From Blastococcus colisei (GTDB lineage: Bacteria; Actinomycetota; Actinomycetes; Mycobacteriales; Geodermatophilaceae), in the NCBI RefSeq assembly GCF_006717095.1, contig NZ_VFQE01000001.1:1364001-1428000 (forward strand): a stretch of DNA of 64,000 nt. Reading direction: 5' to 3'. Below are positions 1-64,000 of this stretch, one piece after another. The position numbers and the translations under genes are program-made. Below the pieces are notes generated by a model that saw nothing but the letters and a program-made list of their open reading frames with translations, was not told the origin of the DNA and did no database searches. Each line of letters opens with the position of its first letter. Position 1 is the stretch's first letter.

Positions 1-497
1 AGGACCTCAAGCGCAGTCACGACGAGGCGCTGCAGGCCGCCGAGCAGGCGCGCGGTGCCGTCGAGCAGAGCCGCATGCGGCTGCAGACGACGCTGGCCGA
101 GCGCACCAAGCTGATGTCGCAGCTGGAGCAGGCGAAGATGCAGGAGCACGTCGCCTCCTCGATGCGGCAGGTCAACGAGCTGTCCGCGCCGGGTAACACT
201 CCCAGCCTCTCCGAGGTGCGCGACAAGATTGAGGCGCGGTACGCCAACGCGCTGGGACAGGCGGAGCTGGCGCAGAGCTCGGTCGAGGGCCGGATGCTCG
301 AGGTGGAGAAGGCGACGCTCGACGTCGCCGGGGCCTCGCGCCTGGACCAGATCCGCGCCTCGATGGGCGGCGGCACGCCGGCCGTCGAGGGCAGCCAGCC
401 GGCGCAGGCGATCGAGCAGGGCGCTCCCGCGGTGCCGCAGCCCGCGGCCGAGCAGCGCGAGGCCCAGCCGGCCGAGCGCCCCGACCAGCAAGCCTGA
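1..497 (+). CDS. PspA/IM30 family protein (3' part)
   Basis: The reading frame is open from the window edge (first full codon at base 3) to a TGA ending at 497, so only the C-terminal part (about 164 residues) is present. It is a charged, alanine- and glutamine-rich helical sequence with a long coiled coil, followed by a Pro/Ala/Gln-rich tail. This fits the PspA/IM30 family, peripheral membrane proteins that form coiled-coil assemblies and protect the envelope under stress. The start and promoter lie outside the window. A stand-alone PspC-domain gene lies far downstream at 61278, but nothing here links the two. The family call rests on composition and coiled-coil character and is not certain. 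Confidence 0.75.
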
Positions 498-525
498 GCG
501 ACTGCCCGGGCCGGGGACGACGACG

Positions 526-1023
526 ATGTCCGGCCCGGGCTACCCGCCTGACCGCTACGCCGGTGCCGACGGCGAGGTGAACGTCTCGCTCCGCCGGGCC
601 GATGCGCCGCCCGAACTGGCGCTCGGGGCGGGTGGTGCGGCGCACTACCTGGCCACCGGCGCCACCACGGGCGGCGCGTTCGGCCTGTACCGGTGGGAGA
701 TGGGTTTCGGCCCGACCGGCCCCGGACCGCACTTCCACCGAGGCATCACCGAGTCCTTCTACGTGCTGAGCGGTACCGTCCGCCTCTACGACGGCGAGCG
801 CTGGCTCGACGGGGGACCGGGCGACTTCCTGCACGTGCCCGAGGGCGGCATCCACGGCTTCAGGAACGAGTCGGGGGAGCCGGCCGCCATGCTGCTGCTG
901 TTCACCCCTGGGGCGCCCCGCGAGGACTACTTCGAGACCCTCGCCGACGCCGCGCGCCGGGAGGCGATGACCCCGGAGGACTGGACGGAGTTCTTCCTCC
1001 GGCACGACACCGTCTGGATCTGA
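526..1023 (+). CDS. Cupin-domain protein
   Basis: This encodes 165 residues. The centre carries a cupin beta-barrel: a GPHFHRGITESFYVLSG stretch (the HxH...E metal motif) followed by a second conserved motif with a histidine near VPEGGIHGFRN. These residues normally bind a divalent metal. Small single-domain cupins have varied roles, such as dioxygenase, isomerase or sensor, and the substrate cannot be told from sequence. ATG 526 was chosen because it lies 28 bp after the PspA-like stop and leaves a complete cupin fold; no strong ribosome binding site is visible, so translation may depend on the gene upstream. The next gene, nei2, converges on it with a 6-bp gap. Confidence 0.8.
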   Translation: MSGPGYPPDRYAGADGEVNVSLRRADAPPELALGAGGAAHYLATGATTGGAFGLYRWEMGFGPTGPGPHFHRGITESFYVLSGTVRLYDGERWLDGGPGDFLHVPEGGIHGFRNESGEPAAMLLLFTPGAPREDYFETLADAARREAMTPEDWTEFFLRHDTVWI

Positions 1024-1029
1024 GCCGTC

Positions 1030-1884
1030 TCAGCGGTACAGCGTCACCGGCTGCGGCCGGCCCGGCTCACCCGTCCGCGCCTGCGGGTCGATCGGGGAGC
1101 GGGCGGCCTGGCACGTCGGGCACCACCAGGTGACCCGTTCCTGCGTGGGTGGGCCCTGTTCGCCCAGCAGGATCGGGGTGCGGCACCGCCGGCAGGGCCT
1201 GCCCTTCCGCCCGGCCACCCAGTGGTCGTGCCCGCGGCGGGTATCGCCTGTGGTGCTCTGCTCGGGGTGGTGGCGGTTCGCCACCATCAGCGTCCGAGCG
1301 CGCTCGACCAGGGCCGCCAGGTCCGGCACGTCGGCGACCCGCGTCCAGGGATGGACGCCGACCAGGAACAGGGACTCGACCTTGTAGAGGTTGCCGATCC
1401 CGGCCAGGTTCCGCTGGTCGAGGATCGCGACGCCGATCTGCTCGTCGGGGCGTTCCCGGAGCCGCCGCAGCGCCTCGTCGAGGTTCCAGTCCGGCCCGAG
1501 GACGTCGGGGCCGAGGTGACCGACCAGCCGGTGCTCATCGGCGGTCGGGACGATGTCGACGTCGTGGAGCCGGTAGCCGACGCACTCCCAGTCGTCGGTG
1601 GCGAGGATGACGCGGATGTCGTAGGCGGGGCCACCACGCCACTTCGTCCCGGGTCGGTAGATGTGCCAGCTGCCGTCCATGCGGAAGTGGGTGCGCAGTG
1701 TCCGCTCGTCGGCGAGCCGGATGAGCAGGTGCTTGCCGCGCGGGACGACCTCGCGGACGGTGGCGCCGCTCAGGTCGAGGGCGGCCAGCTGGGGGAGTCG
1801 GAACTCACCGCGGCGCAGCGTCGCGCCGGCCAGCGCGGTGTTCATGCGCTGCGCGGCCAGCCATACGGTGTCTCCCTCGGGCAC
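1030..1884 (-). CDS. nei2: Fpg/Nei-family DNA glycosylase, Nei2-like
   Basis: This encodes 284 residues. The N-terminus PEGDTV is typical of endonuclease VIII-type enzymes: the processed proline is the nucleophile and the adjacent glutamate the general acid. The family removes oxidised pyrimidines and cuts the abasic site in base excision repair. An H2TH region precedes a C-terminal zinc finger with the pattern CRRC...CPTC. The start is a GTG at 1884; the hexamer GACACT (minus strand, 1891-1896) sits exactly 6 nt upstream, suggesting a leaderless message. lhr, on the same strand about 0.5 kb upstream, has an identical start arrangement. In mycobacteria nei2 and lhr are also neighbours, which supports the name. 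Confidence 0.9.
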   Translation of the reverse strand: MPEGDTVWLAAQRMNTALAGATLRRGEFRLPQLAALDLSGATVREVVPRGKHLLIRLADERTLRTHFRMDGSWHIYRPGTKWRGGPAYDIRVILATDDWECVGYRLHDVDIVPTADEHRLVGHLGPDVLGPDWNLDEALRRLRERPDEQIGVAILDQRNLAGIGNLYKVESLFLVGVHPWTRVADVPDLAALVERARTLMVANRHHPEQSTTGDTRRGHDHWVAGRKGRPCRRCRTPILLGEQGPPTQERVTWWCPTCQAARSPIDPQARTGEPGRPQPVTLYR

Positions 1885-2049
1885 GTGCCCAGTGTCCCCG
1901 GCCCGCCCTGCACACGAGGTGTGGGACCACCGAGCGACCGGGAGGCGCCCGGGAAGCGGCGTGCTGCAGATCGCCGTGCGCGTGGGGCACGTCGTGCTGC
2001 CGACGCCGACCGGACTCCTCGCCCGCCGGCTGCGGCCGCGCGAGGACCG

Positions 2050-2072
2050 ATGCCGGCGTCGTCCGCCGGCGT
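2050..2072 (-). terminator. Hairpin after small membrane protein gene
   Basis: A 9-bp inverted repeat (2050-2058 with 2064-2072, one G-T pair) has a 5-nt loop and begins at the stop codon of the small gene at 2072-2245. It is GC-rich and has no T-tract, as is common for actinobacterial terminators. The rest of the 1885-2071 gap shows no gene. Confidence 0.5.
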
Positions 2073-2245
2073 CAGTGGTAGGCGTGCGGTGGCCCCCGGT
2101 GGTGCGCCGCCGCCAGTGCGACGCTCGCGGTGCCGGCGATGATCAGCATGCCGAGCAGGGACAGGACGAAGAGCTCCGGTTCGGCCGCCCCGATCGTCAC
2201 GAGTGCGACGCCGGTGGCCAGTAGGAAGAGCAACAGGGTGCGCAT
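2072..2245 (-). CDS. Small two-segment membrane protein
   Basis: This encodes 57 residues: two hydrophobic segments (about residues 2-18 and 26-46) separated by a short acidic turn, and a His/Pro-rich tail. ATG 2245 was preferred over upstream in-frame starts because a perfect AAGGAGG lies 9 nt before it (2254-2260) and the hydrophobic segment begins at once. It is probably an inner-membrane protein of unknown function. It lies between lhr and nei2 on the same strand but with its own terminator and gaps on both sides, so it is probably a separate transcript. Confidence 0.7.
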   Translation of the reverse strand: MRTLLLFLLATGVALVTIGAAEPELFVLSLLGMLIIAGTASVALAAAHHRGPPHAYH

Positions 2246-2389
2246 GAGGGTCTGCCTCCTTGGTGCGCTCGTGCCCTCCACCATGCCCCGGGACCGCGGC
2301 TGGTTCACCCGTCCGGGCACATCGCCACGGGACCGTCACGTTGTGACGGGGATACGACCTCGGCAGGTGGACGTGACGCCGCTGTCCGC

Positions 2390-5300
2390 TCAGGAGCGCA
2401 GGCGCAGGCCGCGAGGCGTGGCGGCGAATCCGGCGGCCTGCAGCGCCACGGAGAGCGGCGTGGACTCGTGCACGGAAGCGCCGTCGGCCTTCTGCACCAC
2501 CATGCGGCCCAGCGCCCCGGCCGACACCGCTCCGGAGAGGGCGGTCGACGCCTCCTTGAGCACCTGCTCGTCCTCGGTCCAGGACAGCAGCGTCTTCCCG
2601 CCACGCTCGACGTAGAGCACCAGGTCGCCGTCGACCAGCACCACGAGTGCGCCGGCCTTGCGGCCCGCGCGGTGCCCGGTGGCGCCCTTCCGTCCGGACT
2701 TCGACCCGGTGCCTTCACCGAGGTCGACGGCCCCGGGATCGTCGACCACCGGTCGCTCCGGCCAGGGCAGGGCCGCGCCGTAGACGTTCGCCGGGTCGGT
2801 GGCGGCGAGGACGACGGCTCCGCCGGGCACCCGGTCCGGCGAGGCGAAGGTGCGCAGCCGGTCGATCGAGCCCGGGGTGCCGAACTGCGCGGCGCCGAGG
2901 GTCTCGACGAAGTAGCCACGCCGGGCCCGGCCGTTCTCCTCGAAGGCCCGCAGCACCGGGTAGACCGCGGAGAAACCGCCGTGCACCTGCTCGGCCATGA
3001 CCGCGCCACGGGTGAGCACCCCGTGTCGTTCGAGCAGCGCCTCGGCCCGTGCCGTCGTCCGGCGCGTGCCGCTGGCCTCGCGGTCGGGCAGCCGGGACCA
3101 GCGTCCGACCACGGTCGGCGGGCCGGTGCGCGTCGGCATCGTGGGCCGCCCGAGGCGGGCCCGCCCGTGCCGTCCCCGGTCGATGCGTGCCCGAGGAGCC
3201 TGCGGTCGGCTGCGATGGGTGCCGCCACCACCCAACCGGGTGCGTAGCGGCGCCAGGGTGTCGTTGGTGAGCGCGCCGGCCCACACGAGGTCCCAGACGA
3301 GGTCGGCCATCGCCGTGTCGTCGGTGGCGCCGACGAGGTCGGAGAGGCCGCGGAAGAACAGTGCCTGCCCGCCGGCGAGCTGTTCCAGGATCGGGGCAGC
3401 CCCCTCGGGCACCTCCAGCGGATCCGGCAGCAGCAGCGGGGCGAGGTCGGCGGGGACGAGGCTGAGCCAGCCGTCTCCGCCGGGCAGCCCGCCCGCGCCC
3501 GCCCACAGCACCTCACCCGCGCTGGTCAGCTCGTCGAGCATGGCGGGGGAGTAGTCGCGGACCCGCGCCGGCAGCACGAGGGACTCCAGCGCGCTGGCCG
3601 GCACCAGGGCGCCGGCCAGCTGCTCCACCACCGCGAGGACGCCGTCGGCGCCGCGGAGCCGCCCGCCGACGCCCTGCCAGGACGGGGTGAACCGGGCGAG
3701 CGTCCCGGTGGGGACCGGCTCGACCTCCTGGCGCAGCTTGGCCAGGCTCCGGCGGCGGATCGACCGGAGGACCTCCGCGTCGCACCACTCCTGACCGCTG
3801 CCGCCGGGCCGGAACTCCCCGGTGACCAGCCGTCCCGTCCCGGTCAGCCGGTGCAGCGTCGCGGTGACCACGGCGACGCCCAGCCCCAGTCGGGTCGCCG
3901 CCTCGGCCGGCTGGAAGGGGCCGTGGGTGCGCGCGAAGCGGCCGACGAGGTCGCCGAGCGGATCGGCCACCGGCTCGGTGAACACCTCGGGGACCCCGAC
4001 GGGCAGCGCCGTGCCCAGCGCGTCGCGCAGCCGGCCGGCGTCCTCGATGGCGACGTAGCGCTCCTCGCCGGCGATGCGGACCTGCAGCGCCCGGCGGGAG
4101 GCGACCAGCTCGTCGAGCCACGCCTGCGGCACGCCGCGTGCTGCGGCGTCCGCCGCGGTCAGGTCGCCGATCCCGCGCAGCAGGTCGGAAGCGCCGTCGA
4201 CGTCGCGGGGGTGGCGCTGCTCGGGCAGCCGCTGCAGCTCCGCCTCGATCTCGGTCATCGCATCGCCGTCGAGCAGCTCGCGCAGCTCGGTCCGGCCGAG
4301 CAGCTCCGCGAGCAGGCCGGTGTCCAGGGCGAGGGCCTGCGCCCGGCGCTCGGCGAGCGGCGCGTCCCCCTCGTAGAGGAACTGGCCGACGTACCCGAAC
4401 AGGAGCGACTGCGCGAAGGGGGATGCGGTCTCGGTCTGCACGTCGACGACGCGGACCTTCCGGGACCGGACGTCGCTCATCAGCTCGACCAGGCCGGGCA
4501 CGTCGTAGACGTCTTGCAGTACCTCGCGCGCCGCCTCGAGCGTGATCGGGAACGAGGAGAACTCGGCGGCGACCGACAGCAGTTGCGCGGCCCGCTGGCG
4601 CTGCTGCCACAGCGGGGTCCGGCGGCGCGGGTCGCGGCGGGGGAGGAGCAGGGCGCGGGCGGCGCACTCGCGGAACCGGCTGGCGAACAGCGCCGAGGTG
4701 CCGACCTCGGAGGTGACCTCGCGCTCGACGTCGTCGGGGTCGAGGACGGCGAGATCGGCCTCGGGAGGCTCACCGGTGGTGTCGGGCAGCCGCAGCACGA
4801 CCCCGTCGTCGGAGTGCATGGAGGCGACGTCCACTCCGTAGCGCTCGCGCAACCGGGCGGCCAGCACCAGTGCCCACGGGGCGTTGACCTGGGCGCCGAA
4901 GGGCGAGTGGACCACCAGCCGCCAGTCGCCGAGCTCGTCGCGGAACCGCTCGACCAGCAGCGTCCGGTCGTCCGGGAGGTGGCCGGTCGCCGCCTTCTGC
5001 TCGGCCAGGTAGGCCTGCAGGTTCGCCGCGCCCCACTCGTCGAGCCCGGCGGCGCGGGCGCGCTCCAGCCCGGCTTCCGGCGTCGCGGAACCGACCTCGC
5101 GCAGGAAGGCGCCCAGCGCCCGCCCGAGCTCGAGTGGCCGGCCAGGTGCATCGCCGTGCCAGAACGGCATCTTCCCGGGCTGGCCGGGGGCAGGGGTCAC
5201 CAGCACGCGGTCGTGGGTGATGTCCTCGATCCGCCAGGACGACGACCCGAGCAGGAAGACGTCGCCGACGCGCGACTCGTAGACCATCTCCTCGTCGAGC

Positions 5301-6982
5301 TCGCCCACCCGCCGTCCCCCGGTGCCCTCGGCGCCCACGAGGAAGACGCCGAAGAGGCCGCGGTCGGGGATGGTGCCACCGCTGGTGACGGCCAGCCGCT
5401 GGGCACCGGCGCGGGCGGTGAGGGTGTCGGTGACCCGGTCCCAGGTCAGCCGCGGGCGGAGTTCGGCGAAGGCGTCGGACGGGTAGCGGCCGGCGAGCAT
5501 GTCGAGGACGGCGTGCAGCGCGGAGTCCGGCAGCGAGGAGAACGCCGCCGACCGCCGCATCAGCGCAGCCACCTCGTCGACGGTGCGCGGCCGCTCGGAC
5601 ACCATCGCGACCACCTGCTGGGCCAGCACGTCCAGCGGGTTGCGCAGGTAGCGGATCGACTCGATCGCGCCCGCCTTCATGCGCTCGGCCACCAGCGCGC
5701 ACTGCACGAGGTCACCGCGGTACTTGGGGAAGAGGACGCCGCGGCTGACCGCGCCCACCTGGTGGCCGGCCCGGCCGACGCGCTGCAGTCCGCTGGCCAC
5801 CGTCGGCGGCGCCTCGACCTGGACCACCAGGTCGACCCCGCCCATGTCGATGCCCAGCTCCAGGCTGGAGGTGGCGACGACGGCGGGCAGCCGGCCGGAC
5901 TTCAGTGCCTCCTCGACGATCGCCCGCTGCTCCCGGGAGACCGAGCCGTGGTGCGCGGCCGCGACCGGTTGGATCCCCTCGGGAACGCCGCCGCCCGACC
6001 CGGCCTGGGCCATGAGGGCGGCCGCGTTGGTGCCCGGGGGCACCGTCTCGCCGGTGGTGCGCTCGTAGGCGAGCTCGTTGAGCCGGCTGGTGAGCCGCTC
6101 CGCCAGCCGCCGGGAGTTGGCGAAGACGATCGTGCTGCGGTGGGCCTCGACCAGGTCGAGCACCCGCTCCTCGACCGCCGGCCAGATCGACGTCCGCGGC
6201 TGGTTGCCGGCCGCCGAGCCCTCCAGCTCGCCGGTCGGCTGGCCCAGCTCGCTCATGTCCTCCACCGGGACGACGACGGAGAGGTCCCACTGCTTCGCCG
6301 AGGGTGGGGCGACGATCTGCACCGGTCGGCCGCCGGCGAGGTAGGTCGCGACCTCCTCGATCGGACGCACCGTGGCCGACAGCCCGATCCGCTGCGCGGG
6401 CCGCTCGAGCAGCTCGTCGAGCCGGTCGAGGGAGACGGCGAGGTGGGCGCCGCGCTTGGTGTCGGCCACGGCGTGCACCTCGTCGAGGATCACCGTCTCG
6501 ATCCCCCGGAGCGCTTCGCGCGCGGAGCTGGTGAGCAGCAGGAAGAGCGATTCGGGGGTGGTGATGAGGATGTCGGTGGGCCGGCGGGTGAACGCCCGGC
6601 GCTCGTCGGCCGGGGTGTCACCGGAGCGGATGCCCACGCGGATCTCCGGGCGCTCCAGGCCCAGCCGGGCCGAGGCCTGGCCGATGCCGGCCAGGGGTGC
6701 GCGGAGGTTGCGTTCGACGTCGACGGCCAGCGCCTTGAGCGGCGACACGTAGAGGACCCGGCAGCGCAGCTGCTCCTCGGCCGGAGGGGGCACGGCGGCC
6801 AGCCGGTCGAGCGACCAGAGGAACGCCGCCAGCGTCTTGCCCGAACCGGTGGGAGCCACGACCAGGGCGTGGTCGCCGCTGCTGATCGCCTGCCACGCGC
6901 CCTCCTGGGCGGCGGTGGGCCGGACGAAGGCGCCGGTGAACCAGGCCCGGGTGGCCTCCGAGAACCGGTCGAGTGCGGACAC
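2390..6982 (-). CDS. lhr: Lhr-type ATP-dependent DNA helicase
   Basis: This encodes 1530 residues, the usual size of bacterial long Lhr. The N-terminus holds a superfamily 2 helicase core: Walker A APTGSGKT at residues 43-50, a DEVH box, an SAT motif, and a QRVGRAGHQ motif VI in the second RecA-like domain, followed by winged-helix and Lhr-specific C-terminal domains. Lhr is an ATP-dependent 3'-5' helicase linked to DNA repair and induced by damage in mycobacteria. The frame stays open upstream, but GTG 6982 is the best start: GACACT lies exactly 6 nt before it (6989-6994) and the helicase core follows immediately. The gene diverges from the MFS gene at 7083. Confidence 0.92.
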   Translation of the reverse strand: MSALDRFSEATRAWFTGAFVRPTAAQEGAWQAISSGDHALVVAPTGSGKTLAAFLWSLDRLAAVPPPAEEQLRCRVLYVSPLKALAVDVERNLRAPLAGIGQASARLGLERPEIRVGIRSGDTPADERRAFTRRPTDILITTPESLFLLLTSSAREALRGIETVILDEVHAVADTKRGAHLAVSLDRLDELLERPAQRIGLSATVRPIEEVATYLAGGRPVQIVAPPSAKQWDLSVVVPVEDMSELGQPTGELEGSAAGNQPRTSIWPAVEERVLDLVEAHRSTIVFANSRRLAERLTSRLNELAYERTTGETVPPGTNAAALMAQAGSGGGVPEGIQPVAAAHHGSVSREQRAIVEEALKSGRLPAVVATSSLELGIDMGGVDLVVQVEAPPTVASGLQRVGRAGHQVGAVSRGVLFPKYRGDLVQCALVAERMKAGAIESIRYLRNPLDVLAQQVVAMVSERPRTVDEVAALMRRSAAFSSLPDSALHAVLDMLAGRYPSDAFAELRPRLTWDRVTDTLTARAGAQRLAVTSGGTIPDRGLFGVFLVGAEGTGGRRVGELDEEMVYESRVGDVFLLGSSSWRIEDITHDRVLVTPAPGQPGKMPFWHGDAPGRPLELGRALGAFLREVGSATPEAGLERARAAGLDEWGAANLQAYLAEQKAATGHLPDDRTLLVERFRDELGDWRLVVHSPFGAQVNAPWALVLAARLRERYGVDVASMHSDDGVVLRLPDTTGEPPEADLAVLDPDDVEREVTSEVGTSALFASRFRECAARALLLPRRDPRRRTPLWQQRQRAAQLLSVAAEFSSFPITLEAAREVLQDVYDVPGLVELMSDVRSRKVRVVDVQTETASPFAQSLLFGYVGQFLYEGDAPLAERRAQALALDTGLLAELLGRTELRELLDGDAMTEIEAELQRLPEQRHPRDVDGASDLLRGIGDLTAADAAARGVPQAWLDELVASRRALQVRIAGEERYVAIEDAGRLRDALGTALPVGVPEVFTEPVADPLGDLVGRFARTHGPFQPAEAATRLGLGVAVVTATLHRLTGTGRLVTGEFRPGGSGQEWCDAEVLRSIRRRSLAKLRQEVEPVPTGTLARFTPSWQGVGGRLRGADGVLAVVEQLAGALVPASALESLVLPARVRDYSPAMLDELTSAGEVLWAGAGGLPGGDGWLSLVPADLAPLLLPDPLEVPEGAAPILEQLAGGQALFFRGLSDLVGATDDTAMADLVWDLVWAGALTNDTLAPLRTRLGGGGTHRSRPQAPRARIDRGRHGRARLGRPTMPTRTGPPTVVGRWSRLPDREASGTRRTTARAEALLERHGVLTRGAVMAEQVHGGFSAVYPVLRAFEENGRARRGYFVETLGAAQFGTPGSIDRLRTFASPDRVPGGAVVLAATDPANVYGAALPWPERPVVDDPGAVDLGEGTGSKSGRKGATGHRAGRKAGALVVLVDGDLVLYVERGGKTLLSWTEDEQVLKEASTALSGAVSAGALGRMVVQKADGASVHESTPLSVALQAAGFAATPRGLRLRS

Positions 6983-7070
6983 GGTGCCAGTGTCCCCGGG
7001 AGGTACGACAATCCGCCGGTCCGGGACGGGCGGTCGGAGCCGGAACCCCCGTCCGTGGCAGCCGGTCGGG

Positions 7071-7076
7071 CAGACT
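7071..7076 (+). promoter_or_regulatory. -10-like CAGACT, leaderless start of MFS gene
   Basis: CAGACT lies exactly 6 nt upstream of GTG 7083. This is the spacing expected when transcription begins at the start codon, and it supports GTG 7083 over earlier in-frame starts. Confidence 0.4.
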
Positions 7077-7082
7077 GCGCCC

Positions 7083-8363
7083 GTGTCGCAGAGTCTCCCC
7101 GCCGCATCCAGGAACGCACTCCCCGACGTCGACCCGGTCGCCGTCCAGCGCCGGACCGTCGGCGTGCTCAGCGGCGGAGTGGCGCTCGCGGGCCTCGGCG
7201 TGACCGTGGGCATCACCGTCGGCGGTCTGCTCGCCCGGGACGTCGCGGGCACCGACACCGCCGCCGGCCTGGGGCAGACGGCGGGCGTGCTGGGAGCGGC
7301 TGTGATCGCCGTCCCGCTGGCCCGGATGAGCGACCGCGCCGGCCGCCGGGCGGGCCTGGCCGCGGGGTACGCCGTCGCCGTCGTCGGCTCGGTGGTCGCC
7401 GTGGTGGCGGCCGCGATCGACTCCCTGCCGCTGCTGTTGGCCGGGTTGTTCGCCTTCGGTGCGGCCACCGCCTGCGGTCTCCAGGCCCGCTACGCCGCGG
7501 CCGACCTCTCGGCGCCCGCGCGCCGGGGGCGGGACCTGTCGCTCGTGGTGTGGGCGACCACCGTGGGCTCGGTGCTCGGCCCGAACCTCGCCGGACCCGG
7601 TGCGGACCTCGGACGGGCGCTCGGGCTGCCGGCTCTCGGGGGAGCCTTCGTCGTGGCGGCCGTGGCGTTCGCCCTCGTCGCAGCCGGCCTGCTCGTCCTC
7701 CTGCGTCCCGATCCGCTGCTGCTCGCCCGGCGGCTCGGGGGCGGGGGCACCGGCGCGCGGCCCCGGACGGCGACCGGGGCGGCGATGCGCGCGGTCTGGG
7801 CCTCGCCGGAGGGCCGTCTGGGGCTCACCGCCGTGGTCGTGGCCCACTCGGTGATGGTCGGCGTCATGGTGATGACGCCGGTGCACATGGGGCACGCGGG
7901 CGGCTCCGAGGGCGCGACGCTGCGGGTGATCGGCCTCGTCATCAGCGTGCACGTCGCCGGCATGTACCTCTTCTCCCCACTGGTGGGCGCCCTGGCCGAC
8001 CGGGCCGGCCGGCGGGCCACCGTCGCCGTGGGCGGGGCCCTGCTGCTCCTCGCGGCGGCCCTGGCCGGGACGGCGGCGCCGGGCGCGGCCCTCCAGCTGG
8101 GCGCGGGGCTGCTGCTCCTCGGTGTGGGCTGGTCCTGTGGCCTGATCGCCGGCTCGACGCTGGTCACGGAGTCAGTCGGCGCGGACGTGCGGCCCACGGC
8201 GCAGGGCGGGACGGATCTGCTGATGGGGCTCGGGGCGGCACTGGCCGGGGTCGTCGGGGGTCCGCTCCTCGCGCTGGGCGGTTTCGGGCTCGTGTCCGGG
8301 GTGTCCGCGGCGCTGGTGCTGCCGCTCCTCGTGGTGTGGATGACCGGTCAGCGGTCCCGGTAG
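7083..8363 (+). CDS. MFS transporter
   Basis: This encodes 426 residues with about twelve hydrophobic segments. The MFS loop signature is seen in ARMSDRAGRRAG after the second segment and in ADRAGRRATVAVG in the second half, marking the two six-helix repeats. It is an inner-membrane secondary transporter, most like drug or metabolite exporters; the substrate is unknown. GTG 7083 shares a 100-bp intergenic region with the divergent lhr. Its 3' end overlaps a short convergent gene (8348-8458) by 16 bp. Confidence 0.85.
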   Translation: MSQSLPAASRNALPDVDPVAVQRRTVGVLSGGVALAGLGVTVGITVGGLLARDVAGTDTAAGLGQTAGVLGAAVIAVPLARMSDRAGRRAGLAAGYAVAVVGSVVAVVAAAIDSLPLLLAGLFAFGAATACGLQARYAAADLSAPARRGRDLSLVVWATTVGSVLGPNLAGPGADLGRALGLPALGGAFVVAAVAFALVAAGLLVLLRPDPLLLARRLGGGGTGARPRTATGAAMRAVWASPEGRLGLTAVVVAHSVMVGVMVMTPVHMGHAGGSEGATLRVIGLVISVHVAGMYLFSPLVGALADRAGRRATVAVGGALLLLAAALAGTAAPGAALQLGAGLLLLGVGWSCGLIAGSTLVTESVGADVRPTAQGGTDLLMGLGAALAGVVGGPLLALGGFGLVSGVSAALVLPLLVVWMTGQRSR

Positions 8364-8458
8364 TTCTTGATCATCAGGATGATCGCCACGATCATGGCCA
8401 GGATGATGCCGAGCTCGAGGACGGCGTCCCATGCCGTCGACCCGGTGCCGGGGAACAT
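8348..8458 (-). CDS. 36-residue single-pass membrane peptide
   Basis: The predicted product begins MFPGTGSTAWDAVLEL and continues as one strongly hydrophobic Ile/Met/Leu segment (residues 15-30), then a basic KNYRDR tail. Charge distribution suggests the N-terminus is outside. The stop overlaps the convergent MFS stop by 16 bp. No strong ribosome binding site is seen, so expression is uncertain. The membrane-segment composition is far from random for such a GC-rich genome. Function unknown. Confidence 0.45.
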   Translation of the reverse strand: MFPGTGSTAWDAVLELGIILAMIVAIILMIKNYRDR

Positions 8459-8503
8459 GCCACGAGCCTAGGCCGGGCGGCACACGATCACCGGAGCTCG
8501 GGT

Positions 8504-8509
8504 TAGCGT
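8504..8509 (+). promoter_or_regulatory. -10 TAGCGT for DUF3046 gene
   Basis: TAGCGT lies exactly 6 nt upstream of GTG 8516. This matches the TANNNT element of actinobacterial promoters and implies a leaderless message. Confidence 0.5.
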
Positions 8510-8515
8510 CGGGGT

Positions 8516-8710
8516 GTGCGCCTGCAGGAGTTCTGGTCCCGTCTGGAGAATCAGTTCGGGGCGATGCGCGCCCAGAGCGTGGCGCGGGACCACGTGTTCG
8601 CCGTCCTCGGCGGACGCACCGCCGTGGACGCGATCGACGCCGGCCTGTCGGTGCGCAAGGTGTGGTTGGCCATCTGCGAGGAGTACGAGGTGCCGGTCAA
8701 GGAGCGCTGA
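8516..8710 (+). CDS. DUF3046 protein
   Basis: This encodes 64 residues with the DUF3046 pattern: an N-terminal LQEFWSRLENQFG helix, a central HVFAVLGGRTA segment and a C-terminal KVWLAICEEYEVP segment. The family is small, actinobacterial, of unknown function, and typically found directly upstream of recA, as here. GTG 8516 is supported by a TAGCGT hexamer 6 nt upstream. It reads toward recA but is separated from it by 175 bp that hold recA's own SOS promoter. Confidence 0.9.
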   Translation: MRLQEFWSRLENQFGAMRAQSVARDHVFAVLGGRTAVDAIDAGLSVRKVWLAICEEYEVPVKER

Positions 8711-8748
8711 CGCTCCGGCTCGGGATCGGCGGCGTGTCGGCCTGGCGA

Positions 8749-8772
8749 TCGAACACTTGTTCGTCCTACAGT
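8749..8772 (+). promoter_or_regulatory. LexA (SOS) box and -10 of recA
   Basis: TCGAAC-actt-GTTCGT (8749-8764) matches the actinobacterial LexA consensus TCGAAC-N4-GTTCGA at 11 of 12 positions. A -10-like TACAGT follows at 8767-8772, so LexA would block this promoter. A second TAGCGT at 8839-8844 could serve a damage-independent promoter; two recA promoters are known in mycobacteria. Confidence 0.85.
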
Positions 8773-8885
8773 GACGTCCACAGGCAGACCAGCTCTCCAC
8801 AGATCCGCCGGCGCCCCGGAATTGTCGGACCCCCGTCCTAGCGTCGATCCCGACAACTTCCCCAGAACTTTCGAAGGTGGCCATC

Positions 8886-9920
8886 ATGGCAACGCTCGAC
8901 CGCGACAAGGCCCTCGACATGGCCCTCGCCCAGATCGACAAGCAGTTCGGTAAGGGCTCGGTCATGCGCCTGGGCGACAGCCCCGAGGTGGCCATGAAGG
9001 TCATCCCGACCGGCTCGATCGCCCTCGACATCGCGCTGGGCATCGGCGGTCTGCCGCGTGGCCGCGTCGTCGAGGTCTACGGCCCGGAGTCCTCCGGTAA
9101 GACGACGGTCGCGCTGCACGCGGTCGCCAACGCCCAGGCCGCCGGCGGCATCGCGGCCTTCGTCGACGCCGAGCACGCGCTGGACCCGGAGTACGCCCGT
9201 GCGATCGGTGTCGACACCGACGCGCTGCTGGTCAGCCAGCCCGACACCGGTGAGCAGGCGCTCGAGATCGCCGACATGCTGATCCGCTCCGGCGCGCTCG
9301 ACATCATCGTCATCGACTCCGTGGCCGCTCTGGTGCCCCGCGCCGAGATCGAGGGCGAGATGGGCGACAGCCACGTGGGCCTCCAGGCCCGGCTGATGAG
9401 CCAGGCGCTGCGCAAGATCACCGGCGCCCTGAGCAACTCCGGGACGACGGCGATCTTCATCAACCAGCTGCGCGAGAAGGTCGGCGTGGTCTACGGCTCG
9501 CCCGAGGTCACGACGGGTGGTCGTGCGCTGAAGTTCTACTCGTCCGTCCGGCTCGACGTCCGTCGCATCGAGACGCTGAAGCAGGGCACCGACGCGGTCG
9601 GCAGCCGCACGCGCGTCAAGGTCGTCAAGAACAAGGTCGCCGCTCCGTTCAAGCAGGCGGAGCTCGACATCCTCTGGGGCCAGGGCTTCAGCCGAGAGGG
9701 CGGGCTCATCGACGTGGGTGTCGAGCAGGGCATGGTGAAGAAGTCCGGTGCTTGGTACACGTACGAGGGCGACCAGCTCGGTCAGGGCAAGGAGAACGCC
9801 CGCAACTTCCTGAAGGACAACCCCGACCTCGCCGACGAGATCGAGAAGCGGATCAAGGAGAAGCTGGAGATCGGACCCACGCTCGACGGGCCCGTCGACG
9901 CCGCGCCCGCCGACTTCTGA
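8886..9920 (+). CDS. recA: Recombinase RecA
   Basis: This encodes 344 residues, normal for RecA. Walker A GPESSGKT lies at residues 66-73, and the loop-rich core with the [10 protein letters not shown] motif and the acidic C-terminus are intact. RecA forms filaments on single-stranded DNA, drives strand exchange and stimulates LexA self-cleavage. No intein is present, unlike in M. tuberculosis. ATG 8886 is preferred over the in-frame GTG 8877 because GAAGGTGG at 8872-8879 is well placed for it. An SOS box lies upstream. recX follows 8 bp after the stop. Confidence 0.98.
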
Positions 9921-9928
9921 GCCGGCCG

Positions 9929-10582
9929 GTGTCCGGCTTCCCGTCCACCCGCCGCCGCGGCCCGGGCACCCGCCCGGGTGCGCGTCGGTCGGACAGCGCC
10001 GGGCACGACGATCCCCTGAACCCGGACGTCGCCCCGGGAACGCCGGACGACGAGATGGGCGATCCCGAGTCGGTGGCCCGGGGCATCTGCCTGCGAGCGC
10101 TGACCGGGGCGCCGAAGACGCGGCAGCAGTTGGCCGACCTGCTCGCTCAGCGCGGAGTACCCGAGGACGCCGCCGAGATGGTGCTCGACAGGTTCACCGA
10201 GGTCGGCCTGATCGACGACGCGGCCTTCGCCCGGGCCTGGGTGAGCTCCCGGCAGGCTGGCCGGGGCCTTGCCCGCCGGGCGCTGAGCGCAGAGCTGCGC
10301 GCCAAGGGCGTCGAGCCGGAGGTGGCCGCCGAGGCGGTCGGCGAGGTGGACGACGAGGACGAACGCACCGCTGCCCGCCGCCTCGTGGAGCGGCGCGCGG
10401 CAGCCATGCGCCGGCTCGACCGCGCCACCGCCACCCGTCGGCTGATGGGCATGCTGGCCCGCAAGGGCTACAGCGGCGGTATGGCAGCAGCAGTCGTGCG
10501 GGAGGTGCTCGACTGCATCGGCAGCGACGATGGGGCCGACGGTGAGTTCGACGACCTCGACGTGGACAGCCTGCTGCCCTGA
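9929..10582 (+). CDS. recX: Regulatory protein RecX
   Basis: This encodes 217 residues from GTG 9929. After a variable basic N-terminus of about 40 residues, the RecX three-helix repeats begin (ICLRALTGAPKTRQQLADLL), with the family's GLIDDAAFARAWV segment. RecX binds RecA filaments and limits their activity. It is almost certainly co-transcribed with recA from the SOS promoter. The start is uncertain: an in-frame ATG lies at about residue 43, close to where the conserved domain starts. The gene converges on ctaD with an 18-bp gap. Confidence 0.92.
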   Translation: MSGFPSTRRRGPGTRPGARRSDSAGHDDPLNPDVAPGTPDDEMGDPESVARGICLRALTGAPKTRQQLADLLAQRGVPEDAAEMVLDRFTEVGLIDDAAFARAWVSSRQAGRGLARRALSAELRAKGVEPEVAAEAVGEVDDEDERTAARRLVERRAAAMRRLDRATATRRLMGMLARKGYSGGMAAAVVREVLDCIGSDDGADGEFDDLDVDSLLP

Positions 10583-10600
10583 TCGTCGGCCTCGGCCGGC

Positions 10601-12361
10601 TCAGGTCGGGTCGGGGTCCCTCGGGCCCTGGCGTGCGCCCGTGTCCGCGCCGGTTACCGCGTGGTCGACGTAGGGCTCGTGCTTGCGGCCGGCGTGCGCC
10701 TCTGCCTGCAGCCGGTCGATGAGGTGCGGGTAGTGGGCCTCGAACGCCGGCCGTTCCGACCGGATCTTCGGCATCTCGACGAAGTTGTGCCGCGGCGGCG
10801 GGGACGACGTCGCCCACTCCAGCGAGTTGCCGGCACCCCACGGGTCGTCGCGGACGGCCAGCTGGCCGTACTTCCACGAGCGCCGGATGTTGTAGAGGAA
10901 CGGGATGATCGAGGCGCCCAGCACGAAGGCGAAAATCGTGGAGATCACGTTCAGCGTGGTGAACAGATCCGTCGGCAGGTAGTCGACGTACCGGCGCGGC
11001 ATGCCCTCGTTCCCCAGCCAGTGCTGGATGAGGAACGTTCCGTGGAAGCCGATGAACGTCATCCAGAACTGCAGCTTGCCCAGCCGCTCGTCGAGCATCC
11101 GGCCGCACATCTTCGGGAACCAGAACGCGATGCCGGCGTTGGCCGCGAACACCACCGTGCCGAACACGACGTAGTGGAAGTGCGCCACCACGAAGTAGGA
11201 ATCGGTCACGTGCCAGTCCAGCGGTGGACTGGCCAGCAGCACGCCGGTCAGCCCGCCGAGCAGGAAGGTGACCATGAAGCCGATCGACCACAGCATCGGC
11301 GTCTCGAAAGTGAGCTGGCCACGCCACATCGTGCCGATCCAGTTGAAGAACTTCAGGCCGGTCGGCACGGCGATCAGGTAGGTGAGGAAGGCGAAGAAGG
11401 GCAGCAGCACCGCCCCGGTGGCGTACATGTGGTGCGCCCAGACAGCCAGCGACAGGAAGCCGATGGCCATCGTCGCGCCGATCATGCCCTTGTAGCCGAA
11501 CAGCGGCTTGCGACTGAACACCGGGATGATCTCGGTGACGATGCCGAAGAACGGCAGCGCGATGATGTAGACCTCGGGGTGACCGAAGAACCAGAACAGG
11601 TGCTGCCACAGCATCGGCCCGCCCATCTCATCCGAGTAGATGAGGGACCCCAGGTTCCGGTCGGAGAGCAGTCCGAACAGCGCCGCGGTGAGGATCGGGA
11701 AGGCCAGCAGGACCAGCATGCTGGTGACCAGCGTGTTCCAGACGAAGATCGGCATCCGGAACATCGTCATGCCTGGGGCGCGCAGGCAGACGATCGTGGT
11801 GATGAAGTTGACGCCGCCCAGGATCGTGCCCAGACCGCTGACCGCCAGCCCGCCGATCCAGAGGTTCCCGCCGGGCCCCGGGGAGTGCGCCACGTTCGAC
11901 AGCGGCGTGTAGGCGGTCCATCCGAAGTCAGCGGGCCCGCCGGGCGTGAGGAACCCTGACACCGCGATCAGGCTGCCGAAGAGGAACAACCAGAACGAGA
12001 AGGCGTTCAGCCGCGGGAACGCGACATCGGGAGCGCCGATCTGCAGCGGCATGATCAGGTTGCCGAACGCGAAGAACAGCGGCGTCGCGAACATCAACAG
12101 CATCAGCGTGCCGTGCATGGTGAACAGCTGGTTGTACTGCTCCGGCGACAGGAACTGCAGCTCCGGCTGGGCGAGCTCCGCGCGGATCAGCATGGCCATC
12201 AGGCCGGCGAGGATGAAGAACCCGAACGACGCTGTCAGGTACATCAGGCCGATCGTCTTGTGATCGGTGGTGCGCAGGATGCTCGACAGTCGGGAGCCCC
12301 TGGCAGGCGTGTGCTCGGGGCTGGGCCGGCTGATGATCGGCTGCGGCGCGATGGCGGTCAT
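10601..12361 (-). CDS. ctaD: Cytochrome c oxidase subunit I (aa3 type)
   Basis: This encodes 586 residues with about twelve transmembrane helices. The haem-copper oxidase signature [14 protein letters not shown] (CuB histidine and crosslinked tyrosine region) and the downstream HH pair (WAHHMYATG) are visible, as is [13 protein letters not shown] near the haem ligands. It is the catalytic subunit of the terminal oxidase, reducing O2 to water at the plasma membrane and pumping protons. ATG 12361 precedes a cytoplasmic N-terminus ending before the first helix. The other oxidase subunits are not in the window. The 262-bp gap upstream (12362-12623) shows no gene. Confidence 0.96.
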
Positions 12362-12623
12362 GCCGCGCCCTGCCCGCCGGTCGCGCGGCCGACGGCTCCC
12401 CGTCGCAGAACTGCCGTGCTGAGGGACATCAGCGGCTCCCCGGTCTTCTGCGCTGGGCGCAAGCCTGCGGTTCGCGACGTCGCTCGCCGAAACGGTGGCG
12501 ACACCGTCATCGTGGCGCATCCGGGGGCAGAGGGAAACCCGAGCGGCGACGATTCCGGCCCGGCCGAGGGCCGACCGCGGGGACCCGCTCGGGCCGCTCA
12601 GGAAACGCGCCGTACGACGTCCG

Positions 12624-13262
12624 TCAGGCGGCGCGGACCCAGGCGCTCAGATCGATGGCCAGGCCGTCCGGGGCGTCGGGATCGGTCACGAGCCAGGCGT
12701 CGTCCCGCCGCTGTCCGGCTGCGAGCCACCGGCGGATCTGGCGGTCGAAGCCGTGCCGGGAGGGCGCACCGGGCAGCCCGGCGGTACCGAGAAAGGTGAC
12801 GTCGACCTCCCGGTCGTCGGCGTAGCGCAGGACCAGGCGGCAGCGGGCGCGGCGGTGACGGGCCGGGGGCACCGCCTCGCGCACGACCGCCGACACGGCA
12901 CCGGCGGTCTCCGCGAAGTCGGCCGCGGCCGCGCGGAGGCGGGCCACGAACTGCTGGGCGAGGTCGAGTTCGCGGGGCTCAGGGACCGCTGGACGTCGAT
13001 CCTCGGGGCCGCCGTCGAGCGCCGTCCCGTCTGTCCCGGGCTCCGGGGCGCCGGTCTCGTCACGTGGGACCTCGTCGGCCGGCTGGTCCACCTCGGCCGC
13101 CCCGACGGTCCGCTGCTCGCCGGTCGACAGATCGACGACGAAGCGTTCGGTCGGGGTGTCGGACTCGGGCTGCTCCCCGCTCACGGTACGGGGAGCTCCC
13201 GTGGTCGACTCGGCACTCGTCCGGGGAACGGGCGGGAGGGTGCGCCGTCCGGCGGCGTGCAT
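12624..13262 (-). CDS. Hypothetical protein
   Basis: This encodes 212 residues and is not assigned to a known family. A low-complexity, Pro/Glu/Thr-rich N-terminal half (to about residue 100) is followed by a more ordered C-terminal domain with the pattern [19 protein letters not shown] and a closing segment rich in Trp and Asp. No signal peptide or membrane segment is seen. ATG 13262 is chosen because GGAG lies 5 nt before it; an in-frame ATG at 13271 is the alternative. It follows gluD on the same strand by 119 bp and may be read from it. Confidence 0.6.
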
Positions 13263-13381
13263 CGTCTCCATGGTGGGGATCAGTCTCGCCGGGAACTCCC
13301 GGGCGTGTCGCACGCGGCGCGCCGCGGGTGGGGCCTGTGGGTCACCTGAGAAGGATGGCGTGTTCGTCGCCCGACGAATGG

Positions 13382-14281
13382 TCAGGCGCCACCACCGACA
13401 GGGACGTTCGCGCCCGCGTCGGTCACCTCCGCCACCCTGGCGGAGGCTCTCGCCTGGCGGCGCTGGATGTACTGCGCCAGCCGGCCCAGCAGGTAGTTGA
13501 TCGTGATGTACATCAAGGCGATCACGATGAAGGTCTGGATGGGGTTGTCCAGGTTCCGCCGGATGCTCTCGCCCTGGCTGAGCAGCTCGTCGTAGTTGGC
13601 GATGAAGGTGACCAGCGAGGTGTCCTTCAGGACGACGATGAGCTGGCTGATGATCGCCGGCAGCATCACCCGGAACGCCTGCGGCAGCAGCACGATGCGC
13701 ATCGTCTGGCCGTTCGTGAGCCCGGTGGCCAGCGCGGCCTCGCGCTGCCCCTTCGGCAGGGAGGCGACGCCGGCCCGCACGACCTCGGCGAAGATCACCA
13801 TGTTGTAGGCGGTCAGGCCGATGACCAGGCCCCAGAGCTCCTGCCCTCCCGGGAGTTCCCGCAGGTCGACACCGACGTCCGGGAGCACGCGCACGCCGAA
13901 GTACACGAGCACCACGACCGGGAGTCCGCGGAAGAGCTCGACCAGGCCGATCAGCGGGATGCGGCCGGCCCGGCCCGCGGAGAGCCGGGCCACCGCGATG
14001 AGCGTGCCGAGCACGACCGACAGGAGCATGGCGATCGCCGCGGCGCGCAGGGTGTTGACCACGCCCTCGCCGAGCAGTCGCCACACGGCGTCGAAGGCTT
14101 CGTTGCTCGGGTCGATCAGCGGTCCCCACTTCTCCATGGAGAACTGGTTCCGCTCGATGAGCCGGTCGATGACGACGTAGGCCAGTCCGGCGAGGACGAG
14201 CACGGCGATGACCGTGCCGATCGCCGTCCGCCGGCGGGCCCGGGGGCCCTGCGCGTCGTAGAGCACCGTCTGCTGGCTCAT
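13382..14281 (-). CDS. gluD: Glutamate-type amino-acid ABC transporter permease
   Basis: This encodes 299 residues. About five to six transmembrane helices and the EAA-loop region (TNGQTMRIVLLPQAFRVMLP) mark a His/Glu/Gln/Arg-type permease. Together with GluC it forms the membrane channel of an importer driven by GluA and fed by GluB. The start overlaps the gluC stop by 4 bp (ATGA), which indicates translational coupling. It has a longer cytoplasmic N-terminus than GluC, as usual for GluD. Confidence 0.92.
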   Translation of the reverse strand: MSQQTVLYDAQGPRARRRTAIGTVIAVLVLAGLAYVVIDRLIERNQFSMEKWGPLIDPSNEAFDAVWRLLGEGVVNTLRAAAIAMLLSVVLGTLIAVARLSAGRAGRIPLIGLVELFRGLPVVVLVYFGVRVLPDVGVDLRELPGGQELWGLVIGLTAYNMVIFAEVVRAGVASLPKGQREAALATGLTNGQTMRIVLLPQAFRVMLPAIISQLIVVLKDTSLVTFIANYDELLSQGESIRRNLDNPIQTFIVIALMYITINYLLGRLAQYIQRRQARASARVAEVTDAGANVPVGGGA

Positions 14282-14928
14282 CGCGCGATCGCCACCTTGC
14301 GCTCGAGGACCTGCAGGACCGCTCCGGCGGGCAGCGTGATCATGAGGTAGAAGACGGCGACGCCGACGAACACGGGCAGCGTCTCCAGTCCCCGGGCACT
14401 GTTCAGCGTCGCGCCGGTGCTCCAGAGGTCACCGCCGACACCGAACGCGCCGACCACGGCCGAGTTCTTGAACATGGCGATGAGAACGCTGCCGAGCGGC
14501 GGCACGACCGTGCGCAGCGCCTGCGGCAGGACGACGAAGCGCAGTCCCTGGGTGAAGTTGAGCCCGATCGAGCGCGCCGCCTCGGCCTGGCCCGCCGAGA
14601 CGGAGTTGATGCCCGAGCGCACCGCCTCGCAGACGAACGCCGACGTGTAGAGCACCAGCCCCAGCACGCCGAAGAAGAAGAAGCTGTTGTTGATCCCGAT
14701 CTCGGGCAACCCGAACGCGCAGAAGAACAGGACGACCGTCAGCGGGGTGTTGCGGAAGGTTGTCACCCAGAAGGTGCCGAACCACTGCAGCGGCGGCACC
14801 GGGGAGACCCGGCATCCGGCGATCAGCACGCCCAAGGGCAGGGAGCCGACGAGCGCCCACAGGCAGATGCTCAACGACGTCAGGTACCCGTCCCAGAACA
14901 GGTCCAGGTTCTCGAAGACCGGACTCAC
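14278..14928 (-). CDS. gluC: Glutamate-type amino-acid ABC transporter permease
   Basis: This encodes 216 residues. It is a polar amino-acid permease with about five transmembrane helices and the EAA-like loop GLNFTQGLRFVVLPQALRTV. It pairs with GluD. The start has GGAG-rich sequence upstream. It is separated from gluB by 91 bp that contain a strong palindrome (14974-15006), so its level may be set below that of the binding protein. Confidence 0.92.
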   Translation of the reverse strand: MSPVFENLDLFWDGYLTSLSICLWALVGSLPLGVLIAGCRVSPVPPLQWFGTFWVTTFRNTPLTVVLFFCAFGLPEIGINNSFFFFGVLGLVLYTSAFVCEAVRSGINSVSAGQAEAARSIGLNFTQGLRFVVLPQALRTVVPPLGSVLIAMFKNSAVVGAFGVGGDLWSTGATLNSARGLETLPVFVGVAVFYLMITLPAGAVLQVLERKVAIAR

Positions 14929-14973
14929 GTGCGCTCCCTCCCTCCTCCGCTGGCGCGGTCATCTCGGATACGT

Positions 14974-15006
14974 CCCGCGGCCGGCCGGTGACCGGCCGGC
15001 CGCGGG
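14974..15006 (-). terminator. Intra-operon palindrome between gluB and gluC
   Basis: This is a perfect 16-bp inverted repeat with a single central base: CCCGCGGCCGGCCGGT (14974-14989), G, then its complement (14991-15006). It lies 13 bp after the gluB stop inside the gluABCD operon. Such hairpins can cause partial termination or protect the 3' end of the upstream message, which would favour the binding protein over the permeases. Confidence 0.7.
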
Positions 15007-15019
15007 GGTCACGCGATGA

Positions 15020-15907
15020 TCAGGCGCACTCGTCGAACTCGGGCAGCTCCGGGGTCTCGGTGCCCTCCACCTGGCCCGCGGTGGACTCCCAGGCCTCCAC
15101 GTAGGCCTCCTCGTTCTCGCGCAGCGTCTCGTGGATGAACTCGCAGAACTCGGTCTCGCCCTGCTGGATCCCGATGCCGTACGGCTCCTCCGTGAACTGC
15201 TCGCCGACGAGCTTGAACTGGCCGTCGGACTCGGAGACGAAGCCGAGCAGGATCACGTTGTCGGTGGTCACCGCGTCGACCTGGCCGTTGCCCAGGGCGT
15301 CGGCGCACTGCGAGTACTCGTCGAAGAGCACCAGCTGGTCAGGGCTGGCCAGGTACTCGCGGATGTTCTCCGACGGCGTCGAGCCGGTGACGGTGCAGAC
15401 GGTCGCGTCCGGGTTCTCCATGAAGGACTCCGGCCCGGTGATGGTGTCGTTGTCGGCGGCCACCATGATCTGCTGGCCGGCCTGGTAGTACGGCCCCGCG
15501 AAGTCGATCCGCTCGGCGCGCTCGTCGTTCATCGTGTAGGTGGCGACGACCATGTCCACCTCGTCGCCTTCCAGCACCTCCTCGCGGACCGCGGACGGTG
15601 TCTCGACGTACTCGATGTCCTCCGGTGAGAGGCCGAGGGCGCCGGCGATGATCTTGGCGACCTCGACGTCGAAGCCCTCCACCTCGCCCTCGAGGTTTTC
15701 CAGACCGAAGCCGGGCTGGTCGAACTTCGTGCCGAGGCGGAGCGTGCCCGCCTCGGCGATCTCGGCCATCGGCGTCCCCTCCTCGAACTCGGGGGCCTCG
15801 GCGACGGGGGGCTCCGCGGCGGTGTCCTCGTCGCCGCCGCCGCAGGCGGCGGCGGTCAGGGCGACGACGGACAGGGTGGCTACCAGGGCGGTGCGCCGGA
15901 GATGCAT
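15020..15907 (-). CDS. gluB: Glutamate-binding lipoprotein of ABC transporter
   Basis: This encodes 295 residues. The N-terminus is a lipoprotein signal with lipobox LTAAAC (Cys about residue 22), followed by a Gly/Asp/Glu-rich linker. The mature part is a family 3 periplasmic-type solute-binding protein (GFDVEVAKIIAGALGL; DMVVATYTMNDERAERIDF). It is anchored outside the membrane and delivers glutamate or a related polar amino acid to GluCD. A GAGAGGA ribosome site precedes ATG 15907. It is 34 bp downstream of gluA. Confidence 0.93.
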   Translation of the reverse strand: MHLRRTALVATLSVVALTAAACGGGDEDTAAEPPVAEAPEFEEGTPMAEIAEAGTLRLGTKFDQPGFGLENLEGEVEGFDVEVAKIIAGALGLSPEDIEYVETPSAVREEVLEGDEVDMVVATYTMNDERAERIDFAGPYYQAGQQIMVAADNDTITGPESFMENPDATVCTVTGSTPSENIREYLASPDQLVLFDEYSQCADALGNGQVDAVTTDNVILLGFVSESDGQFKLVGEQFTEEPYGIGIQQGETEFCEFIHETLRENEEAYVEAWESTAGQVEGTETPELPEFDECA

Positions 15908-15941
15908 GGGTGGGTCCTCTCGCTTGACGGTCTCGTGTGGA

Positions 15942-16718
<777 letters not shown>

Positions 16719-16831
16719 GTGACACGGTGCGTGACCGGGGCGATCACGAAGGCGTAACGAAGCGGGCGGGATTCGTCCGGAAGCGTGACTCGCCGTAGCC
16801 GGAGGTGGGGCGCCGTACCCTCGCTGCTGTC

Positions 16832-18286
16832 ATGAGCAGCGCAACCGAGGCCCCCGCTCCGCGTACCTACCGGGTGCGCACCTACGGGTGCCAGATGAAC
16901 GTCCACGACTCCGAGCGGCTGTCGGGCCTCCTGGAAGAGGCCGGCTACACCGCCGCCGCCGAGGGAGCCGACGCCGACGTCGTCGTCCTCAACACCTGCG
17001 CGGTGCGGGAGAACGCGGACAACCGCCTCTACGGCAACCTCGGCCATCTCCGGCCGGTGAAGGACGCCCGTCCCGGCATGCAGATCGCCGTCGGCGGCTG
17101 CCTGGCGCAGAAGGACCGCGGCGAGATCGTGCGCCGCGCCCCCTGGGTGGACGTCGTCTTCGGCACACACAACGTCGGGTCGCTGCCGGCGCTGCTGGAC
17201 CGGGCCCGGCACAACGCCGAGGCGCAGGTGGAGATCGTCGAGTCGCTCGAGGTGTTCCCGTCGACGCTGCCGGCGAAGCGGGACTCCGCCTACTCCGGCT
17301 GGGTGTCGATCAGCGTCGGCTGCAACAACACCTGCACGTTCTGCATCGTCCCGTCGCTGCGCGGTTCGGAGAAGGACCGCCGTCCGGGCGAGATCCTCGC
17401 CGAGGTGCAGGCGCTGGTGGACCAGGGCGTGCTCGAGGTGACGCTGCTCGGCCAGAACGTGAACGCCTACGGCGTCGAGTTCCGCGACCGGGGTGCGTTC
17501 GCCGACCTGCTGCGGGCGACCGGCCGGATCGAGGGGCTCGAGCGGGTGCGGTTCACCAGCCCGCACCCGCGCGAGTTCACCGACGACGTCATCGCCGCGA
17601 TGGCCGAGACGCCGGTGGTCTGCCACCAGTTGCACATGCCGCTGCAGTCGGGTTCCGACGACGTGCTGCGCCGGATGCGCCGCGGCTACCGCCAGGAGCG
17701 CTACCTCGGGATCATCGACCGGGTCCGCGCCGCGATGCCCGACGCCGCGATCACCACCGACATCATCGTGGGCTTCCCCGGCGAGACCGAGGAGGACTTC
17801 CAGCAGACCCTCGATGTCGTCCGTCGGGCCCGGTTCGCCAGCGCCTTCACCTTCCAGTACTCCAAGCGGCCGGGGACGCCCGCGGCGGAGATGGACGGGC
17901 AGCTGGCCAAGGCGGTCGTCCAGGAGCGGTACCTCCGCCTGACCGCGCTGCAGGAGGAGATCAGCTGGTCGGAGAACCGGGCGCAGATCGGCCGCCGCGT
18001 CGAGCTGCTGGTCGCCGCGGGGGAGGGCAGCAAGGACGCCGCCACCGGCCGGCTGTCCGGCCGGGCCCGGGACGGGCGGCTGATCCACTTCACGGCGGCC
18101 GACGGCGTCCGTCCCGGCGACGTCGTCGAGACGGTCGTGACCGACGCGAAGCCGCACTTCCTGGTCGCCGACGGCCCGCTGCTGTCGCACCGGCGCACCC
18201 GGGCGGGCGACGCGAGCGAGGCGGGCCTCCGGCCGAGGACGCCGGGCGTGGCGCTCGGCATGCCGCGGATCGGCGCCCCCACCTGA
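16832..18286 (+). CDS. miaB: tRNA-2-methylthio-N6-dimethylallyladenosine synthase
   Basis: This encodes 484 residues. The N-terminal methylthiotransferase domain has cysteines C20, C56 and C90 for the auxiliary [4Fe-4S] cluster. The radical-SAM motif CNNTCTFC provides C164, C168 and C171. A C-terminal TRAM domain (about residues 380-450) binds tRNA. MiaB adds a methylthio group to i6A37 of tRNAs reading UNN codons, so it acts after MiaA, encoded 4 kb downstream. ATG 16832 is the start that leaves a normal N-terminus; TACCCT at 16816-16821 is a possible -10. Confidence 0.96.
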
Positions 18287-18291
18287 CGCTT

Positions 18292-18341
18292 AGGAAGCTC
18301 TACCTGCGTCCCGGGCGCCCTGGACGCAGGTGAAGCTTCCT
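18292..18341. terminator. Bidirectional terminator, miaB / DUF349 gene
   Basis: A 20-bp inverted repeat (18292-18311 with 18322-18341, two adjacent mismatches) has a 10-nt loop and lies between two convergent genes. It would fold on either transcript. Confidence 0.8.
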
Positions 18342-18355
18342 GTGCCGTCGCGGCC

Positions 18356-20035
18356 TCAGCGGCGGGACGCGGACTTCTCGGCCTCGGCCAGCCACTCGCG
18401 GCGGGTCGCCAGGTTCGCCCGGGCCTCCTGGATCCGCCGCTCGTCACCCGCGGTCTCGGCCTTGGCCAGCTGCTCCTCGGCCTTGGTGACCGCCGCGCGC
18501 ATCGACGTGACCATCGGGTTCTCCGGCGCCGTCCGGACGCGGGTGGAGTCCGCGGCTCCGCGGACCTTCTGCTCGACGGCCTGCATGCGGTCCTCGAGCT
18601 GCCGCATCACGCCGCGGGGCACGTGCCCGATGGCGTCGTAGCGCTCCTGGAGCTTGCGCAGCGCGTTCTGCGCACCCTTGAGATCGCCGGAGGGATCGAG
18701 CTTCTCGGCCTGGGCGAGGAGCTCCTCCTTCTGCTGCTGGTTGGCCACCTCCTCGCTGGTGCGCTTCTTGTCCGACTCGGCGCGGGCGGCGAAGAAGACG
18801 TCCTGGGCGGCGCGGAACTCCTTCCAGAGGTCGTCGTCGCCCTCCCGGCCGGTGCGCGGGACGGCCTTCCAGCGGTCCATGAGCGAGCGCATCGCCGCGC
18901 TGGTCGGGCCCCAATCGGTCGAGGTGGCGAGCTTCTGCGCCTCCTTGATCAGCTCCTGCTTGGCGGCGCGGGACTCGCCGCGCTGGGCGTCGAGCGAGGC
19001 GAAGTGCGCGCCGCGGCGCCGCCCGAAGGCGTCCCGGGCCGCGGCGAAGCGGGTCCACAGGGCCTCGTCGGTCTTGCGGTCGATCCCGCGGATCGTCTTC
19101 CACTCCTCGACGATGGCCTTCAGCCGGTCGCCGGCCGCCTTCCACGACGTCGACTCGGCGGCGATCTGCTCGGCCTCCGCGGCGAGCGTCTCCTTGCGGG
19201 CGACCTGCGCCGCGCGGGCGGCGGCCTTCTCGGCCCGGTACTCGGCAGCCGCGGAGTCGGCGGTGTCCACCATGGCCCGCGCCCGGGCGGCGAGACCGTC
19301 GAGATCACCGACGGCCGCGGCGGCCGGGATCGTCTCGGCGAGTCCCTGCGCCTTGCCGCGGATCTCCGACGGGTTGCCGGTGTGCGCCTTCAGGCGCGCC
19401 TCGAGCAGGGTCACCTCGGTGGCGAGGTCGTCGTAGCGGCGCCCGTAGTGGGCCAGCCCCTCGGCGGGCTCGCCGGCCTGCCACGAACCGACGGCGCGCT
19501 CGCCCTCGGCCGTGCGCACGTAGACCGTGCCCTCCTCGTCGACGCGGCCCCACTGCGTGGGGTCACTGGCGGGAACGGCGGGCACCTCGACGGCCGGCTC
19601 GGGAGCGGCCGCTGCGGGTGCGGGCTGGGGCATCGGGCGCGGCACCGGGCGGGGGGCCATGGGGCGCGGCTTCGGGGGCGCCGGAACCGGTGCGTCCGCG
19701 GTCGGGTCGGCGACCGAGGCGTCGCCGGGCGCCGGCGCCTCCGGGGTGCCGGCCTGCGGGGTGACCGCCTCCGAGGTGGATGTGCTCGGCACCGATGCCT
19801 CCGGCGCCGGCGCCTGCGCCGGAGGGGTCTCGGCCGGCATGGCATCGGCCGTCGGCTCGGTGCCCGACTCCTCGGTGCCCGACGCCTCGGGGGTGGCTGC
19901 CTCCGCGGCCGGATCCGGCGTCTCGGCGCCGGCCATCGGGTCGTTCACCGCCTCCGCGCCGACCGTCTCCGGGTTCTCCGCAATCGGCGAAGAGTCCTGC
20001 TGCGCCCCGTTACCGGGGTTGTCCGTGCTCGACAC
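18356..20035 (-). CDS. DUF349 coiled-coil protein
   Basis: This encodes 559 residues. The first 190 or so are low-complexity (Ala, Pro, Thr, Glu), changing to a basic Pro-rich stretch. The rest consists of several DUF349 helical repeats, recognisable from recurring W-K-x-I/L and LWKEFRAAQD-type segments (about residues 230-510), ending in a coiled coil. DUF349 proteins are of unclear function; family members occur next to miaB and miaA in actinobacteria. GTG 20035 is chosen from a GGGACACT element shortly upstream, as at nei2 and lhr; an ATG at 20059 is possible. The start is divergent from the gene at 20077. Confidence 0.85.
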   Translation of the reverse strand: MSSTDNPGNGAQQDSSPIAENPETVGAEAVNDPMAGAETPDPAAEAATPEASGTEESGTEPTADAMPAETPPAQAPAPEASVPSTSTSEAVTPQAGTPEAPAPGDASVADPTADAPVPAPPKPRPMAPRPVPRPMPQPAPAAAAPEPAVEVPAVPASDPTQWGRVDEEGTVYVRTAEGERAVGSWQAGEPAEGLAHYGRRYDDLATEVTLLEARLKAHTGNPSEIRGKAQGLAETIPAAAAVGDLDGLAARARAMVDTADSAAAEYRAEKAAARAAQVARKETLAAEAEQIAAESTSWKAAGDRLKAIVEEWKTIRGIDRKTDEALWTRFAAARDAFGRRRGAHFASLDAQRGESRAAKQELIKEAQKLATSTDWGPTSAAMRSLMDRWKAVPRTGREGDDDLWKEFRAAQDVFFAARAESDKKRTSEEVANQQQKEELLAQAEKLDPSGDLKGAQNALRKLQERYDAIGHVPRGVMRQLEDRMQAVEQKVRGAADSTRVRTAPENPMVTSMRAAVTKAEEQLAKAETAGDERRIQEARANLATRREWLAEAEKSASRR

Positions 20036-20076
20036 GTCCGGCAGTGTCCCACGTCGCATCCGGGAGACTGACCGGC

Positions 20077-20802
20077 GTGAGTGCCGTTTCCCCAGGGCCG
20101 CCCCCGCCGGGCACGCGTGCCTCCGTCGCCGTGGCCTTCTGCCCCGCGCCGCCGCTCCTGCTGCCCGCCGTCGAGGGCCGGGCGGACGCCGGCACGAGGG
20201 CGCTGAGGAACGCGTGCGCTGCCGCCGTGACCGAGCTGCTGGCGGTGCGGCCAGAGGTCGTCGTCGTGGTGGGGGAGGGAGCTGCCCCGCGCGAGCGCCT
20301 CGGGGCCGGCGACGTCGGCACCCTCCGCGGCGTCGGGCTGGATCTGGAGATCCCGTTCCAGGGACGCGTCCGGCCGGGGGGTCGCCGGGTGCCGCTGGCG
20401 CACACGCTGGGGGCGTGGCTGCTCGAGGAGGCCGGCTTCGCCGGCACACGGGTCGGCGTCGCCCCGGCCGACCTCGGGCAGCTCGTCCGTGACCTGCCCA
20501 CCCCGCTGGGAGTCCTGGCCATGGGAGATGGCTCGGCGCGGCGCAACGTCAAGGCCCCGGGCTACCTCGACGACGCCGCCGGGCCGTTCGACGCCGACGT
20601 CGCCCGGTCGCTGGCAGCCGGGAACGCCGCGGCCCTCGCCGCCCTCGACCCCGACGCGGGGGAGCGACTGCTGGCCGCCGGTGTGCCGGTGTGGCGCGCG
20701 GTCGGCGCCGCCCTCGACGGCCGGTCGATCGCCGCGCAGCTCCACCACGACGCGGCGCCGTTCGGGGTCGGCTACCTCGTCGCCTCGTGGGTGGCGGCGT
20801 GA
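20077..20802 (+). CDS. Class III extradiol dioxygenase-like protein
   Basis: This encodes 241 residues. It resembles the conserved actinobacterial protein encoded just upstream of miaA, which has the fold of LigB-type class III extradiol dioxygenases. Visible features are the start SVAVAFCPAPPLLLPAVEG, a PEVVVVVGEG strand-loop, and the VLAMGDGSARR motif. Classical active-site histidines are not obvious, so catalytic activity is unproven. GTG 20077 follows a GAGACT element. Its TGA overlaps the GTG of the first mini-ORF of the repeat array (GTGA at 20799-20802). Confidence 0.75.
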   Translation: MSAVSPGPPPPGTRASVAVAFCPAPPLLLPAVEGRADAGTRALRNACAAAVTELLAVRPEVVVVVGEGAAPRERLGAGDVGTLRGVGLDLEIPFQGRVRPGGRRVPLAHTLGAWLLEEAGFAGTRVGVAPADLGQLVRDLPTPLGVLAMGDGSARRNVKAPGYLDDAAGPFDADVARSLAAGNAAALAALDPDAGERLLAAGVPVWRAVGAALDGRSIAAQLHHDAAPFGVGYLVASWVAA

Positions 20803-20879
20803 CCGAGCTTGCGAGGTCACGCAGGGGCAGGGCACCGTCGGGCACGGGGACGACGAGCGCCTGCGAGGGGGGCTCGTGA
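20799..20879 (+). CDS. Repeat mini-ORF 1 (26 codons)
   Basis: GTG at 20799 overlaps the upstream gene's stop as GTGA. The frame gives a basic 26-residue peptide starting VTELARSRRGRAPSG and stops at TGA 20877-20879, which itself overlaps the next unit's GTG. It may be only a translational relay. No domain is recognised. Confidence 0.35.
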   Translation: MTELARSRRGRAPSGTGTTSACEGGS

Positions 20880-20956
20880 CCGAGCTTGCGAGGTCACGCA
20901 GGGGCAGGGCACCGTCGGGCACGGGGCCGACGAGCGCCTGCGAGGAGGGCACGTGA
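20876..20956 (+). CDS. Repeat mini-ORF 2 (26 codons)
   Basis: This is a second copy of the 26-codon frame with a few substitutions, ending SACEEGT. A GCGAGGGGGG ribosome-site-like run precedes its GTG. Its stop overlaps the start of mini-ORF 3. Confidence 0.35.
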   Translation: MTELARSRRGRAPSGTGPTSACEEGT

Positions 20957-21033
20957 CCGAGCTTGCGAGGTCACGCAGGGGCAGGGCACCGTCGGGCACG
21001 GGGCCGACGAGCGCCAGCCAGGGGGGCTCGTGA
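20953..21033 (+). CDS. Repeat mini-ORF 3 (26 codons)
   Basis: This third copy ends SASQGGS. GAGGAGGG precedes its GTG. Its TGA overlaps the miaA GTG as GTGA, so ribosomes ending here could pass straight on to miaA. Confidence 0.35.
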   Translation: MTELARSRRGRAPSGTGPTSASQGGS

Positions 21034-21950
21034 CCATCCCGCCGGTGGTGGCGATCGTCGGCCCGACGGCGACCGGGAAGACGGCGCTCGCCGTGGCGCT
21101 GGCCCACCGCCTCGGCGGCGAGGTGGTCAACGCCGACTCCATGCAGCTCTACCGCGGCATGGACATCGGGACCGCCAAACCCGACCTCGCGGAACGGGAC
21201 GGCGTCGTGCACCACCTGCTCGACCTCTGGCACGTCCGCCAGGCCGCATCCGTGGCGGAGTACCGCGACCTCGCCCGGGCCGAGATCGACCGCCTTCGCG
21301 CTACGGGCACCGTGCCCCTGCTGGTCGGCGGCTCCGGTCTCTATCTCCGCGCCGTCCTGGACGAGCTCGACTTCCCCGGCACGGACCCGGAGCTGCGGGC
21401 CCGGCTCGAGGCGGAACTGGCGACAGTGGGACCTGCCGCGCTGCACGAGCGGCTGGCGGGGCTGGACCCGGCAGCGGCGGCCGCGGTGCTGTCCAGCAAC
21501 GGACGACGGATCGTCCGGGCTCTCGAGGTCATCGAGCTCACCGGAAGACCCTTCCGCGCGCAGTTGCCCGAGCCCCGCCCGTACTACCCGGCCGTCGTCA
21601 TCGGCCTGGACCGGGAGCCTGCCGAGCTCGACCAGCGGGTCGCGGCGCGGGTGGACCGGATGTGGGCGGCGGGCTTCGTCGACGAGGTGGCGCGGCTGAA
21701 CCAGGACGGCCTGCGGGACGGTCCCACCGCCTCCCGGGCGCTGGGCTACGCCCAGGTGCTGGCCCAGTTCGACGGTGAGCTGAGTCCCGAGGCGGCGCGC
21801 GAGCGCACGGTCTCCACGACGCGGCGGTTCGTGCGCCGGCAGCGGTCCTGGTTCCGTCGTGACGCAACGATCAGCTGGTTCGATGCCGCGCGGCCGGACC
21901 TGGTCGACGCCGTCTCCGCGGTGATCACCGCCCGTACGATCGAGCCGTGA
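21030..21950 (+). CDS. miaA: tRNA dimethylallyltransferase
   Basis: This encodes 306 residues. The P-loop GPTATGKT is at residues 11-18, followed by the family motif NADSMQLYRGMDIGTAKP. MiaA transfers a dimethylallyl group to A37 of tRNAs that read UNN codons; MiaB then modifies the product. GTG 21030 is the only start close to the P-loop; it overlaps the stop of the third repeat mini-ORF and has a CAGGGGGG site 4 nt upstream. Its own stop overlaps the dapF start (GTGA), so the chain of coupled genes continues. Confidence 0.96.
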   Translation: MTIPPVVAIVGPTATGKTALAVALAHRLGGEVVNADSMQLYRGMDIGTAKPDLAERDGVVHHLLDLWHVRQAASVAEYRDLARAEIDRLRATGTVPLLVGGSGLYLRAVLDELDFPGTDPELRARLEAELATVGPAALHERLAGLDPAAAAAVLSSNGRRIVRALEVIELTGRPFRAQLPEPRPYYPAVVIGLDREPAELDQRVAARVDRMWAAGFVDEVARLNQDGLRDGPTASRALGYAQVLAQFDGELSPEAARERTVSTTRRFVRRQRSWFRRDATISWFDAARPDLVDAVSAVITARTIEP

Positions 21951-22825
21951 CTTCCCGAACCGCTCCCCGCGTGCTCGTCGGGCACGGCACGGAGAACGAC
22001 TTCGTCGTCCTACCCGATCCCGACGGCGGCCTGTGGCCGGAGGACCGGCTGGACGGCGGCCTCGTCCGACGGCTGTGCGACCGGAGGGGCGGGCTCGGTG
22101 GCGACGGCGCGCTGCGGTTGGTGCGCAGCGTGCACGTGCCGGACGCCGCAGCGGTGCTGGGCGGCCACCTGGAGAGCTGCGAGTGGTTCATGGACCACCG
22201 CAACGCCGACGGGTCGACCGCCGAGATGTGCGGCAACGGGATCCGGCTGTTCCTGCACGCGCTGGTCAGCGAGGGTCTGCTGGACCGGGCCACCTGCGAG
22301 GCCGGCGTCCTGGTGGGCACGCGCGGTGGTCCTCGCCGGGTCGGCGCGACGGCCGACGGGAACTACTGGGTGGACATGGGGCCGGCCCGCGAGTTCGGCG
22401 CCGGGAAGGCCGTCGTCGGGGGTGTGACGTTCGCCGGGCTCGCCGTCTCGATGGGCAACCCGCACCTGGCCTGCCTCACCGACGTCGACGTCGACGCGCT
22501 GGACCTCACCAGGACGCCGGAGTTCGACGCGGCGCTGTTCCCGGACGGTGTCAACGTGGAGCTGGTCAACGTGCTGGAGCCCGGAGCGCACGTCCGGCTG
22601 CGGGTCGTCGAGCGCGGGGTGGGGGAAACCCGGTCCTGCGGCACCGGCGCCTGCGCCGCGGGCTACGCCGCGCTCACCGCTGCGGGACGGACCGAGGGGA
22701 CGGTCCTCGTCGACGTCCCCGGGGGCCGCCTGTCGGTGCAGGTGACCCCCGGGACGACCGTGCTCACCGGACCCGCGGTGCTGGTCGCCGCCGGCGAGCT
22801 GTGCCCGGAGTGGCTGGCCGGCTGA
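21947..22825 (+). CDS. dapF: Diaminopimelate epimerase
   Basis: This encodes 292 residues. Both catalytic cysteines are present: C95 in AEMCGNGIR and C231 in TRSCGTGACAAG. The enzyme interconverts LL- and meso-diaminopimelate without a cofactor, feeding lysine and peptidoglycan synthesis. GTG 21947 overlaps the miaA stop (GTGA). The miaA-dapF pair is conserved in actinobacteria. Confidence 0.96.
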   Translation: MTSRTAPRVLVGHGTENDFVVLPDPDGGLWPEDRLDGGLVRRLCDRRGGLGGDGALRLVRSVHVPDAAAVLGGHLESCEWFMDHRNADGSTAEMCGNGIRLFLHALVSEGLLDRATCEAGVLVGTRGGPRRVGATADGNYWVDMGPAREFGAGKAVVGGVTFAGLAVSMGNPHLACLTDVDVDALDLTRTPEFDAALFPDGVNVELVNVLEPGAHVRLRVVERGVGETRSCGTGACAAGYAALTAAGRTEGTVLVDVPGGRLSVQVTPGTTVLTGPAVLVAAGELCPEWLAG

Positions 22826-22831
22826 GGCGCG

Positions 22832-23038
22832 TCAGGCCCGCTCGTCGTCCTCGGTCGGCGACTCGGGCATCAACCCTTGACCTTCGACACCCGGACTGTC
22901 CTGCGGCTTCCCCTGACCGCTGTCCTGGTCAGGGCCGCCACCGAACAGGTTCCGCGGCGGATCCAGGCCCTTCGGGTCGCGGCCGGGGTCGTCGAGTTCG
23001 CTGTCGGCGCCCAGACTGCTCGATCCGCTCTCGCTCAT
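22832..23038 (-). CDS. Small acidic disordered protein
   Basis: This encodes 68 residues, rich in Asp, Glu, Ser, Gly and Pro, with no hydrophobic segment; it is probably disordered. A strong GAGGAGG site lies just upstream of ATG 23038, which supports it as a real gene. It converges on dapF with a 6-bp gap and diverges from hflX. Function unknown. Confidence 0.65.
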   Translation of the reverse strand: MSESGSSSLGADSELDDPGRDPKGLDPPRNLFGGGPDQDSGQGKPQDSPGVEGQGLMPESPTEDDERA

Positions 23039-23175
23039 CGCTACCTCCTCGGTGCCCGGGATGTCCCTCCCGCCCTACCCGCGACCGGACGGGATGCATG
23101 CGGAGTCGCGCGGTGTTGTACCCGGCGATGACAAGTCAGGTGCCTGTTTCCGCCCCCCGTGCCACGCTGGAGCCG

Positions 23176-24636
23176 ATGACGACCGCTCCCGATGTCCCGT
23201 TCGACGACACCACCGGCCTCGACGCACGGCCTGCGCCCGCCGGGCAGTGGGGCGAGCCCGACGACACGACCGGCTCCTACGCCCTCGAGGCCCGCGGGGC
23301 GCTGCGCCGCGTCGCCGGGCTGTCCACCGAGCTCGCCGACGTCACCGAGGTCGAGTACCGGCAGCTGCGCCTCGAGCGCGTCGTGCTGGTCGGGGTGTGG
23401 ACCGAGGGCACCCAGGCCGACGCCGACCGGTCCCTGGCAGAACTCGCCGCACTGGCCGAGACCGCCGGTTCGCAGGTGCTGGAGGCGGTGAGCCAGCGCC
23501 GCGACAAGCCGGACGCCGCCACTTACGTGGGCTCCGGCAAGGCGAACGAGATTCGCGACATCGTGGCCGCGACCGGCGCCGACACCGTGATCTGCGACGG
23601 GGAGCTGACTCCTGGGCAGCTCAACCAGCTGGAGAAGATCCTCAAGGTCAAGGTGGTCGACCGGACCGCGCTGATCCTGGACATCTTCGCCCAGCACGCG
23701 AGCAGCCGGGAGGGCAAGGCCCAGGTCGAGCTGGCCCAGATGCAGTACATGCTGCCGCGCCTGCGCGGCTGGGGTGAGTCGCTGTCCCGGCAGGCCGGTG
23801 GCCGGGTCGCCGGGGGTGGCGGCATCGGCACCCGCGGTCCGGGTGAGACCAAGATCGAGACCGACCGGCGACGCATCCGCGCGCGGGTGAGCAAGCTGCG
23901 CCGGGAGATCGCCGGCATGGCGACCGCGCGGGCCACCCAGCGGTCCAGCCGGGACCGGAACGCGACGCCCAGCGTGGCCATCGCCGGGTACACGAACGCG
24001 GGCAAGTCGAGCCTGCTGAACGCGCTCACCGGCGCCGGGGTGCTGGTGGAGAACGCGCTGTTCGCCACCCTGGACCCCACGGTGCGCCGCGCGCAATCCC
24101 CGGACGGCCGGGAGTACACGCTGACCGACACCGTCGGATTCGTCCGGCACCTGCCGCACCAGCTGGTCGACGCCTTCCGCTCCACGCTGGAGGAGGTCGC
24201 TGCCGCCGACCTGCTCCTGCACGTCGTGGACGGCTCCGACCCGGATCCACTGGGCCAGATCGACGCCGTGCGCGTGGTCCTCGGCGAGATCGACGCAGCG
24301 GCGGTGCCGGAGGTCATCGTCGTCAACAAGGTCGACGCCATGACCGAGGACGACGTCCTGACCCTTCGCCGGGCCCTGCCCGGCGCGGTCTGGGTGTCGG
24401 CCCGCACCGGTGCCGGTATCGACGGCCTGCGCGATCTGATCGCCGCCCGGCTGCCGCACCCGGACGTCGACATCGAGGTCCTCGTGCCCTACGACCGCGG
24501 CGATCTGGTCGCCCGGGTCCACCGCGACGGCGAGGTGCTCAGCGAGCGGCACGAGGACGCCGGTACCCGACTGAGCGCGCGGGTGGACGGCGGACTCGCC
24601 GCGATGCTCGAGCAGTTCGCCGTCCCGGTCGCCTGA
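23176..24636 (+). CDS. hflX: Ribosome-associated GTPase HflX
   Basis: This encodes 486 residues. The N-terminal HflX domain includes ATYVGSGKANEI and the glycine-rich GGRVAGGGGIGTRGPGE stretch. The GTPase domain follows: G1 GYTNAGKS at 271-278, G3 DTVGF, and G4 NKVD. HflX splits stalled or hibernating ribosomes under stress. The actinobacterial N-terminal extension of about 50 residues is present. ATG 23176 was chosen because CACGCT lies 7 nt upstream; earlier in-frame starts add unlikely sequence. The dapF-hflX-lexA order matches mycobacteria. Confidence 0.94.
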   Translation: MTTAPDVPFDDTTGLDARPAPAGQWGEPDDTTGSYALEARGALRRVAGLSTELADVTEVEYRQLRLERVVLVGVWTEGTQADADRSLAELAALAETAGSQVLEAVSQRRDKPDAATYVGSGKANEIRDIVAATGADTVICDGELTPGQLNQLEKILKVKVVDRTALILDIFAQHASSREGKAQVELAQMQYMLPRLRGWGESLSRQAGGRVAGGGGIGTRGPGETKIETDRRRIRARVSKLRREIAGMATARATQRSSRDRNATPSVAIAGYTNAGKSSLLNALTGAGVLVENALFATLDPTVRRAQSPDGREYTLTDTVGFVRHLPHQLVDAFRSTLEEVAAADLLLHVVDGSDPDPLGQIDAVRVVLGEIDAAAVPEVIVVNKVDAMTEDDVLTLRRALPGAVWVSARTGAGIDGLRDLIAARLPHPDVDIEVLVPYDRGDLVARVHRDGEVLSERHEDAGTRLSARVDGGLAAMLEQFAVPVA

Positions 24637-24701
24637 CCGCATCGTCCGACCCTGTCGGGGTGGAACCGCCTCGTCCGGATCACGGGGAGGTCACGGGCCG
24701 G

Positions 24702-24707
24702 TACCGT
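24702..24707 (+). promoter_or_regulatory. -10 TACCGT, leaderless start of PAP2 gene
   Basis: TACCGT lies exactly 6 nt upstream of GTG 24714 and selects that start over the ATG at 24660. Confidence 0.5.
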
Positions 24708-24713
24708 GACGGC

Positions 24714-25433
24714 GTGACGAGCGGCGTGGTGCGGGACGTCGGCGTGCCCGAGCGGACCCGTGTCGTCTCGATCGGCCGGCCGCCGTGGTGGGTCATGCTG
24801 CTCGCGCTGGTCGTCGGGAGCGTGGTTACGGCCGACCTGCTCGCCGGCGGCGTCCTCGAGCGGATCGACCTGCGGGTGTCGGAGATCATCGGTGGCTGGG
24901 GTCTGCGGGACTCGGCCGCCTACCCCGTGATCTGGGCCGTCACCCAGCTCGGCGGACGCGCCACGATCCTTATCGTGCTGGCGATCCTGGTGGGCTACCT
25001 GGCCTGGCGGCGGCACACCTGGATCCCGCTGTTCCGCGTCCTGCTCGCCCTCGGCACCCTCACCGTCGGCGTCTACGCCCTCAAGTTCGGCACCGGCCGC
25101 ACGGCGCCCGGGCATCCCGACGAGCTCTTCTTCCACGTCGACGGGGTCTCCTTCCCGTCGGGGCACGTGGCCAACGCCGTGATCATGTGGGGTGTGGCGC
25201 GGTGGCTGGCCGTGGAGTGCGGACTGCCGGCCAGGGTGCAGCGCGCGTTCTGGTGGCTGAGCGTGGCCGGCCCCGTCGCGACCGGCGTCTCGATGGTGTC
25301 GCTGGACTTCCACTGGATCACCGACGCCGTCGTCGGGGGTGCCGTGGGCATCCTGCTGTTGGGCGTGGTTCACAGACTCGATGCAATCGTTCTGTCACGC
25401 TGGGTACGTGCCCGAGGCCGGCAGACCGCGTAG
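24714..25433 (+). CDS. PAP2-family membrane phosphatase
   Basis: This encodes 239 residues with about five to six transmembrane helices. The acid phosphatase motifs are present in order: KFGTGRTAP (motif 1, with the usual RP loosened), SFPSGH (motif 2) and SLDFHWITDAVVG (motif 3). Such enzymes dephosphorylate lipid phosphates such as phosphatidic acid or undecaprenyl diphosphate at the outer face of the membrane. The substrate cannot be told. The 3' end overlaps the next gene by 26 bp. Confidence 0.85.
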   Translation: MTSGVVRDVGVPERTRVVSIGRPPWWVMLLALVVGSVVTADLLAGGVLERIDLRVSEIIGGWGLRDSAAYPVIWAVTQLGGRATILIVLAILVGYLAWRRHTWIPLFRVLLALGTLTVGVYALKFGTGRTAPGHPDELFFHVDGVSFPSGHVANAVIMWGVARWLAVECGLPARVQRAFWWLSVAGPVATGVSMVSLDFHWITDAVVGGAVGILLLGVVHRLDAIVLSRWVRARGRQTA

Positions 25434-26457
25434 CGGCGTGCGGGGGCGGCTGCTGGCGGCCGGGGGAGTCCTCGGTGCCGGCGTCGTCCTCGGCTGTGCC
25501 GTGCCCGCGTCGGCCGAGGACGTCGCCGCGGCGCCGGCCACCCAGTGCCAGATCACCGACCCCCGGCTGGCGGAGATCTCCGGGCTGGTCGCCGTCGGCG
25601 ACGGGTATCTCGCCATGAACGACGGCGGCGAGCAACTGGCCGTTCACATGCTCGACGCCGCGTGCCAGGTGATCGACTCCCACACCGCCGCGGTCGACCC
25701 CTACGACCCCGAAGACATGGCGGTCGCCGCGGACGGCAGCGTGTGGCTGGCCGACACGGGCGACAACAACACCACGCGGACGACGGTGGCGCTGCTGGCT
25801 CTCCGCCCGGACGGGACGACGGGTGTCTTCCGGCTCACCTACCCCGACGGGCCCCACGATGCCGAGGCCCTCCTCCTCGCGCCGGACGGAACCCCGTACG
25901 TGGTGACCAAGGAGGTGCTCGGCGCCAGCGGGGTGTACAGCACCCCCGCGTCGGCGCTCGTGGACGGCGGCACCGTGGCGCTCGCGAAGGTGGCCGGCGT
26001 GAACATGACGCTCACCGGGACCGCCGGTGGACCCGTGGGGCGGGCCGGCCAACTGCTGGTCACCGGCGGTGCGGTGTCCGCCGATGGCCGGCGTCTGGCG
26101 CTGCGCACCTACACCGACGCCTACGTCTGGCCGTTGACCGGCAGCGACGTCGTCGGCGCCCTGTCCGCGGAACCGGCGATCATCCCGCTGCCGGACTCTC
26201 CCCAGGGCGAGGCGATCACGTTCGCGGCGGACGGCCAGAGCCTGCTCGTCGCCAGCGAGGGGCTGCCCAGCGACCTCACCCGCGTCCCGCTGGCGCCTGC
26301 GATCGTCGAGGCCACCCAGCCGGCCCCCGACGGTGTCGTTCCCAGCTTCAGCGACCTGACCCGGTCGGGACTGTCCCCCTGGACGTCGGCTCTCATCGCC
26401 GCCTCCGTGGCCACGGTGGCCGTCTGGCTCGGCGGCAAGCTGCGCCGCCGACCCTGA
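25408..26457 (+). CDS. Exported, C-terminally anchored beta-propeller-like protein
   Basis: This encodes 349 residues. An N-terminal signal peptide (hydrophobic to about residue 30, cleavage near ASAED) is followed by repeated beta-rich segments (AEISGLVAVGDGYLAMND; DPEDMAVAADGSVWLADTGDNN), suggesting a propeller. A single transmembrane helix and a basic KLRRRP tail close it, so the bulk lies outside the cell. GTG 25408 has CACGCT 6 nt upstream. In mycobacteria an exported protein also sits between hflX and lexA. Function unknown. Confidence 0.75.
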   Translation: MPEAGRPRSGVRGRLLAAGGVLGAGVVLGCAVPASAEDVAAAPATQCQITDPRLAEISGLVAVGDGYLAMNDGGEQLAVHMLDAACQVIDSHTAAVDPYDPEDMAVAADGSVWLADTGDNNTTRTTVALLALRPDGTTGVFRLTYPDGPHDAEALLLAPDGTPYVVTKEVLGASGVYSTPASALVDGGTVALAKVAGVNMTLTGTAGGPVGRAGQLLVTGGAVSADGRRLALRTYTDAYVWPLTGSDVVGALSAEPAIIPLPDSPQGEAITFAADGQSLLVASEGLPSDLTRVPLAPAIVEATQPAPDGVVPSFSDLTRSGLSPWTSALIAASVATVAVWLGGKLRRRP

Positions 26458-26477
26458 GGTTCGCGGCACGGCGTCGT

Positions 26478-26521
26478 GGCCCCGTCCCTCGGCTCGCCGT
26501 CGGACGGGGAGGGACGGGGTC
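26478..26521. terminator. Bidirectional terminator before lexA 3' end
   Basis: This is an inverted repeat of 11 perfect bp (CCCCGTCCCTC at 26480-26490 with 26509-26519), extended by two further pairs. It lies between the convergent exported-protein gene and lexA. Confidence 0.75.
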
Positions 26522-26526
26522 CGCTG

Positions 26527-27285
26527 TCAGACTCGGCGCAGGACGCTCACGACCCGGCCGAGGACGGTCGCGTCGTCGCCCGGGATGGGCTCGTACGCCG
26601 GGTTGTGCGGCAGCAGCCAGACGTGGCCGTCGCGTCGCTTGTAGGTCTTGACCGTGGCCTCGCCGTCGATCATCGCGGCGACGATCTCGCCGTTCTCCGC
26701 CGTCGGCTGCTGCCGCACCACGACCCAGTCGCCGTCGCAGATGGCGGCCTCGACCATCGAGTCGCCGACCACCTTCAGCATGAAGAGCGTTCCCTCGCCG
26801 ACGAGCTCGCGGGGGAGGGGGAAGACGTCCTCGACCGCCTGCTCGGCGAGCACCGGGCCACCGGCGGCGATGCGGCCGACCAACGGGACGTAGGTCGGCG
26901 CCGAGAGCTGGGTGTCGTCGCCCTGACCGACCTCGGCGGGTGCCGGGACGGTGTGCGGCGAGTCGCCGGGAAGCCGGACGTCCAGGGCGCGGGGGCGATT
27001 GGGGTCGCGCCGCAGCCAGCCCTTCTTCTGCAGCACCGAGAGCTGGTGGGCGACCGACGAGGCCGACGACAGACCGACCGCCTCGCCGATCTCGCGCACC
27101 GAGGGCGGGTAGCCGCGCCGTTCGATCGAGTCGCGGATGACCTCCAGCACGCGGCGCTGGCGCTGGGTCAGGCCGTCGCCGTCGGCACCCCGGTCGGGGA
27201 ACGATCGGACCGCCGCCGTCCCGGTCGTGGCGCCGGTGTCCGCCGACGCCTTGCGGCCGCCTGAGCTCCCGCTCTTCTCCGCCAC
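26527..27285 (-). CDS. lexA: SOS repressor LexA
   Basis: This encodes 252 residues. The N-terminal winged helix (about 40-105) contains [17 protein letters not shown]. The self-cleavage site is Ala141-Gly142 in GRIAAGGP, and the catalytic pair is Ser176 (GDSM) and Lys213. LexA represses SOS genes until RecA filaments trigger its cleavage. GTG 27285 has GAGGAGG a few bases upstream. Its promoter carries a LexA box, so it regulates itself, and two other boxes lie in this window (recA and the LysM gene). Confidence 0.97.
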
Positions 27286-27332
27286 GTCGCCTCCTCGTCC
27301 GCCGCTCGCGCAGCGCCTGTGTCCGTGGGACG

Positions 27333-27373
27333 ACGGTAGCGCTTTTCCGGGCTCGGATCAAACACATGTTCGA
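27333..27373 (-). promoter_or_regulatory. lexA promoter with LexA box
   Basis: On the minus strand TTGATC, 17 bp and TACCGT (27333-27338) form a recognisable promoter. The LexA box TCGAAC-atgt-GTTTGA (27358-27373) overlaps the -35, so LexA binding would exclude RNA polymerase. Confidence 0.8.
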
Positions 27374-27438
27374 AGTCGCCGGCCGCGTCCGGTGGCTTTC
27401 GTCGGACCTGTGCGGTAGACATCGCACAGGCGTTCGAA

Positions 27439-27454
27439 TCGAACAAGCGTTCGA
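27439..27454 (+). promoter_or_regulatory. Perfect LexA box before LysM gene
   Basis: TCGAAC-aagc-GTTCGA is a full match to the actinobacterial SOS consensus. It lies 37 bp before ATG 27491. An overlapping GTTCGAATCGAAC palindrome just upstream may widen the operator. Confidence 0.9.
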
Positions 27455-27490
27455 ACGCTGGACGAGCCGGGAAACAGAGGAGGACGGGTC

Positions 27491-28075
27491 ATGGGGAGCG
27501 TCGCACAAGCCGTACTGGAGTTCGACGAGGAGATCCTGGCGCCGTGGCGGCCGCGATTGGTGGTGGCCGGTGACGCCGGCGATGCCGCCGCGACGCGCGC
27601 CCCGCTGGCCCGACCGTCGCGCCGGAACCCGTCGAGGGTCGGCGTGTGCCGCCCTCCCGTCGCGCCTGGCACCCCTGCGCGCCGGACCGCCGGGCCGCGT
27701 CCCATCGGTCGGGCTCCCGCGCCCACCGCTGGTGCACCTCGCCGGCCCTCGGCCGGTCGGCGCCCTGCTGCGACGAGTGCCTCGGCGGCCGGTCTGCGGT
27801 TGACCCGCCGCGCCCGGCGGCTCGCCGTCGTGATGGCACTGGCCGCGGGCGTAGCGGTGGGATCCTGGGTGGGTCCGCTCCTCGGGGGTGACTCCGGCGG
27901 CCTGCGCCTGGCGGGGGAGACCAGTGTCGTGGTGCAGCCGGGCGACACGCTGTGGTCCATCGCTTCTTCGCTGGACGGCTCCGGGGACGTCCGCGCCCTG
28001 GTCGACGAGATCCAGACGCTGAACCACCTGCAGGGCGCCGACCTCGTCCCTGGTCAGACCCTGCTCCTCCCGTGA
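27491..28075 (+). CDS. SOS-induced LysM protein, ChiZ/DivS-like division inhibitor
   Basis: This encodes 194 residues. The N-terminal 105 are basic, Pro/Ala-rich and probably cytoplasmic; one transmembrane helix (about 108-130) follows, then a short linker and a LysM domain (about 147-194, VVQPGDTLWSIASSL) outside the membrane. A small SOS-controlled LysM gene divergent from lexA is the place and layout of M. tuberculosis Rv2719c (ChiZ), C. glutamicum DivS and B. subtilis YneA, which stop septation during DNA damage. A strong AGAGGAGG precedes ATG 27491. Function here is inferred from position, SOS box and domain order. Confidence 0.88.
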   Translation: MGSVAQAVLEFDEEILAPWRPRLVVAGDAGDAAATRAPLARPSRRNPSRVGVCRPPVAPGTPARRTAGPRPIGRAPAPTAGAPRRPSAGRRPAATSASAAGLRLTRRARRLAVVMALAAGVAVGSWVGPLLGGDSGGLRLAGETSVVVQPGDTLWSIASSLDGSGDVRALVDEIQTLNHLQGADLVPGQTLLLP

Positions 28076-28269
28076 GCGGAGCGCCGCGCAGTCGGAGGTT
28101 GTCGCGCTGGGTCCGAGCGCTCGACCAGCGGGAAGCGCACGGAACGGCCGCGACGACGCCCGGGCCCCTGCCCGCCGTGCTCGCCACGGCAATAGGTCCA
28201 CAACGTCGAGGCGCGACTTCGTCAACCCTCAGTGCGGGCGCCTTCACGCTCAGTGGTCGGTTTACCGCT

Positions 28270-28275
28270 TACGGT
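28270..28275 (+). promoter_or_regulatory. -10 TACGGT, leaderless start of repeat protein gene
   Basis: TACGGT lies exactly 6 nt before GTG 28282 and decides that start over ATG 28294. Confidence 0.5.
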
Positions 28276-28281
28276 CGTCGC

Positions 28282-29190
28282 GTGTCAGGCGCCATGGAGA
28301 ACCGAGCAGCTGTGTTCACCGATCAACCCCAAGCCGTCGAGGTCTACCAGGCAGGGACCTGGTGGGCAGGCGAGCTGCTCGGCTGGCGGCACGACGCCAA
28401 CGGTTCCTGCCAGGTGTGGGTGCGCGTCGTCCTCGGCGGTGTCGAGGAGACCGCGTGGACCGACCTGGCATCGCTGCGCCTGCCCGAACGGCACCTCGCC
28501 GTCGCCGCCGGGCCGACCGGGCCCCCCGCCGCTGCTCCGGGCGCGCAGGAGATGTCCGTCGCACGCCACCCCTCGGGCCGCCGGGCCCGATCGACGGATG
28601 CCGACGGCGCCGCCACCGCCGGGCTGGCGATGGTGCGCGACCTGTCCGTCGTCCCCGAACCCCCGTCGACCGGCGGTCGTCGGACCGCTGAGGAGACGGC
28701 ACAGTTCGCGTCCGTGGGGCGCCGACGCGCCCCTGAGGTCGCGGAGCCGCCGGCGACCGGGCGTCGCCGCGCCCCGGAGACGGCGGAGTCGCCGTCGGCC
28801 GGACGGCGGCGCGCTCCGGAGACCGGCGAGTCACTGGACATCGGCCGGCGTCGCGCGCCGGAGGGTGCTCCGGCTCGGCCCGCCGCTCCCGCGCTCCCTG
28901 GTCGCCATCGTGCATCCGGCGAGCTCGGTCGGCACCGGACGGCCGACACCGGCATGCTCGCGGCGGTGCCCCAGGAGGCCTCGTCGAGTACCACCCGTGT
29001 CTCTCCGGGCCCGGTCGACGGGGGTCCGTCGCGGCCGCGTCCGGCTGTCCGGCCGGAGAGGGGCGCGACGCGTACGGGTTGGACGGCTCCTGAGGGGCTC
29101 GAACCCGAGCTGCTGACCCGGCCGATGCGCATGAGCGACCACGTGCCCCACGCCCGCCGTCCTCGCGTCGACGGGTCCGTCGGCGGCTGA
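28282..29190 (+). CDS. Hypothetical protein with 14-residue repeats
   Basis: This encodes 302 residues. A compact N-terminal domain of about 75 residues (TWWAGELLGWRHDANGSCQVWVRV) looks like a small beta-barrel. It is followed by an extended Arg/Pro/Ala-rich tail containing five 14-residue repeats with core GRRRAPE (about residues 132-200). No signal peptide or membrane segment is present. The tail is very basic and probably disordered, so nucleic acid or membrane binding is possible but unproven. It sits alone between the SOS gene and nrdR. Family not recognised. Confidence 0.7.
   Translation: MSGAMENRAAVFTDQPQAVEVYQAGTWWAGELLGWRHDANGSCQVWVRVVLGGVEETAWTDLASLRLPERHLAVAAGPTGPPAAAPGAQEMSVARHPSGRRARSTDADGAATAGLAMVRDLSVVPEPPSTGGRRTAEETAQFASVGRRRAPEVAEPPATGRRRAPETAESPSAGRRRAPETGESLDIGRRRAPEGAPARPAAPALPGRHRASGELGRHRTADTGMLAAVPQEASSSTTRVSPGPVDGGPSRPRPAVRPERGATRTGWTAPEGLEPELLTRPMRMSDHVPHARRPRVDGSVGG
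28675..28884 (+). repeat. Five 42-bp in-frame repeats
   Basis: Units start at 28675 (degenerate, GRRTAEE), 28717, 28759, 28801 and 28843; the last four encode GRRRAPE followed by seven variable residues. Confidence 0.85.
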
Positions 29191-29560
29191 GGCCGTGTCG
29201 GCGAGGCCGTCCCCGATCCGACCGGTCGGGCGTGCGGGGCGCCTCTCGGCTCGGTCCAGCGCGCCGCCTCGACCCGGTCGCCGGCGTCCGCCGGCGACCG
29301 ATGCCGTCCGGGAGGGTGCTGCCGGTGGCCTGCGCGGGGAGCGGTGGTCCTCGCGCCCTCTGCGAGGTCGGTGGCCGAACGCCGGGTCGGGCGCGGTCGC
29401 ACCTGCGTCGGCGGCCGTGCGCCACGGTTGCGGTGCGGCCCGGCCGGAGTGTCGACAGGCGGCTGCTCGGCGCGCCCTGCCGGCGTGTCGTGTGACTCGT
29501 GGGGAGCGATGTCTGCCCTGGTGACCGCAGGGTCAGGACGGAACACGCCGAGGAACCGAT
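29191..29560. other. Intergenic region upstream of nrdR promoter
   Basis: There is no convincing gene in this GC-rich stretch; short open frames lack start signals. It holds a 12-bp perfect inverted repeat with a 2-base centre (29275-29286 with 29289-29300), a plausible terminator for the upstream gene. The promoter and operators of nrdR follow. Confidence 0.6.
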
Positions 29561-29562
29561 CA

Positions 29563-29611
29563 CTTGCACATCTTGTGTGGCCGGGCCTAGGGTTCCCCTA
29601 CATCTAGTAGT
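29563..29611 (+). promoter_or_regulatory. nrdR promoter with paired NrdR boxes
   Basis: TTGCAC (29564-29569), 18 bp and TAGGGT (29588-29593) form a promoter. Two NrdR-box-like sequences, CACATCTTGTGT (from 29567) and TACATCTAGTAG (from 29599), lie 32 bp apart, the three-turn spacing of known NrdR box pairs. The first overlaps the -35 and spacer, the second the expected transcription start, so bound NrdR would repress its own gene and probably nrdJ. Confidence 0.75.
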
Positions 29612-29626
29612 TACAGAGTTGTAAGC

Positions 29627-29692
29627 CTGTCCACAGGCTGCTCCCCAGGTTCTCCCCGGGGCGTCCACCGGATGTCCCCAGGAAGGTCCACA
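29627..29692 (+). promoter_or_regulatory. Two DnaA-box-like sites in nrdR leader
   Basis: CTGTCCACA (29627-29635) and AGGTCCACA (29684-29692) resemble the actinobacterial DnaA box TTGTCCACA. Related TCCACAG strings also occur before recA and at 58317. The match is loose and the role unproven. Confidence 0.3.
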
Positions 29693-29738
29693 GGAGCCGT
29701 CTCCCGGCGGGCCACATCTCGGAAGGAGGTTTCCTGCG

Positions 29739-30239
29739 ATGCGCTGCCCGTTCTGCCACAACGCCGACAGCCGGGTCATCGACTCGCGGGAGGCCGACGA
29801 GGGGGCGACGACGCGTCGTCGCCGCTCCTGCCCGAAGTGCGGACGCCGGTTCACCACGGTCGAGGAGGCCGTGCTCGCCGTCGTCAAGCGCAGCGGGGTG
29901 AGCGAGCCGTTCAACCGGTCCAAGGTCGTCGCCGGTGTCCGCCGCGCCTGCCAGGGGCGGCCGGTGGACGAGGACCAGCTGCAGAAGCTGGCCCAGCAGG
30001 TCGAGGACGCCATCCGCGCCACCGGTGCCGCGGAGGTCCCCAGCAACGAGGTCGGGCTGGCCATCCTCCGGCCCCTCCGTGAGCTCGACGAGGTCGCCTA
30101 CCTGCGCTTCGCGAGCGTCTACCGCTCTTTCACCTCGGTGGCCGACTTCGAGAAGGAGATCGCCGAGCTCAAGGCCCGGCAGTCGCAGGCCGCCGAACCG
30201 TCCGGATCCGTCCCCTCGGGCTCCCTCGCGGACGCCTGA
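29739..30239 (+). CDS. nrdR: Transcriptional repressor NrdR
   Basis: This encodes 166 residues. The N-terminal zinc ribbon uses C3, C6, C31 and C34; an ATP-cone domain covers about residues 49-139. NrdR senses ATP/dATP and represses ribonucleotide reductase genes through paired boxes, which are visible upstream. AAGGAGG lies 10 nt before ATG 29739. nrdJ follows after 152 bp, as in Streptomyces, where nrdR and nrdJ form one operon. Confidence 0.96.
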
Positions 30240-30391
30240 GAACTGTCAGTACCGCCCGCTAGACACGAGTTCGACGCACACCACCTGCACAGCACGATCG
30301 CGGCTCTTCCCCAGCCCTCCGATCCACCCATCGCGCAGCACAGCACCGCGCACACGACACAGCGAATGACGATCAGGGAGAGCTCCACACC

Positions 30392-33274
30392 ATGACCGAG
30401 ACCGACGACCGCTTGGCCGGCTCCCGTACGCGACGCACGGCCAAGGCGCCGAGCCGGGGCAAGGGTCTGAAGATCAAGCGCGTCTTCACCACCGCCGGTG
30501 TGCACCCCTGCGACGAGGTGACCTGGGAGCGCCGCGACGTCGTCATGACCAACTGGCGTGACGGCTCGATCAACTTCGAGCAGCGCGGCGTGGAGTTCCC
30601 CGCCGAGTGGAGCATCAACGCCACCAACATCGTCACCACCAAGTACTTCCGTGGCGCCGTCGGCCAGCCCCAGCGGGAGAGCAGCCTGCGTCAGCTCATC
30701 GACCGGGTCGTGCTCACCTACGGCGCCGCCGGTCGCGAGCACGGCTACTTCGCCAGCGAGGGCGACGCCGAGATCTTCGAGCACGAGCTGACCTGGATGC
30801 TGCTGCACCAGGTGTTCAGCTTCAACTCCCCGGTGTGGTTCAACGTCGGCACCAGCGCGCCGCAGCAGGTCAGCGCCTGCTTCATCCTCGCGGTCGACGA
30901 CGAGATGGACTCGATCCTGAACTGGTACCGCGAGGAGGGCCTGATCTTCAAGGGCGGCTCCGGTGCCGGCCTCAACCTCTCCCGCATCCGCTCCTCGAAG
31001 GAGCTGCTCTCCTCCGGCGGCACCGCCTCCGGCCCCGTCAGCTTCATGCGCGGCGCCGACGCGTCAGCCGGCACCATCAAGTCCGGTGGCGCCACCCGTC
31101 GCGCGGCGAAGATGGTCGTCCTCGACATCGACCACCCCGACATCGAGGAGTTCATCGAGACCAAGGCGCGCGAGGAGAACAAGATCCGCGCGCTGCGGGA
31201 CGCCGGCTACGACATGGACCTCGGTGGCAAGGACATCACCAGCGTCCAGTACCAGAACGCCAACAACTCCGTGCGCGTCTCCGACGAGTTCATGCGCGCG
31301 GTGGAGGAGGGCACCGATTTCGGTCTGCGCGCCCGCATGGACGGCTCGGTCATCGAGACCGTCGACGCCAAGGCCCTCTTCCGCAAGGTCACCCAGGCCG
31401 CCTGGGAGTGCGCCGACCCGGGCATCCAGTACGACGACACGATCAACGACTGGCACACCAACCCCGAGACCGGCCGGATCAACGCATCCAACCCGTGTTC
31501 GGAGTACATGAGCCTGGACAACAGCTCGTGCAACCTGGCGTCGCTGAACCTTCTGAAGTTCCTCAAGAGCGACGGCACGTTCGACTCCAAGAACTTCGTG
31601 AAGTCCGTCGAGCTGGTCATCACGGCGATGGACATCTCGATCTGCTTCGCCGACTTCCCGACCGACCCGATCGGCGAGACCACCCGTGCCTACCGTCAGC
31701 TGGGCATCGGCTACGCCAACCTGGGCGCGCTGCTCATGGCGACCGGTCACGCCTACGACTCCCGTGGAGGCCAGAGCCTCGCGGCGGCCATCACCTCGCT
31801 GATGACCGGCACCGCCTACCGCCGCTCGGCCGAGCTCGCCGGCATCGTCGGCGCCTACGACGGGTTCGCCCGCAACGCCGACGCCCACGCCCGGGTCATG
31901 CGCAAGCACGCCGCGGCCAACGACGCCATCCGCCCGGTCGGCGCCGACGACGCCGACGTCCTCAAGGCCGCCACGCAGCAGTGGCAGGAGTGCCTGGAGA
32001 TCGGCGCCGACAACGGCTGGCGCAACGCTCAGGCTTCGGTGCTGGCCCCCACCGGCACCATCGGCTTCATGATGGACTGCGACACGACCGGCATCGAGCC
32101 GGACTTCTCGCTGGTCAAGTTCAAGAAGCTGGTCGGCGGCGGCTCCATGCAGATCGTCAACCAGACGGTGCCGAGGGCCCTGAAGAGCCTGGGCTACCAG
32201 GAGGAGCAGATCGAGGCGATCGTCGAGTACATCGCCGAGCACGGCCACGTGGTCAACGCCCCGACCCTGCGTCCGGAGCACTACGAGGTGTTCGACTGCG
32301 CGATGGGCGAGCGGGCCATCTCCCCGATGGGCCACGTCCGCATGATGGCCGCGGTGCAGCCGTTCATCTCCGGCGCGATCAGCAAGACGGTCAACATGCC
32401 CGAGTCGGCCACCATCGAGGACGTCGAGAAGATCTACTTCGAGGGCTGGAGGCTCGGCCTCAAGGCGCTGGCGATCTACCGCGACAACTGCAAGGTCGGC
32501 CAGCCGCTCTCCGGTGGCAAGGGCAAGAACGACGGCACCAAGGACGAGGTTGCCGCCGAGGCCACCGCTCCGGCGGCCCTGTCGCACCCGGTCCGCAAGC
32601 GGCTGCCGAAGAAGCGCACCAGTGTCACCACGTCCTTCAGCGTCGCCGGCGCCGAGGGCTACATGACCGCGGGCATGTACGAGGACGGCAGCCTCGGCGA
32701 GGTCTTCCTCAAGCTCGGCAAGCAGGGCTCGACTCTTGCCGGTGTGATGGACGCCTTCTCCATCTCGCTGTCCATCGCGCTGCAGCACGGTGTGCCGCTG
32801 GAGACCTACATCCAGAAGTTCACCAACATGCGCTTCGAGCCCGCCGGAATGACTGACGACCCGGACATCCGGATCGCCCAGTCGGTGATGGACTACATCT
32901 TCCGTCGCCTGGCGCTCGACCACCTGCCCGTCGAGAAGCGGGCCGGTCTCGGCATCTTCACCGCCGAGGAGCGGGCCGCGCAGGTCTCCGGCTACGGCAC
33001 CTCCGCCTCGACCTCCACGGTCACCGAGGAGGAAGAGGTCGACCTGGAGCAGCTGCGCAACTCCGCGCCGATCGAGACCGCCAAGGTCGAGGAGAAGGTG
33101 ACCCCGGAGGGCCCGAAGTCGGTCAAGGAGGCGCACTCCTCGGCCGAGCTCCTCGAACTGGTCACCGGAACGGCCACCGACGCGCCGCTGTGCATGACCT
33201 GCGGCACGAAGATGCGCCCGGCCGGCAGCTGCTACGTCTGCGAGGGCTGCGGCTCCACCAGCGGCTGCAGCTGA
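30392..33274 (+). CDS. nrdJ: Vitamin B12-dependent (class II) ribonucleotide reductase
   Basis: This encodes 960 residues, typical of the long NrdJ form. Conserved elements include the HQVFSFNSPVWFNVG stretch, the N-x-C-x-E active-site motif (ASNPCSEYM), and a C-terminal cysteine-rich tail with two CxxC pairs (CMTC, CEGC) that reduces the active-site disulfide and may bind zinc. The enzyme makes deoxyribonucleotides using adenosylcobalamin and needs no oxygen. No cobalamin riboswitch is evident upstream. It is probably co-regulated with nrdR. Confidence 0.96.
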   Translation: MTETDDRLAGSRTRRTAKAPSRGKGLKIKRVFTTAGVHPCDEVTWERRDVVMTNWRDGSINFEQRGVEFPAEWSINATNIVTTKYFRGAVGQPQRESSLRQLIDRVVLTYGAAGREHGYFASEGDAEIFEHELTWMLLHQVFSFNSPVWFNVGTSAPQQVSACFILAVDDEMDSILNWYREEGLIFKGGSGAGLNLSRIRSSKELLSSGGTASGPVSFMRGADASAGTIKSGGATRRAAKMVVLDIDHPDIEEFIETKAREENKIRALRDAGYDMDLGGKDITSVQYQNANNSVRVSDEFMRAVEEGTDFGLRARMDGSVIETVDAKALFRKVTQAAWECADPGIQYDDTINDWHTNPETGRINASNPCSEYMSLDNSSCNLASLNLLKFLKSDGTFDSKNFVKSVELVITAMDISICFADFPTDPIGETTRAYRQLGIGYANLGALLMATGHAYDSRGGQSLAAAITSLMTGTAYRRSAELAGIVGAYDGFARNADAHARVMRKHAAANDAIRPVGADDADVLKAATQQWQECLEIGADNGWRNAQASVLAPTGTIGFMMDCDTTGIEPDFSLVKFKKLVGGGSMQIVNQTVPRALKSLGYQEEQIEAIVEYIAEHGHVVNAPTLRPEHYEVFDCAMGERAISPMGHVRMMAAVQPFISGAISKTVNMPESATIEDVEKIYFEGWRLGLKALAIYRDNCKVGQPLSGGKGKNDGTKDEVAAEATAPAALSHPVRKRLPKKRTSVTTSFSVAGAEGYMTAGMYEDGSLGEVFLKLGKQGSTLAGVMDAFSISLSIALQHGVPLETYIQKFTNMRFEPAGMTDDPDIRIAQSVMDYIFRRLALDHLPVEKRAGLGIFTAEERAAQVSGYGTSASTSTVTEEEEVDLEQLRNSAPIETAKVEEKVTPEGPKSVKEAHSSAELLELVTGTATDAPLCMTCGTKMRPAGSCYVCEGCGSTSGCS

Positions 33275-33302
33275 TCGATCGCCAGCTAGTCCGAACGACC
33301 GG

Positions 33303-33335
33303 CGCCCCGGTCCTGCCTCGTGCGGGACCGGGGCG
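33303..33335 (+). terminator. nrdJ terminator
   Basis: A perfect 11-bp stem (33303-33313 with 33325-33335) with an 11-nt loop lies 28 bp after the nrdJ stop. Confidence 0.8.
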
Positions 33336-33640
33336 TCGGCCGTCTGGCCTGCCCGGACTGTCCCGGAGGCCCGACCGCAATTCGCGTCATCGGGCTGCCG
33401 CAGGGCCCGACGTTCGACGCTGCCGACCACCGAGAGGTGGCCCTGGGTCGTTGCATGCATGAGCCCTGGCCGCAGCCCCGCTGCGAGCGCCTCGAGTGTC
33501 GGCGTCCCCTCGGCCGATACGAGCCGCGCACCCCGCCCGGATGCGCCTCGCGGCGATTGCCGAGAGTCCCATGCCCGCGGGCTGACGCATCCGGAGGCAA
33601 AGGGGCACGCCCGGGACCGCGCGGTCGCCTGCCCTGTTGT
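33336..33640. other. Intergenic region, no gene seen
   Basis: This 305-bp stretch follows the nrdJ terminator. Open frames here lack start signals and coding character. Nothing else is recognised up to the TACGTT promoter element at 33641. Confidence 0.5.
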
Positions 33641-33646
33641 TACGTT
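33641..33646 (+). promoter_or_regulatory. -10 TACGTT, leaderless start of MBL gene
   Basis: TACGTT is followed by exactly 6 nt and then ATG 33653, marking the start of the hydrolase. Confidence 0.55.
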
Positions 33647-33652
33647 CCGCCC

Positions 33653-34231
33653 ATGCCGGAACTCTCACGCACCGCCCGCCTGGACGTCCTGGTCGAGGGG
33701 TACGTGCGCATGCCGCACGTCGCGGGAACGGTGAGCCTCGTCCGCGACGCCGACCGGGTCGTCGTCGTCGATCCGGGCATGGTGGCCGACCGCGACCTCA
33801 TCGTCGGCCCGCTGCGGGAACTCGGCGTCCGACCCGAGGACGTGACCGACGTCGTCGTCAGCCACCACCACCTCGACCACACCGTCAACATCGCGCTCTT
33901 CCCACCGGTCCCGGTGCACGACTTCCAGTCCGTCATCGAGGGCGACACCTTCACCCGCCGGGCCGCCGACGGCGTCCAGCTCACGCCGAGCATCCGGCTG
34001 CTGGCCACCCCGGGGCACACGCCGCAGGACATCACCACGCTCGTCGGTACCGCCGACGACGTCGTGGCTCTGACCCACCTGTGGTGGATGGCGGAAGGCC
34101 CGGAGGAAGACCCCTACTCGACCGACCGGGAACAGCTGCGACAGCAGCGGGAACGTGTCCTCGACGTCGCCACCCTGGTCGTCCCGGGGCACGGCGCGCC
34201 CTTCCGCCCGGGTTCATCGACCCCCCGCTGA
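33653..34231 (+). CDS. Metallo-beta-lactamase-fold hydrolase (MBLAC1-like)
   Basis: This encodes 192 residues. The metal motif HHHLDHT (HxHxDH), a later TPGHTPQDI histidine and the closing VPGHGAPF are in place, so the binuclear metal centre should be intact. It is small for the superfamily and most like MBLAC1-type hydrolases. The substrate is unknown. It is transcribed alone; the region after its stop contains a decayed lipid-synthase fragment on the other strand. Confidence 0.85.
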   Translation: MPELSRTARLDVLVEGYVRMPHVAGTVSLVRDADRVVVVDPGMVADRDLIVGPLRELGVRPEDVTDVVVSHHHLDHTVNIALFPPVPVHDFQSVIEGDTFTRRAADGVQLTPSIRLLATPGHTPQDITTLVGTADDVVALTHLWWMAEGPEEDPYSTDREQLRQQRERVLDVATLVVPGHGAPFRPGSSTPR

Positions 34232-34249
34232 TCGGGCTGCCTGCGACGC

Positions 34250-34375
34250 ACCCCCGCGTCGGCGGGCCAGTGCGACCACGTCATCGAGGCCGGCTCGCAT
34301 GTCGGAAACCAGCCCGGCCCGTCCGTGACCGCGGCGTCCACGTCGATCCCGATGCAGCCACATGTCCCGGGGACA
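34250..34375 (-). pseudogene. Decayed C-terminus of a WS/DGAT acyltransferase
   Basis: Read on the minus strand, this encodes CGCIGIDVDAAVTDGPG; after a one-base frame change near 34311-34324 it continues LVSDMRAGLDDVVALARR. The intact WS/DGAT end of the gene at 47424 reads CCIGINVDAAAVTDPAG then LVEDLQAGLDEVVALGR, a clear match. Only the last 40 or so residues remain recognisable, with no start, so it is a remnant of a lost paralogue. Confidence 0.8.
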
Positions 34376-34457
34376 CGCTGAACTCCCGCCTCGAGGGGCC
34401 GGCCGGGCTCCAGCTGACCGTCGTCGGTCCGGCGGAGATTCCGCGTAGCGCCGGCCG

Positions 34458-37400
34458 TCAGCAGGTGGCCGGCAGGTGCTCGAGGTTTCGGACGACGGTG
34501 TGCGGCGAAGAAGCGCCGGAGCGGAAGGCGGTCTCGAAAGCGTCGTCCCCCATCAGACTGCGCGCGGCGTGCTCCGCCCGGTCGACGTCGACCAGTTCCA
34601 GCTTGCTCGGGGGACGATGCCGCCTCTGCCGCCACCACGTGGCAGCACCGAGCAGGCCCGCCGCGTCCACGCCCTCTCCCCGCGCCGCTGCGACGCAGGC
34701 CAGCCCTTCGAGGGCGGCGGCCCGGCCCGGAGCGGCCTGCCACGCCCGGCGGTGGAAACTCTCCGCGGTGCCCAGATCTCCGCCGAGCTCGGCCAGATGG
34801 CCGAGGCCGACCAGCGCCGTCGCCGTCCAGTCCGGTTCGCTCTGCCCCGCCAGCAGCTGCTGAGCACGGCCCAGCTGGATCCGGGCGAGCTCCAGGTCGC
34901 CCAGCTCGCGGGCGAGCAGACCGTCACCCACCGCCGCCCGCGCGTTGCCCTCGGTGCCGAGTTCCTGGCCGACCTGGTGCGATTCCGCGAAGGACCGCGC
35001 AGCGCCCTCGGCATCGCCGAGCAGGAGCCGCACGTGTCCGACCCCGGCGAGGGCGTACTGGATCGTGTTGACCGGGCCGCCCACCGCGCGTCCGCTGGTC
35101 AGTGCCCCCTCGTACATGGCGAGGGCATCCTCCAGGGAACCGGCCCGGTGCAGCGCCATGCCGAGATGGAACTGGATCGCCGAGACACCCCACTGGTCCC
35201 CGAGCGCGCGGAAGGTGGCCAGCGCCCGGTTCCCGGTCGCCACGGCCTCGGTCATCGCGCCCCCGGCTGCGAGCAGTTCCATCTCCACGAACCGCACGAG
35301 CGCCGCGCACCAGGCGTCCTCCGCCCGGGAGAACTCCTGGTCGGCGTCGGCGAGCAGGGCGAAGGCCGGTGCCGGGTCGTCGCTGCCGATGCCCTCCACG
35401 GCCAGCAGGGTCGTGGACAGCGCGGCGCGGAAGTCGTCGCCCAGCTCCGCGAAGAGAATGCGGCTCTCGGCGGCCGCGGCGGCACACTCGGCGGCCGGGT
35501 GCACGATGCAGGCACCGGTACGGCCTGCGACGGCCAGGGCCTGGAGCGCTCGTGCCCGTGCCGCTGCGGAACCGCCCGGCGCGGCGGCGAGCATGGCGGC
35601 GACCCTGCTGCCGCCGTCGGGCCGGCTGGCGAAGTACCAGTACCAGCCCAGGGCCCCGACCAGCCGGAGGCCGACGTCCGGCTCGACGTCGGCGTGGGCG
35701 GTGCACCAGGCGAGGGCGGCCTCGATGTCGTCGCGCTCCAGTGCCAGCCGGGGGAGCCACCGGGACTGGCCGTCCCCGCGCAGCTCCCGCTCCGCCCGCT
35801 CGGCGAGATCGGTGAGGTACCCGACGTGGGCTCGTCCGATCCGGTCGGCGTCCCCGCCCTCGGACAGGCGATGGCGGGCGTACTCGCGAATCGTCTCCAG
35901 CAGGTGGTACCGCGGGCCGGCGTCGCGGTCGACGACGACCAGCGACCGGTCGACGAGTCGCGCCAGCGTGTCCACCACGGCGTTCGGGGGCAGGTCGTCC
36001 CCGGCGATGGCGCGCACCGCGTCGATGGTCCAGGTGCCGCGGAAGATCGACAGCCGGCTCAGCAGGACACGCTCGGGATCGGTCAGGAGGTCGTAGCTCC
36101 AGTCCACTGTCGCCCGGAGAGTGCGCTGCCGCGCCTCTGCGGTTCTCGGCCCGCTCGTCAGCACTGCGAAGCGGTCCTCCATGCGGTCAGCGAGCTGGCT
36201 CACCGGCAGGGAAGCCACGCGGGCGGCGGCCAGCTCGATCGCCAGTGGGATGCCGTCGAGGTGCCGGCAGATCTCCGCGACGGCGCCGGCGTTGTCGTGG
36301 TCGAGGTGGAAGTCAGGGAGCACGTTCTGTGCCCGGTCGACGAAGAGCCGTACGGCCGTGCTGGCGGCCACCTCCCCGGCGACGGGATCCGGAGGCGGGA
36401 CGGGCAGCGGATCGACGGCGTACTGCACCTCACCGCGGGCGGCCAGGGGTTCGCGGCTGGTCGCCAGGATCCGCAGCTGTGGGCAGGACTCGAGCAGGTG
36501 CTCGGCCAGCACGGCGCAGGCGTCCACGAGATGTTCGCAGTTGTCGAGGACCACGAGGACGGCGCGGTCGCGGAGGTGACCGATCAGCTGCTCCTCGGCC
36601 GTCGTCGTGGGGGCTTCCCGCACGTCCAGGGCGGTGAGAACGGCGTCCGGCACCTGCACCGGGTCCACCACGCCGGCGAGCCTGGCGACGCCGATGCCGT
36701 CGGGGAAGCCGCCGGCGACCGTGCGGGCGACCTCGAGAGCGAGGCTGGTCTTCCCGACCCCGCCGGGGCCGATGACGGTGATCAGCCGGTGCCGGTGCAG
36801 CAGCCCCGCGACACGCTGCAGGTCCTCGTTCCGGCCGAGGAACGATGTCAGGCGCAGGGGGAGGCGACGAACCGCGGACGGCGGCGGCGGGGCCTGCCGG
36901 GGAGCGGGCACCCGCTCGGGAGCCCCCAGATCCGGGCGTTGCTGGAGGATCGCCTGCTGCAGGCTCCGCAGTTCGGCGCCCGGCTCCAGTCCCAGGTCGG
37001 CAGCCAGCGCATCGCGCGCTCGCTGGTAGGCGGCGAGGGCTTCGGCCTGGCGTCCGGCCCGGTACAGGGCGAGCATCAGCCGGGAGTGCAGCCGCTCCCG
37101 CAGCGGGTGTGCAGCCGTGAGCGCTTCCAGGTCCGCGATGACGTCGCCATGGCGCCCGGCGGCGAGCCCGAGATCGATCACCTCCTCCCGTGCCGCGAGC
37201 TGCAGTTCGGTCAACCGGGCGGCATCCGGCTCCGCCCAGGGGGCCGAGCCGAACTCCGCGAACGGGGCGCCGCGCCAGAGCGACAGGGCCTCCCGGTACA
37301 GGTCGCCGGCTCGCGCCGGGTCGTCGTCCGCCACCGAGCGGGCGGTCGTGATCAGACCGGAGAAGCGGATCGCGTCGACGGCGGAGGGATCGACCTCGAG

Positions 37401-37673
37401 GACGTATCCCGGGCGACGGGTGGCGATCAGCCCGGCAGGGAGGCCCAGCCCGGCGAACGCCCGGCGCAGCTTGGAGACCCGCACCTGCAGGGCGTTGTCC
37501 GGATTCCCGGGCAGGTCCTCGCCCCAGAGTGCGTCGATCAGCGCGGAGGCGGCCACGACCCGTCCCGCGGAGAGTGCCAGCAGGGTCAGGAGCTCGCGTT
37601 CACCGGCAGCAGGGACGGGGTGGGGGACGCCGTCGGTGAGCACCTCGACAGGGCCCAGGACACGGATCTCCAT
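34458..37673 (-). CDS. SARP/AfsR-family transcriptional regulator
   Basis: This encodes 1071 residues. An OmpR-type winged helix (about 1-95, with SKLRRAFAGLGL) is followed by a BTAD domain (about 97-245), an NB-ARC ATPase (P-loop GPGGVGKT at 302-309; DNCEHLVDA later) and a TPR-like C-terminal region to the end. Such proteins bind direct heptamer repeats and activate specialised operons. ATG 37673 gives an N-terminus starting exactly at the DNA-binding domain. It is divergent from the multicopper oxidase operon. Direct heptamers at 11-bp spacing lie in that gap and in the gap at 43.3 kb, which suggests its targets. Confidence 0.93.
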   Translation of the reverse strand: MEIRVLGPVEVLTDGVPHPVPAAGERELLTLLALSAGRVVAASALIDALWGEDLPGNPDNALQVRVSKLRRAFAGLGLPAGLIATRRPGYVLEVDPSAVDAIRFSGLITTARSVADDDPARAGDLYREALSLWRGAPFAEFGSAPWAEPDAARLTELQLAAREEVIDLGLAAGRHGDVIADLEALTAAHPLRERLHSRLMLALYRAGRQAEALAAYQRARDALAADLGLEPGAELRSLQQAILQQRPDLGAPERVPAPRQAPPPPSAVRRLPLRLTSFLGRNEDLQRVAGLLHRHRLITVIGPGGVGKTSLALEVARTVAGGFPDGIGVARLAGVVDPVQVPDAVLTALDVREAPTTTAEEQLIGHLRDRAVLVVLDNCEHLVDACAVLAEHLLESCPQLRILATSREPLAARGEVQYAVDPLPVPPPDPVAGEVAASTAVRLFVDRAQNVLPDFHLDHDNAGAVAEICRHLDGIPLAIELAAARVASLPVSQLADRMEDRFAVLTSGPRTAEARQRTLRATVDWSYDLLTDPERVLLSRLSIFRGTWTIDAVRAIAGDDLPPNAVVDTLARLVDRSLVVVDRDAGPRYHLLETIREYARHRLSEGGDADRIGRAHVGYLTDLAERAERELRGDGQSRWLPRLALERDDIEAALAWCTAHADVEPDVGLRLVGALGWYWYFASRPDGGSRVAAMLAAAPGGSAAARARALQALAVAGRTGACIVHPAAECAAAAAESRILFAELGDDFRAALSTTLLAVEGIGSDDPAPAFALLADADQEFSRAEDAWCAALVRFVEMELLAAGGAMTEAVATGNRALATFRALGDQWGVSAIQFHLGMALHRAGSLEDALAMYEGALTSGRAVGGPVNTIQYALAGVGHVRLLLGDAEGAARSFAESHQVGQELGTEGNARAAVGDGLLARELGDLELARIQLGRAQQLLAGQSEPDWTATALVGLGHLAELGGDLGTAESFHRRAWQAAPGRAAALEGLACVAAARGEGVDAAGLLGAATWWRQRRHRPPSKLELVDVDRAEHAARSLMGDDAFETAFRSGASSPHTVVRNLEHLPATC

Positions 37674-37754
37674 GACGGGCCTCCCGGGAGATCGTCGGGA
37701 CCGTGCGGCGAGATTGTGGCCGCTTCCCGGACGGCAGACAACGCGTTCGCCTCC

Positions 37755-37798
37755 CGACAGCGTCCGGACAGGGTCCGGACAGCCGGACGGACGACGGT
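37755..37798 (+). promoter_or_regulatory. SARP-type heptamer array before multicopper oxidase
   Basis: There are three direct heptamers, CGACAGC (37755), GGACAGG (37766) and GGACAGC (37777), exactly 11 bp apart. A -10-like GACGGT (37793-37798) begins 9 bp after the last one. Heptamer repeats with this spacing just upstream of the -10 are the signature of SARP activation. They point toward the oxidase operon. Confidence 0.75.
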
Positions 37799-37830
37799 TC
37801 TCGTCGTAGCAACGCGGCGGAGGGGACACG

Positions 37831-39801
37831 GTGATCACGTTCCACGTACCGGCGATGAGCTCGCGTTCCAGCGTCCGGGCGATCAGTGCCCGGGTCTGCG
37901 ACGTGGCCGGTGTCCGCACCCTCGAGGCGGATCTCGTCACCAGAACCGTCCGGGTGACCGGTCCCGCCGAGCCCGCCCGGATACGGGCCGCGCTCGCCGC
38001 CGCCGGATACGCCGCCGACCCGTGCGTCCCCGCCGGGTCGTCCATCCGAGAACCACGGACAGGGGGCACTCCCATGAGCACGCAGATCAGCAGCGCAGGA
38101 ACTCCGACGGGACATGTCCACGCAGCGCACGATGCCGGATACCTGTCCGGCACCTTCCCGACCGATCCCACCGGACTGCCCGAGGCCACCCCGCCGGCCG
38201 TCGTGGAGTTGCCGGACGGCGCATCCCTGGAGCTGCGGATGGCCCCGGTCGCCAAGCGCCTGGCCGGGACGACGGTCCGCATGCTGGCCTACAACGGCTC
38301 GGTGCCCGGACCCACCATCACGGTGCGCCAGGGCGGTCGGCTGACCGTGCGCGCGACGAACGACACCGACTCCGACACCACCGTCCACTGGCACGGCCTG
38401 CGCCTCGAGAACAAGTACGACGGAGTTCCGCACGACACGCAGCAGCCGATCCCGCCGGGGGCGAGCTTCACGTACCGCCTGGATTTCCGCGACCCCGGTG
38501 TGTACTGGTACCACCCGCACATCCGGGAGGACTACACGCAGGAGATGGGCCTCTACGGCAACATCCTCGTGCTCCCGGCCGAGCCCGACTACTGGCCGCC
38601 CGTGCACCGCGACGTCGTCCTCACCATCGACGACGTTCTGATCGAGGACGGTGCCATCGCCCCGTTCCGCCGCTCCGAGGTCACCCACGCGGCCATGGGG
38701 CGGTTCGGCAACGTGTTCCTCGTCGGTGGAGAGACCGACCACGCCATGACCGCCAGGGTCGGAGAGGTGGTGCGGCTCTGGCTGACGAACACCGCCAACG
38801 TCCGGGTCTTCGACCTCCACCTGCCGGGTGCGCGGATGAAGCTGGTCGGCGGGGACAGCGGGCGGGTGGAGCGCGAGGAGTTCATCTCCCACCTGCTGAT
38901 CGCGCCCTCCGAGCGGGCGATCGTGGATGTGCTGTTCGAGGAACCGGGGCACTACACGGTCGAGCACCGGACGCCGGATCGCAGCTATCCGCTCTCCAGG
39001 ATCACCGTGATCCCCGAGACCGCGGAGCCCTCGCTCCGCGGCTCCTTCGGCACCCTCCGTTCCGCCCCCGAGCTCGACGCGGAGCGCCGGCAGCTCGACC
39101 ACTGGCTCGCCGCTCCGCCGGACAGGATCCTGGCCGCGGTCGCCGAGATGGACGACCCCTCCGGACCGGCCCCCGGGTGGCCGGTGACGTACGCCTGCCC
39201 CATGCACCCCGAGGTGGTCAGCGACGAGCCCGGCCGCTGCCCGAAGTGCGGGATGAAGCTGCTGGCTGCGTCACCGGACGGCGCGGCCGGCCACCACGAC
39301 ATGGGCCACGACATGTCGACGATGGATCACCACGAGGCGCCCGCCGTGCACGACCACGGTCACGGTCAGGGTCTCGGCACCGGTGACGGCATCGAGTGGG
39401 AAGACGACATGGTGGAGGTCAACCGGCTGACCACGCCGGCGACCATGCGCTGGCAGCTGCTGGACCGGACCGCCGGCACAGACCGGCCCCCGGTCGGCTG
39501 GAGCTTCACCACCGGTGACCGCGTCAAGATCCGGCTGGTCAACGAGATGGACTCCGACCACCCGATGCACCACCCGTTCCACCTGCACGGCGCCGGCCGC
39601 TTCCTGGTGCTCTCCCGCGACGGCGTTCCGGAGCCGAACCTGGTCTGGAAGGACACGGTGCTGCTCCGTACCGGCCAGACCGTCGACATCCTGTTCGACG
39701 TGACCAACCCGGGGATCTGGATGGCCCACTGCCACATCCCCGAGCACATGGCCAGCGGCATGATGTTCACCTTCACGGTCGCCGAGGGGGCAGGGGCATG
39801 A
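37831..39801 (+). CDS. Multicopper oxidase with HMA-like N-terminus and metal-binding insert
   Basis: This encodes 656 residues from GTG 37831, which has GGAGGGG upstream. Residues 1-65 resemble a heavy-metal-associated domain, but both metal cysteines are serines (M-S-S11-R-S-S14). Residues about 120-400 hold two cupredoxin domains with copper motifs HWHG (186-189) and HPH (228-230). A heavy-metal-binding insert (YACPMHP...CPKCGMK, 454-476) and a His/Met-rich linker (488-511) precede the third domain, with HPMHHPFHLHG and HCHIPEHM supplying type 1 and type 2/3 ligands. It should oxidise a metal ion or phenol using O2. No Sec or Tat signal is apparent, which is unusual. An internal ATG at 38074 could start a form without the HMA-like part. 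Its stop overlaps the next gene. Confidence 0.92.
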   Translation: MITFHVPAMSSRSSVRAISARVCDVAGVRTLEADLVTRTVRVTGPAEPARIRAALAAAGYAADPCVPAGSSIREPRTGGTPMSTQISSAGTPTGHVHAAHDAGYLSGTFPTDPTGLPEATPPAVVELPDGASLELRMAPVAKRLAGTTVRMLAYNGSVPGPTITVRQGGRLTVRATNDTDSDTTVHWHGLRLENKYDGVPHDTQQPIPPGASFTYRLDFRDPGVYWYHPHIREDYTQEMGLYGNILVLPAEPDYWPPVHRDVVLTIDDVLIEDGAIAPFRRSEVTHAAMGRFGNVFLVGGETDHAMTARVGEVVRLWLTNTANVRVFDLHLPGARMKLVGGDSGRVEREEFISHLLIAPSERAIVDVLFEEPGHYTVEHRTPDRSYPLSRITVIPETAEPSLRGSFGTLRSAPELDAERRQLDHWLAAPPDRILAAVAEMDDPSGPAPGWPVTYACPMHPEVVSDEPGRCPKCGMKLLAASPDGAAGHHDMGHDMSTMDHHEAPAVHDHGHGQGLGTGDGIEWEDDMVEVNRLTTPATMRWQLLDRTAGTDRPPVGWSFTTGDRVKIRLVNEMDSDHPMHHPFHLHGAGRFLVLSRDGVPEPNLVWKDTVLLRTGQTVDILFDVTNPGIWMAHCHIPEHMASGMMFTFTVAEGAGA

Positions 39802-40916
39802 CCGCCCGGGAGCCGGTCGGCACCGCTGCCGAGGGCACGCGCGCCCGGCCCTACGACGTGGTCGTGGTCGGCGGCGGCCAGGCCGGCCTGGCCGCCGCCT
39901 GGCACCTGCGGCGACGTGGGCTGCGGTACGTGGTGCTGGAGGGCGCCGCGCAGCTCGGCAGCTCATGGCGCGCTCGCTGGCATTCCTTGCGGCTGTTCAC
40001 CCCGGCGGAGTACGACGCCCTGCCGGGCATGCCGTTTCCCGCGCCGGCCGGCAGCTATCCCGGAAGGGAGGCGGTCGCCGAGTACCTGCGCAGTTATGCC
40101 GAGGCCAACGACCTGGACGTCGAGCTGAACGCCCGTGTCATCGCCCTCGGTCGGACCGGCGCCGGGTTCGAGCTCAGGACGGCCGAGCGGACGATCCATG
40201 CCGGCCAGGTCGTGGTGGCCACCGGCCCCTTCCAGGTCCCGTTCACGCCCTCGGCCGCCGACGAACTGGACGACTCGGTGGCCCAGATCCACAGCGCCGG
40301 GTACCGCGACCCCTGGTCGTTGGCAGATGGGCTGGTGCTCGTGGTGGGCGGCGGCAACTCGGGCTTCCAGATCGCCGAGGAGCTGGCCGGCTCCCGGCAG
40401 GTGGACCTGTCCGTCGGCGCCGGGTACCCGATGCTGCCCCAGCGACTGCTCGGGAGGGACCTCTTCTGGTGGCTCACCCGGACCGGCCTGATCCGCGTGC
40501 CGGCCGGCTCCCGGCTCGGCCGCCGCATGCAGGCGCGCGGGGAGTTCGTGATCGGGACCGGCCGGCGACGGCTGGAGGCCGCCGGCGTCCGGTTCCGGCC
40601 GAGGCTGGTGCAGGCCGCCGGGCGGACCGCACGGTTCGCCGACGGCAGCACTCTGGACGTCGGCGTCGTCGTCTGGGCGACCGGCTACCGGTCGGACCAC
40701 TCGTGGATCGACGTCCCCGGGGTGCTGCACGACGGCCTGGTCGTGCACCGCCGCGGCGTCACCGAGGTGCCCGGCCTGTACTTCCTCGGCCTGCCCTGGC
40801 AGCACACCCGCGGCTCGGCGCTCCTCGGCTTCGTCGGCGAGGACGCCGCCCACGTGGCGGAGGCCGCCCGCCTGCTCGCCGCTGACCTCGGCACCCCGTT
40901 GTCGACGCCGGCCTGA
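39798..40916 (+). CDS. Flavin-dependent monooxygenase-like oxidoreductase
   Basis: This encodes 372 residues. A FAD-binding GxGxxG (VVVVGGGQAGLAAA, about 22-35) and a second dinucleotide motif (VVGGGNSGFQIAEE, about 180) mark the CzcO/FMO type. A VVWATGYRSD stretch near the end matches the family ATG motif. These enzymes use NADPH and FAD to hydroxylate small molecules or transfer electrons; the substrate is unknown. Its ATG overlaps the oxidase stop by 4 bp (ATGA), so the two products are made together. Confidence 0.87.
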   Translation: MTAREPVGTAAEGTRARPYDVVVVGGGQAGLAAAWHLRRRGLRYVVLEGAAQLGSSWRARWHSLRLFTPAEYDALPGMPFPAPAGSYPGREAVAEYLRSYAEANDLDVELNARVIALGRTGAGFELRTAERTIHAGQVVVATGPFQVPFTPSAADELDDSVAQIHSAGYRDPWSLADGLVLVVGGGNSGFQIAEELAGSRQVDLSVGAGYPMLPQRLLGRDLFWWLTRTGLIRVPAGSRLGRRMQARGEFVIGTGRRRLEAAGVRFRPRLVQAAGRTARFADGSTLDVGVVVWATGYRSDHSWIDVPGVLHDGLVVHRRGVTEVPGLYFLGLPWQHTRGSALLGFVGEDAAHVAEAARLLAADLGTPLSTPA

Positions 40917-40941
40917 CCCGCACGGAGAGGACGACGGACCC

Positions 40942-42372
40942 ATGGCCGGCCACGAGAAGCAGCTCATCGCGTTCCCGGTCCATCCGGGCGTGACCCCGCT
41001 GGACGTGGTCGGGCCGCTCACCGTTCTGCGGAACCTCAGCGGAACCCCGTACCGGACGGTCGTCGTCGGGGAGCGCATCGCGCCGACCGAGACCGACACC
41101 CGGATGCGGGTGGTCCCGGCCGCGACCTTCGCCGAGGTGCCGCGTCCCTACGCCGTCGTCGTGCCGGGCGGGGGAGCGGCCACCCTGTCGGCGATGGAGG
41201 ACGAGGCGTTGCTCGGCTACGTGCGGTCCACGGCCGGGACTGCAGAGCTGGTCGGATCGACCGGCGCGGGCGCGCTCGTCCTCGCCGCGGCCGGCGTCCT
41301 CGAAGGACGGCGGGCAGCCGTCCACTGGGCCTACGCCGACCTGCTGGAGAGCCGGGGAGTGACTTACGCCCCGGAGCGCTGGGTGGCGGACGGCCGGTTC
41401 CTGACGGCGGCCGGCGGGTCGGCCGGGATCGACATGATGCTGGCGCTCCTCGCCCGGCTGAAGAGCAGGTCCGCGGCCACGCTGGCCCAGCTGTTCATGG
41501 AGTACGACCCCGAACCCCCGTTCGGCCCGAGCGACCGGAGCGGCGACGGTGAGCTCGCCCGGCTGCTCAGGACGTCACCCGCCGCCGACCGCCGCCGACC
41601 GGCGCGAGCAGAGGAGCTGATCCGCATGCCGGCTGCGACCGGGGGCGAGCGGACCATCGCCGTCGTGCTGTACCCAGGCCTGACGCTGCTGGACCTCGTC
41701 GGCCCGCTGCAGGTCCTGACCGAGCTCGAGCGGTTCGCGCCGCAGTACCGCACCGTGGTCGTGGCCGCCCGCATCGAGCCCATGGCCACCGATGTGGGGG
41801 CCGAGGTGGTCCCCGACCAAACCTTCGCGCAGGTCCCGCACCCGTACGCGATCGTCGTCCCCGGCGGCAGGGGCGGCACGATCCGGTCCATGAGCGACCC
41901 GGAGGTCCGGGGGTACGTGCGTGCGGCGGCAGCGTCGGCGGCGATCGTCGGATCGGTGTGCACCGGCTCGCTGATCCTCGCGTCCGTGGGCCTGCTGGCA
42001 GGGCGACCGGCGACGACCAACTGGTTCTTCTCCGGAGTGCTGAGGCCTTTCGGTGCCCACTACCACCGCAAGCGCTGGGTGGAGCACGGCAACGTGATCA
42101 TGTCCGCCGGTGTCTCGGCCGGCATCGACATGGCCCTGTACCTGGCCGCCCGGCTCACCGACGAGGCGACCGCGCGGCGCGTCCAGCGGGCGATCGACTA
42201 CGACCCGCAGCCCCCGTTCGGTGGCATCGACTGGGGTCACGTCCCGCTGCTGCCCCGCGCCATGCGCGGCGCCGTCGGGCTGGCGGCGCCGGTGATCGCG
42301 GCCCGGCCCATGTGGGTGTCCCGCGTGGAGCGCCGGTCACGTCGGGACTCGACCCGAGCCGCCGTCCCGTAG
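40942..42372 (+). CDS. Tandem DJ-1/PfpI-domain protein
   Basis: This encodes 476 residues in two related DJ-1/PfpI domains (about 7-195 and 236-430). The second keeps the nucleophile elbow GSVCTGS with Cys340. In the first the same position reads GSTGAGA, with Gly108 in place of cysteine, so that domain is probably not catalytic. The second domain resembles isonitrile hydratase and AraC-associated types, which hydrate isonitriles or act as glyoxalases. Both domains end with a similar YDPxPPFG motif, a sign of internal duplication. It is the third gene of the oxidase operon, 25 bp after the monooxygenase. Confidence 0.88.
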   Translation: MAGHEKQLIAFPVHPGVTPLDVVGPLTVLRNLSGTPYRTVVVGERIAPTETDTRMRVVPAATFAEVPRPYAVVVPGGGAATLSAMEDEALLGYVRSTAGTAELVGSTGAGALVLAAAGVLEGRRAAVHWAYADLLESRGVTYAPERWVADGRFLTAAGGSAGIDMMLALLARLKSRSAATLAQLFMEYDPEPPFGPSDRSGDGELARLLRTSPAADRRRPARAEELIRMPAATGGERTIAVVLYPGLTLLDLVGPLQVLTELERFAPQYRTVVVAARIEPMATDVGAEVVPDQTFAQVPHPYAIVVPGGRGGTIRSMSDPEVRGYVRAAAASAAIVGSVCTGSLILASVGLLAGRPATTNWFFSGVLRPFGAHYHRKRWVEHGNVIMSAGVSAGIDMALYLAARLTDEATARRVQRAIDYDPQPPFGGIDWGHVPLLPRAMRGAVGLAAPVIAARPMWVSRVERRSRRDSTRAAVP

Positions 42373-42463
42373 GAGCGACGGGCGGTGTCCTCCCCGGGGC
42401 GCCGCGCCGCCCACCGCGACCGGGTGTGGCAGGTCGCCGCCACCGGCCGCGGTAGGTGGACCG

Positions 42464-43243
42464 CTACGCGGCCCCGGTCCCGTCCGTCACCTGGATGCCG
42501 CCGCTCGGGGCGGTCGCCGCCCGGATGGCGGCGAGCGTCACGAGTGCGGCGAGGATCGTCAGGGGCCAGCCGAGGACCAGTTTGCCCGCCGCGAGCAGCC
42601 CCGGCTGGTCCGCGAGGTACAGCACCGTCTGTCCGCCGGCGCGGACCCCGAAGACCACCGACCAGCCGATCGTGGCGGTCGTCAGGGTGCGGCGCAGGGG
42701 GGTGGTCCAGGCCCCCGGACCTCGGCGGTCCACGAGGAGTCCGTACGCGATGCCGACCAACGGCCGGCCGATGAGCACGGAGCCCAGGAAGACGATCGCG
42801 TACGTCGCGTCGACGTAGATGGCGGGAAGGAAGAAGTCGCGGGCCTCGCCGGCCTGGAGGGCGAACGCGACGGCGATCGCGAGCCCCGCCAGGCCGCCGA
42901 GTGCCTGCCGCAGCGGCTGCCGGCGGACCAGCCGCACGGCCACGATGCCGCCCCCGGTGACCGACGCGGCGGCGGACGCCATGGCCAGGGCGGTCGCACG
43001 GGGAGCGCTCGCACCCACGACGGCGTTCACGACCGCGAAGACGAGTGGTGGCAGGCCGCCGTCGAGAATGCCGCGACCGCCGCCGAGCACGGCGAGCACG
43101 CGGGCGCGGAGCGGATCGTGCGGCGTCGGGTGGTGCGGCGTCGGTTCGGCGACGCCGAACAGGCCGCCGATCGCCGGGATGGTGGAGCGGCGGACGCGCC
43201 GGCCTCCCGGCCGGATGCCGGTGCCGCTCTCGGACGAGCACAT
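42464..43243 (-). CDS. DUF3159 membrane protein
   Basis: This encodes 259 residues. After a basic N-terminus of about 45 residues come five to six transmembrane helices with the family's GGGRGILDGGLPPLVF motif and a central RDFFLPAIYVDATYA loop. DUF3159 proteins are actinobacterial integral membrane proteins of unknown role. The gene converges on the DJ-1 gene and is divergent from the MFS gene. Its upstream region carries heptamers in its own orientation, so it may belong to the SARP regulon. Confidence 0.85.
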   Translation of the reverse strand: MCSSESGTGIRPGGRRVRRSTIPAIGGLFGVAEPTPHHPTPHDPLRARVLAVLGGGRGILDGGLPPLVFAVVNAVVGASAPRATALAMASAAASVTGGGIVAVRLVRRQPLRQALGGLAGLAIAVAFALQAGEARDFFLPAIYVDATYAIVFLGSVLIGRPLVGIAYGLLVDRRGPGAWTTPLRRTLTTATIGWSVVFGVRAGGQTVLYLADQPGLLAAGKLVLGWPLTILAALVTLAAIRAATAPSGGIQVTDGTGAA

Positions 43244-43296
43244 CGGGATTCCTCTCGGACGGGCCTGGGCCGACGCGGCCGGGGGGCCGTGGCGTC

Positions 43297-43329
43297 AGAC
43301 TGCCCAGCAGTGCTGTCCCGGCGCTGTCC
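43297..43329 (-). promoter_or_regulatory. SARP-type heptamer pair before DUF3159 gene
   Basis: On the minus strand GGACAGC occurs twice (43323-43329 and 43312-43318), 11 bp apart. A -10-like CAGTCT (43297-43302) begins 9 bp after the second. The layout matches the array at 37755. Confidence 0.7.
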
Positions 43330-43388
43330 GTCCGGCGTCATGACGGGGGGAGACCGCGTCACCCGCGCCAGCGACCCGTTCAGCGCCC

Positions 43389-43421
43389 GGACAGCGCCGC
43401 GACAGCCCCTGCACGCACCCT
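43389..43421 (+). promoter_or_regulatory. SARP-type heptamer pair before MFS gene
   Basis: GGACAGC (43389) and CGACAGC (43400) are 11 bp apart. A -10-like CACCCT (43416-43421) begins 9 bp after the second. This is the third instance of the same layout. Confidence 0.7.
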
Positions 43422-43462
43422 CTGCATCGATCCGGACCGGTACCGAGCAGAGGAGAGACGTG

Positions 43463-44953
43463 ATGAGTTCCCACGACGCGGCGGTGCGGCCGTCGCCCGA
43501 CGAGTCGATCGTCGAGCCGCCCGCCGGGGGGCATGCCGCAGGGCCCTCGAGCCGTGCGCACGGTTCGGCATCGCCGGCACCGCCACCTCGGGATCGGACG
43601 CGAAGCATGCCGGTGGCGGTGTGGGCGCTGGTCATCGGCGCCTTCGCCATGGGTGCCGACGAGTTCATCGTCGCGGGCGTCGTCCAGGAGATCGCCACGG
43701 CCCTGCGCGTGACGATCGGCGACGTCGGCCACTTCGAGAGCGCCTACGCGGTGGGCGTGGCCGTGGGCGCCCCGCTGTTCGCGGCGCTCGGCACCCGGTT
43801 CCCGCGCCGCAGCATGCTGCTGGCGACCACCGGCGTCTTCCTGGCCGGCAACCTGCTCTCGGCCCTGGGCCCCTCCTACGGCCTGATCATGTCCGGCCGG
43901 GTGGTGTCGGCGATGGCACACGGCGCGTTCCTCGGGATCGCGGCGGTCTACGCCGCCGAGCTCGTCGATCCGGCTCGCAAGGGCCGGGCCGTCGCCACGG
44001 TGTTCACCGGCCTCACCGCGTCGACGGTTCTCGGTGCCCCGATCGGTGCGGCCGTCGGGCAGGCGCTGGGCTGGCGGTTCACCTTCTGGACCCTCGTGGC
44101 CCTCGGTGGCCTGGCCTTGATCGGTCTGCTGGCGTTCCTGCCACCCACCGCCCGACCCGACGGCTCGGCCTCCCACGGGCACGGAGCGGCCGGGCACACC
44201 GGCCCGCCGCACGGCCACCAGGAGCACGGCCACCAGGAGCGCCACCACGAGGCGCGCCACGACCACGCAACCGCTGAGACGGACGGCCTGGACGCGCACG
44301 CCCTGGCGCACCTGGGTGGCGGCGGGCACGAGCCGAGCATGCGCGAGCAGCTCGCCGCTCTGCGTCGTCCCGCGGTGTGGGCAGCCCTGCTGACCACGCT
44401 GCTCGGCTACGGCGGTGTGTTCACCAGCTACGTCTACATCGCCCCGCAGTTCACCGAGGTGACCGGCTTCTCGACCGGATGGATCACGCCGCTGCTGCTG
44501 CTCTTCGGCATCGGACTCTTCGCCGGCAACGACCTCGGTGGCCGCCTCGCGGATCGGCGGCTGATGCCGGCGGTCCTCGGGACCATCGGCGCGCTGGCGG
44601 CGGTGCTGTTCGCCATGACCTGGCTGATCGAGCACCCGGTCACCGCGGTGATCGGCACGTTCGTCTTCGGCGCCGCCGCCTTCGCGGTGGTCGCCCCGCT
44701 CCAGCTGCGGGTCATGAATGCGGCCGGGCATGCGCGCGACGTGGCCTCGGCGGCGAACATCTGCGCCTTCACCCTCGGCAGCGCGCTGGGCATCTACCTG
44801 GGCGGTGCCGCGATCGACGGGGGACTGGGGTTGGCGTCGGTCAACTGGGTCGGCGGGCTCATCAGCACCGCGGGTCTGGTCATCGCGCTCGTCAGCTGGG
44901 TACTCATCGATCGCCGGTCGACCCCGGAGCCGCAGCACCAGCACCAGCACTGA
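43463..44953 (+). CDS. MFS exporter with histidine-rich loop
   Basis: This encodes 496 residues with about twelve transmembrane helices in two halves of six (FAMGADEFIVAGV in the first; NDLGGRLADRRLMPAVLG in the second). It is most like AraJ/Cmx-type drug-proton antiporters. The central loop (about residues 235-290) is extraordinarily rich in histidine (HGHQEHGHQERHHEARHDH), and the C-terminus ends QHQHQH. Such clusters usually bind Cu, Ni or Zn. GAGGAGA precedes ATG 43463. Its promoter region shares SARP-type repeats with the multicopper oxidase, so metal export is a fair guess. Confidence 0.87.
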   Translation: MSSHDAAVRPSPDESIVEPPAGGHAAGPSSRAHGSASPAPPPRDRTRSMPVAVWALVIGAFAMGADEFIVAGVVQEIATALRVTIGDVGHFESAYAVGVAVGAPLFAALGTRFPRRSMLLATTGVFLAGNLLSALGPSYGLIMSGRVVSAMAHGAFLGIAAVYAAELVDPARKGRAVATVFTGLTASTVLGAPIGAAVGQALGWRFTFWTLVALGGLALIGLLAFLPPTARPDGSASHGHGAAGHTGPPHGHQEHGHQERHHEARHDHATAETDGLDAHALAHLGGGGHEPSMREQLAALRRPAVWAALLTTLLGYGGVFTSYVYIAPQFTEVTGFSTGWITPLLLLFGIGLFAGNDLGGRLADRRLMPAVLGTIGALAAVLFAMTWLIEHPVTAVIGTFVFGAAAFAVVAPLQLRVMNAAGHARDVASAANICAFTLGSALGIYLGGAAIDGGLGLASVNWVGGLISTAGLVIALVSWVLIDRRSTPEPQHQHQH

Positions 44954-44964
44954 AGGACCCGGCC

Positions 44965-44985
44965 CCGGCCGGCGAGACCGGCCGG
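44965..44985. terminator. Hairpin between MFS and convergent gene
   Basis: An 8-bp CCGGCCGG stem (44965-44972 with 44978-44985) with a 5-nt loop lies between convergent genes. Confidence 0.5.
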
Positions 44986-44992
44986 CGTTCGC

Positions 44993-45541
44993 CTACGAGT
45001 CGGGCTGGCGTGCCATCAGGGCCGTGGACTGCTCACCCCGGTTGCGCCGCTGTTCCTGCTGCTTGCACCAGCCGTAGCGGGTGAGGCCGCGCGGCTTGTA
45101 GATCGAGAGGACCGTGACGAGCAGCAGCACCACCAGACCGCCGACGGAGTGCGGGAGGGTCCCGGGCAGCTCCCGGGGATCGGCACCGGACGCCGCAGCC
45201 TCCGCCAGCGCACGGATCGTCTGCGTCTCGAGCACGAGGACGGCCGTGGCGACGAGGGTGAGCAGGAGCTTCACCAGGACCCAGTAATGCCGGAACAGGC
45301 CCCACGGGCTGCCCAGTGCGTTGACGATCCCGACGATCACGGAGGCGAGCGCCAGGGGAACGATGGCGTAGAGCACCGTCAGTTCCATCGCCACGTAGGC
45401 GGAGCGGACCCGGTCGAGATCTCGGCCGACCACGGCGGTGACGTCGAGGACCAGATACGCGAGGACGGCGCCCAGCCAGCCGACCGAGGTCACGACATGG
45501 GTGGTGAGAACCGCTCTGCGCAGGCGTGGCGGCATGGTCAC
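44993..45541 (-). CDS. DUF2269-like four-helix membrane protein
   Basis: This encodes about 182 residues. Four transmembrane helices with the start RRAVLTTHVVTSVGWLGAVL and conserved His/Trp positions resemble DUF2269 or CopD-like membrane proteins. The tail is basic and cytoplasmic. The start is GTG 45541, overlapping the previous stop as GTGA; ATG 45535 is an alternative. It forms a two-gene operon with the small anchored protein upstream, probably under the divergent TetR. Confidence 0.7.
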   Translation of the reverse strand: MTMPPRLRRAVLTTHVVTSVGWLGAVLAYLVLDVTAVVGRDLDRVRSAYVAMELTVLYAIVPLALASVIVGIVNALGSPWGLFRHYWVLVKLLLTLVATAVLVLETQTIRALAEAAASGADPRELPGTLPHSVGGLVVLLLVTVLSIYKPRGLTRYGWCKQQEQRRNRGEQSTALMARQPDS

Positions 45542-45768
45542 CCGAGGCCAGCGGTCGCCGGTGGGGAACCGGTCGCCGGCAGCCCGACGGCGGGAGCGGG
45601 CACGCCGGACATGTGCCGTCCCGGCCCGTGCTCGCCGATCCCGGTGAGCATCAACACGAGGAACAGCGCCACCAGCAGAGCCACGGCGATCGCTGCCACC
45701 TTCACCCAGCGCGGCATGCGGGGAGGCTGTTCGCGCTCGGCATCGGGACGAGGCGTGGTGTCCGCCAT
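45538..45768 (-). CDS. Small single-pass membrane protein
   Basis: This encodes 76 residues: a polar, charged N-terminus (MADTTPRPDAEREQPP), one transmembrane helix (about 24-46, VKVAAIAVALLVALFLVLML), and a Gly/Pro/His tail outside. AGGAGCG precedes ATG 45768. It is the first gene of the operon facing the TetR gene. Function unknown. Confidence 0.7.
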   Translation of the reverse strand: MADTTPRPDAEREQPPRMPRWVKVAAIAVALLVALFLVLMLTGIGEHGPGRHMSGVPAPAVGLPATGSPPATAGLG

Positions 45769-45823
45769 GTGGCGCTCCTCCGACCGAGCCGGCCCGGATG
45801 GCCGACGGGGGAACGTTATCGAG

Positions 45824-45875
45824 ACACCCTGTTCGCGTCGAGACAGGGTGTACCGGCCCCGGCGTGTCGTAGGCT
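45824..45875 (+). promoter_or_regulatory. TetR-type operator and -10
   Basis: A perfect 9-bp inverted repeat, ACACCCTGT (45824-45832) and ACAGGGTGT (45843-45851), with a 10-bp centre, lies between the divergent genes. TAGGCT (45870-45875) is exactly 6 nt before the TetR GTG, so the operator covers the -35 region. Self-repression is likely. Confidence 0.8.
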
Positions 45876-45881
45876 TCCGCG

Positions 45882-46466
45882 GTGCCGAAGCTGTGGACCG
45901 ACACGATCGAGGCGCACCGCCAGACGGTGCGCCAGACGATCCTCGACACCACGTGGGCACTCGTCGCCGAGCGCGGACTGCTGTCCGTGACGATGTCGCA
46001 GATCGCGGAGAGGACCGGGATCGGCCGGGCGACGCTGTACAAGTACTTCCCCGACGTCGAGGCGATCCTCCTCGCGTGTCACGAGCACCACGTGACCGAG
46101 CACCTCGGTCGCCTGGCCGCACTCGCCGACCAGCCCGGCGACGCCGACGAACGGCTGAAGGCGGTGCTGGCGGCGTACGCCCTCATCACCCACCACCGCG
46201 CACGCCATGGCGCCGAAGAGCTCGGTGCCCTGCTGCATCGGGGGGCGCACGTCGACCGGGCGCAGCAGCAGATCGTCGACCTGTTCCGCGATCTGCTCAT
46301 CGACGTGGGGGCGGCCGGCCGGCTCCGGACCGACGTGGCGCCGGAGGAGCTCGCCAACTACTGCCTGCACGCCCTGACCGCAGCCGGCAGTCTGCGGTCG
46401 GAAACCGCCGTCCGCCGGCTCGTCGAGGTCACCGTGACCGGCTTGCGTCCGCCAGGGGCCACCTGA
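45882..46466 (+). CDS. TetR-family regulator
   Basis: This encodes 194 residues. The N-terminal helix-turn-helix (about 20-65) shows SVTMSQIAERTGIGRATLYKYF, a typical TetR pattern. The C-terminal ligand-binding part contains a His-rich THHRARHG stretch. It is leaderless from GTG 45882. The palindrome upstream and the divergent small membrane genes suggest it represses both directions until a ligand binds. Confidence 0.9.
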   Translation: MPKLWTDTIEAHRQTVRQTILDTTWALVAERGLLSVTMSQIAERTGIGRATLYKYFPDVEAILLACHEHHVTEHLGRLAALADQPGDADERLKAVLAAYALITHHRARHGAEELGALLHRGAHVDRAQQQIVDLFRDLLIDVGAAGRLRTDVAPEELANYCLHALTAAGSLRSETAVRRLVEVTVTGLRPPGAT

Positions 46467-46693
46467 CCTGAACGGGCGTCGGCCTCCGGCCCGGCGCCGC
46501 GGCGATGAGCAAGGTCACAGGTGAATCACGGCGAATGGCCTCCTGTCACAGGGCTGCGCCGCCGATGGCGTACCTGGCCACCCGACGGGGCTCGCGTACG
46601 CGCTCATCGAGGAGCGCCCCGAGCCGGTCTGCGGTGCTGCACCCGCCGGTGGCCGCGTCCATCGCCGTCCACCGAACGGAACCTCGCTCCACC

Positions 46694-47413
46694 ATGATCG
46701 CCGCTCTCGGCTTCTTCGCGGCCACCCTCAGCATCGCCGTCATCTGGCCCCAGGTCTGGCGCTCATGCCGCCACGGCCGCACCCGCGGACTCTCGCCGAC
46801 CAGCGCCTGGCTCGGGGTCGCCCTCAACCTGTGCTGGTTGACCTTCGGTGTCCTCATCGGCGAGCCCGCGCAGATCGTGACCCATGCCGTCGTCGGCGCG
46901 GGCAACACCGCCGTCCTGGCCGCCCTGCTGAACGCCCGACCGCACCTGCGATCGCGCCGGATGCTGTTGCGCACGGCTGCCGGCGCCGTGGGCCTCGGCG
47001 CATCGGCGGCCGGCAGCGCGCTCGCGGTCGTCGTCCTCGGGGCCGACCCGGCCGCCGTCGCCATCATGCTGGGCGCGGTGAGCTCAATCGTCGGTGCCGT
47101 CGCCGCACTGCCGCAGCCGGTGAGCCTGCTCCGCGACCGCAGCCAGGACATGTCGGGCCTGTCCCCGGCGCGGTGGCGGCTCGGCGCGGGGTCCTGTGCC
47201 TCCTGGACGAGCTACGGCTGGCTGATCGACCAGCCCGCGGTGTGGGGGTCCGCCGGCTTCGGGCTGGGCTGCGCCCTGGTCATGTGCGCGCTCCTGCGGA
47301 CCCGTCGCACGGCGCAGCCCGCCGCGACTCGAGCCCCGGCGCGCCCTGCGGTCGCCGCAGTCCCCGGATGCCGCATCCCCGTCACCGCTCGGGCAGCGCT
47401 CGCCGCGGCCTGA
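46694..47413 (+). CDS. PQ-loop/SemiSWEET-like membrane protein
   Basis: This encodes 239 residues with about seven transmembrane helices. Two PQ motifs are visible: WPQVWRSC near residue 16 and LPQPVSLLRD near 140. PQ-loop proteins include sugar (SWEET) and amino-acid transporters; the substrate is unknown. ATG 46694 places the first helix at the N-terminus; upstream in-frame sequence is basic and unlike coding sequence. Gap 46467-46693 shows no other gene. It converges on the lipid operon with a 10-bp gap. Confidence 0.78.
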   Translation: MIAALGFFAATLSIAVIWPQVWRSCRHGRTRGLSPTSAWLGVALNLCWLTFGVLIGEPAQIVTHAVVGAGNTAVLAALLNARPHLRSRRMLLRTAAGAVGLGASAAGSALAVVVLGADPAAVAIMLGAVSSIVGAVAALPQPVSLLRDRSQDMSGLSPARWRLGAGSCASWTSYGWLIDQPAVWGSAGFGLGCALVMCALLRTRRTAQPAATRAPARPAVAAVPGCRIPVTARAALAAA

Positions 47414-47423
47414 CCCGACGAGG

Positions 47424-50345
47424 TCAGCGGCCGAGCGCCACCACCTCGTCCAGGCCCGCCTGCAGGTCCTCCACCAGCCCGGCCGGGTCGGTGACCGCGG
47501 CGGCGTCGACGTTGATGCCGATGCAGCACATGTCCTCGTGCGACAGCAGCGTGATCATCGCCGCGCACCCGGGGAGTGGCCCGAACGGGAACATCCGCAC
47601 GATGCGCGACCCCGCGATGTAGACCGGGTGCGACACCCCAGGCATGTTCGACACCTGCACGTCGTTCGCGCTGGTCAGCGAACCGGAGAGCGCGCCGATG
47701 ACGGGCGCCGGCAGCCACCCCAGGATGGGGCCGACCAGGTCGTCGAGGACGCCGGAACCGCTCTCGTTGCGCGCCGACAGGACGAACTCGCGGATCGCCT
47801 TGATCCGGGTGGCCGGGTCCGGCTCGGACAGCGAGGCAGGGAAGCGGGCGCCGGTGAACCGGTTGCCGCCCTGCGGGTCGTCCTGCGCGCGCAGGCTGAT
47901 CGGGATGCCCAGGGTCAGCGTCTCCGCCTGCGCCCCCAGCCGCTCGTGGTACCTCCGGAACCCGCCGACGACGGCGGCCAGGAAGCCGTCGTTGAGCGAC
48001 CCACCCGCCGCCTTCGACCCGGCCTTGAGGTCGGCGAGCGGCACCTCCGCCACCTCGAAGTGCCAGCCACCGCTGCGCGGGGTGAGCAGCGGCGAGCCGC
48101 CCCGCGGTGGTGTGAGCGTGGCGGACGCCGACCGGGCCGCGTCGACGGCCTGGATCGCCGCCTCCCACGGCCGCCGGAGGCTGCCCAGCGCGCCGACACC
48201 CCGGCGCAGCACGGCCAGCGGCGCCGATCTCGCCGTCCCGAGGATCTGCTCCTTGAGCACGCCCACGGGTGAGGCGTCGCCCGGGAGCGGGACGGGCGGC
48301 TCCGGGCGGGACGGGTCGTGCTCGGCGGTGCGGCTGTGCAGCAGGCTCATCAGCTGGACCGCGCCCAGCCCGTCGGTGGTGCTGTGGTGGGTCTTGACGA
48401 CGTACCCGGCGCGGCCGTCGGCCAGGCCCTCGACGAGGAGCACCTCCCACAGCGGGCGGTCCCGGTCGAGCGGGGCGGCGGCGAACTCGCCGACGACGTC
48501 GAGCAGCTGGCGCATCGACCCGGGCGCGTCGAGGCGGATCCGGTGCAGGTGCTGGTCCAGGTCGAGCCCGGCGACCGTCACCCAGCGCGGCGCACCCACC
48601 CCCAGCGCGGGCTCCACCACCCGCTGCCGCATCCGGGGCACCATGCGCGACGCCCACTCGTGCGCGGCTCGAAGCCGTTCCCACTCGGGAGCCGGCTCGA
48701 GCAGCTCGAGCAGCGTGACGTTGCTGCGCAGCCGGGGATCGGCGACCTCCGCCCGCCACATCGCCGTCTCCAGCGAGTTCATCTCCGCGGAGATGCCCCA
48801 GTCCAGCGGGGAGGCCGGGGGAGCGGCGGCGTCGTCGTCGGCGCCGGCCTCGGTGACGTCGACCGGGCGGTCGCTGCGTCCCGACCAGTTGGCGAGGGTG
48901 TCCAGATACTGGCCGCGGACCTCGGCCACCTTCTCGTTCAGGTCCCCGAGCGTCCAGCCCTCCGTCGGGACGGGAGGCAGCACGCGGACCTGCACCGTGC
49001 CCGACTGGATGGTGGTCGCGCCCCGCCACATCAGCTCGCCGGCGTTGCGGATGACGATCGGCACGATGGGCACGCCGGCCTGCATGGCGACGTGGAAGGC
49101 CCCCTTCTTGAACGGGCCGAGGTTCGGCGTCGCCGACCGTGTTCCCTCCGGGGCGATGACGAGCGAGATCCCCTCCCGCAGCCGCTGCACCGCGGGTTCC
49201 AAGGCCTGGCGGGCCTTCGCCGGGTCGCCGCGGTCGATGAACGCGACGTCGGCCAGCCGGAAGGCCAGCCCGAACCCCGGCGTGTTCGCCAGCTCCTTCT
49301 TGGCGACGGCGGTGAAGCCGCCGCGCAGCAGCTTGGCCAGCACCAGCACGTCGAGCTGGCTCTGGTGGTTGAACAGATAGACGGCCGGTCGGGTGGCCAG
49401 GTGCTCGGCGCCCTGGACGTCGAGCCGGACCCCGGCCAGCGCGCTGCCCAGCTCGCCGCCGAGGGTGATGCCGAGGTCGACGGCCTCCCGCCGGGACCCG
49501 TTCAGCGCGCCGAGGGCGACGCCGGCGGCGAACCCGCCGAGCAGCCCGCCGATGCCCGCGGCGGTGCGGGCCAACTCCGCCGGACCGCTGCGGCCGCGCG
49601 ATCGGAACCGGGCGATCGGCCAGGAGTAGTGGCGGGCGGCCGACGCCAGCCCGCTGCCCGGGTTGAGCGCCCGGGCCCGGCCGACGGTACGCAGGAAGGG
49701 CACGTCCTCGTCGCCGTTGGAGTAGGCGAAGCTCCGCGCCAGGTCGATGCCGTGTTCCTCGGCGAAGGCACGCACGGCGGCCGCCTTGCCGGCGCGCCAG
49801 AGCAGCGGACCGCCGGGCCGGCCGGTGCAGATGCCGTCCTCGATCTGCACCGGCGAGACGAGGATGTGCTCGACGCCCATGGCGCGCGCGGCGGGCTCGA
49901 CCTGGAACCGGGTGGCCGACGAGGCCAGGACGACGGTGTGCCCCGCCTGCAGGTGCGCGATCACCAGCCGCCACGCCTCCGGGTAGAGCGAGCCGGCGAT
50001 GCCCTGGACGAACAGCCGCTCGCCGAGCTCGACCAGCTCGTCCTCGCTGCGTCCGGCCCAGGCCTTCATGCCCGCGACCGTGAACTTCTCGAAGTCCTCC
50101 TCGGAGGTGACCCCGCGCAGGCCGGTGAGCAGCAGCTGCCCCAGATCGGCCGGCGTGACGTGCAGCGAGCGCAGGTGGTGCCGCGCGAAGGCGGCCAGCG
50201 AGTACCCGTCGATGACCGTGCCGTCGAAGTCGAAGAAGGCGCCCACCCGCGGACCGCGCGGCCCGGCCTCCACGTCGGCGAGCAACTGCTCCTCGCTCCA
50301 CTCGCCCGCCCGGGCGGTCGTCGCCGGCTCCTGGTCGACGTTCAC
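47424..50345 (-). CDS. HAD phosphatase - PlsC acyltransferase - WS/DGAT fusion
   Basis: This encodes 973 residues in one open frame. Residues about 30-245 form a HAD-IB phosphatase (DFDGT at 39-43; SNGDED later). Residues about 305-485 form a 1-acylglycerol-3-phosphate acyltransferase (NHQSQLD at 326-332; PEGTRS at 399-404). After an Ala/Asp/Pro linker, residues about 515-973 form a wax ester synthase/diacylglycerol acyltransferase (HHSTTDG at 653-659). Together they could take lysophosphatidate to phosphatidate, remove the phosphate, and acylate to triacylglycerol; the HAD substrate is inferred. In mycobacteria the HAD-PlsC protein and the WS/DGAT are separate neighbours. GTG 50345 overlaps the plsB stop. 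Confidence 0.93.
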   Translation of the reverse strand: MNVDQEPATTARAGEWSEEQLLADVEAGPRGPRVGAFFDFDGTVIDGYSLAAFARHHLRSLHVTPADLGQLLLTGLRGVTSEEDFEKFTVAGMKAWAGRSEDELVELGERLFVQGIAGSLYPEAWRLVIAHLQAGHTVVLASSATRFQVEPAARAMGVEHILVSPVQIEDGICTGRPGGPLLWRAGKAAAVRAFAEEHGIDLARSFAYSNGDEDVPFLRTVGRARALNPGSGLASAARHYSWPIARFRSRGRSGPAELARTAAGIGGLLGGFAAGVALGALNGSRREAVDLGITLGGELGSALAGVRLDVQGAEHLATRPAVYLFNHQSQLDVLVLAKLLRGGFTAVAKKELANTPGFGLAFRLADVAFIDRGDPAKARQALEPAVQRLREGISLVIAPEGTRSATPNLGPFKKGAFHVAMQAGVPIVPIVIRNAGELMWRGATTIQSGTVQVRVLPPVPTEGWTLGDLNEKVAEVRGQYLDTLANWSGRSDRPVDVTEAGADDDAAAPPASPLDWGISAEMNSLETAMWRAEVADPRLRSNVTLLELLEPAPEWERLRAAHEWASRMVPRMRQRVVEPALGVGAPRWVTVAGLDLDQHLHRIRLDAPGSMRQLLDVVGEFAAAPLDRDRPLWEVLLVEGLADGRAGYVVKTHHSTTDGLGAVQLMSLLHSRTAEHDPSRPEPPVPLPGDASPVGVLKEQILGTARSAPLAVLRRGVGALGSLRRPWEAAIQAVDAARSASATLTPPRGGSPLLTPRSGGWHFEVAEVPLADLKAGSKAAGGSLNDGFLAAVVGGFRRYHERLGAQAETLTLGIPISLRAQDDPQGGNRFTGARFPASLSEPDPATRIKAIREFVLSARNESGSGVLDDLVGPILGWLPAPVIGALSGSLTSANDVQVSNMPGVSHPVYIAGSRIVRMFPFGPLPGCAAMITLLSHEDMCCIGINVDAAAVTDPAGLVEDLQAGLDEVVALGR

Positions 50346-52609
50346 GGCTCCACTCCCACGCTCTCCCGCCGCGCCGCGGCGTCCAGCTCGTCGATGACCA
50401 CCACCCGGCAGACGACGTCGCGCACCTGGGCCGCCCACTCCTGCCGCCGGCGGGCCAGCTCCTCGCGCCCCGGGTCGACGAGGTCGAGGTTGCGGGCCAG
50501 CTGCAGTGCGGCGGCGAACAGCTCGCGCGACAGCGACTCCGGCCCGTGCAGGCGGCCCTGCAGCAGCATCTGCTGCCCGACCCCGCTGCACTCGGCGAGG
50601 ACATCGGCCTCCACCACCGGCGTGCGGGGGTCCCGTGCCGCGAGCCGTTCCGCGACCACCAGCTGGGCGTCGACGAACGACCGCAGCACCCGGTGGGCCA
50701 CCAGCAGCGGCGCCCGGCACAGCACCTCTCGGCCGTCGGCGGTCTCCCAGTCCGGGTCGAGGCGCTCGAGCTCCGCGCCGATCCGCTCCCGGTAGTCGTC
50801 CCGCTCGGGGAAGAAGAACTCGAACTTCAGCTGGTCGCGCAGCCTCATCGCCTCGTCCCAGCGGTCGACCGGATCGCCCAGCATGACCAGCTCGGCGATG
50901 GCCCGGTCGACGAAGTGGTGGATCGCGCTGTTGCGGTAGAACGCCGCCACGAGGTGCTGGCCGCGCTCGATGGCGTGCACCGGCTCCTCGCCGCCGTCGT
51001 AGACGGTGACGACGCCCTGCCCGGCCAGCGTGGTGAGCACCTGCCGAACCCCTCGGAAGGTCCGCAGTCCACCGCCGGAGTGGGGCAGGCCCCGCTCGTC
51101 GAGGTAGTCCAGCAGCGGCTCGACCACCCGCCGCACCTGCCCGAGGGTCAGCGCGCGGTCCCGGACGCCAAGCAGGGCCAGGGTGACGAGCGCCGTCGCC
51201 GTCGCCGGGGTGACCGAGTTGATCCCCACGGCCACCTGGAACGCGACCTTCTGCAGCGTCAGCCGCCGCGCGTCGGGATCGGTGGGGTCGGCCCCTGCCT
51301 CGAGCGCTGCCGCCAGCGACAGCGGCTCGGCGAACGCCACCTGCACGGTGCCCAGCGGGGTGCTCAGCTGCTCGCGGGCGTAGGAAGCCAGCCACGACAA
51401 GCCCTCGCCGCGCTTGGCTGCACCGCCCTGCTCGGCCGCCATCAGGGAGACCTCGCGCAGCTGGTCGTAGGTGATCGAGACGGGTACGAGGAGGACGTCG
51501 TCCACCCGCCCGCGGTCGACCGCGTCAGCGACGTAGCGCAGCAGGCCGTGCCGTGGCGGGCGCAACTTGCCGGTCCGGGAGCGGCCGCCCTCCATGTACC
51601 ACTCGAGGTTGAAGCGCTTGGCGAGCAGGAAGGCGAAGTACTCCCGGACGGCGAGCTTGTACACCTGGTCGTCGCCGAAGCTGCGCCGGATGAAGACGAT
51701 CCCCGCCCGCTTGGCCAGGGGCCCGACCGGCCAGAAGTTCAGGTTGTCACCGCCGAGCACGTGGTTGCGCGGGAAGTCGTGGGCGGCCAGCACGTCGGCG
51801 AGCACCAGCGGGTCGACGTAGGAGCGGTGGCTCGGCAGGAAGACCAGCGGGGAGCGGCGGTTGAGCTCCCGCAGCCTCGCCAGCCCCGCGGTGTCGGCCT
51901 GCACGTCCCAGGCCCGGGAGTGCAGCGGCCGGAACATCCCGGTGAAGACCTCGACCGCGGCCGGGTCGACCGCCGCCACGAGCCCGTCGAGCGCGGCCGC
52001 GCCCCGGTCGTGCAGCTCCTCCTCGGGGCACTCGAGCCGCTCGGTCAGCAAGACGAGCTCACGGCGGAACTCCGGGCTGGCCTGGATGGCCTCGACGACG
52101 TGCCGCGGCACCTTCACCCGTTCGCCCACGACGCGGCGCTCGGCCCGGTCGAGGGCCAGCGCCGCCTGCTGGGCGACGAAGTCCGCCAGCGATCCGGTGC
52201 CCTCCCAGCGCCTGGCGAGCTCGGTGACCGTGGCCGGCGCGGCCAGCACCACCTGCGCGCGGTCGGGGTCGCGGTGCAGCGCCATCTTCTGCAACGGCCC
52301 GGGAGGCCGGCGGCGCAGCGCGGGCATCGCGGCCGACCAGCGCCCCCTGCGCGACCCGGCGTCCTCGTGGCCCACCGGGTGGCGCGGGGCCCACGCGACG
52401 CGGACCGCGGTCACCACCGTGTCGGGGTCGGCGTCGGCCAGCGGACCCGCCAGGTCGGCGCCACGCAGGGGCAGGACCGTCGTCGGACGGTCCGACACCT
52501 CCTCGGCGAGCGCAGCCTCGACCAGCCGCCGCTCCGTGTCGCTCGACGCGTCGACCAGCACGATCAGGGAGGCGTCGTCGCCCACCTGGAGTGCGGCCAC
52601 TCCTGCCAC
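50342..52609 (-). CDS. plsB: Glycerol-3-phosphate acyltransferase
   Basis: This encodes 755 residues, close to PlsB2 of mycobacteria. The acyltransferase block has HRSYVD (H261, D266), followed by GIVFIRRSF and YMEGGRSRTGK motifs. It makes lysophosphatidic acid from glycerol-3-phosphate and acyl-CoA at the membrane, the first step feeding the fusion enzyme encoded next. GTG 52609 is used; a second GTG nine bases on has a better purine-rich lead. The GTGA overlap with the fusion gene implies matched expression. Confidence 0.92.
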   Translation of the reverse strand: MAGVAALQVGDDASLIVLVDASSDTERRLVEAALAEEVSDRPTTVLPLRGADLAGPLADADPDTVVTAVRVAWAPRHPVGHEDAGSRRGRWSAAMPALRRRPPGPLQKMALHRDPDRAQVVLAAPATVTELARRWEGTGSLADFVAQQAALALDRAERRVVGERVKVPRHVVEAIQASPEFRRELVLLTERLECPEEELHDRGAAALDGLVAAVDPAAVEVFTGMFRPLHSRAWDVQADTAGLARLRELNRRSPLVFLPSHRSYVDPLVLADVLAAHDFPRNHVLGGDNLNFWPVGPLAKRAGIVFIRRSFGDDQVYKLAVREYFAFLLAKRFNLEWYMEGGRSRTGKLRPPRHGLLRYVADAVDRGRVDDVLLVPVSITYDQLREVSLMAAEQGGAAKRGEGLSWLASYAREQLSTPLGTVQVAFAEPLSLAAALEAGADPTDPDARRLTLQKVAFQVAVGINSVTPATATALVTLALLGVRDRALTLGQVRRVVEPLLDYLDERGLPHSGGGLRTFRGVRQVLTTLAGQGVVTVYDGGEEPVHAIERGQHLVAAFYRNSAIHHFVDRAIAELVMLGDPVDRWDEAMRLRDQLKFEFFFPERDDYRERIGAELERLDPDWETADGREVLCRAPLLVAHRVLRSFVDAQLVVAERLAARDPRTPVVEADVLAECSGVGQQMLLQGRLHGPESLSRELFAAALQLARNLDLVDPGREELARRRQEWAAQVRDVVCRVVVIDELDAAARRESVGVEP

Positions 52610-52711
52610 CTCTCGTCGGGGAGGGAAACCCTACGGAGAACATGTCTCATCGGCGCCGCGACCGCGACTCGTTCGCTGCTCCTTGCCCCTGCCAGCTCGA
52701 GCGGCGACCGC

Positions 52712-52770
52712 AGCAGTGGACCCGGGGAGCCCAGATCCGTCACGGTTCCGGGCTCTCCGGGCCCACTGCT
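52712..52770 (-). terminator. Long hairpin after M14 peptidase gene
   Basis: A 21-bp stem (52712-52732 with 52750-52770, two mismatches that can pair as G-U on one strand) with a 17-nt loop lies 48 bp after the peptidase stop. The rest of gap 52610-52817 holds only the plsB upstream region. Confidence 0.7.
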
Positions 52771-52817
52771 CGGGTCGGCGGCACGAGGTCAGGGCGCCGC
52801 ACGGGATGCCGCTCGCT

Positions 52818-54920
52818 TCAGCGCCTCCCGCAGGCGTTGAGGTGCACCCGCAGCTGCTGACCGCGGTCGATCACCACCGGCACCCGCTCGACCACGCGTC
52901 CGTCGCGCTCGCAGGTCAGCGTCCAGTTCTCCACCAGCCCGGGAACGGTCGAGGTCTCGGCGTCGAACAGCGAGGCGGTCAGCGTCCAGGTCGGCGTCAC
53001 CGAGGCGAAGTTGATCGCCCGCAGCACGTAGGTGCCCTGCTCGGGGGCCTGCAGCAGCACGCGCTCCTTCTCCCCGACGAAGTTGCCGGAGCTGCCCACC
53101 TGGGTCAGCGAGCCGTCGGCGCCCTTGCGGTACACCTCGAGGTCCATGTCGTCGGGCGTCGGCCAGTCGAGCACGACCTCGAACAGGTCGGCGTCCTGAC
53201 CGACGGTGAACTCGTGGTCGGTGGACTGCAACGGCAGTGTCGTCCCCGTCCAGGACTCCTGCGCCACCGGCTCACCGGACACCGTCTCCACCTGCCGGTC
53301 CATCACCACCGGGCGGGTCGAGGGGTTGACGTGCCAGGTGTACCGGCCGTCGGGTCCGACGGTCATCGTGGTGTTCAGGGTGTCCTCGATGACGCCGTCC
53401 CAGGTCGGGGTGGCGAAGTTCTTCTGCAGCCGCAGGGTGGCGCCGGCGGGCGCCTTCCCGGTGAGCACCGAGTGCGTCGTCGGGTCGACGGCGTTCTCCA
53501 GCGCCAGCAGGTACGCCTCGCGGTTGCCCTTGCCGGCGTACTCCCCGGCACCCAGGTACTCGTCGACCACCTCGAGGAAGGGCGGGTGGAACTCGTGGGC
53601 GCCGATCTCGAAGGTGTAGCCGAAGCCGCCCGTCGCGTTGTACGACCAGTCCTCCGTCGAGCCGGTGGTGTCGTAGAGCTCCCACGCGTGCTGGCTGGTG
53701 TAGCCGTTCTGCGCGGCCATCGCGTCCCCGAGCGCCTTCAGTGCCGCCTCGTCGTACGGGTCGCCCAGCGGCACGCCCTCGCTGGACGGCACCAGGTCGG
53801 GGGCGGCACCGTTCGGGCGCAGCACCAGGTTCGAGAAGGTGTGGTTGGTGATCAGCGTGGTGACGTGCCGCCCGCTCACCAGCTCGCGGATGTTCTGCGT
53901 CTCCGGCTCGGAGAACGCCGACGCGCCCCGGTAGGTGGGGTCGGCGAACAGGTCCGACGCCCCGGGACCGCCCCAGTAGCCGCCGTAGTTGCGGTTGAGG
54001 TCGACGCCGGCGCCGTAGCCGCCGTTGCTCGTGGCGGCGAGGGCACAGCTGCCGTCCGGGGTGTCCTGCCCGTCCACGAGCCGGCAGTTCTTGCGCATGT
54101 AGGCGCTGCCGGGCGTGCCGAGGATGGTCGCGGTGCCGCCGCGGTCGGCCTCCCGCAGGTCGATCAGCCCGCCGTCGGTGCGGGACTTGGCGAAGCCGTC
54201 GACGTTGACCACCGGCACCACGACCACGCGGGAGCGGTCGACCAGGTCGGTGATCCGCGCGTCGGTGCCGTAGTTGCGCACCAGGTCCACCGCGAACTCC
54301 ATCGCGTGCTCCCCGGAGGGCCACTCCCGCGCGTGGTGCACGCCGAGCATCAAGAAGGTCGGCAGCCCGCGGTCGGGTCCGGTTACGTCCTTGCCGATCT
54401 CCACGCCGTAGATCTGCTTGCCGTCCAGCGACGGGTGTGGCAGTGCGAACCGCTCGACCAGGTCGGGGTGCTGGTCGGCGAGCGCCGCCATGTCGGCGTT
54501 GTAGTCCTCCAGCGTGCGGTAGGCGTCCCGGCCCGACGGCAGCGGCGAGGTGGCCGTGGCCGCCGCGTAGGCCGCGTTCGCCTGGTTGTTCTCGGCCTCG
54601 CGCGCCAGGAGGTCGGGGATGCGGACGTCGAAGTCCAGACCGGCCCCGGTCAGGGTGGTCACGTCGGCGAGGGTGTGCAGCACCACCTCGACGTAGTCGT
54701 GGCCGGCGTGCTCGGTGAGATCGAGGCCGAGGGTCTGCAGCAGCGCCTTGTCGGCGCGCGTGGGCGTGTCGACGGTGACCAGTTGCGGCCGGAACAGGTT
54801 CTCCGCGTCGGCGAGGGGCGTGGCGGAGGCGGGCGGCGTGGCGCCGCTGGTGGTCAGGCCGACCAGCACGGCGGTGGTGACGCCGCAGAGGGCGATACGT
54901 GAGCGAACGGAGCGGAGCAT
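52818..54920 (-). CDS. Secreted M14 zinc carboxypeptidase
   Basis: This encodes 700 residues. A signal peptide (basic MLRSVRSR, hydrophobic core, cleavage near ASA) precedes a pro-region to about residue 130. The M14 domain has HxxE zinc ligands H196 and E199, DLNRNYGGYWG for substrate binding, and a late YTFEIG glutamate as catalytic base. The last 230 or so residues form beta-rich domains that may bind walls or polymers. It should remove C-terminal residues from extracellular peptides. GGAGAGG precedes ATG 54920. It is transcribed alone. Confidence 0.92.
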   Translation of the reverse strand: MLRSVRSRIALCGVTTAVLVGLTTSGATPPASATPLADAENLFRPQLVTVDTPTRADKALLQTLGLDLTEHAGHDYVEVVLHTLADVTTLTGAGLDFDVRIPDLLAREAENNQANAAYAAATATSPLPSGRDAYRTLEDYNADMAALADQHPDLVERFALPHPSLDGKQIYGVEIGKDVTGPDRGLPTFLMLGVHHAREWPSGEHAMEFAVDLVRNYGTDARITDLVDRSRVVVVPVVNVDGFAKSRTDGGLIDLREADRGGTATILGTPGSAYMRKNCRLVDGQDTPDGSCALAATSNGGYGAGVDLNRNYGGYWGGPGASDLFADPTYRGASAFSEPETQNIRELVSGRHVTTLITNHTFSNLVLRPNGAAPDLVPSSEGVPLGDPYDEAALKALGDAMAAQNGYTSQHAWELYDTTGSTEDWSYNATGGFGYTFEIGAHEFHPPFLEVVDEYLGAGEYAGKGNREAYLLALENAVDPTTHSVLTGKAPAGATLRLQKNFATPTWDGVIEDTLNTTMTVGPDGRYTWHVNPSTRPVVMDRQVETVSGEPVAQESWTGTTLPLQSTDHEFTVGQDADLFEVVLDWPTPDDMDLEVYRKGADGSLTQVGSSGNFVGEKERVLLQAPEQGTYVLRAINFASVTPTWTLTASLFDAETSTVPGLVENWTLTCERDGRVVERVPVVIDRGQQLRVHLNACGRR

Positions 54921-55006
54921 CGGGTGCCTCTCCTGTCGGACCAGCGGGTCTGGCAACTGCTGACGAGAACGAGCCCGCCGCCGAGAGGTCACGCCCTGGG
55001 TGAGAA

Positions 55007-56434
55007 CTACGACGATCCGAGACCGTTCTGCCGCGTCATGGCCGGACGACGGCGGAGGAACTCCTCGACCGGCCGGCTCGTCACCCCGCCGACCCGCAGC
55101 GACGCGACCCGCCCGTCGGCGTCCCGCTCGAGCGGGATCAGCTCACCCGCCGGGCCGAAGCCGGGCTGAGCGGCCACCCGCAGCGTCCCGGTGTCCACGA
55201 CCTCGAGCTCCTCGACGGCGGGCAGCGGATCGGGCAGGGTCGGCCGGACCAGCACGAGCCGCCCGCCCAGCTCGGCGATGTCGAGAACGCCCCACAGGCT
55301 GGCGAACCGTCCCGTGAACGAGGCCAGGGGCGGCGCCCCGGCAGGCGGCGGGGGCACCTCGGCTCGCGGCTGGAGGGCGACGTCGATCAACTTGACCAGG
55401 CCGACGGCGAGGTCCTCGGCCGGCCCGTCGATCGCGTTGGTCAGCACGCTGACGACGAGCTTCCCGACCGGGTCGATCAGGGTCTGCGTGCTGTGCCCGG
55501 GATAGCCACCGCTGTGCCCGACGAGCTGCCGCTCGCCCACGGTCACGAGCGCCATGCCGACCCCGTACCGGCCGACCTCCGTGCCGTACGCCGTCACCAC
55601 GGACTCCAGGCGCTGCATCAGCCGCTTCGAGTCGTCGGTGAGCAGCCGTTCGTCGCCCAGGAAGTGCGCCGACCCGTAGACGGTGAGCTCCTCGGCGGTC
55701 GAGTAGAAGCCGGTGGCCGCAGCCATCGCGCGGGTGTCGACGTGCTCGATCGTCGTCCGGCCGTCCTCGCCGAGGAGCAGCCCGGTGTGCCCGGCCGCGT
55801 ACTCGTCGGCCCGGGCCGGGTCGTACTCCGCGCCCGTCCGGGTGAGGCCCAGCGGTTCCAGGACGGCGGTGCGCAGGTGCTCGACGTAGGACGTGCCGGT
55901 GACCGCCTCGATCGCCAGGCCGACCAGGGCGTAGCCGATGTTGGAGTACTTGAAGTGCTCGTTGCGCCGGTGGACGACGCCGGCGCGCAGGACCTCGGCG
56001 ATCACGCCGTCCCGGTCGTGGAACGGCTGCCCCAGCTGCCAGAAGTCCGCGTGTGCGCCGTCGCGGACGACACCGGACTGGTGCCCGAGCAGCTCGCGGA
56101 CCGTCGCCCGCGCGATCGGCGAACCACCCGCCTCGAGCTCGGGCACGTACCGGCCGATCGGGTCGTCCAGCCGCATCCGGCCGGCTTCGACCAGCTGCAG
56201 GACGGCGGTCGCGGTGAACGTCTTGGAGTGCGAGGCGATGCGGAACAGGTGCTCGGTGGTCAGCGGCGTGCCCGCGACCGCGTCCGCCACGCCGACCGCC
56301 GCGGACAGCACGAGCTCGTCCGCGGATCGGACGGCCACCTGCACACCGGGCAGGCGGCGATGCATCGACTGGGCCTCCATCCACGACCGCAGGTAGCCGG
56401 CAGCGGATCGGACGGTGTCGGTGGGGGAGGGCAC
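55007..56434 (-). CDS. Class C beta-lactamase-related serine hydrolase
   Basis: This encodes 475 residues. Serine hydrolase motifs are in order: SxxK (S68-H-S-K71), YSN (Y in FKYSNIGY) and HSGG (near 300). A C-terminal beta domain of about 120 residues follows. No signal peptide is seen, so it is probably cytoplasmic; such proteins are usually esterases or peptidases rather than drug-resistance enzymes. It is leaderless from GTG 56434, with TACGCT 6 nt upstream. Divergent from the gene at 56498. Confidence 0.88.
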   Translation of the reverse strand: MPSPTDTVRSAAGYLRSWMEAQSMHRRLPGVQVAVRSADELVLSAAVGVADAVAGTPLTTEHLFRIASHSKTFTATAVLQLVEAGRMRLDDPIGRYVPELEAGGSPIARATVRELLGHQSGVVRDGAHADFWQLGQPFHDRDGVIAEVLRAGVVHRRNEHFKYSNIGYALVGLAIEAVTGTSYVEHLRTAVLEPLGLTRTGAEYDPARADEYAAGHTGLLLGEDGRTTIEHVDTRAMAAATGFYSTAEELTVYGSAHFLGDERLLTDDSKRLMQRLESVVTAYGTEVGRYGVGMALVTVGERQLVGHSGGYPGHSTQTLIDPVGKLVVSVLTNAIDGPAEDLAVGLVKLIDVALQPRAEVPPPPAGAPPLASFTGRFASLWGVLDIAELGGRLVLVRPTLPDPLPAVEELEVVDTGTLRVAAQPGFGPAGELIPLERDADGRVASLRVGGVTSRPVEEFLRRRPAMTRQNGLGSS

Positions 56435-56440
56435 GGCTCG

Positions 56441-56446
56441 AGCGTA
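56441..56446 (-). promoter_or_regulatory. -10 TACGCT, leaderless start of hydrolase
   Basis: On the minus strand TACGCT is followed by exactly 6 nt and then GTG 56434. Confidence 0.5.
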
Positions 56447-56497
56447 GGGACCCGCCCGTCCTGGACGCCGCGGCGCCCGACGGGTAAGACCGGCGTC

Positions 56498-57109
56498 GTG
56501 ACGTCGTCCCTCAGCGGCCTGGACATGCCCGTGGTGCTGCCCCGCTGGGTCTCCTCCGGCGCGGTCGAGGTCGTGTCGACGGGGAAGAGCAGGGCCGTCG
56601 CTGCCGGGCCCGAGTACTGGGACGACATCAGCGTCGGGCCGGCGGGGCACCGGGGCGGGCCGCGGCCGTGGACCGTGCGCACGCTGGCCCGCCGCGGCTG
56701 CCGTCCGGGGGTGGACGGCGGCTGGACCGTCGACCCGCTGCTCGACCGTGCGGCGGCCACGGCCGTCGTCGAACTGCTCCTCCAGCGCATTCCCCAGGGG
56801 CTGCCGGGGGAGGCGGTCAGGCGGCTGGTGGACGAGGCCGGCGACACCGGCGACAGGGTCGCCAGACGGCTGATGGATCAGCGCACCTGGAGCCGGACCG
56901 AGGCCGACGTCGACGGGCATGCCTTCGTGCTGTGGTTCCACCGCCGCCCCGAGGGGTTCGCCGCCGTCGCCGACCTCGGCCTCTCCGTGCTGCTCGTGCA
57001 CGGGCAGGCCCCACCCGACGTCTGGGTGTTCGCCCTCCTCTGGCCCGAGCAGGCGCGGGCGGTGCTCGACAGGCACCGGCGCGCTGGACAAGGGATCGGT
57101 CCTGCGTGA
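56498..57109 (+). CDS. Hypothetical protein
   Basis: This encodes 203 residues, not assigned to a family. It is soluble, with an N-terminal part rich in Trp, Pro and Gly (VVLPRWVSSGAVEVV) and a C-terminal alpha/beta region (GHAFVLWFHRRPEGFAAV). No signal peptide or membrane helix. GTG 56498 lies 7 nt after TAAGAC. The next small gene begins 10 bp after its stop. Confidence 0.6.
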   Translation: MTSSLSGLDMPVVLPRWVSSGAVEVVSTGKSRAVAAGPEYWDDISVGPAGHRGGPRPWTVRTLARRGCRPGVDGGWTVDPLLDRAAATAVVELLLQRIPQGLPGEAVRRLVDEAGDTGDRVARRLMDQRTWSRTEADVDGHAFVLWFHRRPEGFAAVADLGLSVLLVHGQAPPDVWVFALLWPEQARAVLDRHRRAGQGIGPA

Positions 57110-57119
57110 CCCTCGCGGC

Positions 57120-57287
57120 ATGACGGAGCAGCGCTGGTCGATCCCGGTCGACGACCTCGTCGCGAGCGCCCAGGTGCCGGTCGCCGAGCAGGTCGAGGTG
57201 CAGGCCGAGCCGCAGCCCGCGACCGACTGGTCATCGGGCATGAACCCCTACGGCGACGGCATGTCCGCCGACGCCGACGGCGACTGA
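57120..57287 (+). CDS. Small acidic hypothetical protein
   Basis: This encodes 55 residues, starting MTEQRWSIPVDDLVASAQ and ending in a Gly/Asp-rich acidic tail. No domain is recognised. GACCCT lies exactly 6 nt before ATG 57120. The next gene starts 17 bp after its stop, so all three could be co-transcribed. Confidence 0.5.
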   Translation: MTEQRWSIPVDDLVASAQVPVAEQVEVQAEPQPATDWSSGMNPYGDGMSADADGD

Positions 57288-57304
57288 GCGCCAGGGCCGA
57301 CGAG

Positions 57305-57691
57305 ATGCCCGACGAGACCGACGACTGGGCCGCCCTGCTCGCGCAGTGCTCCCCGGAGGTGGCCGCACTCGTGACGGGCGCGGACGAGGTGGTCCGGCGC
57401 ACCGATCCCGACGTCGTGCGCGTCGTGTGGCCGCACCAGAAGACGGTCGGCTACGGCGTCGGGCCGAAGAAGATGTCGGAGCACTACGCCTATCTGGCCG
57501 TCCATCCCCGGCACGTCAACCTGGGCTGCAACTACGGCGCCCACCTCGACGACGGCGGGCTGCTGGAGGGCGACGGCCAGAGCATGCGGAAGACGACCGT
57601 GCGTTCGACCGACGACCTCGCCGATCCGCGTCTGGTCCCGCTGCTCCGGGCCGCCCGTCACGAACGGTTGACGGCGCTGGGACGCGGCTGA
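57305..57691 (+). CDS. DUF1801-like (YdhG-type) protein
   Basis: This encodes 128 residues. The fold pattern fits DUF1801: a VVWPHQKTVGYGVG strand-loop, a YLAVHPRHVNLGCNYG core and a closing RSTDDLADPRLVPLLRAA helix. The function of this widespread family is unknown. It is soluble and may be read with the small gene upstream. It converges on a frameshifted gene. Confidence 0.7.
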   Translation: MPDETDDWAALLAQCSPEVAALVTGADEVVRRTDPDVVRVVWPHQKTVGYGVGPKKMSEHYAYLAVHPRHVNLGCNYGAHLDDGGLLEGDGQSMRKTTVRSTDDLADPRLVPLLRAARHERLTALGRG

Positions 57692-57695
57692 CCGG

Positions 57696-57988
57696 TCAGG
57701 GGCGGGGGTTGATCCGGGTCCAGCCCCGGTCGTACCGGCGCGCTCCCATGCCCGCCCGGCAGCGGCGGCAGACCTCCTGGACGCCCTGCCCTCCCCGACT
57801 CCGGCTGCACGCCCCGCCCAGGTCACGTGCGAGAAGCGGCCCAGCCGGGATCTGCTCAGGGACAGCCCGCAGACCGTCTCGTTCCGTCCGCGCGTGCACG
57901 CGTGCACGTCACCGGCGGGATACCGGATCCCCTCGTCAGGATCGGTCCAGCGGTCGGTGGTCGCGACGGCCGAGCTGCGCAGTGCCAT
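57696..57988 (-). pseudogene. Frameshifted small zinc-binding-like gene
   Basis: From ATG 57988 the frame reads a compact start (RYPAGDVHACTRGRNETVCG) up to FSHVTWAG near 57815. A one-base shift back then gives GACSRSRGGQGVQEVCRRCRAG and ends GWTRINPRP at 57696. Joined, the product is about 97 residues with one His/Cys group, a CG and a CxxC, like short actinobacterial zinc-ribbon proteins. Without the shift each half makes no sense, so this is a broken gene or a sequencing error. Confidence 0.55.
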
Positions 57989-58030
57989 GTGCGCTCCCGT
58001 ACTCGCTCGGCGGCACGGACACCGCCCAAG

Positions 58031-58204
58031 TCACCAGCCGCGCGGGAGGGCCTTGTCATCGCCGCGCCGGTTCCAGCCGAGCGCGGCGGTGGCGACGAAG
58101 AAGACCAGCCCGACGACGGCGAGCCAGAACAGCCCCTCCACCACGGCCCCGATCACGGTGATTGCCAGCCAGATCACCAGCAGGAGTCCGAGCAGGCGCA
58201 GCAT
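58031..58204 (-). CDS. Small two-helix membrane protein
   Basis: This encodes 57 residues with two hydrophobic segments (about 2-22 and 25-43) and a basic tail ending LPRGW. GGGAGG lies 7 nt before ATG 58204, a good ribosome site. Function unknown. Confidence 0.65.
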   Translation of the reverse strand: MLRLLGLLLVIWLAITVIGAVVEGLFWLAVVGLVFFVATAALGWNRRGDDKALPRGW

Positions 58205-58370
58205 CGAGGCCTCCCAGGTCGGCGTCAGTACCCACCCAGCCTAGGCCGCGTTGCCCGTTCCCAGGCTCATCGCCGTCCCCGAAGCGGACGGGTGAGGGTC
58301 CTTAGCCCGTAGAGAGTTCTCCACAGGCTCCCTACCGTCGGCGGTTCACGGTGAGGGCCGGGTGGTCTCC

Positions 58371-59240
<870 letters not shown>

Positions 59241-59245
59241 CGGCC

Positions 59246-60190
59246 ATGGCCGACGAGCCCTCCACCTTCGCGCGGCTGGAGCGCGTGGCCAGCTCCGCGG
59301 CGTCGGTCGTCGCCCCGCTGAGTGTGATCAGCGCGCTGTTGTTCTACTTCGGGTACGCCTCGTCCCGGGCGCAGTACGAGTACTTCGGCGTCGATGTCGA
59401 CACGATCGGGCTGAGCACCCAGGACTACGTGATGCGCAGCCCCGGGCCGCTGCTCACCCCGTTGCTCGCTCTTCTGCTCCTGGCTGTCGCCGTCGCCGCA
59501 CTCAACGAGCTCATCCGGCGTCGTGTGGCGGCCGCTTTCGCCGACGGCAAGGACCCCGCTCCCGCGGTGCGCGACCGTTCCCGCCGGCGGCTGCGGCGCG
59601 ACCGGCAGCTGGCGCGTGCCGTCGTCGGCGCGGGCTACGCCGTTCTCCTGGCGGGGGTCGCCCTGATCCTTGCCTACGGATCCCTCCTGAACTGGCCGTA
59701 CTACCCTCTGGTCACCCCGCTGACGTTGGCGCTGGGTGCCGCACTGGTTCTCTACGGACGCCGAATCGATCGGCTGCTCGACCCGCGGGGCGCGGGGCGG
59801 CGGCCCATGGCCATGTCGCTCGTCCTGGTGCTGGGCGTCAGCGTCTTCTGGGCCACGGCGACCTTCGCGCAGTGGTCGGGGCGTGGGTCGGCGGAGGAAC
59901 TGGCGCTCACTATCGACAGGCTCCCGAGCGTCATCCTCGACACCACGGAACCGCTGCACCTGACCGCGCGGAACGTCGCCGAGGAGGTGCTCCCGCCGTC
60001 GGAGGGACAGACGTACCGCTACCGCTACCGGAACCTGCGGCTGCTGATCCAGGGGCGCGACCGCCTGTTCCTCGTGCCGGGCGGCCAGTGGTCGGCCGAG
60101 CACTCCACCCTGGTCGTGCCCATGGACGGGGACGTCCGACTGCAGTTCCAGTTCCAGAACGACCCACCGTTCGAGGTCGAGCCACCGTGA
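59246..60190 (+). CDS. Hypothetical polytopic membrane protein
   Basis: This encodes 314 residues with about five transmembrane segments (two around residues 18-80, then three near 130, 165 and 195) and a soluble C-terminal domain of about 110 residues (LPSVILDTTEPLHLTARNV). No family is recognised. It begins 5 bp after the lipoprotein stop, so the two are probably made together and may work in the same envelope structure. Confidence 0.65.
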   Translation: MADEPSTFARLERVASSAASVVAPLSVISALLFYFGYASSRAQYEYFGVDVDTIGLSTQDYVMRSPGPLLTPLLALLLLAVAVAALNELIRRRVAAAFADGKDPAPAVRDRSRRRLRRDRQLARAVVGAGYAVLLAGVALILAYGSLLNWPYYPLVTPLTLALGAALVLYGRRIDRLLDPRGAGRRPMAMSLVLVLGVSVFWATATFAQWSGRGSAEELALTIDRLPSVILDTTEPLHLTARNVAEEVLPPSEGQTYRYRYRNLRLLIQGRDRLFLVPGGQWSAEHSTLVVPMDGDVRLQFQFQNDPPFEVEPP

Positions 60191-60235
60191 CGGGGCGGAC
60201 GCGTCACGGTCCCCGGGAGGGGGAACGATGCCGGC

Positions 60236-61267
60236 ATGGCCTATTCCGCATCCCATGACCGCTACGACACGATGACCTACCGCCGGACGGGGAAGAGCGG
60301 CCTGGACCTGTCCGCGATCAGCCTCGGCCTGTGGCACAACTTCGGCGACGACATGCCCTTCGACCGGCAGCGGGACATCCTGCGCCGCGCGTTCGACCTC
60401 GGCATCACGCACTTCGACCTGGCCAACAACTACGGCCCTCCCTACGGCTCGGCGGAGACCAACTTCGGCCGGCACCTCGCCGACGACTTCGGGCCGTACC
60501 GCGACGAGCTGGTCATCTCCACCAAGGCCGGCTACGACATGTGGCCCGGCCCCTACGGCCAGGGCGGCGGCTCGCGGAAGTACCTGACGGCCAGCCTCGA
60601 CCAGTCGCTGCGGCGGATGCGCCTGGACTACGTCGACATCTTCTACAGCCACCGGCCCGATCCGACGACGCCGCTGGAGGAGACCATGGGGGCGCTGGAC
60701 AACGCCGTCCGCTCGGGTAAGGCGCTCTACGCCGGCATCTCGTCCTACTCGCCGCAGGACACCGCCAAGGCCGCGGCGATCCTCGCCGACCTGGGGACGC
60801 CGCTGCTGATCCACCAGCCGTCGTACTCGATGCTCAACCGCTGGATCGAGACCGAGGGCCTGCTGGACACCCTGGAGCAGGTGGGTGCGGGCTGCATCGC
60901 GTTCTCGCCGCTGGCCCAGGGGATGCTCACGGCGAAGTACCTGGACGGCGTCCCGGAGGGCTCCCGGGCGAGCCAGGGCAAGTCGCTGTCGACCGACCTG
61001 CTCACCGACGAGGCGCTCGGCCGCATCCGCACGCTCGACGGGATCGCCGACGGGCGTGGGCAGAGCCTCGCCCAGATGGCGCTGGCGTGGGCGCTGCGCG
61101 ACCCCCGGATGACGACGGTGCTGATCGGCGCCAGCAGCGTCGGGCAGCTGGAGCAGAACGTGGCGGCGTTGGACAACCTGGCGTTCGACGACGACGAGCT
61201 CCGGGCCATCGACGAGCACGCCGTCGACACCGGCATCGACCTCTGGCAGGCGCCCCGCACCGCCTGA
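60236..61267 (+). CDS. Aldo/keto reductase, glyceraldehyde-3-phosphate reductase type
   Basis: This encodes 343 residues. It matches the YghZ-like/Kv-beta branch: SLGLWHNFG start, catalytic tetrad residues around DLANNYGPPYGSAE and STKAGYDMWPGPYG, and a C-terminal TTVLIGASSVGQLEQN NADPH-binding end. Such enzymes reduce aldehydes with NADPH. GGGAGGGGG lies 11 nt before ATG 60236. The PspC gene converges on it with a 10-bp gap. Confidence 0.9.
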   Translation: MAYSASHDRYDTMTYRRTGKSGLDLSAISLGLWHNFGDDMPFDRQRDILRRAFDLGITHFDLANNYGPPYGSAETNFGRHLADDFGPYRDELVISTKAGYDMWPGPYGQGGGSRKYLTASLDQSLRRMRLDYVDIFYSHRPDPTTPLEETMGALDNAVRSGKALYAGISSYSPQDTAKAAAILADLGTPLLIHQPSYSMLNRWIETEGLLDTLEQVGAGCIAFSPLAQGMLTAKYLDGVPEGSRASQGKSLSTDLLTDEALGRIRTLDGIADGRGQSLAQMALAWALRDPRMTTVLIGASSVGQLEQNVAALDNLAFDDDELRAIDEHAVDTGIDLWQAPRTA

Positions 61268-61277
61268 GGCGGATCGG

Positions 61278-61457
61278 TCAGGGCGCCTTGGGGACGAGCA
61301 GCCAGAGCGCGATGTAGACGATCTCGCCCACGCCGAAGAGGCCGAAGAGCACGAAGCCCACGCGCACGAGCCCGCGCGAGAGGCCGAAGCGGTCGGCCAA
61401 CGCGGCGCAGACGCCCGCGATGACCTTCCCGGACCGAGGTCTGACCAGTGCTGCCAT
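61278..61457 (-). CDS. Stand-alone PspC-domain protein
   Basis: This encodes 59 residues. It is a complete PspC domain: RSGKVIAGVCAALADRFGL, RGLVRVGFVLF, then a second hydrophobic segment GEIVYIALWLLVP. PspC domains sense envelope stress or bind partners at the membrane. AGGGG lies upstream of ATG 61457. The short size makes it easy to miss in automatic gene calls. Confidence 0.85.
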   Translation of the reverse strand: MAALVRPRSGKVIAGVCAALADRFGLSRGLVRVGFVLFGLFGVGEIVYIALWLLVPKAP

Positions 61458-61563
61458 GGTTCGCCCCTACCCGCGATGCCGGCGGACCAACATGGGGCCC
61501 GGTTGCTGATGACCGGGACGCGCGGGATCCTCGGCCCTCGGCACGTGAACCAGGGGGAAGGCT

Positions 61564-62841
61564 GTGCGGGCGGACGAGATCAGGGACGTGTCCCGGCTGG
61601 CGCGACTGACGCTGCGTGGCAGCACGACGCGCATCCACGAGGTGCACCGCGGCATCGCGGGACGGGCGTTCGGAGCGGTCGGCCCGGCCGCGGCGCCGGT
61701 CCGGGCCGTCCACGACGCGATCGCCGAGGCGGCCTACGCCTCGGTCGGGGTGGCCCTCGGCGCGGGTGCACGTGTCGCGGGGGAGGCCGCCGCGCTGCGG
61801 GCCGACGGCCGAGAGCTCGACGATGCCCGCGCCGGCCGGGTGACGCTCGCGATCCTCAACGGTGCCCACGGGGATCTCGTCCGGCGCGAGGCGCCCGCGC
61901 TCGCGCTGGACATGACCGTCCGGGTGGCCGGACGCCCGGTGCCGGCCGAGCCAGAGGCGCTCCGCGACGCCTTCCCCGAGGCGACCGGGCGGCTGGCGGT
62001 CTTCCTGCACGGGCTCACCGAAACCGAGATCTCGTGGTGCTACTCGGCCGAGCGGCGCGGGGAGCCCGGGGTTACCTACGGCACGCGGCTGCGCGAGGAC
62101 CTCGGTCTCACCCCGGTCTACCTGCGCTACAACACCGGGCTGCACATCTCCGACAACGGACGCTCCCTCGACGTCCTGCTGACCGCGCTGGTCGACGCCT
62201 GGCCCGTGCCGGTCCAGGACGTCGTCCTCATCGGCCACTCCATGGGCGGGCTGGTCGCCCGCAGCGCCCTGCACCAGGCGCACGGCGGGACGGCGGAGGC
62301 GCACGGCTGGACCCACCACGTGCGCGACACCGTCACCCTGGGGTCACCGCACCTGGGTGCCCCGTTGGAACGGGGTGTCCACCGGCTCGCCGCAGGGCTC
62401 GCCCGGCTGCCGGAGACCCAGCCGCTGGCCCGGCTGCTGTCGCTGCGCAGTGTCGGCATCAAGGACCTCCGCCACGGCACGCTGGTCGAGGCCGACTGGA
62501 CCGATCGGGATCTCGACGCCATCGGCCCGGCGCCGCGCACCCACGTGCCGCTGCATGACGGCGCCCGTCACTTCGTCGTCCTGGCGACCCTGAGCCGCAA
62601 TCCCGCGGGCCGGCTCGCGGACCTCCTCGGCGACCTCCTCGTGCCCCCGCGCAGCGCCACCGGCGACACGGGGGACGACGACCGGCTGACCTTCCCGCCC
62701 GATCACGTGCACCGGCTCGGGGGCCTGCACCACTTCGACCTGCTCAACCATCCCCGCGTCTACGAGCAGATCCGCACCTGGCTCGTCGACCGGCCGGAGG
62801 GCCCCCGTCCGTCGGCGCCCGGCGAGCGCATGACGTCCTGA
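61564..62841 (+). CDS. Alpha/beta hydrolase (PGAP1/lipase-like)
   Basis: This encodes 425 residues. The nucleophile elbow GHSMGG places Ser226; VFLHGLTETEISW precedes it as the oxyanion region, and a late His in LGGLHHFDLLNHPRVY probably completes the triad. A helical N-terminal part of about 100 residues is unusual and may be a lid or membrane contact. No signal peptide. GTG 61564 has CAGGGGGAAGG just upstream. It probably cleaves an ester of a lipid or polymer; the substrate is unknown. Confidence 0.85.
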   Translation: MRADEIRDVSRLARLTLRGSTTRIHEVHRGIAGRAFGAVGPAAAPVRAVHDAIAEAAYASVGVALGAGARVAGEAAALRADGRELDDARAGRVTLAILNGAHGDLVRREAPALALDMTVRVAGRPVPAEPEALRDAFPEATGRLAVFLHGLTETEISWCYSAERRGEPGVTYGTRLREDLGLTPVYLRYNTGLHISDNGRSLDVLLTALVDAWPVPVQDVVLIGHSMGGLVARSALHQAHGGTAEAHGWTHHVRDTVTLGSPHLGAPLERGVHRLAAGLARLPETQPLARLLSLRSVGIKDLRHGTLVEADWTDRDLDAIGPAPRTHVPLHDGARHFVVLATLSRNPAGRLADLLGDLLVPPRSATGDTGDDDRLTFPPDHVHRLGGLHHFDLLNHPRVYEQIRTWLVDRPEGPRPSAPGERMTS

Positions 62842-63116
62842 CCGGACATCCTGTCGCAGATCGCGCGTGACCCGGGGGCACGTTCGGCCGTTGTCTCGTC
62901 AGAGACGAGGGATTGTCGTCGGTCCGGCCAAGCCCACGACACGGCCTCCGTGCAGGAGATGTACGACCGGGTGGAGGACGACATCCAGGCCGGGATGGTC
63001 CGGCTGGTCGCCCGGCGCACCTCGCCGGTCTTCGGCCGTGACGCTCCGCTCGACGCGAGCCCCCGGCGTTGGCAGGGTGGGCCGCGACGGCCGACGACGA
63101 CGGACGGAGCGCAGCG

Positions 63117-63326
63117 ATGGCAGCCCGGTACGAGTACAAGGTCGCGGAGATCCGCGAGGGGATGATCGGCGGCAAGATGTCCGGCGACAAGCTGGAGAAG
63201 GTGCTCAACGAGCACGCCCGCGGAGGCTGGCAGCTCAAGGCGATCACCGCGGTCGAGGTGAAGGGCCGGATCGGCCCGGGCGGCGTCGAGGGTGTGCTGG
63301 TCACCTTCGAGCGTCCGGTGGCGTGA
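63117..63326 (+). CDS. DUF4177 protein
   Basis: This encodes 69 residues with the DUF4177 pattern: RYEYKVAEIRE, LEKVLNEHARGGWQLKAITAV and a closing VLVTFERPV. The function of the family is unknown. ATG 63117 has GGAG 9 nt upstream. Its stop overlaps the next start as GTGA. The gap before it (62842-63116) shows only a weak open frame without start signals. Confidence 0.85.
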   Translation: MAARYEYKVAEIREGMIGGKMSGDKLEKVLNEHARGGWQLKAITAVEVKGRIGPGGVEGVLVTFERPVA

Positions 63327-63901
63327 CCACCCTCCCGCAGCTGAGCGACGAGGCGGCGGCGGACTGGCTCGAGAGGCACCGGTCCGGGGTCGCTCCGGAG
63401 GAGGCCCTGGCCTTCTTCGACGGGCTGCCTCCGGTGCCGGCGGCGGACATGCTCGGCCGATGGCGGGGGAGCGGCCTGCCGACCGGCTCGCGACTGGACG
63501 GGCTGCTCGAGGCCTACGGCTGGTACGGCAAGGAGGTCCTGGGCGCGGAGGCGGTCCATCCGTTGCTCCTCCGGGGCCCAGGGGGACGGCCGCGGGCGGT
63601 CGACCCGGTCTGGATCCCGCTGCCGTTGCTGCGTGACCACGCCGGCCTGGCGCGGTCGTGGCCGGTCCGGACGGCGTTCGGCCGGATCCGCCCGTTGCTC
63701 CACACCCACCGGCACAGGGCGCGGCTGCGGACGATCGAGCACCGGGGCGTGAGCACAGCGGCGATGGTCTACGACGCGCTGCCGATCATCGACGTGTTCC
63801 GCAGGGTCGGCCCCGACGTCGTCATCGGCGCGATGGACATGCGCGGTCTGCCGGAGCCGTTCTTCTTCCTCCTGGAACGGGACACTGCAGCGGACGTGTA
63901 A
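63323..63901 (+). CDS. GXWXG/DUF4334-domain protein
   Basis: This encodes 192 residues. The GXWXG motif appears as MLGRWRGSGLPTGSRLDGLL (about 47-66) and the DUF4334 end as YDALPIIDVFRRVGPDVVIGAMDM followed by PFFFLLER. These paired domains are common in actinobacteria and of unknown function; the end resembles small-ligand-binding folds. GTG 63323 overlaps the DUF4177 stop, so the two are coupled. Confidence 0.85.
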   Translation: MTTLPQLSDEAAADWLERHRSGVAPEEALAFFDGLPPVPAADMLGRWRGSGLPTGSRLDGLLEAYGWYGKEVLGAEAVHPLLLRGPGGRPRAVDPVWIPLPLLRDHAGLARSWPVRTAFGRIRPLLHTHRHRARLRTIEHRGVSTAAMVYDALPIIDVFRRVGPDVVIGAMDMRGLPEPFFFLLERDTAADV

Positions 63902-63904
63902 CCG

Positions 63905-64000
63905 TCAGCGGACCGGGACCTGTAGTTCGCTGAGCAGGCCACGGATGCGGCGCTCGATCTCGTCGCGGATGGGCCGCACCGCCTCGACGCCCTGGCCGGC
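63905..64000 (-). CDS. ArsC-like / low-MW phosphatase C-terminus (partial)
   Basis: Only the last 31 residues are in the window (AGQGVEAVRPIRDEIERRIR then LLSELQVPVR). The VRPIRDEIERRI pattern is typical of the C-terminal helix of arsenate reductases of the low-molecular-weight phosphatase type. The catalytic N-terminus lies beyond the window edge, so the name is tentative. It converges on the DUF4334 gene. Confidence 0.6.
   Translation of the reverse strand, partial: AGQGVEAVRPIRDEIERRIRGLLSELQVPVR

Follow-up and report, generated by a model that had tools for sequence, protein, structure and literature searches.

It was found that three promoters in a 64,000-nucleotide stretch of the Blastococcus colisei genome (hereafter, the window) carry direct heptamer repeats with a period of 11 bp, and that a −10-like hexamer lies exactly 9 bp past the last repeat. 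Judged from the sequence, the arrays are probably the operators of the adjacent AfsR-type SARP, which would have a small regulon and whose clade would have been recruited for metal defence, most likely against copper. The features are listed in Table 1. An earlier note on this DNA had described the heptamers before the multicopper oxidase, DUF3159, and MFS genes, and its coordinates match. Array 1 consists of CGACAGC (37755), GGACAGG (37766), and GGACAGC (37777), and the GTG start codon of the oxidase gene lies 32 bp downstream of its hexamer. Array 2 has two copies of GGACAGC on the minus strand (43329 and 43318) and faces the DUF3159 start. Array 3 has GGACAGC (43389) and CGACAGC (43400) and faces the MFS start; its weaker third copy, GTTCAGC at 43378, was missing from the earlier note. 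As had been claimed, the exact 9-bp gap and the NANNNT hexamer are present in all three arrays, each array points toward its own gene, and the SARP gene lies beside the first array, divergent from the oxidase gene.

Table 1. Positions of the SARP gene, the heptamer arrays, and the genes behind them in the window
Feature	Position	Strand	Basis or location
Large SARP, 1071 aa (OmpR-type wHTH, BTAD, STAND NTPase, TPR)	34458..37673	-	Pfam, phmmer, AF2
H836, co-conserved with the loop	35166..35168	-	conservation
Candidate metal-binding loop C722-x2-H725-P-x3-C730, TPR part	35484..35510	-	conservation
Recognition helix, residues 60-71 (NALQVRVSKLRR)	37461..37496	-	ungapped alignment to AfsR
Array 1, three heptamers, 11-bp period	37755..37783	+	before multicopper oxidase
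Array 1 −10-like hexamer GACGGT	37793..37798	+	9 bp past last heptamer
Multicopper oxidase, N-terminal HMA-like domain without CxxC plus heavy-metal-binding domain	37831..39801	+	Pfam
Flavin monooxygenase-like protein, overlaps oxidase stop	39798..40916	+	Pfam Pyr_redox_3
Tandem DJ-1/PfpI protein	40942..42372	+	Pfam 5.5e-44, two stretches
DUF3159 protein	42464..43243	-	Pfam 3.2e-41
Array 2 −10-like hexamer CAGTCT	43297..43302	-	9 bp past last heptamer
Array 2, two heptamers	43312..43329	-	before DUF3159 gene
Array 3, weak GTTCAGC plus two heptamers	43378..43406	+	before MFS gene
Array 3 −10-like hexamer CACCCT	43416..43421	+	9 bp past last heptamer
MFS transporter	43463..44953	+	Pfam MFS_1 1.1e-45

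By sequence and predicted fold, the window protein is an AfsR-type large SARP. Pfam detects BTAD (1.4e-43), Trans_reg_C (8.6e-10), and TPR_12 above the cut-off, while the STAND part is matched by nSTAND1 at the cut-off and by NB-ARC under the cut-off. The phmmer search places the protein with AfsR, and its AF2 model (mean pLDDT 91.2) has a TM score of 0.91 to the AfsR SARP domain when normalised by the target. By its sequence, it is related to AfsR but is not AfsR itself; it reaches 232.3 bits against NCBIfam NF053617 (AfsR), below the required 1430 bits. In the ungapped alignment, K68 and V64 of the recognition helix align with AfsR R92 and T88, which are not identical to them and which the available part of PMC10936776 describes as base-contacting residues. 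K68 is invariant among 15 aligned proteins.

Is the array specific to these promoters? The search pattern was a SGACAGS pair with the 11-bp period, a 9-bp gap, and SANNNT (33 nucleotides in total), and the reversed pattern was used as the control. The 5.16-Mb genome has exactly three sites, all of which are the window promoters, and the reversed control has none. The earlier note had proposed such a scan and had regarded many arrays at random genome positions as evidence against a regulon; exact matches were found only at the three promoters it had pointed out. With one mismatch, two additional sites were found in the genome versus one in the control. The pair alone (SGACAGS-N4-SGACAGS) occurs eight times exactly in the genome (83 times with up to one mismatch), and four of the eight are within the three arrays. 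At two mismatches, the pair by itself shows no enrichment in the window (31 found versus 25 expected); therefore, the signal consists of near-exact copies. The full pattern matches 48 times across 112 family genomes, and the reversed pattern matches twice. Each of the 15 family genomes that encode a full-length SARP orthologue has an exact site, versus 11 of the 97 without one. Among 394 genomes sampled across the class, all seven orthologue loci have hexamer-bearing arrays (six exact and one with one mismatch), and exact 33-mers also occur in 14 of the remaining 387 genomes. Since the arrays share descent, p-values overstate the strength of these counts. The SARP regulon proposed earlier is supported, the arrays tracking the SARP orthologue through both samples.

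The spacing is also conserved in relatives. Of 52 distinct arrays near the orthologues, 43 have NANNNT at offset 9, and any other tested offset gives one at most (background 1.6%). None of 48 arrays with the hexamer lies inside a called ORF, and the distance from hexamer to start codon is 29-32 bp at all nine SARP-divergent promoters of subclade A, to which the window belongs. What counts against this regularity is that the −10 at 9 bp is missing in five SARP-facing arrays of subclade B and in one of locus L214. The 11-bp direct repeats and their distance to the −10 element fit the rule for large SARPs given in the accessible part of PMC10936776 (11-bp direct repeats, the last of which is about 8 bp from the −10, or 9 bp after the heptamer). 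SARP protomers may line up next to one another on the 11-bp repeats across the −35 region, and the bound SARP would recruit RNA polymerase to the weak −10 hexamer. In this manner, the SARP may switch on the oxidase-monooxygenase-DJ-1 operon, the DUF3159 gene, and the MFS pump gene. The probable target of the signal is the TPR/STAND part, which would release the DNA-binding domain.

Subclades A, B, and C form one clade in the tree (support 0.999), with relatives in five families. The arrays of the relatives precede genes for copper-type P1B ATPases, HMA proteins, multicopper oxidases, and MFS pumps. Since the boxes are also found before copper-pump and copper-carrier genes in several families, an antibiotic-type regulator class appears to have been taken over for defence against metals. 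In the subclade B loci L101-L106, the array-linked genes encode a 78-aa HMA protein (6/6), an MFS protein (6/6), a P1B ATPase (4/6), and an 84-aa HMA protein (3/6 as called); an array-linked P1B ATPase gene is also present in the subclade B locus L215. The array-linked ATPase of subclade B carries GMTCASC and CPC, and the tested ATPases of subclades B and C exceed the copper cut-off of TIGR01511 (576 and 610 bits versus 397). Around the best 80 other large SARPs listed, weak CopA-like matches were found only at L120 and L130, several kilobases off, and the other matches were mostly to MFS proteins. A few observations count against copper. In subclade C, the CopA-facing arrays are weaker (one or two mismatches) than the array facing the HMA/flavoenzyme side. 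The window regulon contains neither CopA nor CopZ. Elsewhere in the same genome, a separate gene of the CopA type lies close to a CsoR-type gene, and a search of the genome, including these genes, found no further exact array. An array-linked copper P1B ATPase is present in subclade B, and in subclade C with weaker arrays, and not in the window regulon. The NCBIfam match of the flavin monooxygenase-like protein is ArsO-like and under the cut-off.

Copper may nevertheless be the signal for the window regulon, as suggested by the genes of the relatives. It is conceivable, and on balance doubtful, that the regulon is real and that subclade A responds to phenolic, oxidative, or drug stress, copper being ancestral or confined to subclades B and C. 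The subclade A loci have no array-linked CopA gene, the HMA-like domain lacks CxxC in all nine of those examined, abhydrolase and CAAX-protease genes are among the array targets, and the separate CopA and CsoR-type genes also fit such a signal. However, the oxidase bears HMA and heavy-metal-binding domains, and subclade A retains C722, H725, and H836 in 10/10 and C730 in 9/10 sequences.

These residues make up a candidate metal site. The C-x2-H-P-x3-C motif with the distant His is common to subclades A and B and absent in 77 other large SARPs. In subclades A and B together, C722 and H725 are found in 15/15 and C730 in 14/15 sequences, and none among the outgroup letters in the same columns; H836 is found in 15/15 versus 0/75 outgroup letters. 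The alignment behind the AF2 model contained no motif-bearing relative. Subclade C lacks the motif despite an adjoining CopA gene, which counts against the site, and the idea that every copper-linked SARP carries the motif was rejected. As a tentative idea, the SARP clade itself might be a metal sensor-activator. Copper, perhaps delivered by the small HMA protein encoded beside the SARP, would bind the loop and H836, and the freed SARP domain of this NLR-like STAND protein would activate the array promoters.

It is quite unlikely that the arrays are bound by another regulator, such as a paralogous SARP or a nearby TetR protein, and that the adjacent SARP is incidental. The within-family paralogues L107, L108, and L109 do have similar CGACAGS arrays. 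However, the arrays follow this SARP group through five families, 15 other within-family SARP loci (L046-L060) have no hexamer-bearing pair with up to one mismatch, and no exact pair was found in 1.35 Mb around the best 80 other large SARPs listed. By the last result, the idea that SGACAGS is common to all large SARPs was also rejected. A wider form (CAG core, 11 bp, offset 9) occurs in 13 of 79 large-SARP upstream regions versus 0-1 at other offsets with the same period. In the same table, the counts for any repeated heptamer (6/7 identical) go up at periods 11 and 9, with no offset-9 peak. An origin of the arrays by chance or base composition has next to no probability and was rejected because of the offset test and the control with the reversed pattern; the exact 33-mers in other genomes of the class sample and the two-mismatch pair count in the window would fit it, but the clustering of all three exact sites of the genome within 5.7 kb, the family-wide excess, and the offset-9 peak do not.

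If the arrays are operators of the adjacent SARP, the novelty lies in the genes under its control: metal-resistance-like genes under SARP-type arrays. The dedicated copper regulators of bacteria, such as CsoR, control CopA, CopZ, and oxidase genes, and they are repressors, two-component systems, or MerR proteins. None of them is known to be a SARP. SARPs have been described as activators of antibiotic clusters, and few large SARPs have a known signal. With copper genes under a defined operator code, a SARP clade of this kind would carry the family into metal homeostasis, and copper would be a plausible ligand for a large SARP. The regulon would also provide DUF3159 with a regulatory context, and the array pattern would serve as a search tool that recovers whole regulons from sequence. 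The sensor-activator, if true, would add a new class to the metal regulators of bacteria, built on an antibiotic-activator scaffold. A term search did not find the word "copper" in the main text, as available, of a 2024 SARP review (PMC10972967). In the open-licence literature, one paper was found that pairs SARP and copper (PMC6436437): a protein spot from yeast, for which the match was a Salinispora SARP, vanishes under copper, and its available part describes no SARP-controlled copper genes. In the accessible part of PMC5867642, SARPs are named as members of an antibiotic cluster, and copper appears in the references only.

The window SARP resembles AfsR (PDB 8hvr, 8k60, and 8jke) in its wHTH, BTAD, STAND/NB-ARC, and TPR parts as well as in the SARP-domain fold. 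According to the available part of PMC10936776, the afsS promoter of Streptomyces coelicolor carries a pair of 11-bp direct repeats across its −35 region, with CACTGT as a weak −10. The window promoters likewise have 11-bp repeats and a NANNNT-type −10, and TTCAGC of afsS aligns with GACAGC of the window. In contrast to AfsR, as far as that source describes it, the window system has the heptamer GGACAGC instead of the AfsR-type repeat, K68/V64 in place of R92/T88, and the candidate metal loop. The array-linked genes are metal-resistance-like, unlike afsS. The wHTH-BTAD fold is also shared with EmbR of Mycobacterium tuberculosis (PDB 2fez and 2ff4), which, according to the same part of PMC10936776, bears a C-terminal FHA domain, while the window SARP has STAND-TPR.

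The sequence was read again, and the three arrays of SGACAGS heptamers lie where the earlier note had placed them, with the 11-bp period, the 9-bp gap and the -10-like NANNNT hexamer; the third array has an additional, weaker heptamer (GTTCAGC). The AfsR-type large SARP encoded beside them found AfsR and EmbR in a phmmer search of the PDB. Its AF2 model (mean pLDDT 91.2) fits the AfsR SARP domain in the initiation complex with a TM score of 0.91 (normalised by the target) at 1.9 Å. Three genes in an operon-like row run divergently from the SARP gene. The first encodes a multicopper oxidase that has an HMA-like domain at its N-terminus and an internal heavy-metal-binding domain; the other two encode a flavin monooxygenase-like protein and a tandem DJ-1/PfpI protein. 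The DUF3159 gene (minus strand) and the MFS transporter gene follow, and arrays 2 and 3 occupy their common intergenic region.

Features and their positions (window or locus coordinates)
Feature	Locus	Position	Strand
SARP: wHTH, BTAD, STAND NTPase, TPR repeats	window	34458-37673	minus
HMA-like domain fused to oxidase	window	37831-38030	
DUF3159 gene	window	42464-43243	minus
Weaker heptamer of array 3	window	43378	
CopA-type ATPase, ATPase C-terminal-like piece, CsoR-type gene	own genome	C1:1713664-1717368	
Array beside paralogous SARP	L107	7078-7110	
Array beside paralogous SARP	L108	6641-6673	
Array beside paralogous SARP	L109	7211-7243	
SARP pieces, G055	L221	7217-7874	
SARP-facing array, subclade B, no NANNNT at 9 bp	L101	9455	
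Same	L103	12260	
Same	L104	12009	
Same	L105	12695	
Same	L106	9415	
Same	L214	12766	
CAG-core layout upstream of large SARP	L112, L113, L116, L127, L140, L149, L150, L154, L157, L172, L184, L186, L190		

The own genome (5,160,276 bases, 4 contigs) was scanned as the earlier note had proposed. The exact pair SGACAGS-N4-SGACAGS occurs eight times, four of them inside the three window arrays. With SANNNT after 9 bp (the exact 33-mer), three sites remain, all at the proposed promoters, and the reversed control gave none. Since the 33-mer is confined to these promoters, the scan supports the regulon. One mismatch added two sites (one in the control), and pairs with two mismatches were not enriched in the window (31 found, 25 expected). 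Outside the window arrays, the exact pair is found at L001 and L007, both within long frames of coding-like composition, and at L006 and L008. Elsewhere the own genome has a CopA-type ATPase and a CsoR-type gene, together with a piece resembling the ATPase C-terminal part, and the exact pattern scan found no array there.

Is the array linked to the regulator in other genomes? The window SARP or a full-length relative (42-71% identity) is present in 15 of 112 family genomes, own genome counted. The exact 33-mer has 48 matches in 26 of the 112 (control, 2), and was found in all 15 genomes with an orthologue versus 11 of the 97 others (Fisher 4.9e-12). Of the 48 matches, 36 lie in or beside an orthologue locus, including two on a second G026 contig, apparently adjacent judging from its gene order; one more is at a contig carrying the same genes (G084). 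Three adjoin paralogous SARPs; their CGACAGS arrays likewise have the hexamer after 9 bp and face an FAD oxidoreductase (L107), an alpha/beta hydrolase (L108) and an unassigned region (L109). One intact-looking array adjoins two SARP pieces in different frames (49-63% identity), which by sequence appear to be what is left of a decayed regulator gene, with HMA and P1B ATPase genes close by. The last seven, single matches in seven genomes of genus g8 (L077-L083), have no SARP match within 1.5 kb on each side. The comparative evidence supports well a SARP regulon at the three window promoters.

The spacing was assessed in 17 loci (the window and L091-L106) with 57 arrays, 52 distinct. NANNNT stands at offset 9 in 43 of the 52, and in none or one at every other offset from 3 to 15 (background 1.6%). 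Because the arrays share descent, the binomial value is an overstatement. None of the 48 hexamer-bearing arrays (not deduplicated) falls within a called ORF. For 39 of them a same-strand start was called no more than 250 bp away; the remaining nine include six promoters of subclade A (the window's), where the crude ORF caller set the HMA-like/oxidase start too late; by direct inspection, 29-32 bp separate hexamer and start at all nine SARP-divergent subclade A promoters inspected. Of the nine arrays lacking the hexamer, one is within an ORF and five (L101, L103-L106) face the subclade B SARP gene, whose start is 53-54 bp away when counted from where the hexamer would end; this orientation, also seen in L214, perhaps reflects autorepression or a different promoter layout.

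In subclade B (L101-L106), hexamer arrays precede the genes for a 78-aa HMA protein (CRQC) and an MFS pump at 6/6 loci, a P1B ATPase at 4/6 and an 84-aa HMA protein (GMTCDHC) at 3/6 as called. The ATPase cluster gene was not seen at L104, and no array was found for that of L105. The L101 ATPase has GMTCASC and CPC motifs and, like that of L218, scores above the cut-off of TIGR01511 (copper-translocating ATPase). A relative in G145 repeats this arrangement over two contigs (L214, L215). In subclade A, arrays precede genes for HMA-like/oxidase, DUF3159, MFS, abhydrolase and CAAX-type protease proteins. Each of the four DUF3159 genes among the 17 loci (window, L093, L095, L096) has an array, which hints from sequence at a place for DUF3159 in a stress regulon. 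In subclade A, CxxC is missing from the HMA-like domain at 9/9 loci examined, and both cysteines at eight, L091 keeping one; in the window the domain is otherwise conserved.

In a class-wide sample, 20 of 394 genomes have the exact 33-mer. Among the matches listed for a subclade B SARP query (E up to 1e-130), seven genomes score at least 508 bits and the rest at most 485. All seven, from families f1, f13, f15, f19 and f36, have hexamer arrays (six exact, G159 with one mismatch), beside HMA, MFS or CopA genes or, in the own genome, the window's regulon; 14 of the remaining 387 genomes have exact sites. For subclade C (the f19 genomes), it is the HMA/flavoenzyme side that the exact array faces, and the arrays towards CopA carry one or two mismatches. 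A midpoint-rooted tree was built from the first 720 aa of 72 SARPs, with every second named outgroup included; in it A, B and C form one clade (support 0.999; A+B, 0.793). The tree contains members from f1, f13 and f19; for f15 and f36, placement relied on score and motif only. For subclades B and C the case for a metal role is strong; for the window I infer one.

The SARP might sense metal directly through a candidate site in its TPR part. C722, H725 and H836 are present in 15/15 subclade A and B proteins and C730 in 14/15 (absent from L040); none of the four occurs among the letters that 77 outgroup proteins have at those columns (72, 38, 75 and 74 letters, respectively). The C-x2-H-P-x3-C motif also occurs in L214, L229 and L234, and was not found in subclade C (L217, L218) or L235-L257. 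Residues 721-724, within a linker joining two helices, are the sole TPR-part segment of the model with pLDDT below 50 besides the last three residues; the AF2 alignment contained no motif-bearing sequence.

Other large SARPs have a similar layout. CAG-core heptamers of period 11 with NANNNT at offset 9 were found in 13 of 79 upstream regions of large SARPs among the matches listed (e.g. TGTCAGC, CGACAGC, CTACAGG), and in none or one at other offsets. When repeated heptamers of any kind were counted more loosely in the 79 regions, periods 11 and 9 stood out, with no offset peak. The CAG-core layout is perhaps a general large-SARP promoter code, and SGA before CAG may be the one specificity within it that the copper clade uses.

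In the AfsR account of PMC10936776, a poor -35 element is overlapped by 11-bp repeats to which two SARP protomers bind, and these touch RNA polymerase at a suboptimal -10. Inhibition by the NOD and TPR domains is reported to last until ATP binds. The window SARP would activate in an AfsR-like way, with a metal-linked signal. The general rule in that source puts the -10 at 8 bp beyond the 3′ repeat; since AfsR contacts there cover 8 bp per repeat, whether the distance comes to 8 or 9 bp can hinge on where the repeat is cut. AfsR R92 contacts -38 and T88 contacts -36 (PMC10936776), whereas the window SARP has K68 and V64 in an ungapped alignment, and its promoters have G-C where the AfsR promoter, as described there, has T at -38. 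It is plausible that these residue and base changes reflect an altered specificity.
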